DNA from: Rozella allomycis CSF55
Taxonomy: Eukaryota; Rozellomycota
Length of the DNA stretch: 64,000 nt
Direction: 5' to 3'
NCBI GenBank assembly: GCA_000442015.1
Contig: KE560926.1
Location: 1-64,000 of the forward strand
Shown: positions 1 through 64,000 of the stretch, piece by piece
How positions within the stretch are numbered: position 1 is the first letter of the stretch
How the letters are laid out: the number at the start of each line of letters is the position of its first letter
The notes under the pieces: model-generated
What the model was told of the DNA's origin: nothing
Database searches by the model: none
The model's input: the letters and a program-made list of their open reading frames with translations, nothing else
Position numbers and translations under genes: made by a program

Positions 1-2374
1 ATTGTATTTACTATCTGTTCAATCACTGGCAACCATTCTTCTTTATTACATTGATTAATACAAAACAATTTCAATTTATTAAAGATTAAATTATCATATT
101 TCCATCTGATTCCATAATCTTCATTCAAATTTGTCTTTTTCAGTTTATGGAAATTGCTGCTTCTTTGTAGAATAATACATGAATATTTTGATATAATGGA
201 ATCATCTTCAAATCCCAATCTCAAAATAATCTCCATCTTTTCTTTAATCATTTCCTTTTTCACTTTACATATCATACTCAATATTATTATAGATCCTCTT
301 CTCACATTCAATTCTATTTTTAAATTAGAAAATAAGCCCCAAAACACATTTATTAAATTCTCACTAAACATTTCCTTCAACGCCATCAAACTAATCAATT
401 CTTCAAACGAAATCAATTCAGCCATTTTACATTCATTTATTATCTTTATCAAATTCATTCCAATCTCTTTCACATTCAAATCTTTCATCAATATTTCTCT
501 AAAACAATTAATCAAATGTTCCTTCAAACTCTTCTTTTCTTCTTCTTCTCCAACAACTGAATTGGAATTCTCTTTAAACCAAATCAAATGCACCATCCTC
601 TTTATCATCTCACTCTTCTTTTCTATCTTGTACACATAAAACAATACAATCAAATCTATCGCTTCAATTATCTCAGCCTTGTTGGTTGACCCCATCATTT
701 GTTGCACTATAGGTCCAACCTGCTTCAAACTGCCAACAAACTCTATTGCGTCCTTGTAATATTTAATTTGTAACTGGATTTCATTCAAATGCAATTCATC
801 TGTTCTTGTCAAGTTTTTAGCGTTCTTTGTTAAAGATTCACTTGGTTCTCTTTCACTTGGTTTACTCTCTCTTTCACTTTCACTTGGTTTACTCTTCCTT
901 TCAATACTCTCCTTTGATTCTTCACTCCCTTCAACACTAACTTCACCCCCTCTCTCAAATTTAACACCAATCTCATTCATACCCAAATTCATCTCTCTTT
1001 CAAGTCTCTCTTTCAACTCTTCATATTTTCTCTTAAATAATTCATCATCCAACTCTCCCCCATCTAAACAAAATGGATGCGTCTTTATCATCATTTTTAT
1101 CAATTGAACCGCCTTCTTCCTCACATTACTATTCTTATCCTTCAATCTCTCACACGTCAACTCCAACACCCTCCTTCTCTTACTAATCAACATCGCATTG
1201 CCCTCACACAATCCACTCATCACACTCATCACCTTGCTTCTCACAAATGCATTCACATCATGATATCTCTCCTCCAATATCGTATAAAATGTCTTCATTT
1301 GCTTAACTCCATGCTCATCCTTTTCTCCAATCAAATACCCATTAATCACATTCCCCAATATCTCTACTATCCCACACCTCATCACATAATTTTCATCATC
1401 CAAAAACTCTATCAATTTACTCATATTCTTCAACGTCTCTTTCGGTAACAATTCAGATATCTTTATCAGAAATTTACTAAATGTCTTGGCCATCTCTCCC
1501 TTAATCTCACTTTTATGAATATCATCCAACAAATCATCAATCAAATACCCACTCCCATACTCAACAACTATCATCTCCACCATCTCAGCCATCGCTTCCC
1601 CCAAATGCTCAAAATAATTCAAATTCTGCTTTATTCCAGTCTTTGCTCCTTCACCATACCCATACTTTTTCACCATCACGCTTATTATATGCTGCATTTG
1701 CACCTTTATGCCATTCTTCTTCACATTATTCACATTCTCCATCAAATAGTAAACCATCTTGGCTATCATGCTTTTCTAACACTACAAATATTCTTACTTT
1801 ACAAACACATCTCGCTCAGGTGAACTCGTCCAGAGTCTATTCAACCCCAAATTCATCAATTTTCTTATTCTTATCAACATCTCTTCCTTCAAATCCCCCC
1901 AAATATCCCCCTTGCTCTTCTTTCCACTCTTCTTCTCACAGTTTTGCACAGAATACCTCTCAAACACAGTTACGCCCCATTGCACCAACAACATATATTT
2001 CTCAAGCCCTTCTCTATCTCCAAACGCATCTCTAGACCCACTTCCAACTTGCTTTGTCAAATTCGCCACTCCAGCACTTAACAATCCTATAAATCTCCTT
2101 TGATGCGCCGCCTCCATCTCTCCATATTTTCTAAAACAGTACAACTCACGCATCTTACATTATAAAACTAACAATCATATTTAACACTCTCTCTGGCATT
2201 TCAAGCACATTCTCTTCTATGCTGTCTTGTATTTCTGCCTACTACAAACATTACAAAATTACCTTGCAAAAGTCTTTTCACATTGTTGCTATCAATTTGG
2301 ACTAGACTATCCAAATTTAACTGCTCTTGCTGTATATCTAAAAGAACCTGCGACAACGAAAAGTTCTCCCACAT
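1..2374 (-). CDS. YCS4: Condensin complex subunit 1 (CAP-D2/Cnd1), C-terminus outside window
   Basis: HEAT-repeat non-SMC subunit of condensin, needed for mitotic chromosome compaction. The protein starts MWENFSLSQVLLDIQ at 2374 and reads to the left edge, so only the N-terminal ~700 residues are present. Family motifs: LMNLGLNRLWTSSPERDVFV (the conserved RLW...EFV block), DVNAFVRSKVMSVMSGLCE and LKDKNSNVRKKAVQLIKMM followed by THPFCLDGG, matching the CAP-D2 core. At least three short introns interrupt it: one near 2126-2153 that swallows an apparent ATG (2153), one near 2232-2252, and one near 1775-1797. An acidic/Ser-rich linker (SERESKPSERES) lies about 960-850. An E2F-like palindrome sits 5 bases upstream of the start codon. 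Identification is firm; exon ends are my own joins. Confidence 0.88.
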
Positions 2375-2378
2375 CGAA

Positions 2379-2390
2379 TTGGCGCCAAAA
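2379..2390 (-). promoter_or_regulatory. E2F-type palindrome in the condensin promoter
   Basis: On the minus strand the sequence reads TTTTGGCGCCAA, a near-perfect match to the E2F/DP consensus TTTSSCGC in its palindromic form, ending five bases before the CAP-D2 start codon. Condensin is a cell-cycle gene, and early-diverging fungi are known to retain E2F, so the placement makes sense. No binding evidence is available from sequence alone. Confidence 0.45.
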
Positions 2391-2454
2391 ACCAGGAAAT
2401 TTCAAAAAAACAAAATACACTAAAGTTAAATCATTTTTATTAAACATCGACAGT

Positions 2455-4254
2455 TCACTCATTTAAAATTTCATTAAAAAATAGAATTAAAGAATCTAAC
2501 CCTTTAATGTACCCATCATCTGGAGTGCCCACTGTAATTTCAGAATCCAAGGCCAACGAATCGTCAAAATTAAGGGGAGACACACAATTTGTAAAATCAA
2601 TTATTTTTATATCGATTTTTCTTTTCGTATATGTTTCTAAGGGAATTTTATCCTTTAGTTTCAAAGTATTAGGAGTAGATGGATATGAACATCCAGGAAG
2701 ACTGTCATCTTGGTCTTTCTTTTCCGAATTGTTTTCATCACCACAAAATTCAAAATCTTCGGGCCAAAAGCCATCATATATTAACAAAAGAGAACTGCTG
2801 AAAAGTCGATATTGATGTGCTTCACTAATGACAGATTTAAGCTTCTTTAGTTTATGGATAATATATGGAATAAAATTTTTTAATACGACTCTGCCATTAT
2901 GAAGAAATTTTACAAGAGTTTGCTTGAACTGTTCAACTGTTAATTTTCTCCCGTCATATTTATTCTGAAAAAAATATGAGCCAGATGTTATCTGGTAAGA
3001 CTAATAAACATAAAAATGTCTTTCTTACTTGCATTCCACAAACTCTTACCCCCAAAGCTGCCGATGTCGTTCCTTGCACTTTTCTTATCTGCGATTCCTT
3101 CTTCTTCAAAGAGCACCCAACCCCGTATTGCCTATCACCCATTTTTAGATCAAGAACGCATGGATATCTGAGGCCATCAGTCAAATCTTGCAACAAAATG
3201 AATTGATGTGTGTCATTTCCAATCGAGACAGTAGAATTAGATTCCTCTCCAGAAAATTTGTAGCACATATTTTTATACATCTTCAGAGACCAGGGATTAT
3301 GGAATCTATTAGATCTAGAATTTTTCTTTCTTTCTGAAGGCGAGTTGGGAATCTCTTCCTCATCAATGGATTCATGATCTTCAGGGCACGAAACAGAATA
3401 TTTTTCAAAATCATTGCCTTCTTGCGGTGACCTAGTAATAATGTCGATAGGTTTTGAGGATTCTAAAGAAAGTTTTGTAATTGCTGATTCTTGTTTCTTA
3501 CATTCTTCATAAAACTCTTTGAGCGAACGTTGATAAGTTTCTTCCCAGTTTTTTCTCGAAGTAGGAGACAGCACATCTTTGAATACTTTGTACTGAAAGT
3601 TTTTAATCGCTTCGTCGTCAAGTGGTGATCTAGCACTAGAAAACGCTTCTTCAATCGTCACATTTTCTAAAATAGGGGATTGCCTTTTCTTTTCTTCTTG
3701 CTTTTTACACTCATTTGCTTCATTGCTATCAGGCCATAGCACAAAAGACGATGAACGGGGAGTCGGGCGATTTGGCTTTTTCTTGCTGTTGGCTACAATA
3801 ATTATTTTGCAAATGGGTTACTAGAGTCAGATGATTTGCTTCTCCGATGATTAACTGACTTTTTAAAGCCTTCAAATATATGTTTATTTTTTTCCAAGAT
3901 TACTTCTGGGGTTGAAGGCGTTTTATTAAATCTTTTCTCTATGTTACCATTACTCGGGTACGACACATTTATAACGCCAAGGTAAATAGGCGTAAATTCT
4001 TTAAGAGTTGGGTTAAATCGCTCAATACTCTCATAAAACTCCTTTTCTCTCAAGGTCATAGGCTTACATAAAGCTTTCTCAGTGAATCTTAAAAATGATG
4101 CATGACCACCAACTTGATTAGTGAATGGTATCAAGGGCACCGACGAAGGAGAATTTGAGAGGTCAAAGGGTGGTTCGGGCGTGGAACAAGATGATGAAGA
4201 TACATCAGATACCTTACTATTGTCACTTGAGTCAGATTTTGTATTAATATTCAT
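2455..4254 (-). CDS. KCS1: Inositol hexakisphosphate kinase (Kcs1/IP6K family)
   Basis: Phosphorylates inositol hexakisphosphate to the pyrophosphate IP7. Three exons: 4254 to ~3822, ~3792 to ~3029, ~2965 to 2455. Exon 1 carries NQVGGHASFLRF and KALCKPMTLREKEFYESI, the N-terminal IPK signature. Exon 2 ends with the inositol-binding PCVLDLKMGDRQYG block followed by KVQGTTSAALGVRVCGMQV. Exon 3 carries KIIDFTNC, the IDF metal/ATP motif. The first intron is about 29 bases and contains the in-frame stop after NPFAK; the second is longer, about 64 bases. The N-terminal 40 residues and the middle (3660-3300) are Ser/acidic low complexity, as in fungal Kcs1. It is followed 80 bases later by the condensin start on the same strand. 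Confidence 0.9.
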
Positions 4255-4280
4255 TTACACAAATTTCAGGTTGTAACTAA

Positions 4281-4290
4281 GGTGGCTCAG
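4281..4290 (+). promoter_or_regulatory. GGTGGCTCAG box, copy 1
   Basis: GGTGGCTCAG lies 35 bases upstream of the small spliced gene at 4326. The same ten bases, also preceded by a GTTAC/GTAAC-like pair, lie about 30 bases upstream of the eL39 start (40688-40697, minus). Shared sequence and shared spacing suggest a core-promoter or transcription-start element. With two examples this is only a candidate. Confidence 0.3.
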
Positions 4291-4325
4291 TCGAGTGGGG
4301 CTGTATGTTATCTCAAAAGGCAAAC

Positions 4326-4514
4326 ATGAATAAATCCGAGAATTTAACAACTATGATCAAATTTGTCTTAGAGAAAGTCTTCGATGCAAGGCAATATGTG
4401 TTAGCAATTCAGATCTTGAAACCAAATGACCTTCAAGTTCACAACTTCACATCGACATCTTAGGCGGGCGATTTGCAGTTTGTAACTTTGTATAAAGTGA
4501 TCGAAGATCCATGA
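4326..4514 (+). CDS. Small spliced gene, unknown function (53 aa)
   Basis: Two exons, 4326-4436 and 4464-4514, joined across a 27-base GT...TTAG intron (4437-4463) in phase 0, give a 53-residue protein beginning MNKSENLTTMIKFVLEKVF and ending KVIEDP. Composition is ordinary for a folded small helical protein. It is divergently oriented to KCS1 and has the GGTGGCTCAG box 35 bases upstream. I do not recognise the family. The rest of this 480-base intergenic stretch holds a short TA repeat (about 4545-4559) and nothing else I can support. Confidence 0.4.
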
Positions 4515-4736
4515 GTCCGTGTAAATATTTATAATTGTTTTCTTATATATATATATATTCCGTGTGTAATTGGGTCTTATTCCGCGAACACGATTTTGTT
4601 TGCAAATTGCATTCCAATAGGACATAGTCACATAATTATGATTACATGATATAACGATAAAAAAATATGATCAGTATATAAAGTGAAATCTGGGATGATG
4701 TTTATTTATTCAATGTTTACTGATTCATTTAGTTGA

Positions 4737-6657
4737 ATGTCCCAAGAAACCTTTCCATCCAAAAGTATATTAGAGCTATCATCAAATCATCAAACTAATA
4801 GACGTGCTATTGACAAAATCAGAAATGACATTCAAAAGAGACCCTTTACTCCATTAAAACTTAGAAATAAAAGAATGAATCAAATATGTCAAAGAGGCAA
4901 GGAGACTGTCACATCGCCTAAAAATAACGAATCTTTAGATTTTCAAAACTTTTTGGGTAACATTAAACAAGCCCATTCTTATCCCGAGGATTTTATTAAT
5001 GGTTTAGATTTGTTGTATTTGTCTTTAAATGACATAGAGAAGCTAGATTTATTGAAATATCTGGATAAGACCAAAGTTATCAACACTAGTGTGTCTATTT
5101 TTGTCGCCATTTCGAAATATTTTTTACGGGTATGTGTCGTATATTTTTTGGAGCAAAGGTGAGAAGGAAGAAAATGTTGAGAGTCTTATTTAGCATTTCA
5201 CAAGAAGAAACAAATGATTCATTTTTCACAGAAGAGTTACTTCTTTCCATTTTCTCTATTTTGGAGTTTGAGCTGCCCACATTTTTGGAATCGAAAAGCA
5301 CGTCCTTTATTCACTCAATTGGACTCATTTTCAACTTAAGCATTTCCAAAATGAATCATTATAAGTTCATTGGCCATAAATTTTCAGATTTGCTCGATAA
5401 GATTATACTCCGTATTGTTAGGGATCAAACAAACACATCAAAGGAATATTCCTCAGACGTCTATGTAGTGGTACGTATTTCAGTATAATCTTAAAGCTTT
5501 CAAAATTAATTTTTTCCTCGAGTTTAACCTTGAAAGAATTAACTCTGACTTCTGGTACGCACTCGATTATTCATTCCATTGCAAATTTGCTATGTTGCAA
5601 TACAGAGTATCCTTTGTGTTCCTTAAGTATAGCGCACGCTTTGACGTAGAAATTATTAAATTAAATGATAGGCGATTTTTTATGATTGATGTAAACACTT
5701 CCTCTTTTCCAAGCGTCAATCCATTACTGATGGAGTATCTTGAGACAAACCTATACCTTTTTCCAACTGACGAGAATTGGCAGTTAGTTTTTGGTAGAAT
5801 ACTTTTTTGCGTCGTTGAATATTTTGATCATGAATTTGATGAATCTATTGACATTGTTAAGACAGTCAAAGTTATGGTCAAAATCCTCAAGCAAATTGAT
5901 GATGAAAAATTGGACGAACGTGTAGACAGTGTTTCAAATGTATTTTTTTACTTAAAATTATTTAGATTTTTAGATTTTTTGCCATCGTTAGCGCAGTTGA
6001 TCAAACGCACGGTATCTTCATGATGAACAATGATTACTTAAATGTCTTCTTGGACCTGTTTATGAATTTTAAATGGTAAATTCATTATCATTAAGTTCTT
6101 AGGGACACTCTTTGCTTCAGTTATGGCGTATGTCATCTAGCGAATTTGAGTTACAGTGAAGATGATTTTTTCACACTTTTGCCTGTTAATTTTTATTTGC
6201 GTCCATGTCTGGATGGTATACATATTTCATTTTACTAATAGATATTCTTGGCGCTTTAGAAAAAATTGATTTTCCAGACGCCGCCAGATTTTTGTTGAAC
6301 CTCTCTGCTAATGACAATATTTTGTATTTGATAAATTCTTCGGATACCTGTAAAAATATATATCTAATTAAAAAGATCTAAAACAACTGGTTAGAGTTTT
6401 GATCAACTGTGAGATCGATTCGAAAGCATTGCCTGATATCTTGAAGTCAGTTTGTAATTTACTTCGAAGTGATAATTTTCGTTCGCAGTTTGTTAAAAAT
6501 TTTGGGTGCACAGAGTAATTAATGAGTTTCAAAGTCATTTAGAATAAGAAGGCTACTAAAAAATGTAAGGGGCAGAACTGGAAGAGGCGATCTCAATTGT
6601 GTGAAGTTGCTAGAAATGGCTTGCGATTTGTTAAATGAAAATAAAATTGATCTATAA
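4737..6657 (+). CDS. ARMC2: ARMC2-like armadillo protein (flagellar)
   Basis: Multi-exon gene (about eight introns of 25-30 bases) coding for a protein of roughly 550 residues with a short basic N-terminus and armadillo-like helices. The join at ~5128-5160 gives ISKYFLR-VRRKKMLRVLFSISQ followed by NDSFFTEELL, which resembles the conserved ARMC2 segment where a ...LIFKISRNENND..F motif introduces the ARM repeats. ARMC2 is required for axoneme assembly in motile cilia. The C-terminus reads GRGDLNCVKLLEMACDLLNE before the stop at 6657. Assignment rests on remembered family sequence, so it is moderate; a generic ARM-repeat protein is the alternative. Confidence 0.5.
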
Positions 6658-6757
6658 TTCTAAGTAATAAGTAATGTAAATTATTTGTATTGTTGATTTA
6701 AATCATAATGAATTCCCAAAATTTAATCAAACTGGGCATCCTTAAATCGGAATTATC

Positions 6758-7183
6758 ATGAACGGGTCAGAACTCCCAGGACTAGCATCACTAAGTGGAT
6801 ATTTAGATAGTAAAATTTGGTTCCGTTTAATACAAGAAAAAATATTAGTGGTTTTAAGAGATGGCAGAAAGCTTATTGGAACACTTCGATCGTATGATCA
6901 ATTTGCAAACCTTGTTCTACAAGACACGGTAGAAAGGATATATGTTTCAAATATGTTTGGTGATATATCAAGAGGAGTATTTGTAGTTAGAGGCGAAAAT
7001 CTTGTGATGTTGGGTGAAGTCGCAGACTCGAACGATGAAGGGCTGATACGGAGACCGATTGAACAAATTTTGGCGGAACAAAAAATAGAGCTTGAAAATA
7101 GAGAAAGAATCGAAAAATGTAAACGAAAGATATTGCACCAGAGGGGATTTTCTTTTGATCCTACAGACAATGACATTTTTTAA
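6758..7183 (+). CDS. LSM1: LSM1, cytoplasmic Lsm1-7 complex subunit
   Basis: Sm-fold subunit defining the Lsm1-7 ring that binds 3' ends of deadenylated mRNA and promotes decapping. Intronless, 141 residues, typical for fungal Lsm1. Sm1 motif: RDGRKLIGTLRSYDQFANLV; Sm2 motif: RGENLVMLGE. A charged C-terminal helix (EQKIELENRERIEKCKRK) follows as in Lsm1, separating it from Lsm8 and other paralogues. Convergent with the cytochrome b5-domain gene 74 bases downstream. Confidence 0.92.
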   Translation: MNGSELPGLASLSGYLDSKIWFRLIQEKILVVLRDGRKLIGTLRSYDQFANLVLQDTVERIYVSNMFGDISRGVFVVRGENLVMLGEVADSNDEGLIRRPIEQILAEQKIELENRERIEKCKRKILHQRGFSFDPTDNDIF

Positions 7184-7257
7184 GGGTTAACGCTTGTGTA
7201 AAATTATGTATCAAAATAAATTGAATAATGTCAATTTATCATTTTTATTAAGTCAAA

Positions 7258-7836
7258 CTAACAAGGCAAGGGCACCGGGCTATCGGGAACAATCTCAGGT
7301 AATTCCAGTGTGCCCACTTGGAAATATTTATCACTTTCCTGGTAAAATTTGACCCAGTTTTTCAATTCTTCTATTTGATTTTCAGAAAGACCTCGTAAGT
7401 CATGTGTCAGATGACTTGCATCTGAGAAGCAACCGGTCACGAATGCTCTAGAGGCATCTTTACCCGCAAATATCGAGTAAGAGCCTTTCTTCCCGTAGTA
7501 TTCTTCGCCGTTTGAAACATCATATACTTGTCCCATTATTGAAATATAAATTGGCTGGTCCTTTACTGTCCCGTCATACTTCTTCAATTCCTGAAGAGTG
7601 AACACCTTCTGGGCTACATTTTTTGGTTTCGCATGAATGTTATTGGAACCATGTATTAAGTATCTATAGATTTTCAAGTGATACCTCTGTTGAAAACATA
7701 TTGCAGTTAGTGATACAACAATCAGCATGATAATGAAAAGAAAATTGAGCTTGCTTATTTGTTTCTTCTTTGGTTGTTCATTAGAATTAACGGATTGCAT
7801 TTTTCTCCTCATACGTAACTCATTACTTTGATCCAT
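7258..7836 (-). CDS. Neuferricin-like membrane cytochrome b5-domain protein (CYB5D2 family)
   Basis: 192 residues: basic N-terminus, one membrane segment (about residues 28-47, FLFIIMLIVVSLTAICF), then a MAPR-type cytochrome b5-like haem domain: FTLQELKKYDG, PIYISIMGQVYDVSNG, YYGKKGSYSIFAGKDASRAF. The tail HLTHDLRGLSENQIEELKNW and FYQESDKYFQVGTL is diagnostic of neuferricin. Likely a membrane-anchored haem-binding protein facing the ER lumen or cytosol. Intronless, separated by 66 bases from the next minus gene. Confidence 0.85.
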   Translation of the reverse strand: MDQSNELRMRRKMQSVNSNEQPKKKQISKLNFLFIIMLIVVSLTAICFQQRYHLKIYRYLIHGSNNIHAKPKNVAQKVFTLQELKKYDGTVKDQPIYISIMGQVYDVSNGEEYYGKKGSYSIFAGKDASRAFVTGCFSDASHLTHDLRGLSENQIEELKNWVKFYQESDKYFQVGTLELPEIVPDSPVPLPC

Positions 7837-7902
7837 TGGGGTCCACTGGAACGGACTAAATGATTAATAGAAATATCTTGAAAATTCAAAAACATGAATG
7901 AT

Positions 7903-8229
7903 TTATTCCTTGACCTTGCTTAAACGGCTTTGAATGCTGAGATCTTTATTGGCTGCAAATGTAAGCTGGATGAAGGAAGCAATATTTTCACATCCCATAT
8001 TTTGAATGACTGCAAAACAGTCTTTCACTGCTTTCATTATTTCGTCGAATTCCCCTTCTAAAGTACCATTAATAAAAAATAAGATACCAACATTAGTTCC
8101 TTGCGCGTGAACGTTTGAAATTAGGGAGTACCGGTCAAAGGTTTTGAGACATGCTTTAATGTAGTCACTGGTTGGCTTGTCTTTTGGATATTGGATAGGA
8201 AGAAATGTTATATCCGCAATAACGAACAT
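7903..8229 (-). CDS. ECM15: UPF0045 / Ecm15-family (MTH1187-YkoF-like) protein with an in-frame intron
   Basis: Small ferredoxin-fold protein of the UPF0045 family, members of which bind thiamine-related compounds. Start MFVIADITFLPI; the family core then reads VHAQGTN-VEGEFDEIMKAVKDCF once a 30-base GT...TTTAG intron (8058-8087) is removed. Because 30 is a multiple of three and the intron has no in-frame stop, the unspliced frame stays open and would insert about ten foreign residues after QGTNV; comparison with the family pattern HPMGTxxEGEWDEV shows these must be spliced out. Mature length is about 98 aa, normal for the family. Confidence 0.8.
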   Translation of the reverse strand: MFVIADITFLPIQYPKDKPTSDYIKACLKTFDRYSLISNVHAQGTNVGILFFINGTLEGEFDEIMKAVKDCFAVIQNMGCENIASFIQLTFAANKDLSIQSRLSKVKE

Positions 8230-8321
8230 TAAATTTGATGTATGCAGAGTTAAATTTATAGAGTTGCTTTGACGTTAGATCTGATTAAACATTAAATTTT
8301 TTAAAAATGTAATCATGAAAT

Positions 8322-11300
8322 TTATTTTTTATGCTTCTTTTTCAGGCTTTTTGTTTTGGCGTTGGCTGCTTCTTTTTGAACGTCTTTGAGAATCTCTAAA
8401 GATCTTTTCTTTGAAGGGTTTTGAATGCTGACGACATTTTTTAGTTTCTTTCCATTTTGAAGAGCGTCATTCCAATCTTTTTCAGTTCCAGCCACTGCAT
8501 ATCTATTGAATTTTAAGAATTTAATTTACTGGTCAACATCGATAGCTTTTATGAGCTCATTTTGCTTTTCTTTGAGTAATTTTGTTGCTTCATCAGAAGC
8601 TTCTTCGAGGTCTTCATCGAGGGTTTGACGAGTAGGATCCCATTGTTCTTCATCGGCATAATCCTTTTTTGGTTTTGATGCAATTGAATTATCATTGTCA
8701 AACTTTTTAGGTTCATTATCAACTGTTTGTTTTTCATTTCTTTCTTTTTCAAGATAAATGACGAATTTTTTAATGATTTTGACAAACATAGCCAAGAGTT
8801 GATTCATGGGAAGATTAATTTCCTTTTGAAGATCATCCAAAGATTTTCTTTGAGCTCCAACACCAGTAAGAATAGCTGATTGAACAGGGGACATTTCAAT
8901 GAGATTAGTATTAAGGTTGAAAAGAGCTAATTGAGGAACAAGATCAAGAATAAGATGATAGTCAACCAATTGATTAGAATAAGATCTCAATCTCTTCAAA
9001 TCGAATGACGTCAACTGAGACAAAAATTGATCATTAAAGTTATTTGAAGTATTTTCAACTTTGTAGTCTAGAATAGTCAAAGCAAGTTGAGGTGAAAATG
9101 CAGAAAAGTCAAACGATAATAATTGAATAAATCTCTTTTTAAAATCTTTGATTAATAAAGAAAAATAAAATTACCAACATAAAGTTCTTCCAACCAAGTG
9201 GCACTACAATCTGGACGATCCAATTTCTTTAACATGATGCAGGTGTGTTCTCCAGTCAATTCGTTTCTAGTTTGTCTTAGATAAACAGGAATGAAATTCT
9301 TTTTTTGATAAAATCTAAAAAGTTGAAGCGTAAGGCCATAAGAAACACCAACCCAATGAAGCAAAGGTGCTTTTACTTCAGACAGCTTTGACAACAATGG
9401 AGGAAGATTCTTTCTTGGTTGAATTTTCTCTTCCAAAAGAGATGCATGCCTTTGTTCTTCTGGTTGCATCTCATGCATTTCTTCATTAATAAATGGAATT
9501 TCGCCATTATAAAATTTTTCCAACAACGATAAAGCACGTGTTCCATATCCCATTTTTTGGTAATCCGGGTGTGTGGCAATTCTAACAATTCTAGCACCAG
9601 AAAGGCTAGAGAATTCATCATCCTGAAATTGCTGAGCGACAGTCCAAGGAATCAAATCACCACCACCACGTTGTCCTCTGGCCAAGGAAGCTAATATGCT
9701 CTTTTTAGAGATTTCACCTTCCAAACAAACCTGGATGACACATAAAATTTCAGGTATTTTATTTGAATTTGGATCTACTGGTGGTAACAAAACAAATAAA
9801 TGATGGGCAGGAGCGTCAGACATCAACTGGAGATCATTTGGCGTGTTTTTATAATGTGAAGAAACATAAAGAGCAACCATTCTCTGCAAAAAACTTTCAG
9901 CAGCATTATGAAAAGAAAACAAAGTATCTCTATTCACATAAAATAGTTCACATTCATCAGGATGAGGGCATCCAGCTGTTGTCTTTGGAGGAATCTGAGA
10001 ATCCAAACATAAAAGCCCATTCAACCATTTTTCTATTGGGTCATTAAGAGAATATCTAATTGGTTCATCCAGAGTAACTTCTTTTAAAACTTTGCCATTG
10101 CTATTTTCTCTCAATTGTTTAATTAGCTTCAATGATAACGATCTACCGGTTCCTTCATACCCATGAATTGTTGAAGCCATGAAAACCAAATAATTTCCTA
10201 TCAACTTTTTAACAACTGGAAGTGGAATAGCTGCAGCTTCATCAATCACAACTAATTCTGCTTGCCCAAGAACATGTGCATCTTGTGGTTGAATATATTG
10301 AATGGTCTGGCGATGGTTCTTAAAAATATTCACTCTAACTACCGCCTTGTTGAAATCAGGATTAGTCGATTGAACCAAATCATAATCCAAATGCTCTTCA
10401 AATCCAAGTGCATCAAATCCTTTCAAAATAAACTGAAATAAAGTCTTCAAATTTTCAGGTGACGGAGATGTCACAAAAATGTTCGAATACCCATAAGCTA
10501 CAGCTGCTGCAATTGCAAGCCCCAAGGCTGCTGATTTACCTCTTCCTCTAGACGCAGTCAATGTAGCAATGTTTCTTAAACTCTTATCAGCTATCGCCTC
10601 CACAAACACCAACAAAGCTTTTGCCTGATCAATCGTCTTTGCTAATTCAACTAAGCTCCCAACTGGTTGCGTCTCTTTCAATGATTCCTTCAATTCTATC
10701 AACTCTGGGTTACTCTCTTTTATTTTCTCCAAATCATTCTCATCAATAGCCTTTATTCCTCTAATGCTTTCAGATATCGGCAAGACATTCCATTGATCAT
10801 CTAAAACTATCGAATTTTCACATTTAGTCAAAGACAAAAGAAATCTCTCATTGAATCGCGCAACAACATCTTCATGGACCTCAGTGCGATAACGGCTATG
10901 AACATCCATAGTCATAGTATACAATTGTTTCAAAGAATCCATTGTTCTCAATAACAATACAACAATACCACCACCTTGCACAGTTTCAATCGTACGGGCT
11001 AACAAATTTGGCGTCAAAGCCTCAAAATCCTATAAATGACTGAATAGTATTAAATTTACCTGTAAAACACACATACCGTAGGTATTTCCTAAAATTTTTT
11101 CCGTCTCCTTATAATACGCATATCGTATATCCGTAGACGAAATGAAAAGTTCAAAAGGATCTTCAGTCTCGGGATCCAACATTCCCCTTTCCTTTTTCTT
11201 TTTGATTTGGTTCATTCTCTTCTTTCTATGAGTAGTAAATCCAAGCTCTTTCTTGTAACACCATAATACCGAGGGCCTCGTCATATTAGCTTTACACAAC

Positions 11301-11425
11301 ATGTAATGAAGGTGAACAACTTGGTCTTTGCCACGGTCCCCAATAAGAACAAATAAAGACCTTTGGTTCGCAGCTACACTATTTTCTAAAAGTGTTTTTA
11401 TCCTTGAATCAATTTTCTTTTTCAT
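8322..11425 (-). CDS. KRE33: RNA cytidine acetyltransferase NAT10/Kre33
   Basis: Makes N4-acetylcytidine in 18S rRNA and tRNA and is needed for small-subunit biogenesis in the nucleolus. Five exons; introns of 27-30 bases at about 11031, 9170, 8530 and others restore continuous sequence. Domains in order: N-terminal DUF1726 (ERFLLSL, TPNLLARTIETVQGGGIVVL), RecD-type helicase with Walker A GRGKSAALG and Walker B ELVVIDEAAAIPLP, GNAT domain with GDLIPWTVAQQFQDDEFSSL and ARIVRIATHPDYQKMGYG, C-terminal tRNA-binding region (RSYSNQLVDYHLILDLVP), and a Lys-rich tail (KKKHKK) after EKDWNDALQNG. Length ~1010 aa fits the family. Very high confidence. Confidence 0.95.
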
Positions 11426-11494
11426 AAAAATATTTTTGTGGCTAGGTTATCTAAAAGGACAAAAGTAGAAAATTTTGTAAACTTTTATCATTAA

Positions 11495-12694
11495 CTAAAG
11501 TTTTTTGGCTTTATTAATCCATGATATCATCTCCATATCTGGTTTTGTAATAGGGTGCTTTAGCAGGAATGGGTGTGCTAGTAATTGAGAATAAGATGGT
11601 CTCATTTCAGGATCCTTGTTTAGGCTAGACAGAAAATTTCAAACTAATTACCATAATTCTATAAAGTTTGAGCATTCTGTTGAAAATCTATCCGTTGGAA
11701 GTGTGGGTGGGTCCCCTTTTACAATCGCCTAAACATAACTTTAATGAATCACTACTGTTATTTGTGCGAAAACGCTATCCTTTCTTGATAACGGAAATGG
11801 ATATCTCCCCAAACCAATTTCAAGCAATGACACACCTAAGCTCCTAACAAAATTCAAAACAACTCTTTACCAAACATCTGATATTGATTTATATGGCTTC
11901 ATATCACCGCTTGTTATTCGCTCTGGCGCCATGTAACTTTGACACCCAATATTTGTCTTGGCCAATGACCTAATCAATTTTCCACTAACACCAAAATCGC
12001 ATAATTTAATGTCTCCTCTACTATTGGCAAGAATATTGGTAGGTTTAACGTCTAACATAATTTTTATTTCAACGTACCACGGTGTATAATAGATAAATTA
12101 ACTTTTAAAAACTCCAGACCTCTCACGACAGATCCAGCAACTATACCTAAACAATGCTCATTGATAGGGTTAGCATATATTCTATCTATTGAACCAATGT
12201 CCATCAGCTCCATACAAATAGACACACTTGACTCACTAAAGTACGCTCCGTAAAACTCTATAATAAAGTCACTCCGACTGCGATGCAAAACGTCAAGCTC
12301 CATCAAAATCTGCTTCATTCCTGATTCTGTTAACTGAAGCTTGATTTTCTTTAAGGTCATGAAAATGTAATATGTACTTTAAGGGCCATTAATTTAACTG
12401 TGGACCTATGGAAGACCTTAAAAACTGATCCAAACTGCCCGCGACCAATCTCGTCCAAAATATCAATTTCATGGCTATTTAAGTCATAAGTCTCTCCATT
12501 AGTAAATTCTACACCATGATCGTTTAAAACTGCAGTGTCTGGAACAACTAGATGTCCTGTTGAGTCCCTATCATCTTTTAGAATATATTTTACATAAAAT
12601 TTTCAAAATCGCTATTCTGGTTTGTTTGAGCAATGCTCTTTGGTTTAAGATCAGAAAGGCGAAATGCTGGCCTTTTTGTGTGCATGAGCCTCAT
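11495..12694 (-). CDS. PBS2: MAP kinase kinase, Pbs2/MKK3-6 (stress, HOG) type
   Basis: Short MAPKK of about 330 residues in roughly seven exons with 26-29-base introns. Gly loop [18 protein letters not shown] with the ATP-binding Lys, catalytic loop HRDVKPTN (assembled across an intron at ~12052-12077), DFGVSG, activation loop [18 protein letters not shown] with the Ser/Thr phosphosites, then [20 protein letters not shown] and [13 protein letters not shown]. The [13 protein letters not shown] form is the Pbs2/MKK3-MKK6 variant, so the pathway is probably osmotic/stress MAPK signalling. It lacks the long N-terminal docking region of yeast Pbs2. Start at 12694; a second in-frame ATG at 12685 is possible. 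Confidence 0.87.
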
Positions 12695-12823
12695 TGAAAT
12701 GGAAGCTAAATGGCTTTTAGCATAAAATTACACAATTCGAATTTTAACGCGAATATAAATTAATCGTGCTCAAGTCTATTTATGATATCATGGCGTCATG
12801 AGGCGTGTTGTTTAACTGTTTTG

Positions 12824-14137
12824 TTATATTTCAAACATTGTATACGCAAATATTAAATATTTATTAATCCACGATTTTATACTTTCCAACTCGCATTTAT
12901 CTTGTTCTTGAGGCCAAAGAAATATTTCGGTATTTTTGTCAATTCTTTCATGTTTTACATTGTTTTCCGCGAAATTATTAGTGAACCAGTCCTTAACGAA
13001 TCTTTTTATTCTTGAATTTCTTGCTTACAATCGAGTAGTCGGCTCATCCAACTCCTTATTCAAATAAACTCGCCACTTCAATTTACAAAGAAAAGGAAGA
13101 TTGATAGGACACATTAAATACTCCATTTGATTAGCATTATGATGATTTTATGATACATTACTAATAGCGTCTTTTCTAGACTTTAAAGAAGAGCTAATTG
13201 TATGAAATGAAGCACTATCTTTCGTTATTGCTACCAGGAATGCATTTTCCTTTAATCCTAGTATGTACCCATGAAAACATCCTTCGTTAGCGTGTGATTT
13301 CGAAAGCCAAATCGGAACCCATGATTCTGAGTTTTGGAAGGAACTGGATGACCAAATCATATTGATTATGATGTGAATTTATATATTATATAAAAATATA
13401 CTTTCCTACCAACGGAATGAATCTTGAAGTCAGACTTTCTCGATAAAGTCATTAGCCTTGTCCCGTCCAGCACAAATAAGATACCTATGGGCTAGTTAAT
13501 GTCACCATAAAAAACTACTGTAGAAGACAATATATTTTCTAGCAATTTCACTTGTGAATGAGCCTGTATTGGATTTAATGGATAGACCCTGATTGTGGAT
13601 AACAAAACATCGAAATGGACGCAACAGTACTTAAGCCAGTTACCAACAATTTTCTCCGACCCTAAATATTTTTAAAACTACGACATATATACCTGATATA
13701 AGCCGGGAAAGATTGTAAGTCGGATTCCGATCAATTACGTACTCAATTGTTTTTTGTGAAACTATTGAAAAAATTTGTAAAGACAACAAATAAACTCTCT
13801 GAAGTAACAAATTAAATGAGTTATATTATATTTACCAAGGTGTAAGGCAATCTAAAGTCTTTTGAAACCACAATGAAAAGAAGTCCGTTAATCTTTGAAC
13901 AAACGAGTATTACGGTCGAGCTTCTTATAACTCTTTTCCATTAATAATTTTGCTCTTGCCTTAAACTAGAAAATGGATCACTGAAATGTGCCATTGTCGC
14001 AACTATAGCCCCAATTAGTTCAAAGACATTGTCGTGTGTAGTCCTTTTTTCCATGAAATTTTAGAATACTTATAATACAAAGGTTTTCCAGATTCGCCAA
14101 AGACGTACCATTCTTCGTCTTCAAGATTGATGAACAT
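12824..14137 (-). CDS. MON1: MON1, subunit of the Mon1-Ccz1 Rab7 GEF
   Basis: Mon1 with Ccz1 activates Rab7/Ypt7 on late endosomes and vacuoles. The start MFINLEDEEWYVFGESGKPL carries the longin-1 opening (family pattern ...VFxxAGKPIYxR). After a 26-base intron the frame continues DNVFELIGAIVATM. A downstream exon reads NMIWSSSSFQNSESWVPIWL then HGYILGLKENAFLVAIT, matching the Mon1 MISSSESFRxxESWTPICLP block very closely. Many exons; several internal junctions (13.4-13.9 kb and 12.83-13.15 kb) I could follow only approximately. The C-terminus ends with a helix SIKSWINKYLIFAY. Confidence 0.82.
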
Positions 14138-14174
14138 TTTGTAAAATTCAAGTTTGCAAGATATGATTGGGAAA

Positions 14175-14445
14175 TTAGTCGGAAATCCAAACAACCCTGT
14201 TATCAATCCAGCTTATCTGTAACTGATCATTGAATTTCCTTATAGGAACATAAAGTTTACACCCAAAAGACCAAAACCAACGAGCAGTCAAGGCATGTAT
14301 CAAAGAAATTTGTTCACGCACTTTGCGATTGCCCATGCAATAGGTTTCGTGTTTGCTGAAGCTTGGTGGCACATATTCATTGTACCGCGTAGTGAAAAGC
14401 GTAATGCTTTCTTCAGAAAGCGCGGGTTCATTTACGAGCGCCCAT
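14175..14445 (-). CDS. Small unknown gene upstream of MON1
   Basis: An ATG at 14445, a 25-base intron (gtaaatg...ctgaag) and a second exon ending at 14175 give an ~81-residue protein containing YNEYVPPSFSKHETYCMG, KVREQISLIHALTARWFWSF and GCKLYVPIRKFND. The composition (Trp, Tyr, His, balanced charge) is that of real protein rather than an antisense shadow. It ends 37 bases before MON1 on the same strand and lies head-to-head with UBC9. I do not recognise the family; fusion to MON1 as an upstream exon was considered but the frames do not join simply. Confidence 0.4.
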
Positions 14446-14568
14446 TTTAATAAATGGCTCTATCTCTGCCTTTACAAAAGTATATTTATTTAAAGTTGTA
14501 TTTTGACTCAAGCTGGCTCAATATCGAGGCTTAGTTCGTCACGGAAAAATAGCAGAAGTTTAAACGTT

Positions 14569-15165
14569 ATGTCTGAGAATAATTCTATTTCCATGCTTCG
14601 TTTAACTGAAGAAAGAAAAAAGTGGAGAAAAGATCATCCTATTGTACTTTAAAAACTATTTTTCAAATAGGGATTCGTAGCAAAGCCTAGGAGAAAACCG
14701 GATGGATCTATGGACATGTTCACATGGGATTGTTTCATTCCCGGTGTTTCAGGAGTATTATAGTTTTTTTTTCAGAAACTAGACTGCGTGGGAGAATGGC
14801 TTGTATCCCTTATCAATGGTTTTTCCTCCTTCTTATCCATCTCAGGCTCCAAAATGTAATTTATTTAACGAAGCCTAATCAGGTAAATTTCCTGCTGGTT
14901 TTTATCACCCCAACGTTTATCCCTCTGGGAATGTCTGCTTAGATATTATAGGAGACCACTGGAAACCTTCCATAACAATTAAACAAGTACTATCGATTCA
15001 TGTATCTACAGCTAGGTTTTGCTAGGCATTCAGGAATTACTGAATGATCCAAACGATTTAAGTCCAGCGCAACATGAAGCCTATAAAGATCATCAAAACA
15101 AAAAACAGGTCTATGAACAAAATGTTAAGAAGCAAGCTTTAAAATATAAACCCAAAGACGAATAA
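14569..15165 (+). CDS. UBC9: UBC9, SUMO-conjugating enzyme E2
   Basis: Sole E2 for SUMO. Five exons with 27-29-base introns. Reconstructed sequence: [72 protein letters not shown], then [18 protein letters not shown] with the active-site Cys in [26 protein letters not shown] and [16 protein letters not shown]-terminal basic residues and the HPN motif are intact. Length about 157 aa matches the family exactly. The promoter lies between it and the small minus gene, about 120 bases. Confidence 0.94.
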
Positions 15166-15174
15166 ATTGATTTC

Positions 15175-15408
15175 TTGTTATTTTTTCAATACTCTAAAAC
15201 TGCAACGAAAAGTCCTTTTTACACCCAAGATAATTTTTCATTGAATCAATCCATTCCTCAAAAATATGAAAACTATATTTTGGAGATCATTTTGGCGCCA
15301 AAGAGTTTTCTCACCGTTTTTTGTAATAAATCTACAAATGAAGAAAGAGAAGCAATGTTAAATTATTTATTAGATTCTGAAGGAAAGAAAATAACTTTCG
15401 ATATTTAA
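15175..15408 (+). other. Open frame of 77 codons without an ATG, unknown
   Basis: An open frame starts at a TTG ten bases after UBC9 and encodes a protein-like sequence (SPFYTQDNFSLNQSIPQKYE, NYILEIILAPKSFLTVFC, NEEREAMLNYLLDSEGKK). There is no upstream ATG in frame and no room for a promoter, so it could be the 3' part of a gene with hidden upstream exons, a decayed gene, or a chance frame. It contains a perfect TTTTGGCGCCAAA palindrome at 15290-15302. Confidence 0.25.
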
Positions 15409-15438
15409 TTTATACTCAAATTTTTCAGGTTATTTACG

Positions 15439-16254
15439 TCAATTTCTATCGATTAAATGATCCGCCGACGTAACCAGAGCAGCACCAAAGACAGCACCTC
15501 CTCCAGCATAGATCAATGGTTTCATTAAGTTATTTGCTGATTTCGTTATAAGAACATCATTATTGTTTAAATCATGACTGTATCTTTTTTCGTACGTTTC
15601 TAGCCACTTTATCGCTGATAGCCCATCAAGATTTGCCTTTACTAGATGTCTGATGATTGGATTCAATTCTTCTTGAGAGTATTTGCTTAATTTATATGAA
15701 ATAATGAAATCATCTGCATTTTTCAAGGCTGCTTCTACGATATCCTGATTAACCCTAAACGGCTTTTTGGTAACTTCGACAGACTGCCTGATCCATTTCA
15801 TCGCTAGACGAAGATTACGGCTGATATCTGGTGGAAATTCTTTGATCTCCAAAAGGATCTTGATTCTTGGTGACAATTGGTCTTTCACTACACCTGGCAA
15901 TTTGGAATTGTACAACAATGATTTTGTCAGAATGTAATCGTAAGTAAGTCGATCTGTTTCTTTAAGTAAGGATAATTCCTTGCGAACCTGAATCTGATCC
16001 TCAGTGCCACGCAAATATACGGCAGTGGTTTTACCAGTTTTTTGGAGCTTTGTATGAACGAATATTAATCTGTCTTTAGTTGGATGGGCTTTTGTGTATC
16101 CGCTTTCTTCTATAATTGGTTTATGCAAAGTATGGGTTTGTTGTGTTTCGTGTGTTTGTTGCATGTGGATCGGAATTGTACCTAATGTGTTTGATACTTT
16201 CCCAGCGTAAATTAATCGTCCAAATGTCATTATAGTCATTAAAAAAGCTTTCAT
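15439..16254 (-). CDS. Orphan secreted or membrane-anchored protein, unknown
   Basis: Intronless gene of ~271 residues. It begins with a likely signal peptide (MKAFLMTIMTFGRLIYAG, cleavage near residue 18-20), followed by a His/Thr/Gln-rich stretch (MQQTHETQQTHTLHKP) and a mostly helical, Lys/Leu/Ile-rich body with KWIRQSVEVTKKPF and IIRHLVKANLDGLSAIKWLE. A Gly/Ala-rich hydrophobic segment near the C-terminus (LIYAGGGAVFGAALVTSADH) may be a membrane anchor or GPI-type signal. No family is recognisable. In a Rozella-like parasite such proteins are effector candidates, but nothing in the sequence proves that. The first ATG at 16254 is used; an in-frame TTG two codons earlier was ignored. Confidence 0.7.
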   Translation of the reverse strand: MKAFLMTIMTFGRLIYAGKVSNTLGTIPIHMQQTHETQQTHTLHKPIIEESGYTKAHPTKDRLIFVHTKLQKTGKTTAVYLRGTEDQIQVRKELSLLKETDRLTYDYILTKSLLYNSKLPGVVKDQLSPRIKILLEIKEFPPDISRNLRLAMKWIRQSVEVTKKPFRVNQDIVEAALKNADDFIISYKLSKYSQEELNPIIRHLVKANLDGLSAIKWLETYEKRYSHDLNNNDVLITKSANNLMKPLIYAGGGAVFGAALVTSADHLIDRN

Positions 16255-16356
16255 TTTCAAAATGTGAACTTAAATCACTGCATGGTTTATATAATGTGTG
16301 AACGTGAACAAGTCTATATTTAGCCGCCAACGAATTTATTGTTTTTAAAAATATAT

Positions 16357-18305
16357 CTACCATTTCCCCCATTTTTCAAGATCTAAATCTAGATTTTCCC
16401 AGCCATTTTTTGAATCATCTTTCAAATTCGATTTTACAGTTTTGGGAGAACTTATTGGAACTAACATTGGTTCATTATAAGCTAACTTTTGAGATTGTGC
16501 TTTTGGCTCCGTAAAATGACCCTGTTGACGCTTGATTATTTCAATGGAATCCGACATAACCTTTAAAGAATGTTCACAAAAAGTATTTCTATGTCATTCT
16601 AAATCATCATTTACGATTCAGGGCGATTTACCATCAAAGGGCAAACCAGAGGTAAAATTTTCGATGCCAAGTCAGTAACGTCAATGTGATCAAGGGAGTC
16701 AATAATTGATATTCAAAAATATCGATTACTTGAAATAACTTTTAGTGTAGATTCTCTAGCAGCTTTGAATGTATCTTGAAGGCCCAAAATGAGCGCATCT
16801 ACAAAATACTTTTTTCTGGAAGTTTGAGACAATATTGGACACAACTTTCCTATCGCTATGATTGCATTGGTTCTTATCCCAGGTTGCTCATCAGACAATA
16901 ATTTAAATACATTGGAAATTAAATCATCGTTTAATGTTTTTTCACTGAGCTTTCTAAAGTATAATAATATTTCTTACTTTTGAGGTAAGCAAAAGTGACG
17001 CGATCATTGTATTTTCGCGGACAGATGGCACACAATCTGAGAACCCGCTTGCCATCATCTTATAAATTTTATTGTTTATTATTTTAGGGTCTAATTTCTC
17101 TGCGAAAACTTCTATATTTTTTAAAAGGTCTATCCTGACGGAACGATCGTTAGAATTAAAAAGTAATGACAGAATATCCATAACAGGGCCATCAGTATTT
17201 CCAAACTTTAGAACGTGCAATATAATGGGAATGACTGTCTTCAAAACTATCTCACACGAAAATTAGTCTTACAAGGCAACAAAGTATCAAAGTACTGAAG
17301 AAAACACGGTAGTACTTTGAAAGACAAATAATTAATGGGAATTTGTTCAATTTTTTCACTTAACGATCTATTTTGTATTTTACAGTCATTTACCTTAAGA
17401 ACACTTCTCTATCAGATACTACTATGAACGACTCCATTTGTTTCGATGTAGAAATAAAGAAATCGTCAAAATATCCTCCGGGAAGACATTCCTTTCTTAT
17501 AAATTCTGAAATTGATATCCGAGATTCTGGCGAATCTTTCAAAAGTAAATTGATAGATCCATGCAGTTCCTATACTCAATATCGTCAACCCTTACATAAG
17601 GCACCTTCCCAGGTGAACATCCATAATAATAATCCGTTTCGTTAAACAATTCAAAAATAAATACACCTAGTGTGTAAGAATCAATTTTCTTCAAATCATT
17701 CCTACTCCGTCAAACTTTTTGTTCTTACATTCTTTTGAACGAGGAACATTCTGGCGGTTTAGCTATCTTGGCTGAATTAAACAGAGATGAACAATCCTAT
17801 GAAAGAAAAATTGTGCCTATACATTAAAAAGGTATTCATTGCTCCCAGAAAATTCGAATCCTCCTAGCCGACATTCATTGCTTTGTGTCATGTATGCAGA
17901 GTATTTCATTAAATGGTTCATATGATATAAGTTACATTCCTCGTTCAAGAATGATATAGCCTCCGCAATTTGAAAAATAGCCAACTTTTTCTCTGCTGCC
18001 TTTAGACTCGATGCCACAGAAAATGTTAAAGGAACTACAAGTTCTGTTGAAATATATATTTGTCTATCGATATTGAGACCCTGTTTGAAATCTAGAATAA
18101 ATGGATGTTTTAATGTCTTCCATATCTTGAAGGCATTTTCAGTTGCTTCGTTACAAGTTGAAATGAAGATTCCAACTTTAGCGTCATCAGATCTTCTTTT
18201 TCCTTCATAAAATTTCCATAAATCATTTTCCATTAGTTGCTTTTCTTTGGTATAAGGAAAGTTTGCATGCAAACTGGAAGAGAACAGTTTAGTAAAAACT
18301 TGCAT
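16357..18305 (-). CDS. SCYL1: SCY1-like pseudokinase (SCYL1/Cex1 family)
   Basis: Golgi/COPI-associated pseudokinase with HEAT repeats, in animals SCYL1 and in yeast Cex1. N-terminal kinase-like lobe: ANFPYTKEKQL, DDAKVGIFIS, KTLKHPFILDFKQG, YISTELVVPLT. The HRD and DFG positions are degenerate (the DFG region reads RLGGFEF), as expected. HEAT region: VIPIILHVLKFGNTDGPVMD, EKLDPKIINNKIYKMMASGF, SDCVPSVRENTMIASLLL, RTNAIIAIGKL. The C-terminus ends WENLDLDLEKWGKW, the Trp-rich tail of SCYL1. Several introns of 25-40 bases split it; plus-strand frames over this region are shadows. Confidence 0.85.
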
Positions 18306-18430
18306 TTTTGATTAAAATTTGGAAAATTACAAAAATCTCTACCTACAGCCTGTGTTCAGAGACAGTGGTAATATTTCTTCTTAGTTCTTATAATAGCTTC
18401 AATGAAATAATTTTATCATTGAAAGTGGTA

Positions 18431-18695
18431 ATGAATAAGAATATATTTAATAACCATTTGTGGCAAAGTGTTCTACGTATTAAAATAACAGAATGGGTGC
18501 ATGACAATAATACAAATTATTCATTAATTTTTTTAAAATATGAAAGGGAATTTGAAATAACTCTCAACTGTTAAGCGTTAGAAAACAATTTAATTAGCTT
18601 TTGCTATGTTTCTACTCCAGGCTATCAAAGTTGAGGGTCGAGGGAAATCGCGGGCTCGATTTATGCCAACCATGACACTTTTAATAAGAAAATAA
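18431..18695 (+). CDS. Small spliced gene, unknown
   Basis: Two exons joined across a 28-base intron (18570-18597, gttaagc...aattag) give ~78 residues: MNKNIFNNHLWQSVLRIKIT, EWVHDNNTNYSLIFLKYERE, then FEITLNSFAMFLLQAIKVEG and RARFMPTMTLLIRK. The upstream frame is open to 18308, so an extra N-terminal exon is possible. It is head-to-head with SCYL1. Function unknown. From 18696 to 18848 I see nothing. Confidence 0.4.
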
Positions 18696-18848
18696 ATTAT
18701 GACACCTTATCTTTTCACGGTTAAATTTATGAAATAGTAGGTTTTAGTGAATTGAAAGAATTATGTTTTATATCACTTTTAACATGCCTATTTATTAATG
18801 ATACTTTATCACGATTCACAAATAGGATAGCCTTATTTATTCTATAGT

Positions 18849-19292
18849 CTATACTATGTATCTATATTTATATGTTAAAAGCAAAATAGTCCCCAAAAAT
18901 GCTACGACTTGACTGGAAGTCATTGTTATGTAAAAAAATGCATTCATAATAAAGAATGAATACGCCAAATTTATATCTAGAAGCAATCGACAGAAGGATG
19001 CGTATTGAAAATAACAATTAAACAGAACATCCAAAATAAGCACGTAAAGATGAACTGAATCATATAGCTTCTTATGTTTAAATAAATTCCAAAATATATA
19101 AACTTTCACAAATGAAAAGGCAACACATATTCCACATGAAATCAGGAGGTGCAAAGATTCAAGGAACAAAAATTTATAGGTCGTGGGTGTTAAAGACGTC
19201 ATGGATATGCTATAGATTAAAATTCCAAACGATATGACAGATAATAATAAATGCGCCTTTAAAAAGAACTCTTTCTCGTCAAACTTTTGCAT
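18849..19292 (-). CDS. Four-pass membrane protein, unknown
   Basis: 147 residues with about four hydrophobic helices (HLLLSVISFGILIYSI; FLESLHLLISCGICVAFSFV; YVLILDVLFNCYFQ; FFYITMTSSQVVAFLGTILL) and short charged loops, a layout like small tetraspan (MARVEL-type) proteins. Taken from the ATG at 19292. Alternatively a 28-base intron (19257-19284) joins an upstream exon beginning MKDFVYTNCQASTGYAK at 19335. No family can be named. Confidence 0.5.
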   Translation of the reverse strand: MQKFDEKEFFLKAHLLLSVISFGILIYSISMTSLTPTTYKFLFLESLHLLISCGICVAFSFVKVYIFWNLFKHKKLYDSVHLYVLILDVLFNCYFQYASFCRLLLDINLAYSFFIMNAFFYITMTSSQVVAFLGTILLLTYKYRYIV

Positions 19293-19475
19293 ACCCGGTT
19301 GAGGCTTGGCAGTTGGTATAGACGAAATCTTTCATCTTGTGTATTGGCACAAGTGAAGTTTTACTAACACAAATATTAGCGGTTAGCCCACAATGAGATT
19401 TTTCATCCGATATTGATATTGACACATTGACCAGATGAAAAAGGAAAGAAGATACGAAAAGCCACTCATCGTCAA

Positions 19476-19607
19476 ATGCAATTCGGATCACAACCAGCAC
19501 CCACCAAAGAGCAACAAATTTTTATGAGACAAATAGTTATGACTTCTTTTACCATTGCCGCTACTTCGTCTGCTATTTTAGCACTCCGTAATGTATTTCG
19601 TTTTTGA
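19476..19607 (+). CDS. Small tail-anchored membrane protein (43 aa), Tom5-like in layout
   Basis: Uninterrupted frame starting MQFGSQPAPTKEQQIF followed by one hydrophobic helix (IVMTSFTIAATSSAILAL) and a basic end RNVFRF. Short polar N-terminus plus single C-terminal helix is the architecture of small mitochondrial outer-membrane subunits such as Tom5/Tom6, but identity is too weak to name it. It overlaps, antisense, an open frame upstream of the four-pass membrane gene. Too short for most gene finders. From 19608 to 19867 no gene is visible. Confidence 0.4.
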   Translation: MQFGSQPAPTKEQQIFMRQIVMTSFTIAATSSAILALRNVFRF

Positions 19608-19867
19608 AACATAGTTCCCAACATTGTCAATGCATTTATTAGTCAGTAGACAGTAGGATGATTTATAATCAGAATTATGGAGAAATAAATTACTATTTTG
19701 TATTTAAAGACTAAAGTAACCATCTTTTTTACTCATCTTTTTGCTTGATCCATGTTTTGTTAAGGTCGCTATTTTAAAAGCAAATAACTATTATAACTTT
19801 GAACTTTCTGTAGAAATACATGAATCTGATTGCATTTTATCATGCAAACAAACCCCGGCAAAGTGAG

Positions 19868-21332
19868 ATGACGAAGCAAAATACTGTTGATTTGATAGTA
19901 CAAGGTAGTAAAGATATTCTGTACGTATATAGGCATACATGATAGTCTAACAAATGCTATGCAACGTGTTCACAATGAATTTGAAAATTTTTCCTTGTCT
20001 AAGAGACTCAACGTGGACGGAAACACTGAACCGATCCTAAAATATCTTAGAAATCAAGAGATGACTATGACTGAGTTTATTAGTCACTATGAACCCACTA
20101 TAGTTATTGAAAATGAAAGTAAAGTGAAGGCAAATTTCAAATCATCGTTTGAACTATTGAATCTGTGTTGGCGGCGACAATTTTACAGGTAAATAGTGAA
20201 GTCAAATTTAAAAGATACAAGGAGACAGCTTTAGTCGCCCTTCTGATAACGAATATTAAGAAGAGCATGGAAAGACTCTTTGCAAAGCTTGTCACACTTA
20301 AGCTATCTAAGGATCAAGCGTCGACTGTTTTACAAATTGTTGCATCTAGAATTTTTAATTCTCTTAGATTTGATGACAAGAAGGGGTTTACAGCTGACTG
20401 GCTAACGAAATCAGCAACGTATACAAGTGTAGGTTCGTTTGTGGATATGAATAATCTTATTAAAAAGACGCAAGTTGTTTTGTCTGAATGCCTTAATCAA
20501 ATTGATGAAGATATTCAAGTGCCTCAACTTTTCTATCGGGAAGTAAAGCAATTTTTCGCTCCAAACACGGACAACATGGAGAATGGTAAGAGTATAGATG
20601 AGTGTAAATTTAGCATTTCGCGAGCTTCAAAGCAGATGTTTGGGCTGTATTGATATTTACTTGACTGCAATTGGCAATCTAGCCTGCTCGCATAAGAATA
20701 GTTTAAATTTATCATTTTCGAGAAATTCGTCTATCTTGATGCAAATATATAAAGATGTTATTTCATCTTCACATAAAATAATTAAAGAGTTTATTCGCGA
20801 TATCAACAATAAAGTAGCGAAACAGGAGAATGTCTTTGGAATAGTTAGGGAATCTATAGCTCTATTCGAAGGAGACTTTTTCGCTGTTTTGAATAAAAAT
20901 TATGCGATATACAAAGCAAATGTGCACGATGATACATTGAATGTTTTCGATGCGATTTGTACTGAAGTTATAGCTGAGAAAATCGAGGAATTTAGAAAAG
21001 AGTTGATGGATCATTTTCATTTTAATGGGCGTGAATTTCCAATAATGAAAAGCTCTACTGAAGATGCCAGCACGAGTGTGACGGGTTTGGAAGGGAAACA
21101 CCAATCTAGTAGATCAACTACAAAAAAGAAGAAGAAGTCTAGAAAAAATAAACCTTTAAATGAATTAAATCAAAGACAGAATCGAATGAAACCTTATAGG
21201 AACCCCACATTGGATGATATTATTCTGGGTCTGAGCCACATGTGTTTGAAATGTTGGGCTAAAACGTTCTTTCCAGAAGAAATTGAAATATTACGTGAAA
21301 TTTCATCACAAAAACTTAATAAAAATAAATAA
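19868..21332 (+). CDS. Helical protein of unknown function (~440 aa), tether-like
   Basis: Four exons: MTKQNTVDLIVQGSKDIL, then TNAMQRVHNEFENFSLSKRL, then EVKFKRYKETALVALLITNI, then AFRELQSRCLGCIDIYLTAI and onward to 21332. Introns are about 25, 32 and 28 bases. The protein is mainly helical, with a Lys-rich low-complexity stretch (TTKKKKKSRKNK) and a C-terminal block NPTLDDIILGLSHMCLKCWA. General character recalls vesicle-tethering (exocyst/CATCHR) or spindle/flagellar coiled proteins, but I cannot assign it. The TATA-poor upstream 250 bases contain no other gene. Confidence 0.55.
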
Positions 21333-21366
21333 TTAATGTTAATAATATTGAATAGTTTAGTCTTTA

Positions 21367-24023
21367 TTAAAGTGATATTTCTTCGAATAGAGTTCGCAAT
21401 CTGATTTCCTTTTCTTCTAGGAAATTAATAATTTCATCTGCTGAAATGTTGAAATTCAAACGAACAGGTAATAAATACAAATCTGTTATGATAAACGAGA
21501 ATAGAAGTTACATTTTGAGAATGGAATGGAGCGTATAGCTTGAATGTAAATGCCTGAAACTTTTTCAGGACAAAAGAAGCTGGAGAAATGAATAAAACAA
21601 ATCCATAATTCCAATGAATGTGGAAATCTTAAAAAAGGAATGAATAAATGATTACTGGGTTGATGCTTTAAGAAATAGAGAGTAAATTTTATTCTTATTG
21701 TTTGATTTGAGACATTCAAATAGAATTAAGTTGAACCAATCGAGTGGAGATTGAGGAGTGGGAAGCATTGATTCATTTATTGTATTTTTTAGTTTGAATC
21801 TAATGATCCAAGATTTTAATGATGAATGGCCTTTTAATGCATCTATCAAGGGTTTAATGAAGAATTTGTCATTTTCAATGTAATCTTCTAAAAGATCCCA
21901 AGATACAAAAGAAGAATTTTGAAGATAAATTTCTGGATTGTTGGAATTTAAATAATTGAAATAATCTGAGATTAAAGGATATTTTTGTAATTCTTTTTTA
22001 AAAATGAGAAATTTTGTATTTGATGAATCAAAATTGTTAATTAATTTAAATAGAATCTTCTTTTTGGTGTCTAAATTTGATTCTAATTTTGACCAATGAA
22101 AAAGAATCCAGGGGTAATGGGAATGATCTTTAACGAAATCAATTATATTTTTATAAACTTCAACGCTCTAAAATTTATGGTGAAATTGAAAATTACGTTT
22201 TCTGAAATCAAAGCAAAAATATCCCACAAGAGGGCATTTGATTGATCTTTCTTTAATTTTTCTTTAAGAATTTTTTCTGCTCTGAAAATTCAAAGTTAAA
22301 TCTTTTACCTCTTTTTTGATAATTGAAATTCAAGTGAAATAAACAAAGTTAAAAATAGATTATCAAATTCAGAAATAGATTGAAGAATTCTTCTTACAAA
22401 TTCTAATGATTTCTGATTAAACATTCCAGGAATCCAATTATTTAAACCCCAAAATGAATTTTTATTTAAAAAGATAGATCCAACTAAATCTTCATTAATT
22501 TCATGATAAAAATGATCAAAATTTAGTGGATCTATCCATGGGAAAATAAATGGCTTTGCAGTTTCAAAACTATTCAAAAGATTAAAAGCTAAAAAATTAT
22601 TAATTGGAATCCCCAAATGGACTAAAAATGATTTCAAAAAAGTTGTTTTTAGTTTGTCTGGTATAATAAAGAGAAATGGTTCAACATCATCAAAGAAAAT
22701 TGTTCTATCTGGATCTTCATTAACATCATTATCATCAGATGCTTTTTTTGGTAGAAAATAGTTTTCGCTTCTCTTATCTTCTTCAGCAAGCCACAAAGTT
22801 AAATCATGCTCAGAAAAGAATTGAGTCTTTTTCCATGGAACATCAAATATTTTTATTTCTTCATATTTTAATTTCCCATTCCATCCACGCGCATTCTCTT
22901 CTCCAACCCTGGCTTCATCACTCTCCCAAAACATTTCAAACTCTTCTATTCTCTCCTTGAACTTCATCTCAGGAAATGGACAAAAGAAATTAAACTCTAT
23001 CAACGCTTGATTCAAACAAATAAATCTCTCAAAATACCCAGATTCTTTAACAAATTCACATAGTTTATTAAAGAAATCTACAAGATGAATTGTTAATTCT
23101 CTCTTTTTAAAATGATAAAAGATCCTTTTAAATACGTCAACACAAGATGAAAAATTAAAAATAGAAAAATTGTACAAATGATAATCTAAATAGAATCCCC
23201 AAACTAGCTTGGATTCTGGAAACATTTCCAACGCCCTCTCAAATTTACTCAACACTATTGATGTTCTATTCTCATCTTATTTAAAAAAAATTACTCCATA
23301 AATGAACTTGTCAATTTTAAATACAAAACTTCCAACTCTTCATTTCCTGGAATTTCTTTTCTAGCTCTTTCACAAATCGCCAACTGTTTCTCGTATCTAC
23401 CAAGATTGGTTATATTAGTCAACTCTTTCTGATGATCAATCAATGCTATCCAATTATCAATGTTTTGCGGATCTTCGCTCAATTTCTCATTTAGCCGCAT
23501 TTGTTTTTCAGTAAAACTTTTCTCTTGCATTGACACATCTTGAGCAGTATACGCTAATATTTCATCCCACTCAATGCCAAAATCAATAAAATTATTTGAA
23601 TCATTAGTCTTAAACGATTCAATCTTACGTATTCTATTTCATTCCTGAAATCATTCATTACTTTTCCACAGGTATGGGATTATCACTCCAGTCTCTAAAC
23701 AAGTCATATTTCTGTGACTTGAATGAATATCTATCAATCAACGTTAGTCCAGTGCTTTTATTAAACAACAATCGCCATTTATTCGGTAGACCCAAAACAT
23801 ATCCACCCTCAAATCTTTTAAAGCTAGGAACCTCATTCCTATACGTGCCTTGAAGCATCAACAATGTCTTGTCTGGTTTGCCATCCAAACAAAAACCGTC
23901 TTCAGTCAATTTCGGCTCAGTTCTCGCCTTGTCCAATTTTCTCTTTCTCTTTTCCTTCTTCTCCTTTTTCTTCACCTCAACTGTCTCTTCCTTTTTTACC
24001 TTAAATGATGAAAATGACTGCAT
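21367..24023 (-). CDS. NRDE2: NRDE2-family protein (nuclear RNA surveillance)
   Basis: NRDE2 binds the MTR4 helicase and links nuclear exosome and splicing quality control. N-terminus MQSFSSFKVKKEE, Lys-rich stretch, then TLLMLQGTYRNEVPSFKRFE matching the NRDE2 YKSLYRGDIARYKR block. HAT-like helices begin with MRLNEKLSEDPQNIDNWIAL and KQLAICERARKEIPGNEELE. Diagnostic: EENARGWNGKL and DPDRTIFFDDVEPFLFII (family: GARGW..., DPERQVLFDDI). The C-terminus ends LYLLPVRLNFNISADEIINF. Several short introns. The first in-frame ATG is at 24023, only 36 bases from the divergent LLPH start. Confidence 0.85.
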
Positions 24024-24059
24024 AAATTCGGTTGGGAAATATCCAAGTGGCAGAGCCAA

Positions 24060-24362
24060 ATGGCAAAAAGTATTCGTTCAAAAAGACAAAAGTCTTTTCG
24101 CACTACAAAAAGAAATGGCTTTTTCAAACAAGTCGAAGAAGAAAGATTAAAAAAATGTATAGAAGCCGGTACAGATTTTTTAACGTCTCAAATAGATTCT
24201 GTAGCCTTGCCGGTACCAACGGAAGACACTGAAATGTCTGTACAACCTGAAATAAAAGACCAAGAAATGAAAGATAAAACAACAAATGACACAAAAAAAT
24301 CCAGCTTGAAGAACAAGAAAAAATCAAAAAAGTCAAAGAAAAAACCTCAACTTTTGTTTTGA
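24060..24362 (+). CDS. LLPH: LLPH / LAPS18-like nucleolar protein
   Basis: 100 residues, intronless. Begins MAKSIRSKRQKSFRTTKRNG, the conserved MAKSLRSKxKR start of the LLPH (yeast YBL028C, DUF2423) family of pre-60S ribosome-biogenesis proteins, and ends with a Lys-rich tail (KKKSKKSKKKPQ). Divergent from NRDE2 across 36 bases. Confidence 0.8.
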   Translation: MAKSIRSKRQKSFRTTKRNGFFKQVEEERLKKCIEAGTDFLTSQIDSVALPVPTEDTEMSVQPEIKDQEMKDKTTNDTKKSSLKNKKKSKKSKKKPQLLF

Positions 24363-24438
24363 TAATAAATGCATTTAAAATTTACATTTTTATACTTAAT
24401 TTATAATTGTTTGGTTCTCGATTTATGAATTTTACAGA

Positions 24439-25062
24439 ATGGAGGAATTTCAAAACCACATCACAGCAGAGCGAGAAATCGAATTCTATGGCTTTTCTCC
24501 AATCTCTCTAATAGACGATATAATAAACAGTGTTAATGAACGCATGTATCAGGGAGTAGACAAGTTTCAATCAAATCTAGTGGAAAATTGCGCGGATGAA
24601 CTCTCAACAGAAAATATTGACCACGTAATGAGCTTTTAAAATTATAAAAGGGAATACAAAAAGTTCTAACGATGCTAGAGTCCTCTGCAGATCAGAATTT
24701 TATGGTTTATGAAGAATTCTCGATAAAACATATCTTAAAAATTCCCACAGAGATATCACTTCCACATCACAAAGTATATTTCTTTTACAATATTTTACAA
24801 GATAAATTCTGGAGCTCCAGTTGAAGAGGCAAATACATTTTTGAAAGAAGCCATTGAAATTCAAGAACATATCAAACAATTAATGGACTTGAAAACAAGG
24901 CTGACTTTTTGGCATGAACAAATCGCTAGTCTAAATTCATCTCTAGATCCCGTCGAAATTTCCCCAGATTTTATTCAAGAACTCTCATCCTTTTTTGAAG
25001 ATAAATTTCAACCATGCCTATCGCAGCTTGAAAAGGCGCTAAATAAATCTACAAGTTTATAA
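24439..25062 (+). CDS. MIS12: MIS12 kinetochore complex subunit
   Basis: Centromere-proximal subunit of the KMN network. Three exons joined by 26-28-base introns. N-terminus: ERE-IEFYGFSPISLIDDIINS-VNERMYQGVD, matching the Mis12 ELLEFFGFTPxxFIDDIINxVNDxxY opening; the middle SFEE-equivalent NFMVYEEFSIKHILKIP and a C-terminal coiled coil (EIQEHIKQLMDLKTRLTFWH). Total about 175 aa, slightly short but within range for fungal Mis12. Confidence 0.82.
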
Positions 25063-25144
25063 TTCATTTATTGTCTTTCAAAAGCCTGTTCCATTTGGTT
25101 TTCCTAAAATTCCGAAAATACCCTGGTCTGGAAAAATATTTCAA

Positions 25145-25386
25145 ATGGTACAGAAATTTTGTACCCTTTATTATAGGAAACAGCTACCAAAGAAAAAGTT
25201 ACCATTGCCAAAGTTACTAAAGTTTTAGGAAGAACTGGTTCCCGTGGAGGAGTTACACAAGTCCGTGTCGAACTTACAAACGAAGAAAAGAACCGTTCAA
25301 TTGTTCGCAACGTTAAAGGACCAGTCAGAGAAGGAGATATGCTTGTTCTTTTGGAAGCTGAACGTGAAGCTAGACGTTTAAGATAA
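25145..25386 (+). CDS. RPS28: 40S ribosomal protein S28 (eS28)
   Basis: ATG at 25145-25147 is followed at once by a 29-base intron (25148-25176), then the ORF reads [60 protein letters not shown] and AEREARRLR. 70 residues, complete and strongly conserved. The minus-strand frame over it is a shadow. Intron directly after the start codon recurs in ARPC4 and eL39. Confidence 0.95.
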
Positions 25387-25533
25387 TAAACTATTGTGCA
25401 CATCAAAAGCGACAATTATATCAGATATGTTATTAGACATATATTTTTATTTTAAGATTGTTTTGATAATTTTTAAGTTGCTTTATTGATTCAATGAGCT
25501 TCCTCAAATATTTGTGTGGCTTACACAAGGACA

Positions 25534-26448
25534 ATGGACGCTTGGAAAATAATTTTATCCCATATTTCTTTTGAAGACTTGCCCAAATTCTTGACACTTA
25601 ACAAATCTTTCTTTGAAGTTTTTCAAGATGACGAATTTTGGAAACAGCGTGTTTGTCTTGAGTTTGGTTATCCATGGCTTTACCGAGACATATTAAAACA
25701 GAACAGTATATTTGCTTCATTTCCCTCTAAATTTGACGTAGAGCCGATTTCTTTTCATAAATATTATCTACAAAGACATAAAGAAAATACTGAAAATGTT
25801 AACGTACAAAATATGTTGAATACGGCGAGAACTGGGATATTAAATTTTCAAAGAAATCCATCGGATATGGAAGTGCTATCAAAAGCGACAGATATATTGA
25901 TAGAATGCCTTGAAATTGAACCCACATCTTTCGAATCTGTGTATCTACTAGCCTACTCTTGCTATGTATTAAATGACTTTTCTACGTGCATGAAATTCTT
26001 TGATTTGTTAGATGAAACGGAAACGAACTTTCCAGCGGCTGATGAATTAAAACATGAGGTTTTGCAGCTTTTGGAAGGTGTCCAAGGAACTATTGAATAT
26101 CCCCCTTTAATTCTCGAAAATGAGTTGTCACAAGAAGCAGAGCATATACTTACTGAAATATTTAAGGTTCTTGACACTGAGAATAAGGGATACCTAGGTA
26201 TTGATGAATTTAACAGGCATATACTTTTTACGGGTGGATCGCACAAAGTGGATGCAGAGCAATTTAATCAAATAACTAGAAATTATAATGAAAATGCACA
26301 GCTTGGATTAAGCCTTCAGGGATTTATGAATTTATATTATGAACAAATACTTCATGATCCATCCGAATTTAGAAAGGATTTAGAACTTTACAACATGGAT
26401 CCGTATCTACTAAAACCAAAATCAATAAAAGCTGCTCAATGTGCATAG
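25534..26448 (+). CDS. F-box protein with C-terminal EF-hand
   Basis: 304 residues from ATG 25534, intronless. N-terminal F-box: MDAWKIILSHISFEDLPKFL, TLNKSFFEVFQDDEFWKQRV. Middle helices look TPR-like (KATDILIECLEIEPTSFESV, LLAYSCYVLNDFSTCMKFFD). C-terminal EF-hand loop DTENKGYLGIDEF has acidic residues at positions 1, 3 and 12; a second, degenerate partner follows (NYNENAQLGLSLQGFM). The likely role is a calcium-responsive SCF substrate adaptor, by inference only. F-box plus EF-hand on one chain is unusual and I cannot match it to a named family. Confidence 0.7.
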   Translation: MDAWKIILSHISFEDLPKFLTLNKSFFEVFQDDEFWKQRVCLEFGYPWLYRDILKQNSIFASFPSKFDVEPISFHKYYLQRHKENTENVNVQNMLNTARTGILNFQRNPSDMEVLSKATDILIECLEIEPTSFESVYLLAYSCYVLNDFSTCMKFFDLLDETETNFPAADELKHEVLQLLEGVQGTIEYPPLILENELSQEAEHILTEIFKVLDTENKGYLGIDEFNRHILFTGGSHKVDAEQFNQITRNYNENAQLGLSLQGFMNLYYEQILHDPSEFRKDLELYNMDPYLLKPKSIKAAQCA

Positions 26449-26503
26449 ATAATAAAAATATACTGTTGAGATTGTATTAGAATCGGATTTTATTATCACA
26501 GAC

Positions 26504-27177
26504 TAATGAGTTCTTGCTTCCAATACCTTTTTATGTGTGGATGAATCCGATGTCTCTTTATCTTTTTTGCCCTTCTTTTCGTGGGGAGGAATAAAATCAT
26601 CTGGGGAGACCGTGTATCTAACAGTAGGCATCCACACCTCATATATTCCCTATTTTAAAAGCTATATCAACTTTACAAGTTCTTCGGGAGAGTTAATACC
26701 CAGTTCGTCCATTAACGGTTTAAAGTACTCCAGATACTCATGATAGTGGGTCAGCTTTGGAGTAATAGAACGACTATGTTTATGCAATAGATTCATTTAC
26801 AGAGCCACAAAGATTCGGACACACGTTGGAAAATCATTAAAAAGCCGTGCCTTCTTAATTGCAGCTTCAATAATAGGGGCAGTCGGCACAACATCGTAGC
26901 CAAAGACATTTGTTAGCACACATTGAAGCTCAATTATGTCGTATGACTTATTTATATTGTTGATCCAGGTCTTTTCAAACTCTTCTAGGTTGAACTCTCC
27001 GTGGTTAAAGCGAAAACGGTGAGCATTGACATTTTTGCTAATTAAATTTGGGGTAATACATAAGAAGGAACTTACCCTGCGATAATGAACATTATATGGC
27101 TTAATCATTCTTATCAATGGAGTCAATATCATTGCAGAATCTGAAATTTCCTGAATTTGAACTCTTGAAGTCATCAT
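26504..27177 (-). CDS. COX6: Cytochrome c oxidase subunit Va (Cox6/COX5A)
   Basis: Matrix-side subunit of complex IV. Conserved part: FNLEEFEKTWINNINKSYDI, IELQCVLTNVFGYDVVPTAP, IIEAAIKKARLFNDFPTCVR then LLHKHSRSITPKLTHYHEYL and KPLMDELGINSPEEL. A 27-base intron (about 26650-26676) splits the end; the last exon adds a ~50-residue hydrophilic tail (YEVWMPTVRYTVSPDDFIPP, then Lys/Asp-rich) not typical of Cox6, which usually stops soon after this point. The N-terminal presequence is basic and Ser/Thr rich (ATG ATG at 27177). Confidence 0.85.
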
Positions 27178-27343
27178 TGAACATTTTTGTGCTATCCGCA
27201 AATGCTTTAAAAAGGTTTCAAATTGTTGGTTTTAAAATACCTTTGAAAAATAAAATAATCAATAAAAAGTTGCATATTAGTACAGAAACGGAATAAACAA
27301 TTATCGCGCTGAATTTTTTTCTGTAACTAAGGAACTGTAAGCA

Positions 27344-28898
27344 ATGGAAAGTTCAAATCAGTCATCGAAAACAAAGCCAAACAATGCATCCCGCCATTCC
27401 AAAGCCAAATCAGAAAGCGCAGCTTCTTCGAAAACGGAGAAGTTTATGGACTCTATTAAAAGAGAACTATCATCCCTAAATTTAAATCAGGTTGTTAAAT
27501 ATTTATCTAGCAATGTTGCCCGAAATCCTACTAATATGAACAATATTCCTATTACTTCAAAGCGGTAACTTGCACTCTTTACACTAAGAGCCAAAAGAGA
27601 GTTTACTTTGTGTAGATACACCCCTAATGATTTCAGTTTTTTGAAACTACTTGGAAAAGGCGGATCAGGGAAAGTATTTTTGGTTGAATGCTCTAATGGA
27701 TTTCGCTACGCCGCCAAAGTTATGTCAAAAGAAGATTTGCTTATTAAACAAGCTGTAAGACGATTTAGTGCCCATTTAAAGGAAAAAAGGGCCACAACAG
27801 AATTACATATACTAATGTCATTACGACATCCTTTTGTCTTAAAGCTGTTTCATTCAATGAAAGACGACAAGTTTCTATATTTTATTGTACAGTATTGTTC
27901 ACGAGGGGAATTTTTTAAACTGCTAAAGCGCCTGCCAGACAAAAGGATCGATGGTAACAAATAATCCTTTTGTTAAACCTTTAGAAGCAAGCGCTATATT
28001 TTATTCCTCGGAGATACTAACAGCATTAGAATATTTGCAAACATTAGGCATTATTTATCGTGACTTAAAACCTGGTAGAATATGAATGTGAATGACATTA
28101 GAAAATGTATTACTGGCTGACTCCGGTCACATTGTACTTTCTGATTTTGATATGTCCAAATTTGATAAAGACAGCACATTTCAAGGAAATAGAGAAAACA
28201 GCCTTAAACGAGCAGGTTTATACAGATCCAAATCTATCGGTAGATTATATTAAACATAGTTCCTAGTTGGTACTGATGAGTATCTCGCTCCTGAGATAAT
28301 AAGCGGTATAGGTCACGACAGGTAATTGGCGAAAATCAAAATTCATGATTTTAGGACAGTGGATTACTGGTCTTTTGGCATTCTATTGTACGAGATGATG
28401 GTATCACAATGTAATATTAAAAATCTTAGGTCGGTTACACCCCATTTAGGGCCAAAAATAAAAGCCAAACGTACCAAAAGATACTTTACGAAAAATTTGA
28501 CTTCCCTTGTGATATTATAGTAAGCAATGCATGGTTTTCTGATTGTCTAATGACATGCAATCAACTATCAAAAAATTGTTGATCAAAGTTCCGCAGAAAA
28601 GATTAGGAAACGAAAACGGCATAGCAGACATCAAATCGGAGAAAATATTTGTAAATGTACAATGGGCTTGTAAAATTTTCACTTTTTCGGGTTAGTGTTA
28701 CACAATAAAGTTCCACCGCTTCGTCATATCAATACCTATTGTGAAACCGCCGAGGAAAATCCGGAAAAAATCTCCTTAAGAAATGCTTTAGAGAAATATT
28801 TTTTTAAAAATGTGATGCCATCTGACGAAACGGCCTTTTCGGATTTTGAAAGCATAACCATGGTCGAGAATTTGCACGAAGCCCAACAAGGGAAATAA
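27344..28898 (+). CDS. AGC protein kinase of the FPK1/KIN82/NRC-2 type
   Basis: N-terminal Ser/Lys-rich region, then kinase domain: [68 protein letters not shown] (rebuilt across a 27-base intron), SDFDMSK and [33 protein letters not shown]. The DFD replacement of DFG marks the AGCVIII group that includes yeast Fpk1 and plant phototropins/PINOID; fungal members regulate lipid flippases and polar growth. About seven exons. The tail after the kinase domain is short and acidic. Confidence 0.8.
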
Positions 28899-28940
28899 AA
28901 AAGAATTACATCTATATTTTTTTAATTAAAAAGCAAACAA

Positions 28941-31900
28941 ATGTTTCAGCAATATACTTTACTAGTTTCTGAAATTCATTTAATTACCATGGCGATGTTG
29001 GTAAAAATCCAGCTGGAAAGATTATTAGCGGAAAGTCCAGTTAATCAAAAAGAAATCAGGCAAGTTATATTTAAATGTCTTGAGACGATTGTAGGAAATC
29101 CAGCATCAAAGTATTCCGTTGAATTTTTGTGGGTGCCATTTAAGACAGCGCTAAATTCGCCCATTGTACAAGTTAAGGCCACTTGCTTGGACTCATTAAA
29201 CAAATTGATAGCCTTTAATATATTTGGTGGGGCTACAACAGTATTTAATGAACAAAATGAAGAATTTCTGGACCATTTGAGGCCGAACCTTTTTGGACAA
29301 GAAGAATGTCATATACCTGCGAAGGAGGGCATATTGATTCTGGATGAGATAAGTAGAATTCACTAATTAATATTAGCGGTATTCGCTTTATGTACCACAT
29401 ATAGTTCACAAGAAAACCTTCAAATCATGACATGTAAATTGCTTCTAACATGTACTGTCAATCCAAATCTCATTTTTCATGGTGTTTCATTAATATATTC
29501 ACTAAACCTGGCCTTTCGAATATTGATTGATTCAAGTACTGACAAAGTGAAGTGGACAACTGCCAAGGCAACTTTAATTCAAATGATAAACACATTCTTT
29601 CAAAAGCTGCGACTTAAAAGTCGAGGAGAAAATTTTTGTGCTAAGGATCTTCAAACTGATACGATTTTAATTATTCGATATTTATGTCAAGTGGGACATT
29701 TGCCCGATAATGACGTTGTGGCAGTTGCAGTGAGTTTACTAAATGCTAGTCTATTATACACTGACATACCAATGTTCCTAGATTCCAATTTCAGCAAAGT
29801 TTTAAAAGAAAATGTTTGTCCGCTTCTCTTACATCTTGGATCTACAACAAGACATGATATTCTGGAGGATACCATTTTAATTGGCTTTTCATTATTAAAA
29901 TTCCATCATACCTATTTAAAGCCTGAAATAGAATCCTTATTTTTGAACATCTACTTTAAAATCTTGGAAAATGCTGGTAATAAGAAAGAAGCAAATTTTG
30001 TTGTCGATTTCTTTTCCAAAATATGTTCTGAACCTCAATTATTGCTTGATTTATATGTAAATTATGATTGCGATCCCTGTATGGAATCTTTATACGAGAA
30101 ATTTGCATTTGAATTATGTCGAATCCCGGCACTGGATTGCTTGAAATTATTGGTCGAATCGTTGATGCAATGGTGCTTGAATAAAAGAGAAGGTTTAGAC
30201 ATAGGAAACAATGTTTCAGATGTTCTCGTTAGTCCAATAGATTCTGACACAATAATTTTGGATGAGCAAAGCTCAAGAAAAAGGCTATTGAAAGATTTAA
30301 TATCAGAATTTAACAAGTCTCCAATAAAAACCATTCAAAAATTCATAAATAATGGATTTTGTTTAGAAGACAGCAAAAGTGTAGCTGAATTTATACTACA
30401 TGAAAAGTCTTTGTCAAAGAAGGCAATAGGTAAGTAATACAAATGGATCATAATAGGCGAATTACTTGGAGAAAATGATTCATTCTTTATTAAAGTTATG
30501 CATTCTTTTGTTGATCAACTTGATTTTAGAGAAATGAAATTTGTGACCGCTCTAAGGTCTTTCCTTCAAAAGTTTAGATTACCTGGTGAATCACAAAAAA
30601 TTGATAGACTTATGGAGAAATTTGCGGAAAGATACGTGGCGTGCAATCCATGTGTGTTTTCTACTGCGGATACAGCATACACTCTTGCGTATTCTATAAT
30701 AATGTAAGAGATCAATTATATTTAAGAAAAGGTTAAATACTGATCAACATTCAAAGCAAGTGAAAAAGAAAATGGACAAATCAGCATTTATAAAAAACAA
30801 TCGCGGTATTAATAACAATAAGGATTTGCCTGATGTCTTTTTAGAGGAAATATTTAATGAAATATCAGAAAATGAAATAGTTTTAGAAGATGAAAGAAAC
30901 ATTAGAAGATCTAGCTTCATTCTCAATCAGCCTATATCAATTAAAGTAACAAAACAAAAGGGAACACCTTCTGAATATCAAAAAGCAAAATCAGTAGATC
31001 ATGTGAAGTATATGTTTTCTTCCATAAACAAAGAAATGATAGCATGCATTGAAAAAGAATATGAAACGAATGGTGGATTTAAATATCTTGAAATTTATCC
31101 AGCGTGTTTGAACATTTGTAGTTTGTTTGGGCTAGTCTTGGAACGTGATTCTATAATTGAATCGTTAAAGAAACTTTCAACTTTGAAAGGAAAAAGTACA
31201 GAGGCAATGAAAGCGATAATAAATTTGGGAAACTATTTTGGGAACTTTTTGGATGCAAATTGGGCTCATGTTCTGGAAACAGTCGCTACTATAGAATCTA
31301 GCAATTCAATAGATGATTTTAATGAATTTGAAAACCAAAATTTACTCGTTTCAATTGATAGAATCTTTTCACATTCTGTTGACTTGGATGGAGAAGCAAT
31401 TATTTATTTTTTCACTGCGTTAATTGGAACATACAAGAAAATTGATGAAAGTCGTCTAGTTTCCTTGAGAAGAGTTGTTGAAGTTTGCTTCTTTAATACA
31501 AACAGAATTCGATTGGAATGGAATCAAATCTGGAAAATCGTCGCGCCGTTATTTAAAGAATTGGGCAGTAATTTAAACGAAAGAATTTCTATCTTTGCTA
31601 TTGATTCCTTGCGACAACTTTCACTTAAACTTTTGGAAAAGGATGAATTGGCTCATTTTCATGGGCAGAGTTCCTTTCTTTCAATCTTTGAAGAAATATT
31701 TAAATCAAATTCTCTGATTAATATAAAAGAATTAATTATTGATTCAATTTCTCAAATGATTGATTCTAAAAGCAAAAACCTTAAATCTGGTTGGGTAATC
31801 GTTTTCCGAATTTTATCAAATGCAGCCCAGAGTAAAAACTTAATTTTAATTGAAAAATCGTTTGCTGTTCTTAAAATAATCAAGCAAAAATATCTTTCTT

Positions 31901-32889
31901 TTGTGACTTGTTATTCTTTTGATACGCTAATACAGACAGTAATCTGTTTCCATCTCAATGAAACTTCTGAAAAGATTTCTTTAGAAAGTTTAAACATATT
32001 CGAGTTTATTTGTACATTTTGTGTACAAGATAATGTTGATTACTCTTGGGAAACTATTCTATTCGCATTTGAGAACATTCTTTTTAAAGACGGTTACACA
32101 TTGGCAAACGAGAAAGTTTCATCTCTTTTAAATATTTTAAATGTCTTGAGTGTCAATTTTAAATTGAATGATTGGGATGTATTCTGTGATTCTTTTTTAA
32201 AGCCAGCAATTGGCTATTTAACCGAACTGTCGAGTTTTGGTTTGCTTTCATTAATTTTGCAAATATTTGATAACAAATACCAACATTTCCCAAGAAATGA
32301 ATTTTTATATCTCTTTTTTGAAATTTTAAAAGAGGCAGCAATCAAGAACATTTCGCCCGAATTTACTGTAGGATGCTTTTCAAAATTCTTGAAACTAAAA
32401 ATTGATTCGGATAACTCTCACATTAAAAGTTTTATAGTACATGTATTGCTTCATAACAAAGACATTCCCATTACTGAAGGCCTTTTACATCAAATTGCAA
32501 TTGATTATCAGCTACTTGAATTTTGTCACGTTGAGTTACTTGAAATTCTCCACGAGAACTATATTCATTATTACAATATGAAAAACATTGAATGCTCAAA
32601 GGCTGCAATGCTTGTAATCATTGCCGTCGTTTTCTCAAATTTATCGAATGGTGCAATTGTAACTCAAGGTTTCAAAACCATAATCTTTCATTTTCAAAAT
32701 AATGAACCTGTACTTTATGATCTATCCATAAATATTCTTGATAAATTATCTGATATTAACCTTCGCTTGTATCCAACTATCCCTATTCCCCTATTGTACG
32801 AATCCAGCGTCATGCTTTTGTCCAACAGCTCTCCACTTGTAAATTCTATTAAAAATTTCCTTATAAATTTAAAATCAAGTATATTTTAA
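28941..32889 (+). CDS. SEC7: SEC7/BIG-type Arf guanine nucleotide exchange factor
   Basis: Activates Arf on the trans-Golgi. Order: DCB region ([33 protein letters not shown]), HUS helical region, Sec7 domain ([80 protein letters not shown]) containing the catalytic Glu in PGESQ, then HDS helical repeats ([20 protein letters not shown]) to the C-terminus. Four short introns (e.g. 24 bases near 29351-29374, 27 bases at 30430, 28 bases at 30704). About 1,250 aa, shorter than yeast Sec7 (no acidic N-terminal extension and fewer HDS repeats). Confidence 0.9.
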
Positions 32890-32953
32890 GAAACAAACAA
32901 TAAATAAATTTAGTCAATTCCTTAAATTACAAAACAATTATCAAAAAGTTACA

Positions 32954-32978
32954 TGCGAACATCGTGGATCGAACACGA

Positions 32979-33020
<42 letters not shown>

Positions 33021-33026
33021 GTTCGC
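32954..33026 (-). tRNA. tRNA-Phe (GAA)
   Basis: 73 bases on the minus strand. Acceptor GCGAACA pairs with TGTTCGC; D-arm AGCTCAGTTGGGAGAGC; anticodon stem-loop with ACTGAAGAT (anticodon GAA); T-arm GTGTTCGATCCAC; discriminator A. No intron. Nearly identical to known eukaryotic tRNA-Phe. It sits in the 300-base gap between SEC7 and mL45. Confidence 0.97.
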
Positions 33027-33198
33027 TTGTGATTTGACAAGTTTACATATTATGAAAATTACATTTGCGTCTTAATTCGATACATATTAGTGGTATAGGT
33101 TCCTAACCCCTTTAGGATTACGAAATTATAGTTATGCTTAAAGCATCACCCAATCTGGTTCGTGAACTGAATTTCCTAAATTAGAAAAACTCATCATT

Positions 33199-33996
33199 AT
33201 GAAATTGTTTCGATTCAATGTATTAAAGCAAATTTCCACCTTGAAAGTCAGAAACTATGGGGTTATATCAGATGCTGATTATAAGCACAAACAAAGCAGC
33301 GTCATTAGAAATCGAATCTATGCTGGTGAACTTGATATCATAATGGGTCAGCGTTTTATTGATGAATACGCGTCGGAGACAAGTGCTGTTAAAAGAGCAG
33401 GACTAATAACAAAGCAGGCGGCCAGGCGCCTCTACGGGTACAAATTTTGACATGGCTTTTTAAAGGGAATTCGTTTTGAAAAAAGAACTGGATGGTTTTA
33501 ATCTAAATTCATTTAAAATTGAAGCTGAAAATCTCTATAAAACACTGAACTTGGCTATCACAGAGTAATTGGATTAGAAGTCGTTTGTAGGGGTGACTTG
33601 ATAACACTGTCTAATATCTGCACAATGAAATATATGACCGAAATTAAAAAGTACGCAAGACAAGAAAATAAAAGACGAACAAAGTTAAAGTGGGAACTGA
33701 TAAAGATGGAAAAGACACCTTCGATCGTTGATGTGATTGTTGCCTCTTTTGAAGGAATCAAAGGGAATACTGAGCTAGTTGCGCAAATAACTTTAATGTT
33801 TAATTCCAAACAAGTAAATTATGAACACTATTTTTAAAAGCGATTGACAAGAATGGTAGGTGACGCAAATCCAGTACCAGTTCCCTTCGAGCCTAAAGAT
33901 CCTATCCGTGATATAATAGTTTTCGAAAGATATCTTAAAAACCCGTTTGACATTTGGAAAATAGCGGGCAGAATGCAAAAATATATCGGAGAATAA
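33199..33996 (+). CDS. Mitochondrial ribosomal protein mL45 / Mba1 (Tim44-like fold)
   Basis: Four exons joined by 26-28-base introns. N-terminus is a basic mitochondrial presequence (MKLFRFNVLKQISTLKVRNY). Then AENLYKTLNLAIT-EGDLITLSNICT-MKYMTEIKKYARQ, the Tim44-like segment (LYxEMxxAxxxGDxxxLxxIC), and near the end DPIRDIIVFERYLKNPFDIW, matching VVFERPLxNPYxxWRI of mL45. Predicted to anchor mitoribosomes to the inner membrane. About 235 aa. Confidence 0.72.
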
Positions 33997-34134
33997 ACAT
34001 TTCTCTATATTTAAAAAACTCTGGTTTTTGGATTAAATTAGACACACACTTGAACCAGGGCCCATAGTGAGTAGTCTAATAACGAAATTTTTCGCTCATT
34101 ACTCAGTAAGGTCGAAAAATTATTTTGATGACCC

Positions 34135-34778
34135 ATGTCCGCCATTCAAATCAAGGTTGGAATCCTTGGTCTTCAAGGCAACTTTCTGGAACATATGAAT
34201 GCACTTTCGAAATTTAACGTAGATTCCATAAAAATTATACGAAAAGAAGACCTGCAATTAATCGACGCGCTCATCATTCCTGGAGGTGAATCCACGACAA
34301 TTTCGACCATAGCCCTTTCAATGGACTTAATGGATAGTATTAGGGCCTTTATAAGTTCAAAAAAGCCGGTTTGGGTAATCCTTCTACGTTATGTTTATAG
34401 GGAACTTGTGCAGGCTTAATAATGTTGAGCGAGTTCATAGATGGTAATTCCGAAATTAAGACATTTGGTGGATTATCTGTTATTGTTCAAAGGAACTATT
34501 TCGGTTCACAATTGAACTCGGCTATACGAACAGTGAATATTCATGACAAAGATCTAGGAAAAGATCAAATCAAAGCAATATTTATTAGGGCGCCAGTTAT
34601 AAAGTCAATACTTAATTCGCCATTGACATCCATAAAAATACTCGGTACATTAGAGTCAGGTGAAATTGTAGCCGTGCGCCAAGGAAATATTTTGGCAACT
34701 TGCTTCCATCCAGAATTGTCGGACGATGATACTGTTTTTCATGAATATTTTTTCAACATGATTAAAGAAAGCAAATAA
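34135..34778 (+). CDS. SNO1: PdxT/SNO glutaminase subunit of PLP synthase
   Basis: Class-I glutaminase that supplies ammonia to PdxS/SNZ for pyridoxal 5'-phosphate synthesis. Two exons around a 26-base intron near 34375-34400. Motifs: GILGLQGNFLEHM, IPGGESTTIS, GTCAGLIMLSE with the nucleophilic Cys (assembled across the intron), RAPVIKSI, and TCFHPELSDD carrying the catalytic His/Glu. About 205 aa, full length. The PdxS partner is not in this window. Such genes are found in fungi and plants, not animals. Confidence 0.92.
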
Positions 34779-34839
34779 GCACCTAAATAAACAAAACATT
34801 TCAAAATTCATGCAAAACAACTGGAAGCACAATCTATTT

Positions 34840-35080
34840 CTAAAGTTCTGGACAACCGATATTTAAGAATTGGTCCCGCTCTCCCAAATTCCAGATTTTT
34901 CTTGAAGTTGATATATTTATTTCTTGCATTGAATGAGGAGTTTCACTTTCATGTACTAATAGTGATTTCATAAACCCTGAGGCCTGAATTCGTCATTAAC
35001 ATTCTCCTTGAATTTCTAGCTTTAGTATTAAATTCCCAAATATTCCAAGGATATTCAAAATATTTCAGGATATGATCCAT
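34840..35080 (-). CDS. Small spliced gene, unknown (~68 aa)
   Basis: ATG at 35080 opens MDHILKYFEYPWNIWEFNTK, then NSRRMLMTNSGLRVYEITI; a 34-base intron (gtacatg...tgcaag) leads to INISTSRKIWNLGERDQFLN and stop at 34840. It is head-to-head with uS14m (62 bases) and convergent with PdxT (61 bases), so it fits the local spacing perfectly. No family recognised. Other splice choices are possible. Confidence 0.45.
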
Positions 35081-35142
35081 TATTGCAAGATCTAAGTACT
35101 TTAGGTCGTAGATGTACGATTAGCAAATTTCAAAATAGAGTA

Positions 35143-35442
35143 ATGAGATTCAAAATATACAATTCCCCTAAAAGAGGACAATTCTTCACAGAACAAGAAG
35201 TTGAAAGGCTCGCCTACAAATTCATGACTAATTGTGAATTCTTCCCGCTCAGGACTCGCATGATCGCGGCCAATAAATTGCACCACATGCCTCGTGCTTC
35301 GTCTAAAATATTCTATAAAAAACGATGCATTGTTACTGGCCACGCTCGTTCTTTGGTACAAAACTTTCAAATCTCAAGACATGTAATGCGTCAAAGGGCA
35401 TTGAATGAAAAGCTTCCATTTGTAACAAGAGCATGCTGGTAA
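35143..35442 (+). CDS. MRP2: Mitochondrial ribosomal protein uS14m
   Basis: 99 residues from ATG 35143. TEQEVERLAYKFMTNCEFFP leads into the C-terminal uS14 core KKRCIVTGHARSLVQNFQIS, RHVMRQRALNEKLPFVTRAC ending in W, the invariant uS14 finish (...GLLPGVxKASW). It lacks the zinc-binding CxxC pairs, like other C-minus mitochondrial uS14. The frame is open ~60 bases upstream of this ATG, so a slightly longer start cannot be ruled out, but the divergent small gene occupies that space. Confidence 0.87.
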   Translation: MRFKIYNSPKRGQFFTEQEVERLAYKFMTNCEFFPLRTRMIAANKLHHMPRASSKIFYKKRCIVTGHARSLVQNFQISRHVMRQRALNEKLPFVTRACW

Positions 35443-35835
35443 AGATAAATAAATATGTAATTCTTTTTCAAGTTATGATATTATTACAAGTTGACACATG
35501 GCTTTTTGATAATAGGCAACGGGGCCCGTGTTTAGGGCTAAATTCTAGTTGGGACATTAGAAGACGACAGGTGATGACGTAGGCGCTCACTTCGATGTGA
35601 CAATCAGAGATTACCAAAACTTAGTATATGTGTTTTTATTTAACATACTCTCGATATAATCTAGCAAGAGAAATCGACAAAAATGAATTTTATTTCTTTC
35701 CTACGTAAGTTCTTAGTCTTAAATAGTTGACAAGTTTAAAATTGCCAGTATAATATGAATTTCATTGTTATTTGTTCAATGGACAGAAATTGACTCCAAT
35801 TTTTAACTTAGAAACCAACTTGATTTCCATTTATA
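35443..35835 (+). other. Unassigned stretch between uS14m and CFAP144
   Basis: About 390 bases with no recognisable gene. It contains a locally GC-richer block (about 35515-35600) and short competing frames: plus 35476-35581 (35 codons, with LFDNRQRGPCLGLNSSWDIR) and a 29-codon minus frame. A C-box-like GTGATGA occurs near 35571 but no D box follows, so a C/D snoRNA is not supported. Could hold a small spliced gene or a non-coding RNA. Confidence 0.3.
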
Positions 35836-36296
35836 ATGTCGAAAGCACAAAACCAAGTACATCAAAATTCTATTCTGGCGGAAACTATTAAAAAAGAAAC
35901 CAAAAGATTCGAACTATATTCAAAATATTCTTATACTCCAAATATGATCAAAAGTAATCAGTACTTATTAACTAATGAAAAGGTATCGTAACTACCCAAA
36001 AACCTAATCAAATAACACTTAATAGAGACTCATCTAAAATCTTAGATGGTAATCTTTTATAGAAAAAAGTAGGAAGATGAATATGAAAAATTGCTAAAAC
36101 GGACACAGGCAACCCCTAAAGAGTTGTACGAAAAACCAATAACTACATCACACGAATATGGCTGGGAAACTAGGCAGTTTGTAATTTAATTAACAACTTA
36201 CGATAGTTACCTGAAAATTTTCATCCAAGGTTTCGTCATCCTAAGTTGAGTTCAGAAATAACCAAGTTATATGGTACGCCATTAAATAGGAAATAA
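35836..36296 (+). CDS. CFAP144: CFAP144 (FAM183) flagellar protein
   Basis: Microtubule inner/associated protein of motile axonemes. Four exons: MSKAQNQVHQNSILAETIKK then ELYSKYSYTPNMIKSNQYL (family: VHQNxILxELxxKELxxxxLYxxY), a small exon SSKILD, then DEYEKLLKRTQATPKELYEK and EYGWETRQF (family: ExGWDSxPL), and finally FRHPKLSSEITKLYG. Introns are about 44, 28 and 26 bases. About 115 aa, matching FAM183. Supports a flagellated organism. Confidence 0.75.
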
Positions 36297-36382
36297 ATGG
36301 TCCTCATTCAAAAACATGATCAATCACATGACATCAATAATCATTTAAGGAAGGTGCTAAAAATAATTTAAAATATTCCGTT

Positions 36383-37987
36383 ATGAGGTTAGCACTAATC
36401 GCCCACTCAAGTAAGCATGCCAACCTACTTCGCCACCAGAGGCTCTTTTCGAATACAGTGGCGGAAAGCAGTGAGACACAAAAAAGATCTATGGCATTTA
36501 GGAACAAATCCACTTTTAACCTACTAATATCTCTTACTGTTTACAAGTTATGCTCCTTTCAATCCCTTATCAGAATATCACCAAAATTGATATCCGCTAC
36601 TGAGAAACTAAAATTAAACGGACCTCTTTACTGGATGATTAGGCATACCTTCTTCAAGCATTTCTGTGGTGGTGAGAATGAAAAGGACGTTATACCAACA
36701 ATAAAATCACTGCATTCAGAAAACATCGGCAGCATTTTAGACCTCTCCGTGGAAAGTGATTTAGTACATGAAGGCGGAAATAAGAGTTTAATGTACGAGT
36801 CAATAAGATTGAAGCAGGATGATATCGCTGCTAAAATAATCAAAGGAATTGAAATTGCGCGCAATGTTCCTCAAAGCTTTGTAGCTTTAAAAGTGACTTC
36901 ATTGGTCCCTCCAATATTGCTCGAGTCCATATCAAAGGTTTTAAAAGGGATTGATAGCAGTTTAAATTCCATTGTAGTCGATCCAGGAAATATCACGTAT
37001 GAAGAGTTTGAAAAGATTGTACTTCACCTTCCGAATGGCGATTCCATATGTAAAAGCGACATTGTGACTTTATATGAAAATATTGAAGAAAGTGGAATTG
37101 TTGATTGCCTTCAAGTTAAAGCGTTCTTACACCCCTTAAATAGCGACATTTCCTATTTTTTCATCAAAAAGGACTTGTTAACAAATGATTGTATTCAGGA
37201 ATTAAAAACTGCTATTCAAAGACTAGATAATATAAACAGTTTTGCTAAAGAAAATGGTGTTAAACTGATGTATGATGCCGAACAATCGTACTTCCAGCCA
37301 GCAATAGATTTGTTAACTTTTTATTTCAGTAAATCTTGGAATAAAAGCACCAATCTGCCAATAATTTTCAGCACGTACCAAATGTACCTCAAAGAAAGTT
37401 TTTCAAAATTAAAGAATGATGTAAAATTATCTCAGCGTTTTGATTACACATTCGCAGCGAAAATAGTAAGGGGTGCCTATATGGTATCAGAAAATAATCT
37501 AGCACAAACGCTTAGTCGCCCCAAGATAATCCATGAATCCATTGAAGACACACATAAATCTTATGACGATGCCGTTTCTTTTCTTTTGGACATGAAAAAA
37601 AGCTCAAGGAACGGGATACAATTTATGGTCGCTACTCATAACATTTCATCTATGACCAAGACAATTAAAAAAGCTGAAGATTTAAGCCTATCCATTAAAG
37701 ATGATTCTTCAGTATCCTTTGGACAATTACTTGGAATGTGTGATTTTATGTCATACGATCTTAGCAGAAAAGGCTATAAAGTATACAAATATGTACCTTA
37801 CGGACCTTTACAAGAGGTTATCCCCTACTTAATGCGACGTGCACAGGAAAACTCATCAATTTTAGGAACCTCAGGACACGATCAATATTTTATTCGACAA
37901 GAGTTGCAAAATAGATTTTTCGGGTTATCCAAATGGAAGAGAATATTTGAGTATCAAAATGAAGATAAAATTAAACCAGTCAAATAA
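36383..37987 (+). CDS. PUT1: Proline dehydrogenase, mitochondrial
   Basis: FAD enzyme oxidising proline to pyrroline-5-carboxylate in the mitochondrial matrix. 534 residues, intronless, with a basic Ser/His-rich presequence (MRLALIAHSSKHANLLRHQR). Core: GVKLMYDAEQSYFQPAIDLL, YQMYLKESFSKL, AAKIVRGAYMVSEN, FMVATHNISSM, GQLLGMCDFMSYDLSRKGYK, VYKYVPYGPLQEVIPYLMRR, AQENSS: the PRODH (beta-alpha)8 signature including YxxxRRxxE-type proline-binding residues. Intronless unlike nearly all neighbours. Confidence 0.94.
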   Translation: MRLALIAHSSKHANLLRHQRLFSNTVAESSETQKRSMAFRNKSTFNLLISLTVYKLCSFQSLIRISPKLISATEKLKLNGPLYWMIRHTFFKHFCGGENEKDVIPTIKSLHSENIGSILDLSVESDLVHEGGNKSLMYESIRLKQDDIAAKIIKGIEIARNVPQSFVALKVTSLVPPILLESISKVLKGIDSSLNSIVVDPGNITYEEFEKIVLHLPNGDSICKSDIVTLYENIEESGIVDCLQVKAFLHPLNSDISYFFIKKDLLTNDCIQELKTAIQRLDNINSFAKENGVKLMYDAEQSYFQPAIDLLTFYFSKSWNKSTNLPIIFSTYQMYLKESFSKLKNDVKLSQRFDYTFAAKIVRGAYMVSENNLAQTLSRPKIIHESIEDTHKSYDDAVSFLLDMKKSSRNGIQFMVATHNISSMTKTIKKAEDLSLSIKDDSSVSFGQLLGMCDFMSYDLSRKGYKVYKYVPYGPLQEVIPYLMRRAQENSSILGTSGHDQYFIRQELQNRFFGLSKWKRIFEYQNEDKIKPVK

Positions 37988-38051
37988 ATCTCTTTTTAAT
38001 AAGCTTGACAATACTTTACTTTCGTGGCTTTGACAATTGAGAAATTGGGAG

Positions 38052-38650
38052 ATGGTAATTATGGTAGTCTTTTGCCGTCATAGTCTAACACACTTCGACC
38101 TTACTTAAACGCTGTGAGATCCACAATATCGGCCGCTATATGCATACAAAATTTCGCTTCACAAGTTGTGGAAAGACATAACAAACCGGAAGTGGAGGTC
38201 GGGTAAAATTTTGTAACTACTCTGATCTAGAAAAAGTAAAGAAATAATATTGAATCCCGTCACTATATCAAGGAATGAAAATGAACGTGTATTGATTGAG
38301 GCATCCATTAATTCGATTAGAGTATCTATTCGTATAAAGCAAGCCGATGATACGGAAAAATTACTCTGCCATAAATTTACAAGATTTCTTATGCAGAGAG
38401 CAGAACATTTTATTATTCTTAGACGAAAACCAGTCGAAGTAAAAAAGGTTATTGTATTCTATGTACACAGGGTTATGACTTAAGCTTTTTAATCACCAAT
38501 TTTCATACAGAACAAATGTACCGTCATAAAATTGTAGATTTCGTTATCACCTTCATGGAGGAAGTTGACAAGGAAATAAGTGACATGAAGCTAACACTAA
38601 ATGCTAGAGCTCGTATTGTAGCTGAAGAATATCTGAAGCAATTTGCTTAA
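38052..38650 (+). CDS. ARPC4: Arp2/3 complex subunit 4 (ARPC4)
   Basis: 20-kDa Arp2/3 subunit for actin nucleation. ATG (38052-38054) followed immediately by a 29-base intron (38055-38083), then [37 protein letters not shown], an intron, [60 protein letters not shown], an intron, [17 protein letters not shown] and [20 protein letters not shown]. 168 aa, full length. Arp2/3 is kept in zoosporic and amoeboid fungi. Confidence 0.95.
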
Positions 38651-38687
38651 TAAACTTTTTCAATTATTTTTTGAAATTCAATTTTTT

Positions 38688-39761
38688 ATGATAATTTTTG
38701 CCTTAAGTTGGATTTTTTCTGGCTGTTGCAGCAATGTTTACACACTGGAATACCTTGTGAGGTACTATATAATAGGCCCGTTAATATAGTCAAGAGAAGT
38801 CTTCTGGCAATTTAATAACATTTGCGCAGTTTTTATTTATTAGTATAGAAGGTTCACTGTATTTTTTCCTACAAAAAATACGAGGTTCCAAAGTCTTTCA
38901 TGTTCCGAAAAGTGAGTGGATTAAGGTGGTAATTATATTCTTTGTTGTCTCTTGCATCAATAACTGGGTATTTGCCTTTTCAATACCGGTTACGCTACAT
39001 ATCATTTTCCGATCTTCATCTTTAGTAATTACCATGATTATCGGTTCGTTTTTTCTAAATAGACAGTAAAAATCATATACATTCATTCTTGATATTCCAA
39101 GAAAGCAATTTATGGAGTGCTCATGGTCTCAATAGGTGTCATTGTATCAACCGTTTCCCAAGTAAACTGCATATATACTATACAATTAGCTTAAATCAGA
39201 AAATCTAAACACCAGTGATCATAATCATATAGCTGGTCTCCTATTGCTGTTCGTAGCAGTAGTATTAAGTTGCATACTAGGAACTATACAAGAATCCATT
39301 TACATTAAATATGGTAAACATTGGAGGGAAGCACTTTTCTTTACAGTATATTCTGTAGCTGAATTTTATTTTTAGCATCTTTTTTCTTTGCCGGGATTTT
39401 TAATAATCTCACCATCAATTGTTGAGGCTGCTAGGCACTACGATGATTATCGCCTTTTTCAATTATGGACATTTCGATTTCAAAATTTATGGGCGGTTTT
39501 GATTCTAAACGTAATAAGCCAGTAAGTAATGAAGGTATCTTTTGTAGGTATGTTTGCATTAGAGGGGTTCACCAATTAAGTTCATTGACGTCCTCAGTAA
39601 CTTTGAATTTGGTTTTGAGTTTAAGAAAATTAGTCTCACTTCTTCTGTCTGCTTATATTTTCGACAATCCGATTTCAGTTAATGGGTGGGTAGGATGTGT
39701 CATAGCCTCATTAGGGACCATTCTATACTCAATGGCAGATATTAAACGGAAAAAGGAATAA
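38688..39761 (+). CDS. YEA4: UDP-sugar transporter, SLC35B4/Yea4 family
   Basis: Multi-pass Golgi/ER nucleotide-sugar transporter; yeast Yea4 carries UDP-GlcNAc for chitin. Start at 38688: SWIFSGCCSNVYTLEYLV, intron, GNLITFAQFLFISIEGSLYF, VSCINNWVFAFSIPVTLHII, FRSSSLVITMIIGSFFLN, later TIQESIYIKYG-like EESIYIKYGKHWREALFF-type loop, and the end CIRGVHQLSSLTSSVTLNLV, LSLRKLVSLLLSAYIFDNPI. About five short introns; internal joins around 39.1-39.5 kb are approximate. The minus frame at 38898-39086 is a shadow. Confidence 0.85.
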
Positions 39762-39985
39762 AATAAATGTAATCCTTAATGTACACATCTCCTAATGTAA
39801 GCGTCCTTTTCCATAGTTTGGATTGGTGCATTTCAACTTTGACAATAGGCATATTTGACAACCTTGAAACGAGTAAATTTTGCCAGGAACTTGTGCTTAT
39901 GATCACCCTATAACTCAAATTTTGGCCAGTTTCTCAGACTCACATTTTTAAAACTCATTGATGGAATAATAATGAGCAAATATAT

Positions 39986-40302
39986 TTATAATGTATCAGA
40001 TTCATCTTTTTTCTTGGGAGAAACTTCATCCATATACCTCTGAAAGCATCCCGGGCAGACATTGTTTACCAGTTTTGGCTTGCCGCATACTTTACACTTG
40101 GTTACATTGCTTATTAATCTTTGCAATCTCAAACATAATTTTACTTTGGAACCTGTAAAAAGAACTTCCTTCTCGTATAACGTCTATTGTGTTTAGAATA
40201 CGGGACAGCTAATAATACTTCAAGTCCTTTCGCAATATATTCACAAATAAGAGGAACTTTGGATATTAGTCCAGGAATAACAGGTGCGATAATGCTTCCC
40301 AT
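39986..40302 (-). CDS. MRPL32: Mitochondrial ribosomal protein bL32m
   Basis: Two exons around a ~26-base intron. Exon 1 reads GLEVLLAVPYSKHNRRYTRR with the processed AVP motif typical of bL32m (cleaved by the m-AAA protease in yeast), exon 2 gives VTKCKVCGKPKLVNNVCPGC, the CxxC...CxxC zinc site. Acidic tail KKKDESDTL. About 95-115 aa depending on ATG 40302 or 40356; 40302 is preferred because upstream residues are hydrophobic and antisense-like. Convergent with SLC35B4 across 224 bases in which I see no gene. Confidence 0.8.
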
Positions 40303-40404
40303 TTTAGTAAATTGAATAAATCGGAAAGACAAAATACAAATGTAATAGAAAAACATTCTCTATAACTTATCAAACTCTAATGCAAAGATGACATAGTTGT
40401 TTAT

Positions 40405-40657
40405 TTAGAGGTTCAACTTGGTTCTTCTCCAGTGTCTTCTTTTCGCGTTGTAACTAAAATAACATACGACATTATTAATTACCGAATTTTGTTGTCAGTG
40501 CGAAGTCTAATCCAGTGGGGGATAGGACGATTCTGCTTCATTTTCTTTCCAAGAATACGCTTAATTTTAAAAGACTTTTGAGAAGGCTAATATTAGTATA
40601 AAAAAGAAAAGGATCAGACAAAATAAAAGAAGTTGTTAAATATATACTTCATACCAT
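40405..40657 (-). CDS. RPL39: 60S ribosomal protein eL39
   Basis: ATG at 40657 followed at once by a 68-base intron (40587-40654), then [35 protein letters not shown], a 29-base intron, and [15 protein letters not shown]. 51 residues, complete and highly conserved. The promoter is at most 68 bases, since IWR1 ends at 40726. Too short and split to show as an open frame. Confidence 0.95.
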
Positions 40658-40673
40658 TTGAAAAAAAGTCGGC

Positions 40674-40700
40674 AGGGGTGAACAACGCTGAGCCACCCCT
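40674..40700 (-). promoter_or_regulatory. Hairpin containing GGTGGCTCAG box, upstream of eL39
   Basis: AGGGGTG (40674-40680) and CACCCCT (40694-40700) are perfect inverted repeats around a 13-base loop, 17 bases before the eL39 start. The minus strand includes GGTGGCTCAG (40688-40697), identical to the box at 4281. It may be a promoter element or a 5' UTR stem-loop. Confidence 0.3.
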
Positions 40701-40725
40701 ACGTAACTTGAAATTTCTTTTATTG

Positions 40726-41473
40726 TTAGTAAAAATTCACATTATCTGAAGAATAAGATGAACAAGTGTCATTGTCACTAGAAATTTCATCTGGGTAATC
40801 GTTCCCAAAATAGCTTTCAGCTAGCACTTAACGCGACATATTTAATTTACCATTGGAATCTTCTGATAGGCCGGATGATTCATCTCCGTCTTCTGAAGCT
40901 AAAAATATATCTTGATCAAAGTAAGGATTCCAGTGTACAATAGGATATGAAGATTGGGGTAGCATACCCTCATTGTCGCTACATGTTATGTAGTAATCAT
41001 AGACATGAAAATTATCTTCACTGAGCGACAAATTCTCAAATTTTAAAGGATCTTTTCTAAATAGTTCAATGTCTTGTTCTTCTCGGTCAAGAATTCCTTC
41101 GTACATGACGCTGTAGTCAACATTTAAACTTGAATATATTCGAATGTGTTAAGTTACTTATCTTCTTGTAATATTTTCCTCTTTTTTAAAATTTTAATGA
41201 ATTTAGAATCATGGGCATCCTCTTTCTTCAATGAATTCGGAAACTGTAAATTGTCTAGACAAAATTCAGCGTTCATAAGATTCTTGTAAATATAATTTGA
41301 AAAAAAGTACTTTCAACTTGTCATCTTCAACATCTGTTCGAAATAATTTGAAAACTTCAGGCTTGTCCTTTTTGAATGGAGGTTGGAGAACTACTTGTTT
41401 TTAACAAAATAAAATCACCTATATTTTCGTATGGAGTATCTGTTTTCTTTCTTTTAATTCGTAATAAAGACAT
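40726..41473 (-). CDS. IWR1: IWR1 (SLC7A6OS), RNA polymerase II nuclear import adaptor
   Basis: Five exons with 25-30-base introns. N-terminus MSLLRIKRKKTDTPYENI is the basic LRVKRKRxxEP-type nuclear-import motif. The middle FHVYDYYI matches the Iwr1 YVYDLYYL signature, and joining across the 30-base intron at ~40826-40855 gives SEDSNAESYFGNDYPDEISS, the Iwr1 EDSNAEDYYxNDYPEEE block. Short acidic protein of about 190 aa that escorts assembled Pol II into the nucleus. Confidence 0.8.
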
Positions 41474-41656
41474 TCTAATATTTTTTGAAACCAGCCACAC
41501 GAACAGACGAAATTCAGCGCAGACAAAACATAATGGTTATTTATAAAAGAGCATCTATTAAAACTAAAAAATGAAGAAATGTTGCTTTCACCAATAGTTT
41601 TACTTTGATGCTATTCATAGAGCTCCTTCACCAAATGTTTTACCCCTTGACTTCAT

Positions 41657-43630
41657 ATGGAAGGGAAACAAAGCTATACAGAACCCACTAAATTTAATGA
41701 TGAAGAAGATTTTATTAGTGTGACCACGCTACCACAGGTCAGTAGCAGAAGAAGAGTAAGAGCCCATAAGAAGGCAAAGGCAAGCGTGCACCTTCCTATA
41801 AGTACGCTTTTGGCAGATTCCCATAGATTTCAGAAAGCTAATGACGATCATCCTGAAGGCAATGTTAGCTCTGATGAAACAGATGACGAAATCGATGCTA
41901 TAAACCAACAATTAGTCCCATCACAAGGCGACACTGATGAAGAAGAATCTGAAAATCGAAGCCATTATATCCCAAAAAGCATAATGATTTTTTCAAAGTC
42001 GTGGTTGAAGTACTTTATTCAATTTGGACTATTAATTTTGATTTGCATTACCCCGGGTATCCTATGTAAATACAGCGCTATTCAATGCCTTGTTATATCT
42101 AATCTGTCTATTTGGGATATATCATTGTTTATTACAATAGCTGTAACTTCTCTGTTTATTATTCAAGTCATCACTTCTCTTGCTATTTACATTGTGGAAT
42201 ACTCCGAAAGCCGAATTTCATATTACATAAAGCCAATGCGAAGGCCTGTTGTCCTATTTTTATGGAGCGTCTCGCTGTTATTAATATGGAATTTATGGTT
42301 TCGTTTGAGTCTCTCCGATTCCACAAAAGAAGCGATCAAGTTTGGTGAAAAAGCTATATTTACTGGTCTTATAATGTCCAGCATTGGGTTTTCAGTTAAG
42401 GTTATCTGTATGCGGTACCTTGCTATACGATTTCACAGAGGAGCTTACATTAATAGGATAAGGATAAATTTGATTATGGAATACTTAATAGAAAAGTTCT
42501 ATTCGATGTCAAGTACCTTGGTGGGAACAGGGCGGGCTTCAGTTTACATGCTAAAACATCATACCGGTGACGATTCTAACGTTAAAATTAAGTACTTGAA
42601 AGTGAACGAAAAAATCCTATTGCATAACGATTTTTCATCTCATCAATTAGCTGATTTCATTGAGTACTTTAAAGGCAATGCAACATTTAATGCTTGGAAT
42701 GGTGAACTAGAAGAAAATGGTAAACTCTATGGCAAAAGAAAAGCTATCAAAATTATTGGAGAAAACATTTTTAAAAAGTTTCAGCATAATGCTGGTGGTG
42801 CGATTTCTGAAAACGACTTTCGTTTGATATTTAAGTCACATCAACTGTCCAAACAAGCCTTCAGTTTCTTCGATTCAAATTTAGATGGCTTTGTGTCAAA
42901 AGGAGAATTTCAAGCAGCTCTTTTACTTTTATTTAAAGAGAGGAAAGCCTTAACCAGAGCATTGCATGAAGGAGAAAATTCAATCGGGAAACTAGATTCT
43001 GTGATTACAGTGCTATTTATGGTTGTTCTCATTTTGTTGACAATGTTATTTCTTGGAGTAGACATGACCGGATTTTTGGTTACAATTTCATCGGTATTAG
43101 TTTCCTTATCTTTCTCATGTGGTCAATCTCTTCAAAGAATAGTAGATTCAGTGCAATTCGTCTTCTTCATGCACCCTTTCGATATTGGAGATCGTGTTAT
43201 GATAGATGGCATTATTTACCTTATTCATAAAGTGAACATCCTTACCACGGAAATGATAACTCATGATAATACCAAAGTAATTCACCCAAATGCCAAACTG
43301 ATTCATTCGCCCATACATAACTTTAGAAGAAGCCCCGATCAATTTGATATTACTCAATTTGAAATAGATTACAGTACATCACCTGAAAAATTGAAAGAAC
43401 TGGAGCAACGAATAAGCAAGTTTCTCAAATATCAATCCATGCATTTTTATCGTTCCTATGAGATGGAAATAAAGGAAGTCCAAGGAAGAGAAAAGATGTT
43501 GTTAAGACTTTGGATTCAGCATAGAAGTAATTTCCAAAATATGAAGCGTTTTAGAGAGAGACGAACCCTCGCTATCATGAACGTGAAGGCAATATTTGAA
43601 GATTTGCAAATTCTGTATAAAGTGTTATAA
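41657..43630 (+). CDS. EF-hand mechanosensitive channel, MscS family (Msy1/Msy2 type)
   Basis: 657 residues, intronless. Acidic/Ser N-terminus, several membrane helices (FIQFGLLILICITPGILC; ISLFITIAVTSLFIIQVITS; VVLFLWSVSLLLIWNLWF; AIFTGLIMSSIGFSVK), an EF-hand loop DSNLDGFVSKGEF about residue 415, then VITVLFMVVLILLTMLFLGV and the MscS pore and beta domain (FSCGQSLQRIVDSVQFVFFM, HPFDIGDRVMIDG, HPNAKLIHSPIHNFRRSP). This EF-hand plus MscS order matches the ER Msy channels of fungi, which control calcium after hypo-osmotic shock. Confidence 0.88.
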   Translation: MEGKQSYTEPTKFNDEEDFISVTTLPQVSSRRRVRAHKKAKASVHLPISTLLADSHRFQKANDDHPEGNVSSDETDDEIDAINQQLVPSQGDTDEEESENRSHYIPKSIMIFSKSWLKYFIQFGLLILICITPGILCKYSAIQCLVISNLSIWDISLFITIAVTSLFIIQVITSLAIYIVEYSESRISYYIKPMRRPVVLFLWSVSLLLIWNLWFRLSLSDSTKEAIKFGEKAIFTGLIMSSIGFSVKVICMRYLAIRFHRGAYINRIRINLIMEYLIEKFYSMSSTLVGTGRASVYMLKHHTGDDSNVKIKYLKVNEKILLHNDFSSHQLADFIEYFKGNATFNAWNGELEENGKLYGKRKAIKIIGENIFKKFQHNAGGAISENDFRLIFKSHQLSKQAFSFFDSNLDGFVSKGEFQAALLLLFKERKALTRALHEGENSIGKLDSVITVLFMVVLILLTMLFLGVDMTGFLVTISSVLVSLSFSCGQSLQRIVDSVQFVFFMHPFDIGDRVMIDGIIYLIHKVNILTTEMITHDNTKVIHPNAKLIHSPIHNFRRSPDQFDITQFEIDYSTSPEKLKELEQRISKFLKYQSMHFYRSYEMEIKEVQGREKMLLRLWIQHRSNFQNMKRFRERRTLAIMNVKAIFEDLQILYKVL

Positions 43631-43752
43631 TAAAACTTTAAATTTTAATTGCTTCATAGTTTTATCATTTGGAAGATTTTTATCAACCTTGGAAAATCAA
43701 GTAGAAAACATATTTATTGCATGAACTTTCCAGTATTTAATAACCCATTAAT

Positions 43753-43923
43753 TCAAAACGATGCAAAAACACTTCCATATGCTCGAAACACAGCAATCGC
43801 TGTTGCAAAAACAGTAAGGCTTATAGCTAATTCAGTATTAGGAGATAACTTTTTCTTTGCTTCTCTTTGACCACCTTGACTTGCAAATAATTGGGCAAGA
43901 GCTTCCATTTGTTCAGCGTCCAT
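43753..43923 (-). CDS. Small single-pass membrane protein (56 aa), unknown
   Basis: ATG at 43923: MDAEQMEALAQLFASQGGQR, then EAKKKLSPNTELAISLTVFA and TAIAVFRAYGSVFASF. Polar helix followed by one C-terminal hydrophobic helix and a basic hinge, as in tail-anchored proteins of mitochondria or ER. It fills the gap between MscS and BRE1. Family not recognised. A T-rich stretch with a possible 5' UTR intron (ending near 43935) precedes it; 43936-44176 holds nothing else I can support. Confidence 0.5.
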   Translation of the reverse strand: MDAEQMEALAQLFASQGGQREAKKKLSPNTELAISLTVFATAIAVFRAYGSVFASF

Positions 43924-44176
43924 GACGAGATTGAAATTTCCTAAAAAGGAATTTTCTTATGTGTTGAAAATGGTGCAGCACAAAAGCAAAATTTTGATGG
44001 TTAAATACAAGTTTTCTAACTTTAGTAAACCAGGTTCTTTCGATTATCCTTGACACAAGGTATTATTAAATTGCTTTTGTTGGAATAACATCACATCAGT
44101 AGAAAATGTATAAATAAAATAAAAGACATTTTTAGTTCCAATTCTAGTTTAATGAGATGAGATAAACAGTAAGAAT

Positions 44177-46091
44177 ATGTCGAAATTTGCTAAAATGAAT
44201 TCTGACAAGAAGCGCAAGATCGACGAAACTTTACCAACTGAAGACACTGAAAAAAAAGTATTTTCATACCTATAGTAATAAAAGGATGATTTCAATTTGT
44301 TGGAATTCCAAAAGAAAGCTATTTGGGTGAAAATGAGAGAGTATAAAGCTCAAAACGAAACTAACCTTTTAAAAATTCAAAATATAAGTGAAAAAAATAA
44401 TAAACTAATAAAGCAAAACGAAAAATATCGATTAACTTTAGAGATGGTATCAAAATGGATAATTTTTAAAACATAGCTTCAGTCTATTTGCAGGAAAGTA
44501 TTAGGAAGAGAAGTAGATTTGGCAAATGAAGAAAATAATGTGGATAAAATGTTAAAAATGATTACAGGTATGAAATGACAAAATGCAGAACAAAAGGACT
44601 TGACAGTGAGAATTTCAAGGAATTGTTGGAAGAAATTAAAGAGGGAGTGACTGTATCAGTGGAAGTTAAGGAAAACTCTGCAAGCGTTGCTGAACTAAAC
44701 AAAGATATAGAGGGAATGAAAGAGGATATTTCTAACTTGCAAAGAAAGTATAATCGATTACTTTTGGAGAATGAAAAACTAAAACAAAAGAAAAACAATA
44801 ATCCTGTCGCTGAAAATAAAAATGAAAATGAGAGTTTAGAAAATAAAGATTTGATAATTGAATTAGATTACCTCAAAAAGCAAAATGAGATGTTTATGAA
44901 TGAAATAGAAGCATTGAAGAAAGTTAAGGTGGATTTAATGACAAAATCAGAAGAATTAAAGGATGAAACTCAAGAGAAAAGATCTAATGATTCTTATGAA
45001 AGGCAAAAAGACGTAATAAAGCAATTGAGAAGAAATATTGATGATTGCAAAGATAGGCTTGCTAAAGAATATGATAAAAGGCATGATTACATTAGAAGGC
45101 TTCAGAGAGAAAATGCTGAAAAATTGGATGATGCAATAAAGCTAGTTCAAGGGCATGATTCTCAAGATATAAAAATGGCAAAAGAGCTGGAAAAGGCAAA
45201 AATCGAATTAAAAGAGTTACGCAATAAATACGAATACTTAAAAAAGAAGAATGAAGAATTCTCAAAGTTAAATACTATAATGGGTCATTACGACTCGTGT
45301 TTGAAGAGAATAAATGCAGATCTTTCTGAGTCTGAATGGATGGCAGAGATTGAGAACATGGCAAAAGCTTTTGAGGAAATGCAGGAACATAATGAAAAGT
45401 TGGAGAAACAACTTTTACAAAAAGAAGATTTAATTTTGCAACTCTTGGGAGAAAAGGTAAAAGTTGACCAGGGTCACAACTTGTTGGAAAAGGAAAGACA
45501 ACTTTTTCAAGAGACTGTTAGTCATTGGAGGAAGAAAGAAGTGACTTTAAATGAATCATTGAAAAAATTGAAAAAGAAGGAACTGGATCTGGAATCTGAA
45601 AAGACTCGTCTAGACAAGGAAATAGCTCTTCGTTACGAAGGTGCAGAATCCATGAAATGGAAGTATAATAATGAAGTTTTAAAATCGAATGAATTAACAT
45701 CCAAACTTGAAAAATTGTCTGGAAAAATGGACAATTTGCAAAAGTCTTTCAAGGAAAAGTTAGTTCAATATGAAAAGGATGTTTTGTATCGTAAAAAATT
45801 TGAAGATGAATGTAAAATGCTAAGGAAAAAGATCCAAGTTATTAAAGGCGAGTCTTCTGAAGATTTTGATGAAATTGCAGCTTACAAAGTAATTCTTATT
45901 AATAGATCCAATGTTAGAAACTACTGTATTGTAGCGCATGTGAAATTCGCCAGAAAGGGGTGATAATAACGCGTTGCATGCATTTATTTTGTAAAGAATG
46001 CATTGATGACCGTTTGGATTCAAGACAGCGCAAATGTCCTTCTTGTGGTGAAGGTTTTGGCCAAAACGACGTAAAGCCAGTTTATTTGTAA
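44177..46091 (+). CDS. BRE1: BRE1/RNF20-type histone H2B E3 ubiquitin ligase
   Basis: Long coiled-coil protein with C-terminal RING. N-terminus MSKFAKMNSDKKRKIDETLP (Bre1 begins with a KRK...D segment), coiled coils from 44.3 to 45.8 kb (EELKDETQEKRSNDSYERQK, KELEKAKIELKELRNKYEYL). The final 29-base intron joins AAYK to KLLYCSACEIRQKGVIITRC, MHLFCKECIDDRLDSRQRKC, PSCGEGFGQNDV, a complete C3HC4 RING matching Bre1 (YKxxLxCSVC...RxRKCPxC). About 590 aa in six exons. Monoubiquitinates H2B with Rad6. Confidence 0.9.
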
Positions 46092-46133
46092 TAAATTATC
46101 ATTTTACATTTATTAGTTTAGCGTTTTTGTTTG

Positions 46134-47152
46134 TTAATGTCTTTTTGTTAGCTTTCTCTTCTTTCGTTCTTCTTCAAGTTCCATTTCACGTCTATCCTCT
46201 ATTTTAGCAATTTTAGAACTTCGAAGTTCTTCTCTTCTTATTGTTTCCGGGTCTGCTTCCATATCGCTGTCACTAAAGTCGTCACGTCGAGCATATCTTA
46301 TAAACAAGTTTCAACATCTTTTACTTTTGCCTGTTGTATCCAAAGATTTCTCCTATCACTGAGGAAATCATGTTTGGATTACAATCGTCTATATCCTCAC
46401 TGTATTCGTCTTCATCGTAATACTCATCTTCATATTCATCTCGTACTGGTTTAATTCGTCTTTCTGAAACATTTTGCGGTGCCTTTGTAGAACTTCTACC
46501 ATTATTAACCGTGACATTCTTAGCTATAACATTCTTAGCCATAACATTATTAGCTGCGTGGTTCCCTGTAGTTTTCGGCTTTGTTTTGCCTCCATTTGAA
46601 GTTGAAGGTCGCGAGCTGTCCTTCATTGTTACAGCTTTCTTGGATGTCATGGAACTGGTAATCTCTTCTATAGTTCTTAAATCTCTCTTTTTAGTATTAA
46701 GTTTAACTAAATCTCTGGAAAAGGGATCCTTTTCTGTCGTTTTACTAGTTTTAGTTTGAATTGGGATCTTTTTGAGAAACTTTGGCTCTTTAATCTTCTT
46801 TTTTTTTCTTTCTTCTGTAATTTGTCCATCCATTCTCTTAATAAAATCAGGCGTCTTGACCTTTTTCATGTTGACTTGTTCCATTTTTTCCTTGATTGCT
46901 TTTCTTTTTGCTTCATCCATTAACTTTCTAATCTCATCCAGACTCTCCTTTTCTTTCGCAGACTGAAGCGCGCTAATCACATTTTTTCTTTCAGATTCTT
47001 TTCGTTTTTCCAACTCCTTCTTTTCTGATTCTTCTTTCAGCCTTTGTTTCTTCAAGGCATCTGACATGATCTTTTGCTTTATGGACTGCTCTTCAGCCTG
47101 TTTCATGAGTTTATTAAACTAGATTATAATTTTCACGTATAGTTACATCCAT
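46134..47152 (-). CDS. SPT2: SPT2 histone chaperone
   Basis: H3-H4 chaperone acting in transcription. The start MD (47150-47152, GAT to 47147) is followed by a 28-base intron (47119-47146), giving MDFNKLMKQAEEQ, the SPT2 MDFxxLLxxA opening. Lys/Glu-rich body, then the conserved C-terminal SPT2 box: DCNPNMISSVIGEIFGYNRQ, an intron, and DDFSDSDMEADPETIRREEL, RSSKIAKIEDRREMELEEER. About 315 aa. Divergent from the thiamin pyrophosphokinase gene across 63 bases. Confidence 0.88.
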
Positions 47153-47215
47153 AAAGGCTCTAAAAATTCAAAAAGTAGAAATTCAAATTTATGAAATATT
47201 GTTTTGGCAATAACC

Positions 47216-47923
47216 ATGTCGTCGATAAAATGGTGGGATGAAAAAAAGTATTCAGCGATATTATTGAATGGATTTAAAGGCTTTGTTGACTGGCCATTGT
47301 TCAGGAATGTTTGGGAAAATGCGCAATGTAAATTGTGCGCTGATGGAGCAGCGAATTCTCTTTTAGCCGAGACCAAGGAAAAATTTAGTTCAGTAAATTT
47401 TGTACCTGACGCTATTGTTGGGGATTTAGATTCTTTAGACGAATTAACAAGAATAGAGTACCAAAAGGCCAATGTTGCAATTATACATGATTCGTGCCAA
47501 GATACTACAGATTTAACTAAATGCCTTAAATGTTTGGAAAAAATTCCATTATCGAATCCAGTTTTCGTATTTGGTGCATTCGGTGGTAGAGTGGACCAAT
47601 CTCTTTCATCTATTCACAGCTCACTTTTATTTAATCATAAACGAATATATTTAATGAATAAAGAATGCTTATCAACAGTATTACAACCAGGAAACTCTAG
47701 CATTATCATTAACGAAAAACATGAAGGACCTATTTGCGGGGTTTTGCCTATTGTTCAAAGTAAAACGGTGGTTAGTACCACTGGCTTGAAATGGAATTTG
47801 GATAATGCAAACTTATCATATGGCTCACTTATTAGCTCCTCAAACAAAGCGGTAGACACAGTCGTAACAATTACGACTAATCAACCAGTATTATGGACAA
47901 TTTGCTTTAAAAATGTTTCATAA
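47216..47923 (+). CDS. THI80: Thiamin pyrophosphokinase
   Basis: Converts thiamin and ATP to thiamin diphosphate. 235 residues, intronless, from ATG 47216 (MSSIKWWDEKKYSAILLNGF). Motifs: CKLCADGAANSLL, PDAIVGDLDSLDELTR with the GDLDS site, QDTTDLTKCL, FGAFGGRVDQSLSSIHS, and C-terminal TTGLKWNLDNANLSYGSLIS with SSNKAVD. All substrate-binding motifs are intact. Confidence 0.94.
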   Translation: MSSIKWWDEKKYSAILLNGFKGFVDWPLFRNVWENAQCKLCADGAANSLLAETKEKFSSVNFVPDAIVGDLDSLDELTRIEYQKANVAIIHDSCQDTTDLTKCLKCLEKIPLSNPVFVFGAFGGRVDQSLSSIHSSLLFNHKRIYLMNKECLSTVLQPGNSSIIINEKHEGPICGVLPIVQSKTVVSTTGLKWNLDNANLSYGSLISSSNKAVDTVVTITTNQPVLWTICFKNVS

Positions 47924-47952
47924 AGAATAATTATAATTTTGTCACTTAATAT

Positions 47953-48602
47953 TTATTGCTGATAACTATTGACCCATTCCTGATAATGAGCTTCATGCTT
48001 GCGACTTTGGTATCTCACCAATGACAAGGAAGCCAAAACTTTAACATTGATGTGACCATAGTATCCCGCTTTTTTCAACAGCGAGACAATAGTCTCATAC
48101 TTTGTCCATCCTTTGAATGTGATCGTTCATACGTTTTTACCTTGATTATGAGCTACTTCTGGTAGATAAGTTGCAGAATGAGATTTGTAGTTTATCTTTA
48201 TTCCATGAATTCCGACATCCCAGTTGTCCCACTTTAGATCATCTTCAAAATCGTCCAAAATTGATACAGCACAAGACAAGTGAGATATCTCTTCCACGGT
48301 AATTGGTGAAAATCTTGAATCATTAAATGCACTTGTACTATTAGCTAGTCTAGGTTACCTCGTCAATGCATACTTTTTGATTCCACTGTGCAAATCAAGG
48401 GGATTGAAAGTTCCGATGCACCCTCGCAATTCCTTTTTCCCATTTTGATGTGTATACCAGGTAATAAACAGTGGCCAAATATACCCAATGTATTTTAATG
48501 TTACTTTTTAGAGTTTTCAAATTGCGGCTCTGTAGGGGGTGAATCGCCGTTTAAATGATTTGATAAAATCTCAAAACAATAGAAACAATGATCTGGAGTC
48601 AT
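47953..48602 (-). CDS. AMMECR1: AMMECR1-domain protein
   Basis: Rebuilt from several short exons: start [20 protein letters not shown], then [28 protein letters not shown] with the invariant LRGCIGTF box, [60 protein letters not shown] and [15 protein letters not shown]. Matches the whole AMMECR1 domain (~190 aa). Molecular function in eukaryotes is unresolved; the family is conserved from archaea. Divergent from XRN2 across 50 bases. No single frame exceeds 60 codons, so it is easily missed. Confidence 0.85.
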
Positions 48603-48652
48603 TTAAGAGATTTGAATAAAGTTACGGAATATCACCAGGGTTAAATAATTTT

Positions 48653-51600
48653 ATGGGAGTTCCGGCGCTTTTCCGTTGGCTTAATAATAAGTATCCAAAA
48701 ATTACGAGGAGTGTTATAGAAGAAGCTGCAACTGCGAATAATACTGTTTGTGGCAGGCTGGATGCTTCTGGGCCGAATCCCAATGGGGAAGAAAATGATA
48801 ATTTGTATTTGGACATGAATGGAATTATCCATCCTTGTTGTAAACCGGAAGGCAGAGAGGCACCGAAAACGGAGGAGGATATGTTTTTGGCGATATTTGA
48901 GTATATAGACAGAATATTTGCGATGGTCCGACCGAGGAAGCTGCTTTATATGGCTATAGATGGTGTTGCGCCTAGAGCAAAGATGAACCAACAGAGAAGC
49001 AGAAGATTTAGGTCTGTGAAAGAGTTGGCGATGAAAAAGGCGAAAGAGGAAGAGATGATTGAGAATGGATTTGAGGTACCCAACACAGAGGATGGAGGAG
49101 AAGAATTTGATAGAAACTGTATTACCCCTGGGACAATGTTTATGTATAATTTGTCAAAGGCATTAAGATATTATGTGCATGATAGATTGAGTAATGATCC
49201 TGGCTGGAAGAATGTGAAAGTGATGTTTTCAGACGCGAGTGTACCTGGAGAGGGAGAGCATAAAATAATGACTTTTATTAGACAGCAAAGAATGAGTGAA
49301 GATCACGATATGAATACTAGTCATGTGATGTATGGACTTGACGCTGATTTGATAATGTTGGCGTTGGCTACACATGAACCACATTTTAAAATATTGAGAG
49401 AAGATGTATTTGCAGAAGATAGTACTAAAAGGTTTACGTGTACAAAATGCCAAAAGACTGGCCACATTGCAGCAGATTGTCCATTGGATAATCCAGAGAA
49501 GAGTGCCGTCCAGCCAAAGCCATTTATATTTTTAGATGTTGGGATTTTGAGAGAGTATTTGGAAGCAGAAATGAAAACAAATCCAAAATTAGATTTAGAG
49601 AGACTGATTGATGATTGGGTGTTTTTGTGTTTCTTTGTTGGAAATGATTTTCTTCCGCATCTTCCGTCATTAGAGATTAGAGAAGGAGCGATTGATAAAC
49701 TTTTAGAAATATACAAGAGAAGATTTGATGAAATGGGAGATTATTTAACGAATAATGGAATTGTAGATTTATCACGTGTGGCAATCATTATGGAAGAATT
49801 AGGGAGAATTGAAGATTCGGTTTTTAAGTCTAGAAGAGACAGAGAAGAAAGAAGAAGAGCGAATTTTAAAAGAAGAAGAATGGAAAATAATAATCCAATT
49901 CCAAACCAAGAAGAAATCATCGCTGCAAAGAATATTGAAATGGCGTCTCTTTTAAGATCTAAATTAGCCAAGAAATCTATTAAAGAAAATGAAGAAAACG
50001 AAGAAGAGAAAAGAAATTCAAGTGAAGCCAAAGATAAAGATAAAGAAGAGATTAGTGACAAAGTAGAAGTAGAAGAATTAAAAGAAGAGAAGGAAGAAGG
50101 GAATGGGGACAAGGAAGAAATAAAAGTTCTCAAAGGTGATTTGAATGCTCAGCTTACTGAATCAAAAGCTGAAGATTTTAAAGTGGAAACCAAAAATAGT
50201 TTAGAATCTACTGAAACTAAAGATGAAAATACTGAAATCATGGAATCTAAAAGCGTCACTGAAGTTGGATCAACAATCACAGAAATTAAAAGGCCAATCG
50301 ATGAAGATGAAAGTGACCCTGAACCTTACGATGACGTCAGACTTTGGGAAAATGGTTGGAAAGAAAGATATTACTCTTCTAAATTTGGGATTGAATTGTC
50401 TGATACTTCATTTATAGATGATCTAGTATTCAATTACGTCCAAGGTCTTTGTTGGGTTTTACAATACTATTACAGGGGTTGTCCATCATGGAATTGGTAT
50501 TTCCCATATCATTACGCTCCATTCGCTTCTGATTTCACAAAAATATCCAATCTGGATATTAAATTTGATCTAGGAACTCCATTTAAACCACTTGAACAGT
50601 TGATGGGTGTGTTGCCAGCTGAAAGTAGACAATTTCTTCCTCCAGGGTTACAAAAACTAATGATTGACGATGATTCACCAATAATTGATTTTTATCCAAA
50701 AGATTTTTCGATTGATTTGAATGGAAAAATTCATGCTTGGCAAGGGGTTGCACTTTTACCTTTTATTGATGAACAAAGACTTTTAGAAGCAATTTCAAAT
50801 GTTCAATTATCAAAAGAAGAAGAGAAGATGAATGAACAAGGCGAAGAGTCTATTTATCTTGGAAACTCGCATCCTGCATTTTCAATTGTTTTAGATCTTT
50901 ATGAACCAACAATAAAAGAAGAAATAATAGAAGTGGATGCAAAACTATTTGATGGTTTATCTGGATTAATTGGCCCCGATTCTAATGCTGTTCTCCCTGG
51001 TCAGATCTTTCCTAGACCATTTAAACAAGTTTCAGATTTGGAAAACAACAATGCTATTTCGTAATTAATTTTAATTTCTTTAATAAAAGATGTTTGTATT
51101 TCCATCCGCAGTTTCAAGACAAGCATGGATTCCAGTCAGAGTTACTTCCAGGTGTAGAACTTAAAGAGCGAGTTTTGACAAGAAATGATACTGATATGGT
51201 TAAAAGTGGCAGAAAGCATCTGTCACATGCATCCATGCACAGAGAATCTCATCAACAGAGAGAAGGAAGATCCATGCATGGCAAGTTAGACAGAAGATCC
51301 AACAGAAATGATAATTATGTTCCTAACCAAAGACAAGAATATAAACCTTACAATCGTCCAAGCAATCGCAGTAATGAGCGTTCTAGAGAACGTCCAAGTG
51401 ACAGACACAATGAATATCGTTCGTATGATCAATACAATCGTTCTTATGATCAGTATCAAGCATCAAATTATCAATCTGGATATTCTAATCAAAATCAATC
51501 TTACAGCTCTAATTCTAATCAAAATCTATCTTACAGTTCTAACTCTTATCACAATCAATCTTATAGCTCTCAATCTAGTCACAATCAATCATATTACAAT

Positions 51601-52605
51601 CAATATTATCCAAACAACAATTTTGATCAATATTCTCAATATCAAAGTCATCAACATGGTCATCATGTACAAAGTAATTCAAATCTCCATAGTCAACACG
51701 CTCATAATCAACATGGTCATCCTAATCAACANTTGTCACATGCATCCATGCACAGAGAATCTCATCAACACAGAGAAGGAAGATCCATGTATGGTAAATT
51801 AGATAGAAGATCCAACAGAAATGATAATTATGTTCCTAACCAAAGACAAGAATATAAACCTTACAATCGTCCAAGCAATCGCAGTAATGAGCGTTCTAGA
51901 GAACGTCCAAGTGACAGACACAGTGAATATCGTTCGTATGATCAATACAATCGTTCTTATGATCAGTATCAAGCATCAAATTATCAATCTGGATATTCTA
52001 ATCAAAATCAATCTTACAGCTCTAATTCTAATCAAAATCTATCTTACAGTTCTAACTCTTATCACAATCAATCTTATAGCTCTCAATCTAGTCACAATCA
52101 ATCTTATAGCTCTCAATCTAGTCACAATCAATCATATTACAATCAATATTATCCAAACAACAATTTTGATCAATATTCTCAATATCAAAGTCATCAACAT
52201 GGTCATCATGTACAAAGTAATTCAAATCTCCATAGTCAACACGCTCATAATCAACATGGTCATCCTAATCAACACGCTCCACTCGCTCACCAACAAGCAT
52301 TTCCACCGTCAAACTATTCAAACAATCCAGCTCAACAATACGGCTACCAACAGCCACAATACAGCAACATGAATTACTATGGCCCACAATCAGGATACAA
52401 TTGGAACGCACAGTATCAAACACATAATCAACATCAAGCACCAGCCCATAATCAAAACTATTATGTTCAACAATTACAAAACTACCATGGGCAGCAACAG
52501 CAGCAAAGACCATCAAGAGATCCAAGATCAAGTATCAGAAATCAAACCACGACAAACACTGCTAATCTCGCGTGGTCTAGGAACATTAATCGTCAGAAAA
52601 AGTAA
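48653..52605 (+). CDS. RAT1: XRN2/RAT1 5'-3' exoribonuclease with Gln/Ser/Tyr-rich tail
   Basis: Nuclear exonuclease for rRNA/snoRNA processing and Pol II termination. MGVPALFRWLNNKYPKI, LYLDMNGIIHPCCKPEG, IDGVAPRAKMNQQRSRRF, DASVPGEGEHKIM, GLDADLIMLAL, a CCHC knuckle CTKCQKTGHIAADC as in Xrn2, and FFVGNDFLPHLPSLEI. An acidic low-complexity insert spans 49.9-50.3 kb. A 29-base intron at ~51060-51088 joins NNNAIS to LYFHPQFQDKHGFQSELLPG, the typical Xrn2 end, followed by ~480 residues rich in SYNQHG. That tail contains a large direct duplication split by an N at 51732, probably an assembly artefact, so its true length is about 170 residues less. Confidence 0.93.
51221..52274 (+). repeat. Direct duplication around a single N in the XRN2 tail
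   Basis: 51221-51731 and 51734-52274 are near-identical (first copy 511 bases, second 541; the second has one extra 30-base SSQSSHNQSY-type unit and scattered substitutions, e.g. GRSMHGKLD versus GRSMYGKLD). The N lies exactly at the junction. This is what two unmerged allelic contig ends look like. Confidence 0.85.
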
Positions 52606-52668
52606 TAAAAGTTCAAGTTAAATTCAAAAATCTTTTAATTTCATATCCATTATCCATTATAAGTTTAT

Positions 52669-55600
52669 TTATTTGTAGAATCTCTGTCTGAAAGCATCCA
52701 CAGTTTTAGCATTCCTCTCTTTCCTCACAAAACTCGGTTTCATTTCATAAAGCGATCTAGGAAACTGTTTAACAGCCCTTTCTTCAACCTCAATAAACGG
52801 CGGCGGTCTCTTTAGAATAAACGAAATATCCAAATCCACATCAACATTGACCAAATCCAGCACATTCTGAATAGAAACATCATGCACGGTATAAGACGCG
52901 TGGTTGACTACAGAGTTGACAATGTGATCGTCGTCGTATTGAAACAGAGAGCATTTGTGGTTGTATTCTTGCTGTTTCAATACTTCGAATGATTTCTTCA
53001 ATTGGTAAAATAGAGCGGGTGATGATCGCAGGGGATCGGCAGCGAGTAGTTCAAATGTTTTCAGGATTGATTCTCTGGATTTGAAGAGATTCAGGGGATC
53101 AATGTTTTCCTATACTTTGAATTTATGCATATTACTGAATCGAATGCAGAGTCTGGGTTGATTTCAAAAGAAAGTTTTTCTAGTTTATCAAGGATGGCTA
53201 GATCAGATTGATGTGAAGTAGACCATGAATTTATTTTGAAAGAAAGGGGATCCAAGTATATTTCTTTTGAGATTTCATTTGGATGCAAAATCTATATTAA
53301 GATGGATAACAATTTACGTTTTCTATTTTCGAATTGTTAATTAATGATTTTATTTTCTCATTGAATACAATTCTTGTGCCTAAACCTTTAAAGGGAAGAG
53401 TGAATGATTTTTCATGGCAAATGATTGAAAGGGATCCATTCAATGATCCAGTTTTATTGGCGATTAAATTCAAGTCGATTTGTTTTGATTGTTTTGATAA
53501 AATAGAAAAAGATTCTGGTAAAATTAACTTGTAGTCTTTTGATTCAACTGAAGTAATGACTACGTTGGCAGTAACATCGCCCTTGTTTATTAACTGAATT
53601 TTAGCTTGTTGAATGAAATAACAAGGACAGAAACCTTTTTAATTAAAATTATGTTTGTATTACCAAAGTTTAGAATAGAAGAGGGTTTGATTAGTAGATT
53701 GAATGTACCGCCGACACCAAAGGCGATTATTTCCTTGTAATTTGTTCCTTTGCATTCAACAATAAAATTTTCTTGAAATTTAATGAAATTATTTGGTGTG
53801 AATGAAAGATCTACATTTTCAGATTCATGGACATTCAAAGTTCCATGTAATTTTGACAATCTAAAGACATCTTTTTGATGATAATTGATAGACCATTTAA
53901 GTGGTACTTTACCTAATGATTATTCAATAGGTTTCTATTTACCTAATTATTATTAAAGCATATTATTACCTCTGTTAACTAGCGTGAATGATTTGCTGTA
54001 TAAACAATCCACAGCACACACGCCAAAATCCAAACAAGAATGCCTAATAAACAAATCGGGCTGCACCGACTTTCCTCTCACCGTGCAATCAAACACACCC
54101 ACATTAGTCTTCAAGTGAATCTGGCTTCTCAGTTCATACGCGCCAGAAGGCAGCCAGCTAATTTTAACCATTGCTCTATCCAGCCCATTAATAGAAATAC
54201 AATTCGGCTCTACTCTGATGGGGAATGCAGCAATAATGTCAATTTGGAGTGGATACTTTCCAATATTTACCAAAGGAATTTCCCTCGTCGACAGTTCAAA
54301 GACGGGACAGGTGGACAGGTTTATTGATTCGATTAGAGATAAATCCAGAAGAGCTTCTTCGCATTGCCCCATCAAGTCGACGTGATAGAATTTGTCATTG
54401 GCGTCTGTTTTAATAACTATTTTTTCTTCGAATGGGCCAGTTTTGAATGGAATGCAGCTTGTAGAGATTTCAACAGACTTTTTAGGTAGAACTAGTCCTT
54501 TGAATGTGTGCAGTTGAATGAATGAAGGTTTTGTTAATGGTTTAATAGAAAACTTTGTTTTAACAGAGCCAATGTTTTTAATTATGAAAGATAGTTTGGG
54601 TTTGGTGGATTTTTCAAAAAAGCCGAAATCTAATTTTGATTTTGACACTTCTAGACTGATTGTGCCAGAATGTAATTTGATTGGAATTAGATGCCTTGAA
54701 TAAGGAGAAGAAACTAATAAATGAAGTTGCAAATCTAAATCTTTTGGTGGTTTAAAATAAATCATTAAATTTGATTCTTCAAATGGTAAAATAGTTAAAT
54801 TGGATGGTTGAAGAATTATTAAATTATTAACAATTGAATCTAAAAATAGAAATCTAATAATAATACCCTTGTCTTTATCTTTATCTTTTTCATGAATAGA
54901 AAATGTTAATGGATAATTAACTTGACCAACATTTTTAAAAGTAATTGAATCAGAATATGTATTCCCTTTGAATATAATTGTATGTTATTTACCAACAATG
55001 CAGTCTATGAATTCAAGAGATGATTTTGAGATTAGCAAGACAGATTCTCTTCCAGTTCCAATTAATTCAATTTCATATTTTTCTAATAAAGTTCCAATTA
55101 TAACTTTTCCTGCTGGAGGATTCTCTTCCATTGGCATAAAAATTAATGGCAAATTAAATGTCGTTCCTTTAAATTGTTAACAATCAATGTTACCTGGTTG
55201 AAGTGATATTCTATCCATTGGCCATTCAATTCCTTTAACTGTGAGAATAGATTAATTACCTCTAGAATAATGTTTAGATTCAACCAAATCAAACAATGTT
55301 AAATGAAGAATTGCATTTCCTTCATTTGTTATTGGCAAATAAGACAATGTTTGTTTTCCCAGCATACACAACCCAAAATCAAACCTATATATGTTAAAAG
55401 TAAAGATTTATACCTATTTCAAAGATTAACAATTGATTACCTAGATTATCTACTCTACCTTTTTCTACCTTTTAAATTTGGTTAAACTGATTCGCGCAAA
55501 TCCACCCCCACCAAACATCCCCAACCTAATCCTCTGCGAACAATCAGGTTCAAAATACACAGGCGCACTCTGCACAGCTTCTTCCGTCGGCTTAAAAATA

Positions 55601-58600
55601 AACGCAATAGTAACAGACTCATTAACATTTAAATTACCCTTATTAGGAACAACAACCAGCGATGAATTTTCATTAACAATTTTAAATGAAATAGATTTAT
55701 GCCCAACATTTCTGAAATTTCTGTAAATAGTTTCAGATTGGCCCAACGGCTGTCGACCAAAATTTAAAGTTGAATTGTCGTCTACTAGAATTGTGACTAG
55801 TTTGGGAGAGGCTGTGATTAATGTTTCAATGTTTTTGGTGTTTGGTATGTCTACTTTGCCAATGAGGGTGGATGAGAATGATTCTTCGTTGGGAAGTAAT
55901 AGTTCTATTGTTATTTCAATCTCTGAATGTCCATTGATCATTGTTTCTGATGGGAATACTTTGATAAATGGTTTTGTTGTGCATAGTGATTGTGAACCAA
56001 CTGGATTTGTTGTTATTAAATGATAAAACATTTGCTTCTTTTTCAATTGAATTGATAATATATTCAACATGTTCTTTTTAGTCAATTGTTTAATATCTAT
56101 CAATGATAATAGATGATTATTTACCCAACCCTTTCTCTAAACAACTCTCAAAGCTTACCTTGATCTTTTAGTACCATTCGTTTAATCAACATCCAATAAT
56201 CTTTAGCTTTAAATTCAACAGATTCATTTCTATCCTTTTTCTCTTTAATTAATTGATTTCTTAAAAAGGGAGATCTTGGATCTGTAACTGAAAATTGTTC
56301 TTCTAGATTAACAAAAGATCCATTAGTTTTATTCTGTCCAACAATTGAAAATTCAAATTTTATTCTCGTTGAAATTGAACCCGCATTCGTTATTTTAATC
56401 TTCTTTTGATAAGCATACATGGCTGCTATATCACTAAAATTCAAATCTCCATTAAACGCTAAATTAATTGTTCCACTCTTGCCTATTCTAATCATTTGTG
56501 TTATTTCAAACCTTTTAATGGAATAGTCAAGTCATTTCTTTCAGCAAATATGTGAATAAATGAAGTAACACTCTCTTCTACTCTACTATTAAATCTAACT
56601 AGAAAATCCATGGCACTTGAAGCATTCAACATGAATTGACCATCTTTAATCCAATTAAAGCTAGTAACCTTTAAAAGTACAATTAAAATTAAATTATTTA
56701 CCTATTAATCAAATATAGTTGAATTCTTTCACCTAGTAATCATTTACCAGTACTACTTTACCTATATTAATCATTCCAACTACTACTTTACCTAGTAATC
56801 ATCCAAATTATTCTCCTTTACCTTTTTTCTCTTCTCTTCTTTGATTCTCTCCACAGGATACGCACTGCCAACCACACAAGTACTAAAATCCTGCCCATCC
56901 TGCCTAACATTAAACTGCATCGACACAAGCCCCACATTAATCAGCCTAAAATAACAATCAAAACTAGTAAACAGTGGAATAGTCCCAAAATCAATACACT
57001 CAATTCTAAATCCATCCAGACTCTCCACCTGCAGCTTGCCCAGTCCACCCATCCCAACAACTTTAAGTGAAATGCACTCCTTTTCATACAAGATCTTCAA
57101 ATTGGCAATATATTTGCTATCAGTGCGTGGCTTGAACACAAATCTTAGAGGAATTACACTGTTGGCTTCAATGTAGCCTCGTCGTGGTTGGATGTCCATT
57201 TCACGGATTCCTGTTGGCTGGATCAAATAGTCGATTGAAAAACACGATGAATTTACAAGCTTGAAATTGTTTATCATGCAAGTTAACACTGGCTGCACCT
57301 TTAAATCCAATTCTACATTCTTGTCTGTTGAACTAATTGTTCTTTCGTTGGAATCAATCAGCGATAATCTTGGAACACTACTGGCTCCATTCAATTCCAC
57401 ATCTACAAATTCTTTTCGTGTGTAAATTCTTATAATCTTTTTAAATTCAATTGATTCTGCTGGATTGAATACTATTTTACATTTAATCTTGGAATATGCA
57501 TCTACACACCCTTGATTTGGTTCAATAAACAGTCCATCGTTTTCTAATTCAATCATCCATCTTGTTTTGCCATCCTTTTTTATTGTTTCATAGTCATCAT
57601 CTTCCAATAAACTCCAATCCAAGTTTCCTGGTTGTGGTCGAACCTAAAAGATTTAGGGGTTTAAAAGTACATTACCTTGAAATTAATGCCTAAATTACTC
57701 AAGTTACCTATTATCAAATTATTCAGTATAGATACCTATATTCAAATTATTTCAGTATAGATACCTATTATCAAATTATTTCATCTTATTACCTTGAAAT
57801 TGAATGGCAAATTGCCTTTGTTTTCAATAAGAATCTCTTTTTTAAAAGTAGATTCAACTCTACACATCCCAAAGTCTACAAACAATTCATCAACAGCCAA
57901 CACAGCTTTCCCTATTAAACACCCACAAACACTCATTACCACCATGCCCTCTCACCAGCGTAACAAACGAGCTAAACCCATAATAAAATTCAATCTTATA
58001 ATCATAAAGCACCATTTCAGTCGGTTTAAACGCCAGCTTCACTTCTACCCCCTTATCAACCTTCAATTCTCCCTTATTCGGCTCAACAGTAAATGGACTG
58101 GCTGAATCATACACGTATCGTCCCTCTTTCACCTTTAAAAACCTAACTTGGAATTTAATATCAATGTTGCCGTGGTTAAACAGCTTAAACTTTTTCACCT
58201 CAAAAGACTCAATCTGACACACCCCAAATTCAATACAGTTCATAAACGTTTCTGGTTCAATCACAATCTTTGGAGCGCCAACCTTGCCCTTCAACTGGAT
58301 AGTAAAATAGTCGCCTCTAGCATCATTAGACCTAACGTAGATTTTCACATCCAAGTCTTCAATAACAGTCGGAGTAAACAGAACATTCGCTTTGGCGACA
58401 CTGTTTGGGGGAATACACACCATCCCATTGTCGCTGTTGCTCTCCAATTTAATCTGTGGATGGTAACACGCAAAAGTTAGTGATGCTTCTGCTGGGCCCT
58501 TGTTCTCAATTTCAATGGATTTCACATTCAACACGCCAATCAATGCAACATCAAAGTCTAATTCTTTTGTTAACACTTGGATCTCTGGGTATCCGCCACT

Positions 58601-61600
58601 TCCTTTAAATGATATCACTAGTGGTTTGGGTGTGTTTATTTCTTCTGATTGAACGTGGACTTTTAATTGTCCTTTGATGTTGCAAACACTTTTTGGTTGA
58701 AATTTAATCATCAAATAAACAATTCCATCACCTCATTTCAACAATTCAAACTAGTTACCTTATTATGTCAATATCTTAAACTTTTACCTAATATTTCAAC
58801 CCCGTAAACTTTTTACCTTCAATAGTACCATTCTCTGGTTCAACAGACACTTGCGGGTCGCTACTCTCAATATAAAACTTTGCNACAGACACTTGCGGAT
58901 CGCTACTCTCAATATAAAACTTTGCCGACATAACACCCTGATTAGTAACAGTAACATGATCGACATAAACAATCTGCCCCACACAAACACACTTAAAGTC
59001 AATAAAATCAGTTGAACAAGTTAAACTCGTAGACGCCCCCACTCCCTGCACAAGAATACTGCAGGTGGAATAATCTTCAGTAACCAAATGCAAAATACTC
59101 TGCATTTGGTACTGCGGCATTGACGGCTTGAACACCACATCAACAGTCTGCGTGCACCCGGGATACAATCGACCGTGCAATGGGAATATTTCTAGACAAG
59201 TTGTTAGCAATCTTTGCACTGAGAAATTGGTGTTTGTTATTTGGCCTTGCAGTGCTTTGATTAGGTTTGCGTTTTTGCCGGCTTTTCTGTAGACCATTTC
59301 TTCTTGCTCAATGCACCAGTTTAATGGGACTAGACCATTGTTAGTGAATTTAATTTCTTTTAAATGTTTATCTTGGACTCCACAAATGCCAAAATCAATC
59401 TTTTTCTCTGTTACTATTAATGGTGGTTGCAAACTGGCTTTGGTAGAGTAAACAAATTCTGTGATTGTATTGTTTATTGAAGACACTTTAAATGTTACAT
59501 CAGATTCATATTCTCCCTTATTATAAAGTTTCATCGTAATTTACTTTGGATAGTCCACCAAATGCAAAAACAAAATCTATAAATTGATTTGGCGCTAATC
59601 TTATAGGAAACAATCTCTTCAATGTCTATCATTCTCTATTTAAAACAAATCTTACATTGTCGTTGAATTTAAGTTTAAAGGTGAAATCTAATTCATCCCA
59701 ATCAACACAAATAGAATCTGGTTTTTCATCTTGCAATTCAAATTGATTCTTGAATGGATTCAATGCTTCATGATAAGATTTTACATCATCCAATGCTATC
59801 AATTGATTTGTTCTGTAATCTACAACATTCCAAGCTAATAAATCTGGATTTGAACAATTTAAATTCATCAAACTCAATTCAAATGTACTTGTATTAAACA
59901 ATCTAAATGTTTTTGTTTTACACGAACCAACTCCAACCAATCCAAAATCTATCAAGCTTGGCAAATCTTTAATTGAAACAAATTCAACATTATTAAATAC
60001 ATCAACTGCATTTTCATTCTCTTTCAATAGTTTGGCATCTTTCAACACTGAATCTTTTAACGTTGAGTCTTTTAAGATTGAAGAATCTTTCTGTTTCAAC
60101 TCCTTTATATCTTTCACCTCCTTGACCTCTTTCAACTCATGTTCTTCAACTCCTTCAACTTCAATTATCCTCTTCACACTCTTAGGCCTCGCCAAATTAT
60201 TCTCCAACACAATCTTCCCACTATTAGCCATCAAAGACACAGCAAATGTTTTTCCTTTATGACAAATACAAATAAAATCAGAAAAATAATCAGTCAAAAT
60301 TGGCTGAAACGAAATACTCAACACAATCTTACTCAACTTTGGTATCATCTTGATAATAGACTTTCCATTCAACATAAACGGTTGCTTTGGCGGTAATAAT
60401 GAAATAAAAGTATCCATTGGTGAATTATTATAGATTGTTATTGATTTGTTCACTGAATTGCCAACTTGTACATCGCCAAATGATATTGATTCATTAGTGA
60501 ATTGGATCTCTCCTTCGCCAATACTAGACTCCAAATTTATTATCTTTATTGGAACATTTATCAATTTATTCTTTTCATGCTCCAAACAGTTAATCTCCAT
60601 CTTTGAATGATAGTTTCCTTGTCTCAATGCTTGAAACGACACATCAACACAATACATTTCATATCCATACAACTTGCCATGCGTAGTATTCAATGAAAAT
60701 GGCACTGTAACCTTTTCTTCATTTACTTTATCTAAATATATCTTTGCCTCCCATGACACTTCAATTGGAAATCTATTATAGATCATCAACCGCTCACTCG
60801 TCTTTTCATTCGATTTCGGTGATCCTATTTGAATAACACTTTTAGTTCTTGTTTCTGTCCATATTTGGTTTTGATACACTCCATACAAACTACATCCAAC
60901 ACAACTCTTTCCTATCTCAACCCTTCACCATTAATTACCTTGATCATCACACACAGAAATCGATCCAACAATCGTATTGCTCTGATCTTCAATAAACAAA
61001 TCAAAATAGTTATAATCAATCCCCACAACCAACTCTACACTCTTGTTCGGATACAACGTTCCTTCAACTTCATTCACTACAAAGAATGGCCACGACACTA
61101 CAATTCTATACTTTTGCACTATAGAAGCCACACACGTCAATGTAACTGAAACATTCTTATTCACTTTCAAATACAACGCATTGCAACTCAATTTAAATAT
61201 TTCTGGAGGCGCTTGAATAGATTCAACAACTTCAACCAAATAATCACTCTCACTAAACATCAATCTTCTATCCTCTTCTCGCCCAAACAATGTTCTTATT
61301 TGCGCTACAGTCTTCACCTTCAAAAACGCTTCACTCAAACTCATTCCAAATATCACATAAACTACTTTCGGCATCTTTATCGGCTCACTCATCTTTACAC
61401 TCAAATTACTTTTATAAATCCCTCCCTTGGCTGGATTAAACACCAAATCCACAAAATACACTGAACAACTCGGCATACACAACACCAACACTTGCTCATC
61501 CTCTTCATTCTTCATCTCTGCCTTTACCATCTCATTCTTATTATAAACACTATTAGGCTTCATACTGAACACACCATTCTTCTTTTCTATTCTAACTTCC

Positions 61601-62741
61601 ACTCTGCTACTCTCCAAATGCGGATTATAAATGGGAACAACGATATTCACACTAGCCTTCGGATTCACCGCAGGCATCACAATCGTCTGTCCAAACGGCA
61701 CATTCACCATACAATTCACCTTGCAAACACACTCAACACTCTTAACTTCACTATTAGGGCTATAAATATTCAACACACTATTCTTCATCCCTCCAAAATT
61801 CGGTTTAAAATACACACAAACTTTCCTCTTCTCACCAGGTCTCAACACAAGCGCCTCCATCTCCTCTTCAATCAATACCTCCCTTGACCCACTCTGTATA
61901 ATAACAGGCACACTCTCCTTTTCATCTTTATTAATCAGCGTCAAACTCTTTTCAACCTTCTCCATCGACACATCACACACCCCAAAATCTAAGCGGTCTT
62001 CAACTACCTCCAACGCACTAAAACAGCGTCCTTTCAATTTCACAAAATGCTTCTCCCCATACGCCGTCAATATCATCAGCTCATCCTCAATCTCATCCTC
62101 CTCACACTGCGGCTGGAACGTTATCCATATCTGCTGCTTGTTCCTCGGCCCAATAGTCATGCTACCCACACTGCTCGCAAAAAATGAACTCGTTTTGCTA
62201 GGCACAACACTAAATATACAGTTCAAATCCATCCCCGATAAATTAGACACAACCAGCAACGCCTTTCTCTCGTCTTTAACAATACACGTTCCGAAATTCA
62301 GTCTCTGTGCTGATAAATGCAAAACTGGAATATTAAACGCTCTCAATGACAGTCTATTCCATCTTTGATAGTTTATTACCTCTCCAACAGGAATCCATTC
62401 ACATTCCTCACACGCAAATACCCATTAATGTCTCTGCCCATCGTAATCTCCAACGGTCTGGGCGTATACTGGATGCTCAAATTGGCATTCGAATTCGCCT
62501 TCAAAAACACATACCCAGGCTCTGCTACAAACAGATTCGGTGGATATGTTTGCAAACACAGCGATACATCCACATCCGATTTATTGTAAATGTTAACCTC
62601 TTTAGACAAATTAAACTTGTTGAATATCAAACCGGTTGGCAAACTAAATGTTATAGTGGCCGGATCAAGAACAAAATCTCTTTGCTTGTCATTGCCAGAT
62701 GCGATTTCATCAAGAAACGTTATAGAAGAAAATTTCCCCAT
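52669..62741 (-). CDS. Giant ASH-domain axonemal protein, HYDIN/CFAP47-like
   Basis: About 3,100 residues of repeated ~100-residue Ig-like ASH/MSP domains. Domain openings are visible along the whole gene: LNFGTCIVK, LDFGVCDVS, ISFGDVQVG, IDFGLVGVG, IDFGICGVQ, IDFKCVCVG, LDFDVALIG, IEFGVCQIE, VDFGMCRVE, LNFGRQPLG, FDFGLCMLG, LDFGFFEKS, LDFGVCAVD, LNFGFCPCY. No CH domain, kinase or coiled coil was seen. HYDIN and CFAP47 are central-pair proteins of motile flagella; I cannot decide between them. Around 20 introns; most are 26-30 bases, but six positions hold intron arrays (listed separately). The frame is maintained at every array only if the whole array is removed. A single N at 58884 with a 41-base duplication falsely repeats AKFYIESSDPQVS. 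The C-terminus (KRPPPFIEVEERAVKQFPRS) is not ASH-like. Start taken as ATG 62741; an upstream leader exon is possible. Confidence 0.78.
53913..53969 (-). repeat. Intron array A, two units
   Basis: Units 53943-53969 (27 bases) and 53913-53942 (30 bases), each GTAA...TTAG, abut with no base between. Upstream exon ends LVNRG (AACAGAG), downstream exon starts GTAAAGTACC; removing both units gives NRGKVPLKWSINYHQ, a normal ASH strand. Total 57 bases. Confidence 0.7.
55387..55470 (-). repeat. Intron array B, three units
   Basis: Units 55443-55470 (28), 55416-55442 (27) and 55387-55415 (29), all GTA...TAG and directly abutting. Complete removal joins SLTKFKR to FDFGLCMLGKQ, restoring an ASH start; removal of only one or two units leaves stops. 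The first unit itself contains a second AGGT-like junction. Confidence 0.72.
56097..56158 (-). repeat. Intron pair C with 6-base spacer or microexon
   Basis: Two 28-base GT-AG units (56131-56158 and 56097-56124) flank GGTTGG (56125-56130). Splicing both units and keeping the spacer gives KDQ-GL-DIKQLTK; removing everything gives KDQ-DIKQLTK. Both are in frame. Confidence 0.6.
56669..56821 (-). repeat. Intron array D, five units
   Basis: Units 56792-56821 (30), 56762-56791 (30), 56733-56761 (29), 56702-56732 (31) and 56669-56701 (33). The first three begin GTAAAG and share GATTACTAG/GATTAATATAG ends. The upstream exon ends at EEKRKK (AAAAAG) and the next starts VTSFNWIKDGQF. Total 153 bases, several times the usual intron size here. 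Confidence 0.75.
57644..57792 (-). repeat. Intron array E, five units
   Basis: Units 57765-57792 (28), 57736-57764 (29), 57708-57735 (28), 57676-57707 (32), 57644-57675 (32). Units 2 and 3 both start GTATCTATACTGAA and end AATTTGA(T)A(T)ATAG, differing by small indels, and unit 1 shares the 3' half, so they are tandem copies. Removing all five joins GNLPFNFK to VRPQPGNLDW. Confidence 0.78.
58732..58816 (-). repeat. Intron array F, three units
   Basis: Units 58788-58816 (29), 58759-58787 (29) and 58732-58758 (27). The first two share GTAAAA(A)GTTTA and are likely copies. Complete removal joins PENGTIEG to DGIVYLMIKFQPKSV, a textbook ASH strand; leaving any unit adds a stop. Confidence 0.74.
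58843..58925 (-). repeat. 41-base direct duplication around a single N in the HYDIN-like gene
   Basis: 58843-58883 and 58885-58925 are identical except one base (gggtcg versus ggatcg), with N at 58884 between them. It duplicates the residues AKFYIESSDPQVS in the protein. Same signature as the XRN2 junction: unmerged contig ends. Confidence 0.85.
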
Positions 62742-62886
62742 CAAATCTATTTTAGCGATGTGTTTAATTTACTATTGAGAGAGAACGAGCGCAACGACGC
62801 TGACACTTTACGTTGCCTCTGTGCGATGGTCTCAATATCATCCCTTAATTCTTGGCGCGCAAATACCGTATAAACTGGCGGCTCAA

Positions 62887-64000
62887 CTATATTTTCCTCA
62901 TTAAAAGCTCGTTACCATTTTTATCATCATCAAAATACGGAAGCGCTTGCACCATGCCATTAGCCTTTTTCTTATTAGCATTTGCAAACTTTTTAGATCT
63001 CGTCCATCCAAATTCTGCATTATGCTTTATATCACCCGATTTCCCTGAATCAAACCTAGTAGCATCTTCAACCATCCATTTCCTTCTACGCACAGCATAC
63101 CCGCAATCACCCAAATACTTTTCATTGCCTTCCAAATTGGCCTGCAAAGATGGAAGCTGCGCAATGTGAGAATCAGAGGGCAGCGGATACCATTTGTTCC
63201 AAAACTTGGAAATTGCCTTTACCAGGTGCGGATGGTAGTCTTCATTCATGGATCCGATTTCATCAAACAAATTAAATGATAGCTCTTTGACAGCAACAAA
63301 GAAAGTATTCATTCTTTGTCGATTGCGATTGGTCATATCCAATCGACACAAAAACGACAATACCTCTGCTTGCAACAGGAAATGCACATTCTCATTCAAC
63401 AGATGCAAAAGCACCATGTCAATGTAATCTGCTATATGCTGCTTTATAGCCTTGTTTTCATCACGCATGAAATACGACAAGGCATTCAATATCATTATAC
63501 GATTCTTGGTATGCTCATCAGCAACAAAATACTCCTTGTGTGGCGGCTTCTGTGTATGCACAGCAACAGGAAACAGCTTCACAAACATATTCACAACAAC
63601 AATACAACCCAAACGCAATGAGACACTGTAATTCTCGCCAAATGCGGAATTCAAATAACCAAGCACAACATACGCCAGAAACCTGTTCTGCTCCACCTTT
63701 TATCATCAAAGATATACACCATACTTCATCACTGCTGGCAATATCAGTAACCCGTACGATCAACGCGCGGATACTTTCAGCATTCAGCAACGTGCTTTGG
63801 ATAGCATTGGCGCCCATATTAAATAACATTTTCATAGTGGTCAATCTAATGAATGTCTCGGGAGACTTTAGCGCATTAAGGATATTGTTCCAATGTTCTT
63901 CATAACACTTCATATTCATATAATTCTATTAATGCAATACCAATTCTTTACATAGTCACAAGAAAGCATGGAATATGCTTGTATTATTTGCTTAAAAATT
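62887..64000 (-). CDS. HEAT/ARM-like helical protein, N-terminus outside window
   Basis: Reading leftward from the edge: IFKQIIQAYSMLSCDY, a 26-base intron, then MNMKCYEEHWNNILNALKSP, ETFIRLTTMKMLFNMGANAI, a 28-base intron, then VEQNRFLAYVVLGYLNSAFG, SVSLRLGCIVVVNMFVKLFP, DEHTKNRIMILNALSYFMRD and FLLQAEVLSFLCRLDMTNRN. Paired amphipathic helices indicate HEAT/ARM repeats. The C-terminal ~90 residues are basic and disordered (RRRKWMVEDATRF, RSKKFANANKKKANG). The frame stays open to the window end, so the start is beyond it. Family not recognised. Between its stop (62887) and the HYDIN-like start (62741) there is only a ~145-base promoter. Confidence 0.6.

Follow-up and report, generated by a model that had tools for sequence, protein, structure and literature searches.

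In Rozella allomycis CSF55, a number of genes are interrupted at a single site not by one intron but by a head-to-tail array of complete introns of about 28 nt, the AG of one unit being followed directly by the GT of the next. We consider it probable that these are spliceosomal introns which were duplicated locally at AG|GT sites and which are removed unit by unit via zero-length exons. The arrays were noticed in a HYDIN-like gene in the window, i.e., the whole stretch of 64,000 nt (positions 1 to 64,000 of contig KE560926.1) that was analysed.

This gene lies on the minus strand, where its last open frame ends with a stop codon at 53297-53299, and it gives matches to Pfam HYDIN_VesB_CFA65-like_Ig and to the PDB chain 7sqc_F0 ("Hydin", E=2e-18). 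The initial annotation had described six multi-unit interruptions in it, and their coordinates as well as the strand all hold: five consist of units abutting as AG|GT, each with exonic AG and GT flanks, and in the sixth a gap of 6 nt separates the two units (Table 1). Units 1-3 of the array at 57644-57792 resemble one another, and the unit at 55441-55468 contains an inner AGGT. Outside the six sites, the gene has 14 single introns of 26-30 nt.

Table 1. Positions of the HYDIN-like gene, its intron arrays and associated features in the window
Feature	Position	Strand	Units or basis
HYDIN-like gene (ASH/Ig-like repeats)	53297..64000	-	Pfam, PDB match, decoded ORF; decoded from window edge
Array, 3 units (29+29+27)	58732..58816	-	58788-58816, 58759-58787, 58732-58758
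Array, 5 units (28+29+28+32+32)	57644..57792	-	57765-57792, 57736-57764, 57708-57735, 57676-57707, 57644-57675
Array, 5 units (30+30+29+31+33)	56669..56821	-	56792-56821, 56762-56791, 56733-56761, 56702-56732, 56669-56701
Sixth site, two units with 6 nt between (28+6+28), not abutting	56097..56158	-	56131-56158, 56097-56124
Array, 3 units (28+27+29)	55385..55468	-	55441-55468, 55414-55440, 55385-55413
Array, 2 units (27+30)	53913..53969	-	53943-53969, 53913-53942
Single intron, one example	54966..54992	-	decoded in the HYDIN-like gene
Single N, seam where one contig end overlaps another by 41 nt, with one mismatch	58884..58884	.	adjoins the array at 58732-58816

With all arrays taken out, the decoded HYDIN-like frame comprises approximately 3,243 codons, including a short repeat at the assembly seam, and has a single stop. 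Among the 79 combinations in which one or more units of the five arrays are retained, 77 cause a frameshift or introduce a stop codon and two do neither, such that the original claim that only complete removal restores the protein is nearly, but not strictly, true. Homology gives a second view of the joints. The spliced product of a dynein gene on C27 aligns over 479 residues with axonemal dynein heavy chain 2 (9fqr_D0), and the alignment is gapless and highly conserved at the joints left by a three-unit array (6254-6337) and a two-unit array (5216-5272), while a one-residue indel lies close to a third joint. The joint in UBA1 on C40 is likewise gapless against 9mc4_A. As far as conservation can tell, these alignments show that the whole array must be absent from the predicted dynein and UBA1 products. 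The joint of one five-unit HYDIN array also aligned without a gap, but this weak alignment stops five residues beyond the joint and hence adds little. Frame and homology together support a predicted mature product that lacks the whole array.

The phenomenon had first been described as a peculiarity of one flagellar gene, which proved too narrow, since arrays lie on at least 25 contigs among the first 100 matches listed of 176. Axonemal dyneins are encoded in this genome, and clusters of arrays are found in dynein heavy chains on C27, C39 and C82 and, judged by position, twice on C132, where the match to the dynein stalk domain is broken at the place of one array. Further arrays are carried by a second HYDIN-like gene (C101), a Sec7-domain gene (C87) and UBA1 (C40). 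By position, the Prp8 gene on C134 is affected as well: an array coincides with the break that divides its U6-snRNA-binding domain match into positions 1-45 and 42-159, and the same strand carries two further arrays in the interval that separates this domain from PRP8 domain IV.

The initial annotation had called for a genome-wide search for repeated GT..AG units. Such a search over 9.97 Mb, using a strict two-unit pattern (donor GTAA, junction TAG|GTA, unit-sized gaps), gave 176 matches as compared to 2 for the reversed pattern, whereas lengthening the gaps by 16 nt gave 1 match as compared to 9 reversed. The strict pattern recovers 22 of the 32 arrays curated in examined sequence and thus undercounts arrays, and units that have lost their GT or AG are invisible to pattern searches. 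The strict pattern and its spacing control were used because looser counts were too noisy: in 264 kb, chains defined by AGGT only numbered 3, 2 and 2 for two, three and five units in the real sequence and 17, 3 and 0 in the reversed one, so that short chains could not be separated, and a loose genome-wide pattern gave 302 matches versus 207 reversed.

The first 100 strict matches listed, out of 176, represent 64 arrays, which are spread over 25 contigs and fall into 29 clusters, 13 of which hold at least two arrays inside 6 kb. In an unselected sample of 20 stretches of 10 kb (190 kb, the C13 stretch being all N), no GTA-type arrays were seen, whereas 242 single introns were decoded; arrays are thus concentrated in particular genes. 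Several of the array-rich genes are long.

How could such arrays arise and be removed? An intron situated at an exonic AG|GT would have the same four bases at either end, such that slippage, helped by this four-base repeat, or unequal exchange could raise or lower the number of complete units, whatever the register, and leave the coding sequence untouched. The units would later diverge, each keeping its own GTA...AG, as is seen in the sequences. Excision of one unit would join the exonic AG to the GT of the next unit and so remake a donor, which would allow the spliceosome to walk through the array over zero-length exons, in steps of about 28 nt and in either order. If splicing is unit-wise in this manner, tandem duplication at AG|GT would be neutral in every register. 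We also lean, if with less assurance, towards the broader view that these introns behave like minisatellites, in that any AG|GT intron may expand and turn over while a spliceosome tuned to about 28 nt clears the units, and that this is routine across the genome, Prp8 included.

Stepwise removal is favoured over the removal of an array as one intron because the inner junctions are intact, because arrays keep to AG/GT sites, and because the examined genes contain no convincing long introns. In the competing scheme, an array would leave as a single composite intron, 53-176 nt long, with the GT of its first unit as donor and the AG of its last unit as acceptor, and the inner sites would be relics of duplication. 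This is the most serious of the alternatives, though we hold it to be unlikely. It predicts the identical mature product, the decoder requires the outer sites only, and there is a precedent in fission yeast, where, according to the available parts of two reports, introns that span 24-nt repeats are documented by ESTs and the EST for one gene lacks more sequence than had been annotated as intron (PMC3629103, PMC4974935).

Intron size, however, argues against it. When 317 kb were decoded de novo with a codon-usage decoder allowing GT..AG introns, 456 of the 494 introns of the last model measured 26-30 nt and 96% started with GTA. In a subset of loci decoded without length preference (15-250 nt allowed), 158 of 278 introns still fell into the 26-30 nt class; 94 exceeded 40 nt, of which six were arrays, and the other 88, thinly spread over lengths and not checked singly, were taken as decoder noise. 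On the gene's strand of nine array-gene stretches, 33 interruptions of at least 45 nt were found, and no simple intron beyond about 45 nt among them is convincing: 20 divide exactly into abutting units, and the 13 that do not were put down to short introns fused with coding sequence lying between or next to them, to the ends of genes or loci, to displaced ends of arrays, to an N seam and to the sixth HYDIN site. By chance, a random GT..AG stretch of 84-89 nt divides into units with a frequency of approximately 0.0005-0.0015, and one of 57 nt with approximately 0.03. While the AG|GT joints in the 47 curated arrays described below are true by the method of selection, the 20 long interruptions were found from their outer signals alone and have AG|GT joints as well. 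If arrays left as composite introns, these inner junctions would be expected to decay, yet they are intact, although this could partly reflect a young age of some arrays.

The choice of sites points in the same direction. Across three gene stretches that were complete or almost so, an exonic AG precedes and a GT follows 14 of 18 arrays, as compared to one of 31 single introns (P=6e-8), and each of the other four arrays has either the AG or the GT. In this count the sixth HYDIN site enters as two single introns; left out of it were two doubtful introns at the edge of the C27 locus and, at an N seam, a product of the decoder. With composite removal, duplication would do no harm wherever it occurred, and yet the arrays stay with AG/GT sites. 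A depletion of array units that could be retained silently was not detected (4 of 58 silent versus 5.8 after shuffling); for single introns of the same genes, 0 of 33 were silent versus 2.6 expected from shuffling. As an unexplained detail, the acceptor is TAG in 71 of 91 inner units and in 20 of 47 last units (P=5e-5).

That introns have multiplied in place is supported by the likeness among units. The statistics cover 47 curated arrays with 138 units of 26-33 nt, 15 of the arrays coming from loose-pattern matches and 32 from examined sequence, and two being second-haplotype copies. Nine chains judged to be coding or unclear and one reduced to a single unit had been removed beforehand, units at either end of other chains trimmed where they were exonic or doubtful, and several two-unit loose-pattern matches omitted. 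The donor is GTA in 137 units and GTG in one. Inside the units, adjacent neighbours have a mean identity of 0.646, as compared to 0.541 (sd 0.007) after shuffling among arrays. An identity of at least 80% is reached by 16 of 91 adjacent and 3 of 73 non-adjacent pairs, by 9 of 720 pairs from other arrays on the same contig, seven of which are second-haplotype copies, and by none of 8,569 pairs between contigs. The array at C65:4016-4167 has the order ABAB plus a last unit, with one difference between the A copies and two between the B copies.

Units also differ between haplotypes, which is how we take the overlapping contig ends. Two arrays, on C27 and C87, stand on both sides of seams between such ends. 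In the C27 array, unit 1 differs at 7 of 29 positions with the junctions intact, while in the C87 array the first 44 nt of the next exon are identical but the units are not, either in sequence or in make-up. Duplication of introns in place is thus well supported, though not established for every array, since many adjacent pairs are as unlike as unrelated units: in two-unit arrays the mean adjacent identity is 0.58, with 1 of 23 at 0.7 or above. The last unit was not significantly less like its neighbour than the others (P=0.13). Regarding the exons, no significant general resemblance of unit ends was found (means over arrays, P=0.11 and 0.52). The only clear case is C87:4142-4287, where 11 of 12 positions in the 5′ part of a unit are shared with the downstream exon, above all 3,000 permutations, and the best upstream-exon match is 10 of 12 (P=0.09).

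The initial annotation had left open tandem duplication or repeated insertion, and of the two it is duplication that is supported, while a shared inserted element is not. If a mobile element of the introner type had inserted the units at AG|GT one by one, this would account for the site preference and for the many neighbouring units without clear similarity. However, near-identical introns at unrelated sites, as introners would leave them, were not found: with no highly similar pair between contigs, there is no sequence common to arrays on different contigs, and the likeness that exists is local, including the ABAB order. We therefore regard this origin as very improbable.

Still more improbable is that the units are excised from DNA, in the manner of the internal eliminated sequences of ciliates, or bypassed in translation. 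The shortest eliminated sequences of Paramecium are about the size of a unit, which counts for such a scheme. But the units have GTA..AG ends and belong to the same class as the single introns across the sampled genome; with GT..AG at frame breaks and excision restoring a conserved protein, they look like spliceosomal introns, and the Prp8 domains on C134 speak for a spliceosome encoded by this genome. A search for a branch-point motif gave no strong one, only weak words resembling TTAAA or TTGAA. Furthermore, a tree of the XRN protein encoded in the window (39 of 120 listed matches) places the organism on the side of the fungi (31 rows, support 97/95), with the window protein beside two proteins at modest support (88/92 and 93/79). 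That the arrays are assembly artefacts or signs of a decaying gene can be dismissed almost entirely, since, even though some of them adjoin single-N seams of overlapping contig ends, those on C27 and C87 occur on both sides of such seams, and frames or domain matches run on past arrays in conserved genes.

Local duplication followed by unit-wise splicing would make a route of intron gain visible, probably while it is ongoing, in which the number of introns per site rises at no coding cost; the unit differences between haplotypes fit into this route. If it is true, splicing over zero-nucleotide exons, hitherto a matter of very long introns, would take in some of the shortest introns as well. 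Also, the pairing of sites by the spliceosome would become directly testable, since each donor faces several similar acceptors at a spacing of 28 nt.

Zero-nucleotide exons, stwintrons, duplication-born introns and dual-specific AGGT arrays are already known separately. Among the matches listed from open-licence papers, we found none that describes complete introns this short standing in arrays of two to six in many genes. In Cryptococcus, repeat expansion alters intron number and is polymorphic in the population, and the available part of that account does not mention abutting, exon-free introns (PMC2395259). Ascomycete stwintrons also place two introns at one position and are spliced consecutively, but, as described in the accessible portion of the source, one intron lies inside the donor, branch site or acceptor of the other (PMC5639578), whereas array introns are complete and abutting, each with its own donor and acceptor. 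Human UBC has an array of AGGT sites that are tandem and dual-specific, usable as donor or acceptor, but its units are described in the available excerpt as coding and optional (PMC10809524), while those in R. allomycis are intronic and, in the HYDIN-like gene, nearly always break the frame when kept.

The AGGT tandem-duplication model of Rogers and Hellsten comes closer, in that local duplication with AG|GT edges yields splice-neutral sequence, and most arrays in the three genes do have an AG on one side and a GT on the other. In the part of the text available, however, the model concerns one intron made from a duplicated exon, or an intron copied together with exons (PMC4974935), whereas the arrays are exon-free series of complete introns. 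The fission-yeast genes SPOG_01682 and SOCG_00815 share with the arrays very short tandem repeats at proto-splice sites that are spliced across; as far as the excerpt goes, these are two cases with 24-nt repeats, AGGC sites and a likeness to nearby exons (PMC3629103), whereas the units described here are diverged, complete introns. With respect to splicing itself, the arrays share with the ratchet points of Drosophila an AG|GT acceptor-donor joint within the interruption and a donor that is remade at each step. Those ratchet points, according to the available passages, lie in long introns and require a cryptic RS-exon (PMC8605326), for which units of 26-33 nt that follow each other directly have no room; in R. 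allomycis the steps would be of about 28 nt, through up to six successive units, and in a number of genes.

Among the first 100 of 176 genome-wide matches to the strict two-unit pattern, array density is highest in two clusters on contig C101 and one on C65, alongside contigs C27 and C93. By position, the gene for the spliceosome's own Prp8 also appears to carry at least three tandem intron arrays.

Coordinates of dense array clusters on C101 and C65 and of the Prp8 gene
Feature	Location	Remark
Dense array cluster	C101:19570-21582	Within HYDIN-like gene (C101:19-22 kb)
Dense array cluster	C101:151055-154120	
Dense array cluster	C65:2897-6414	
Spliceosomal Prp8 gene of the same genome	C134:15781-18743	At least three apparent arrays

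With respect to the assembly, overlapping contig ends are joined by a single N at positions 51732 and 58884 of the window and at many other loci examined, and the flanking overlaps are often 93-98% identical. Such contigs, with their duplicated ends, give the impression that sequences of different haplotypes or strains were strung together. At other Ns in the loci examined, end overlap of this kind was not seen. The codon-usage decoder found no introns on either strand of a 10-kb stretch, L008 (C8:1-10000), whereas most other stretches have some. Possibly this DNA is a contaminant, or the region lacks introns.

Within the curated arrays, TAG is favoured at internal acceptors (71/91), without such a preference over AAG at the array-final acceptor, where the two are roughly equal (AAG 23/47, TAG 20/47).
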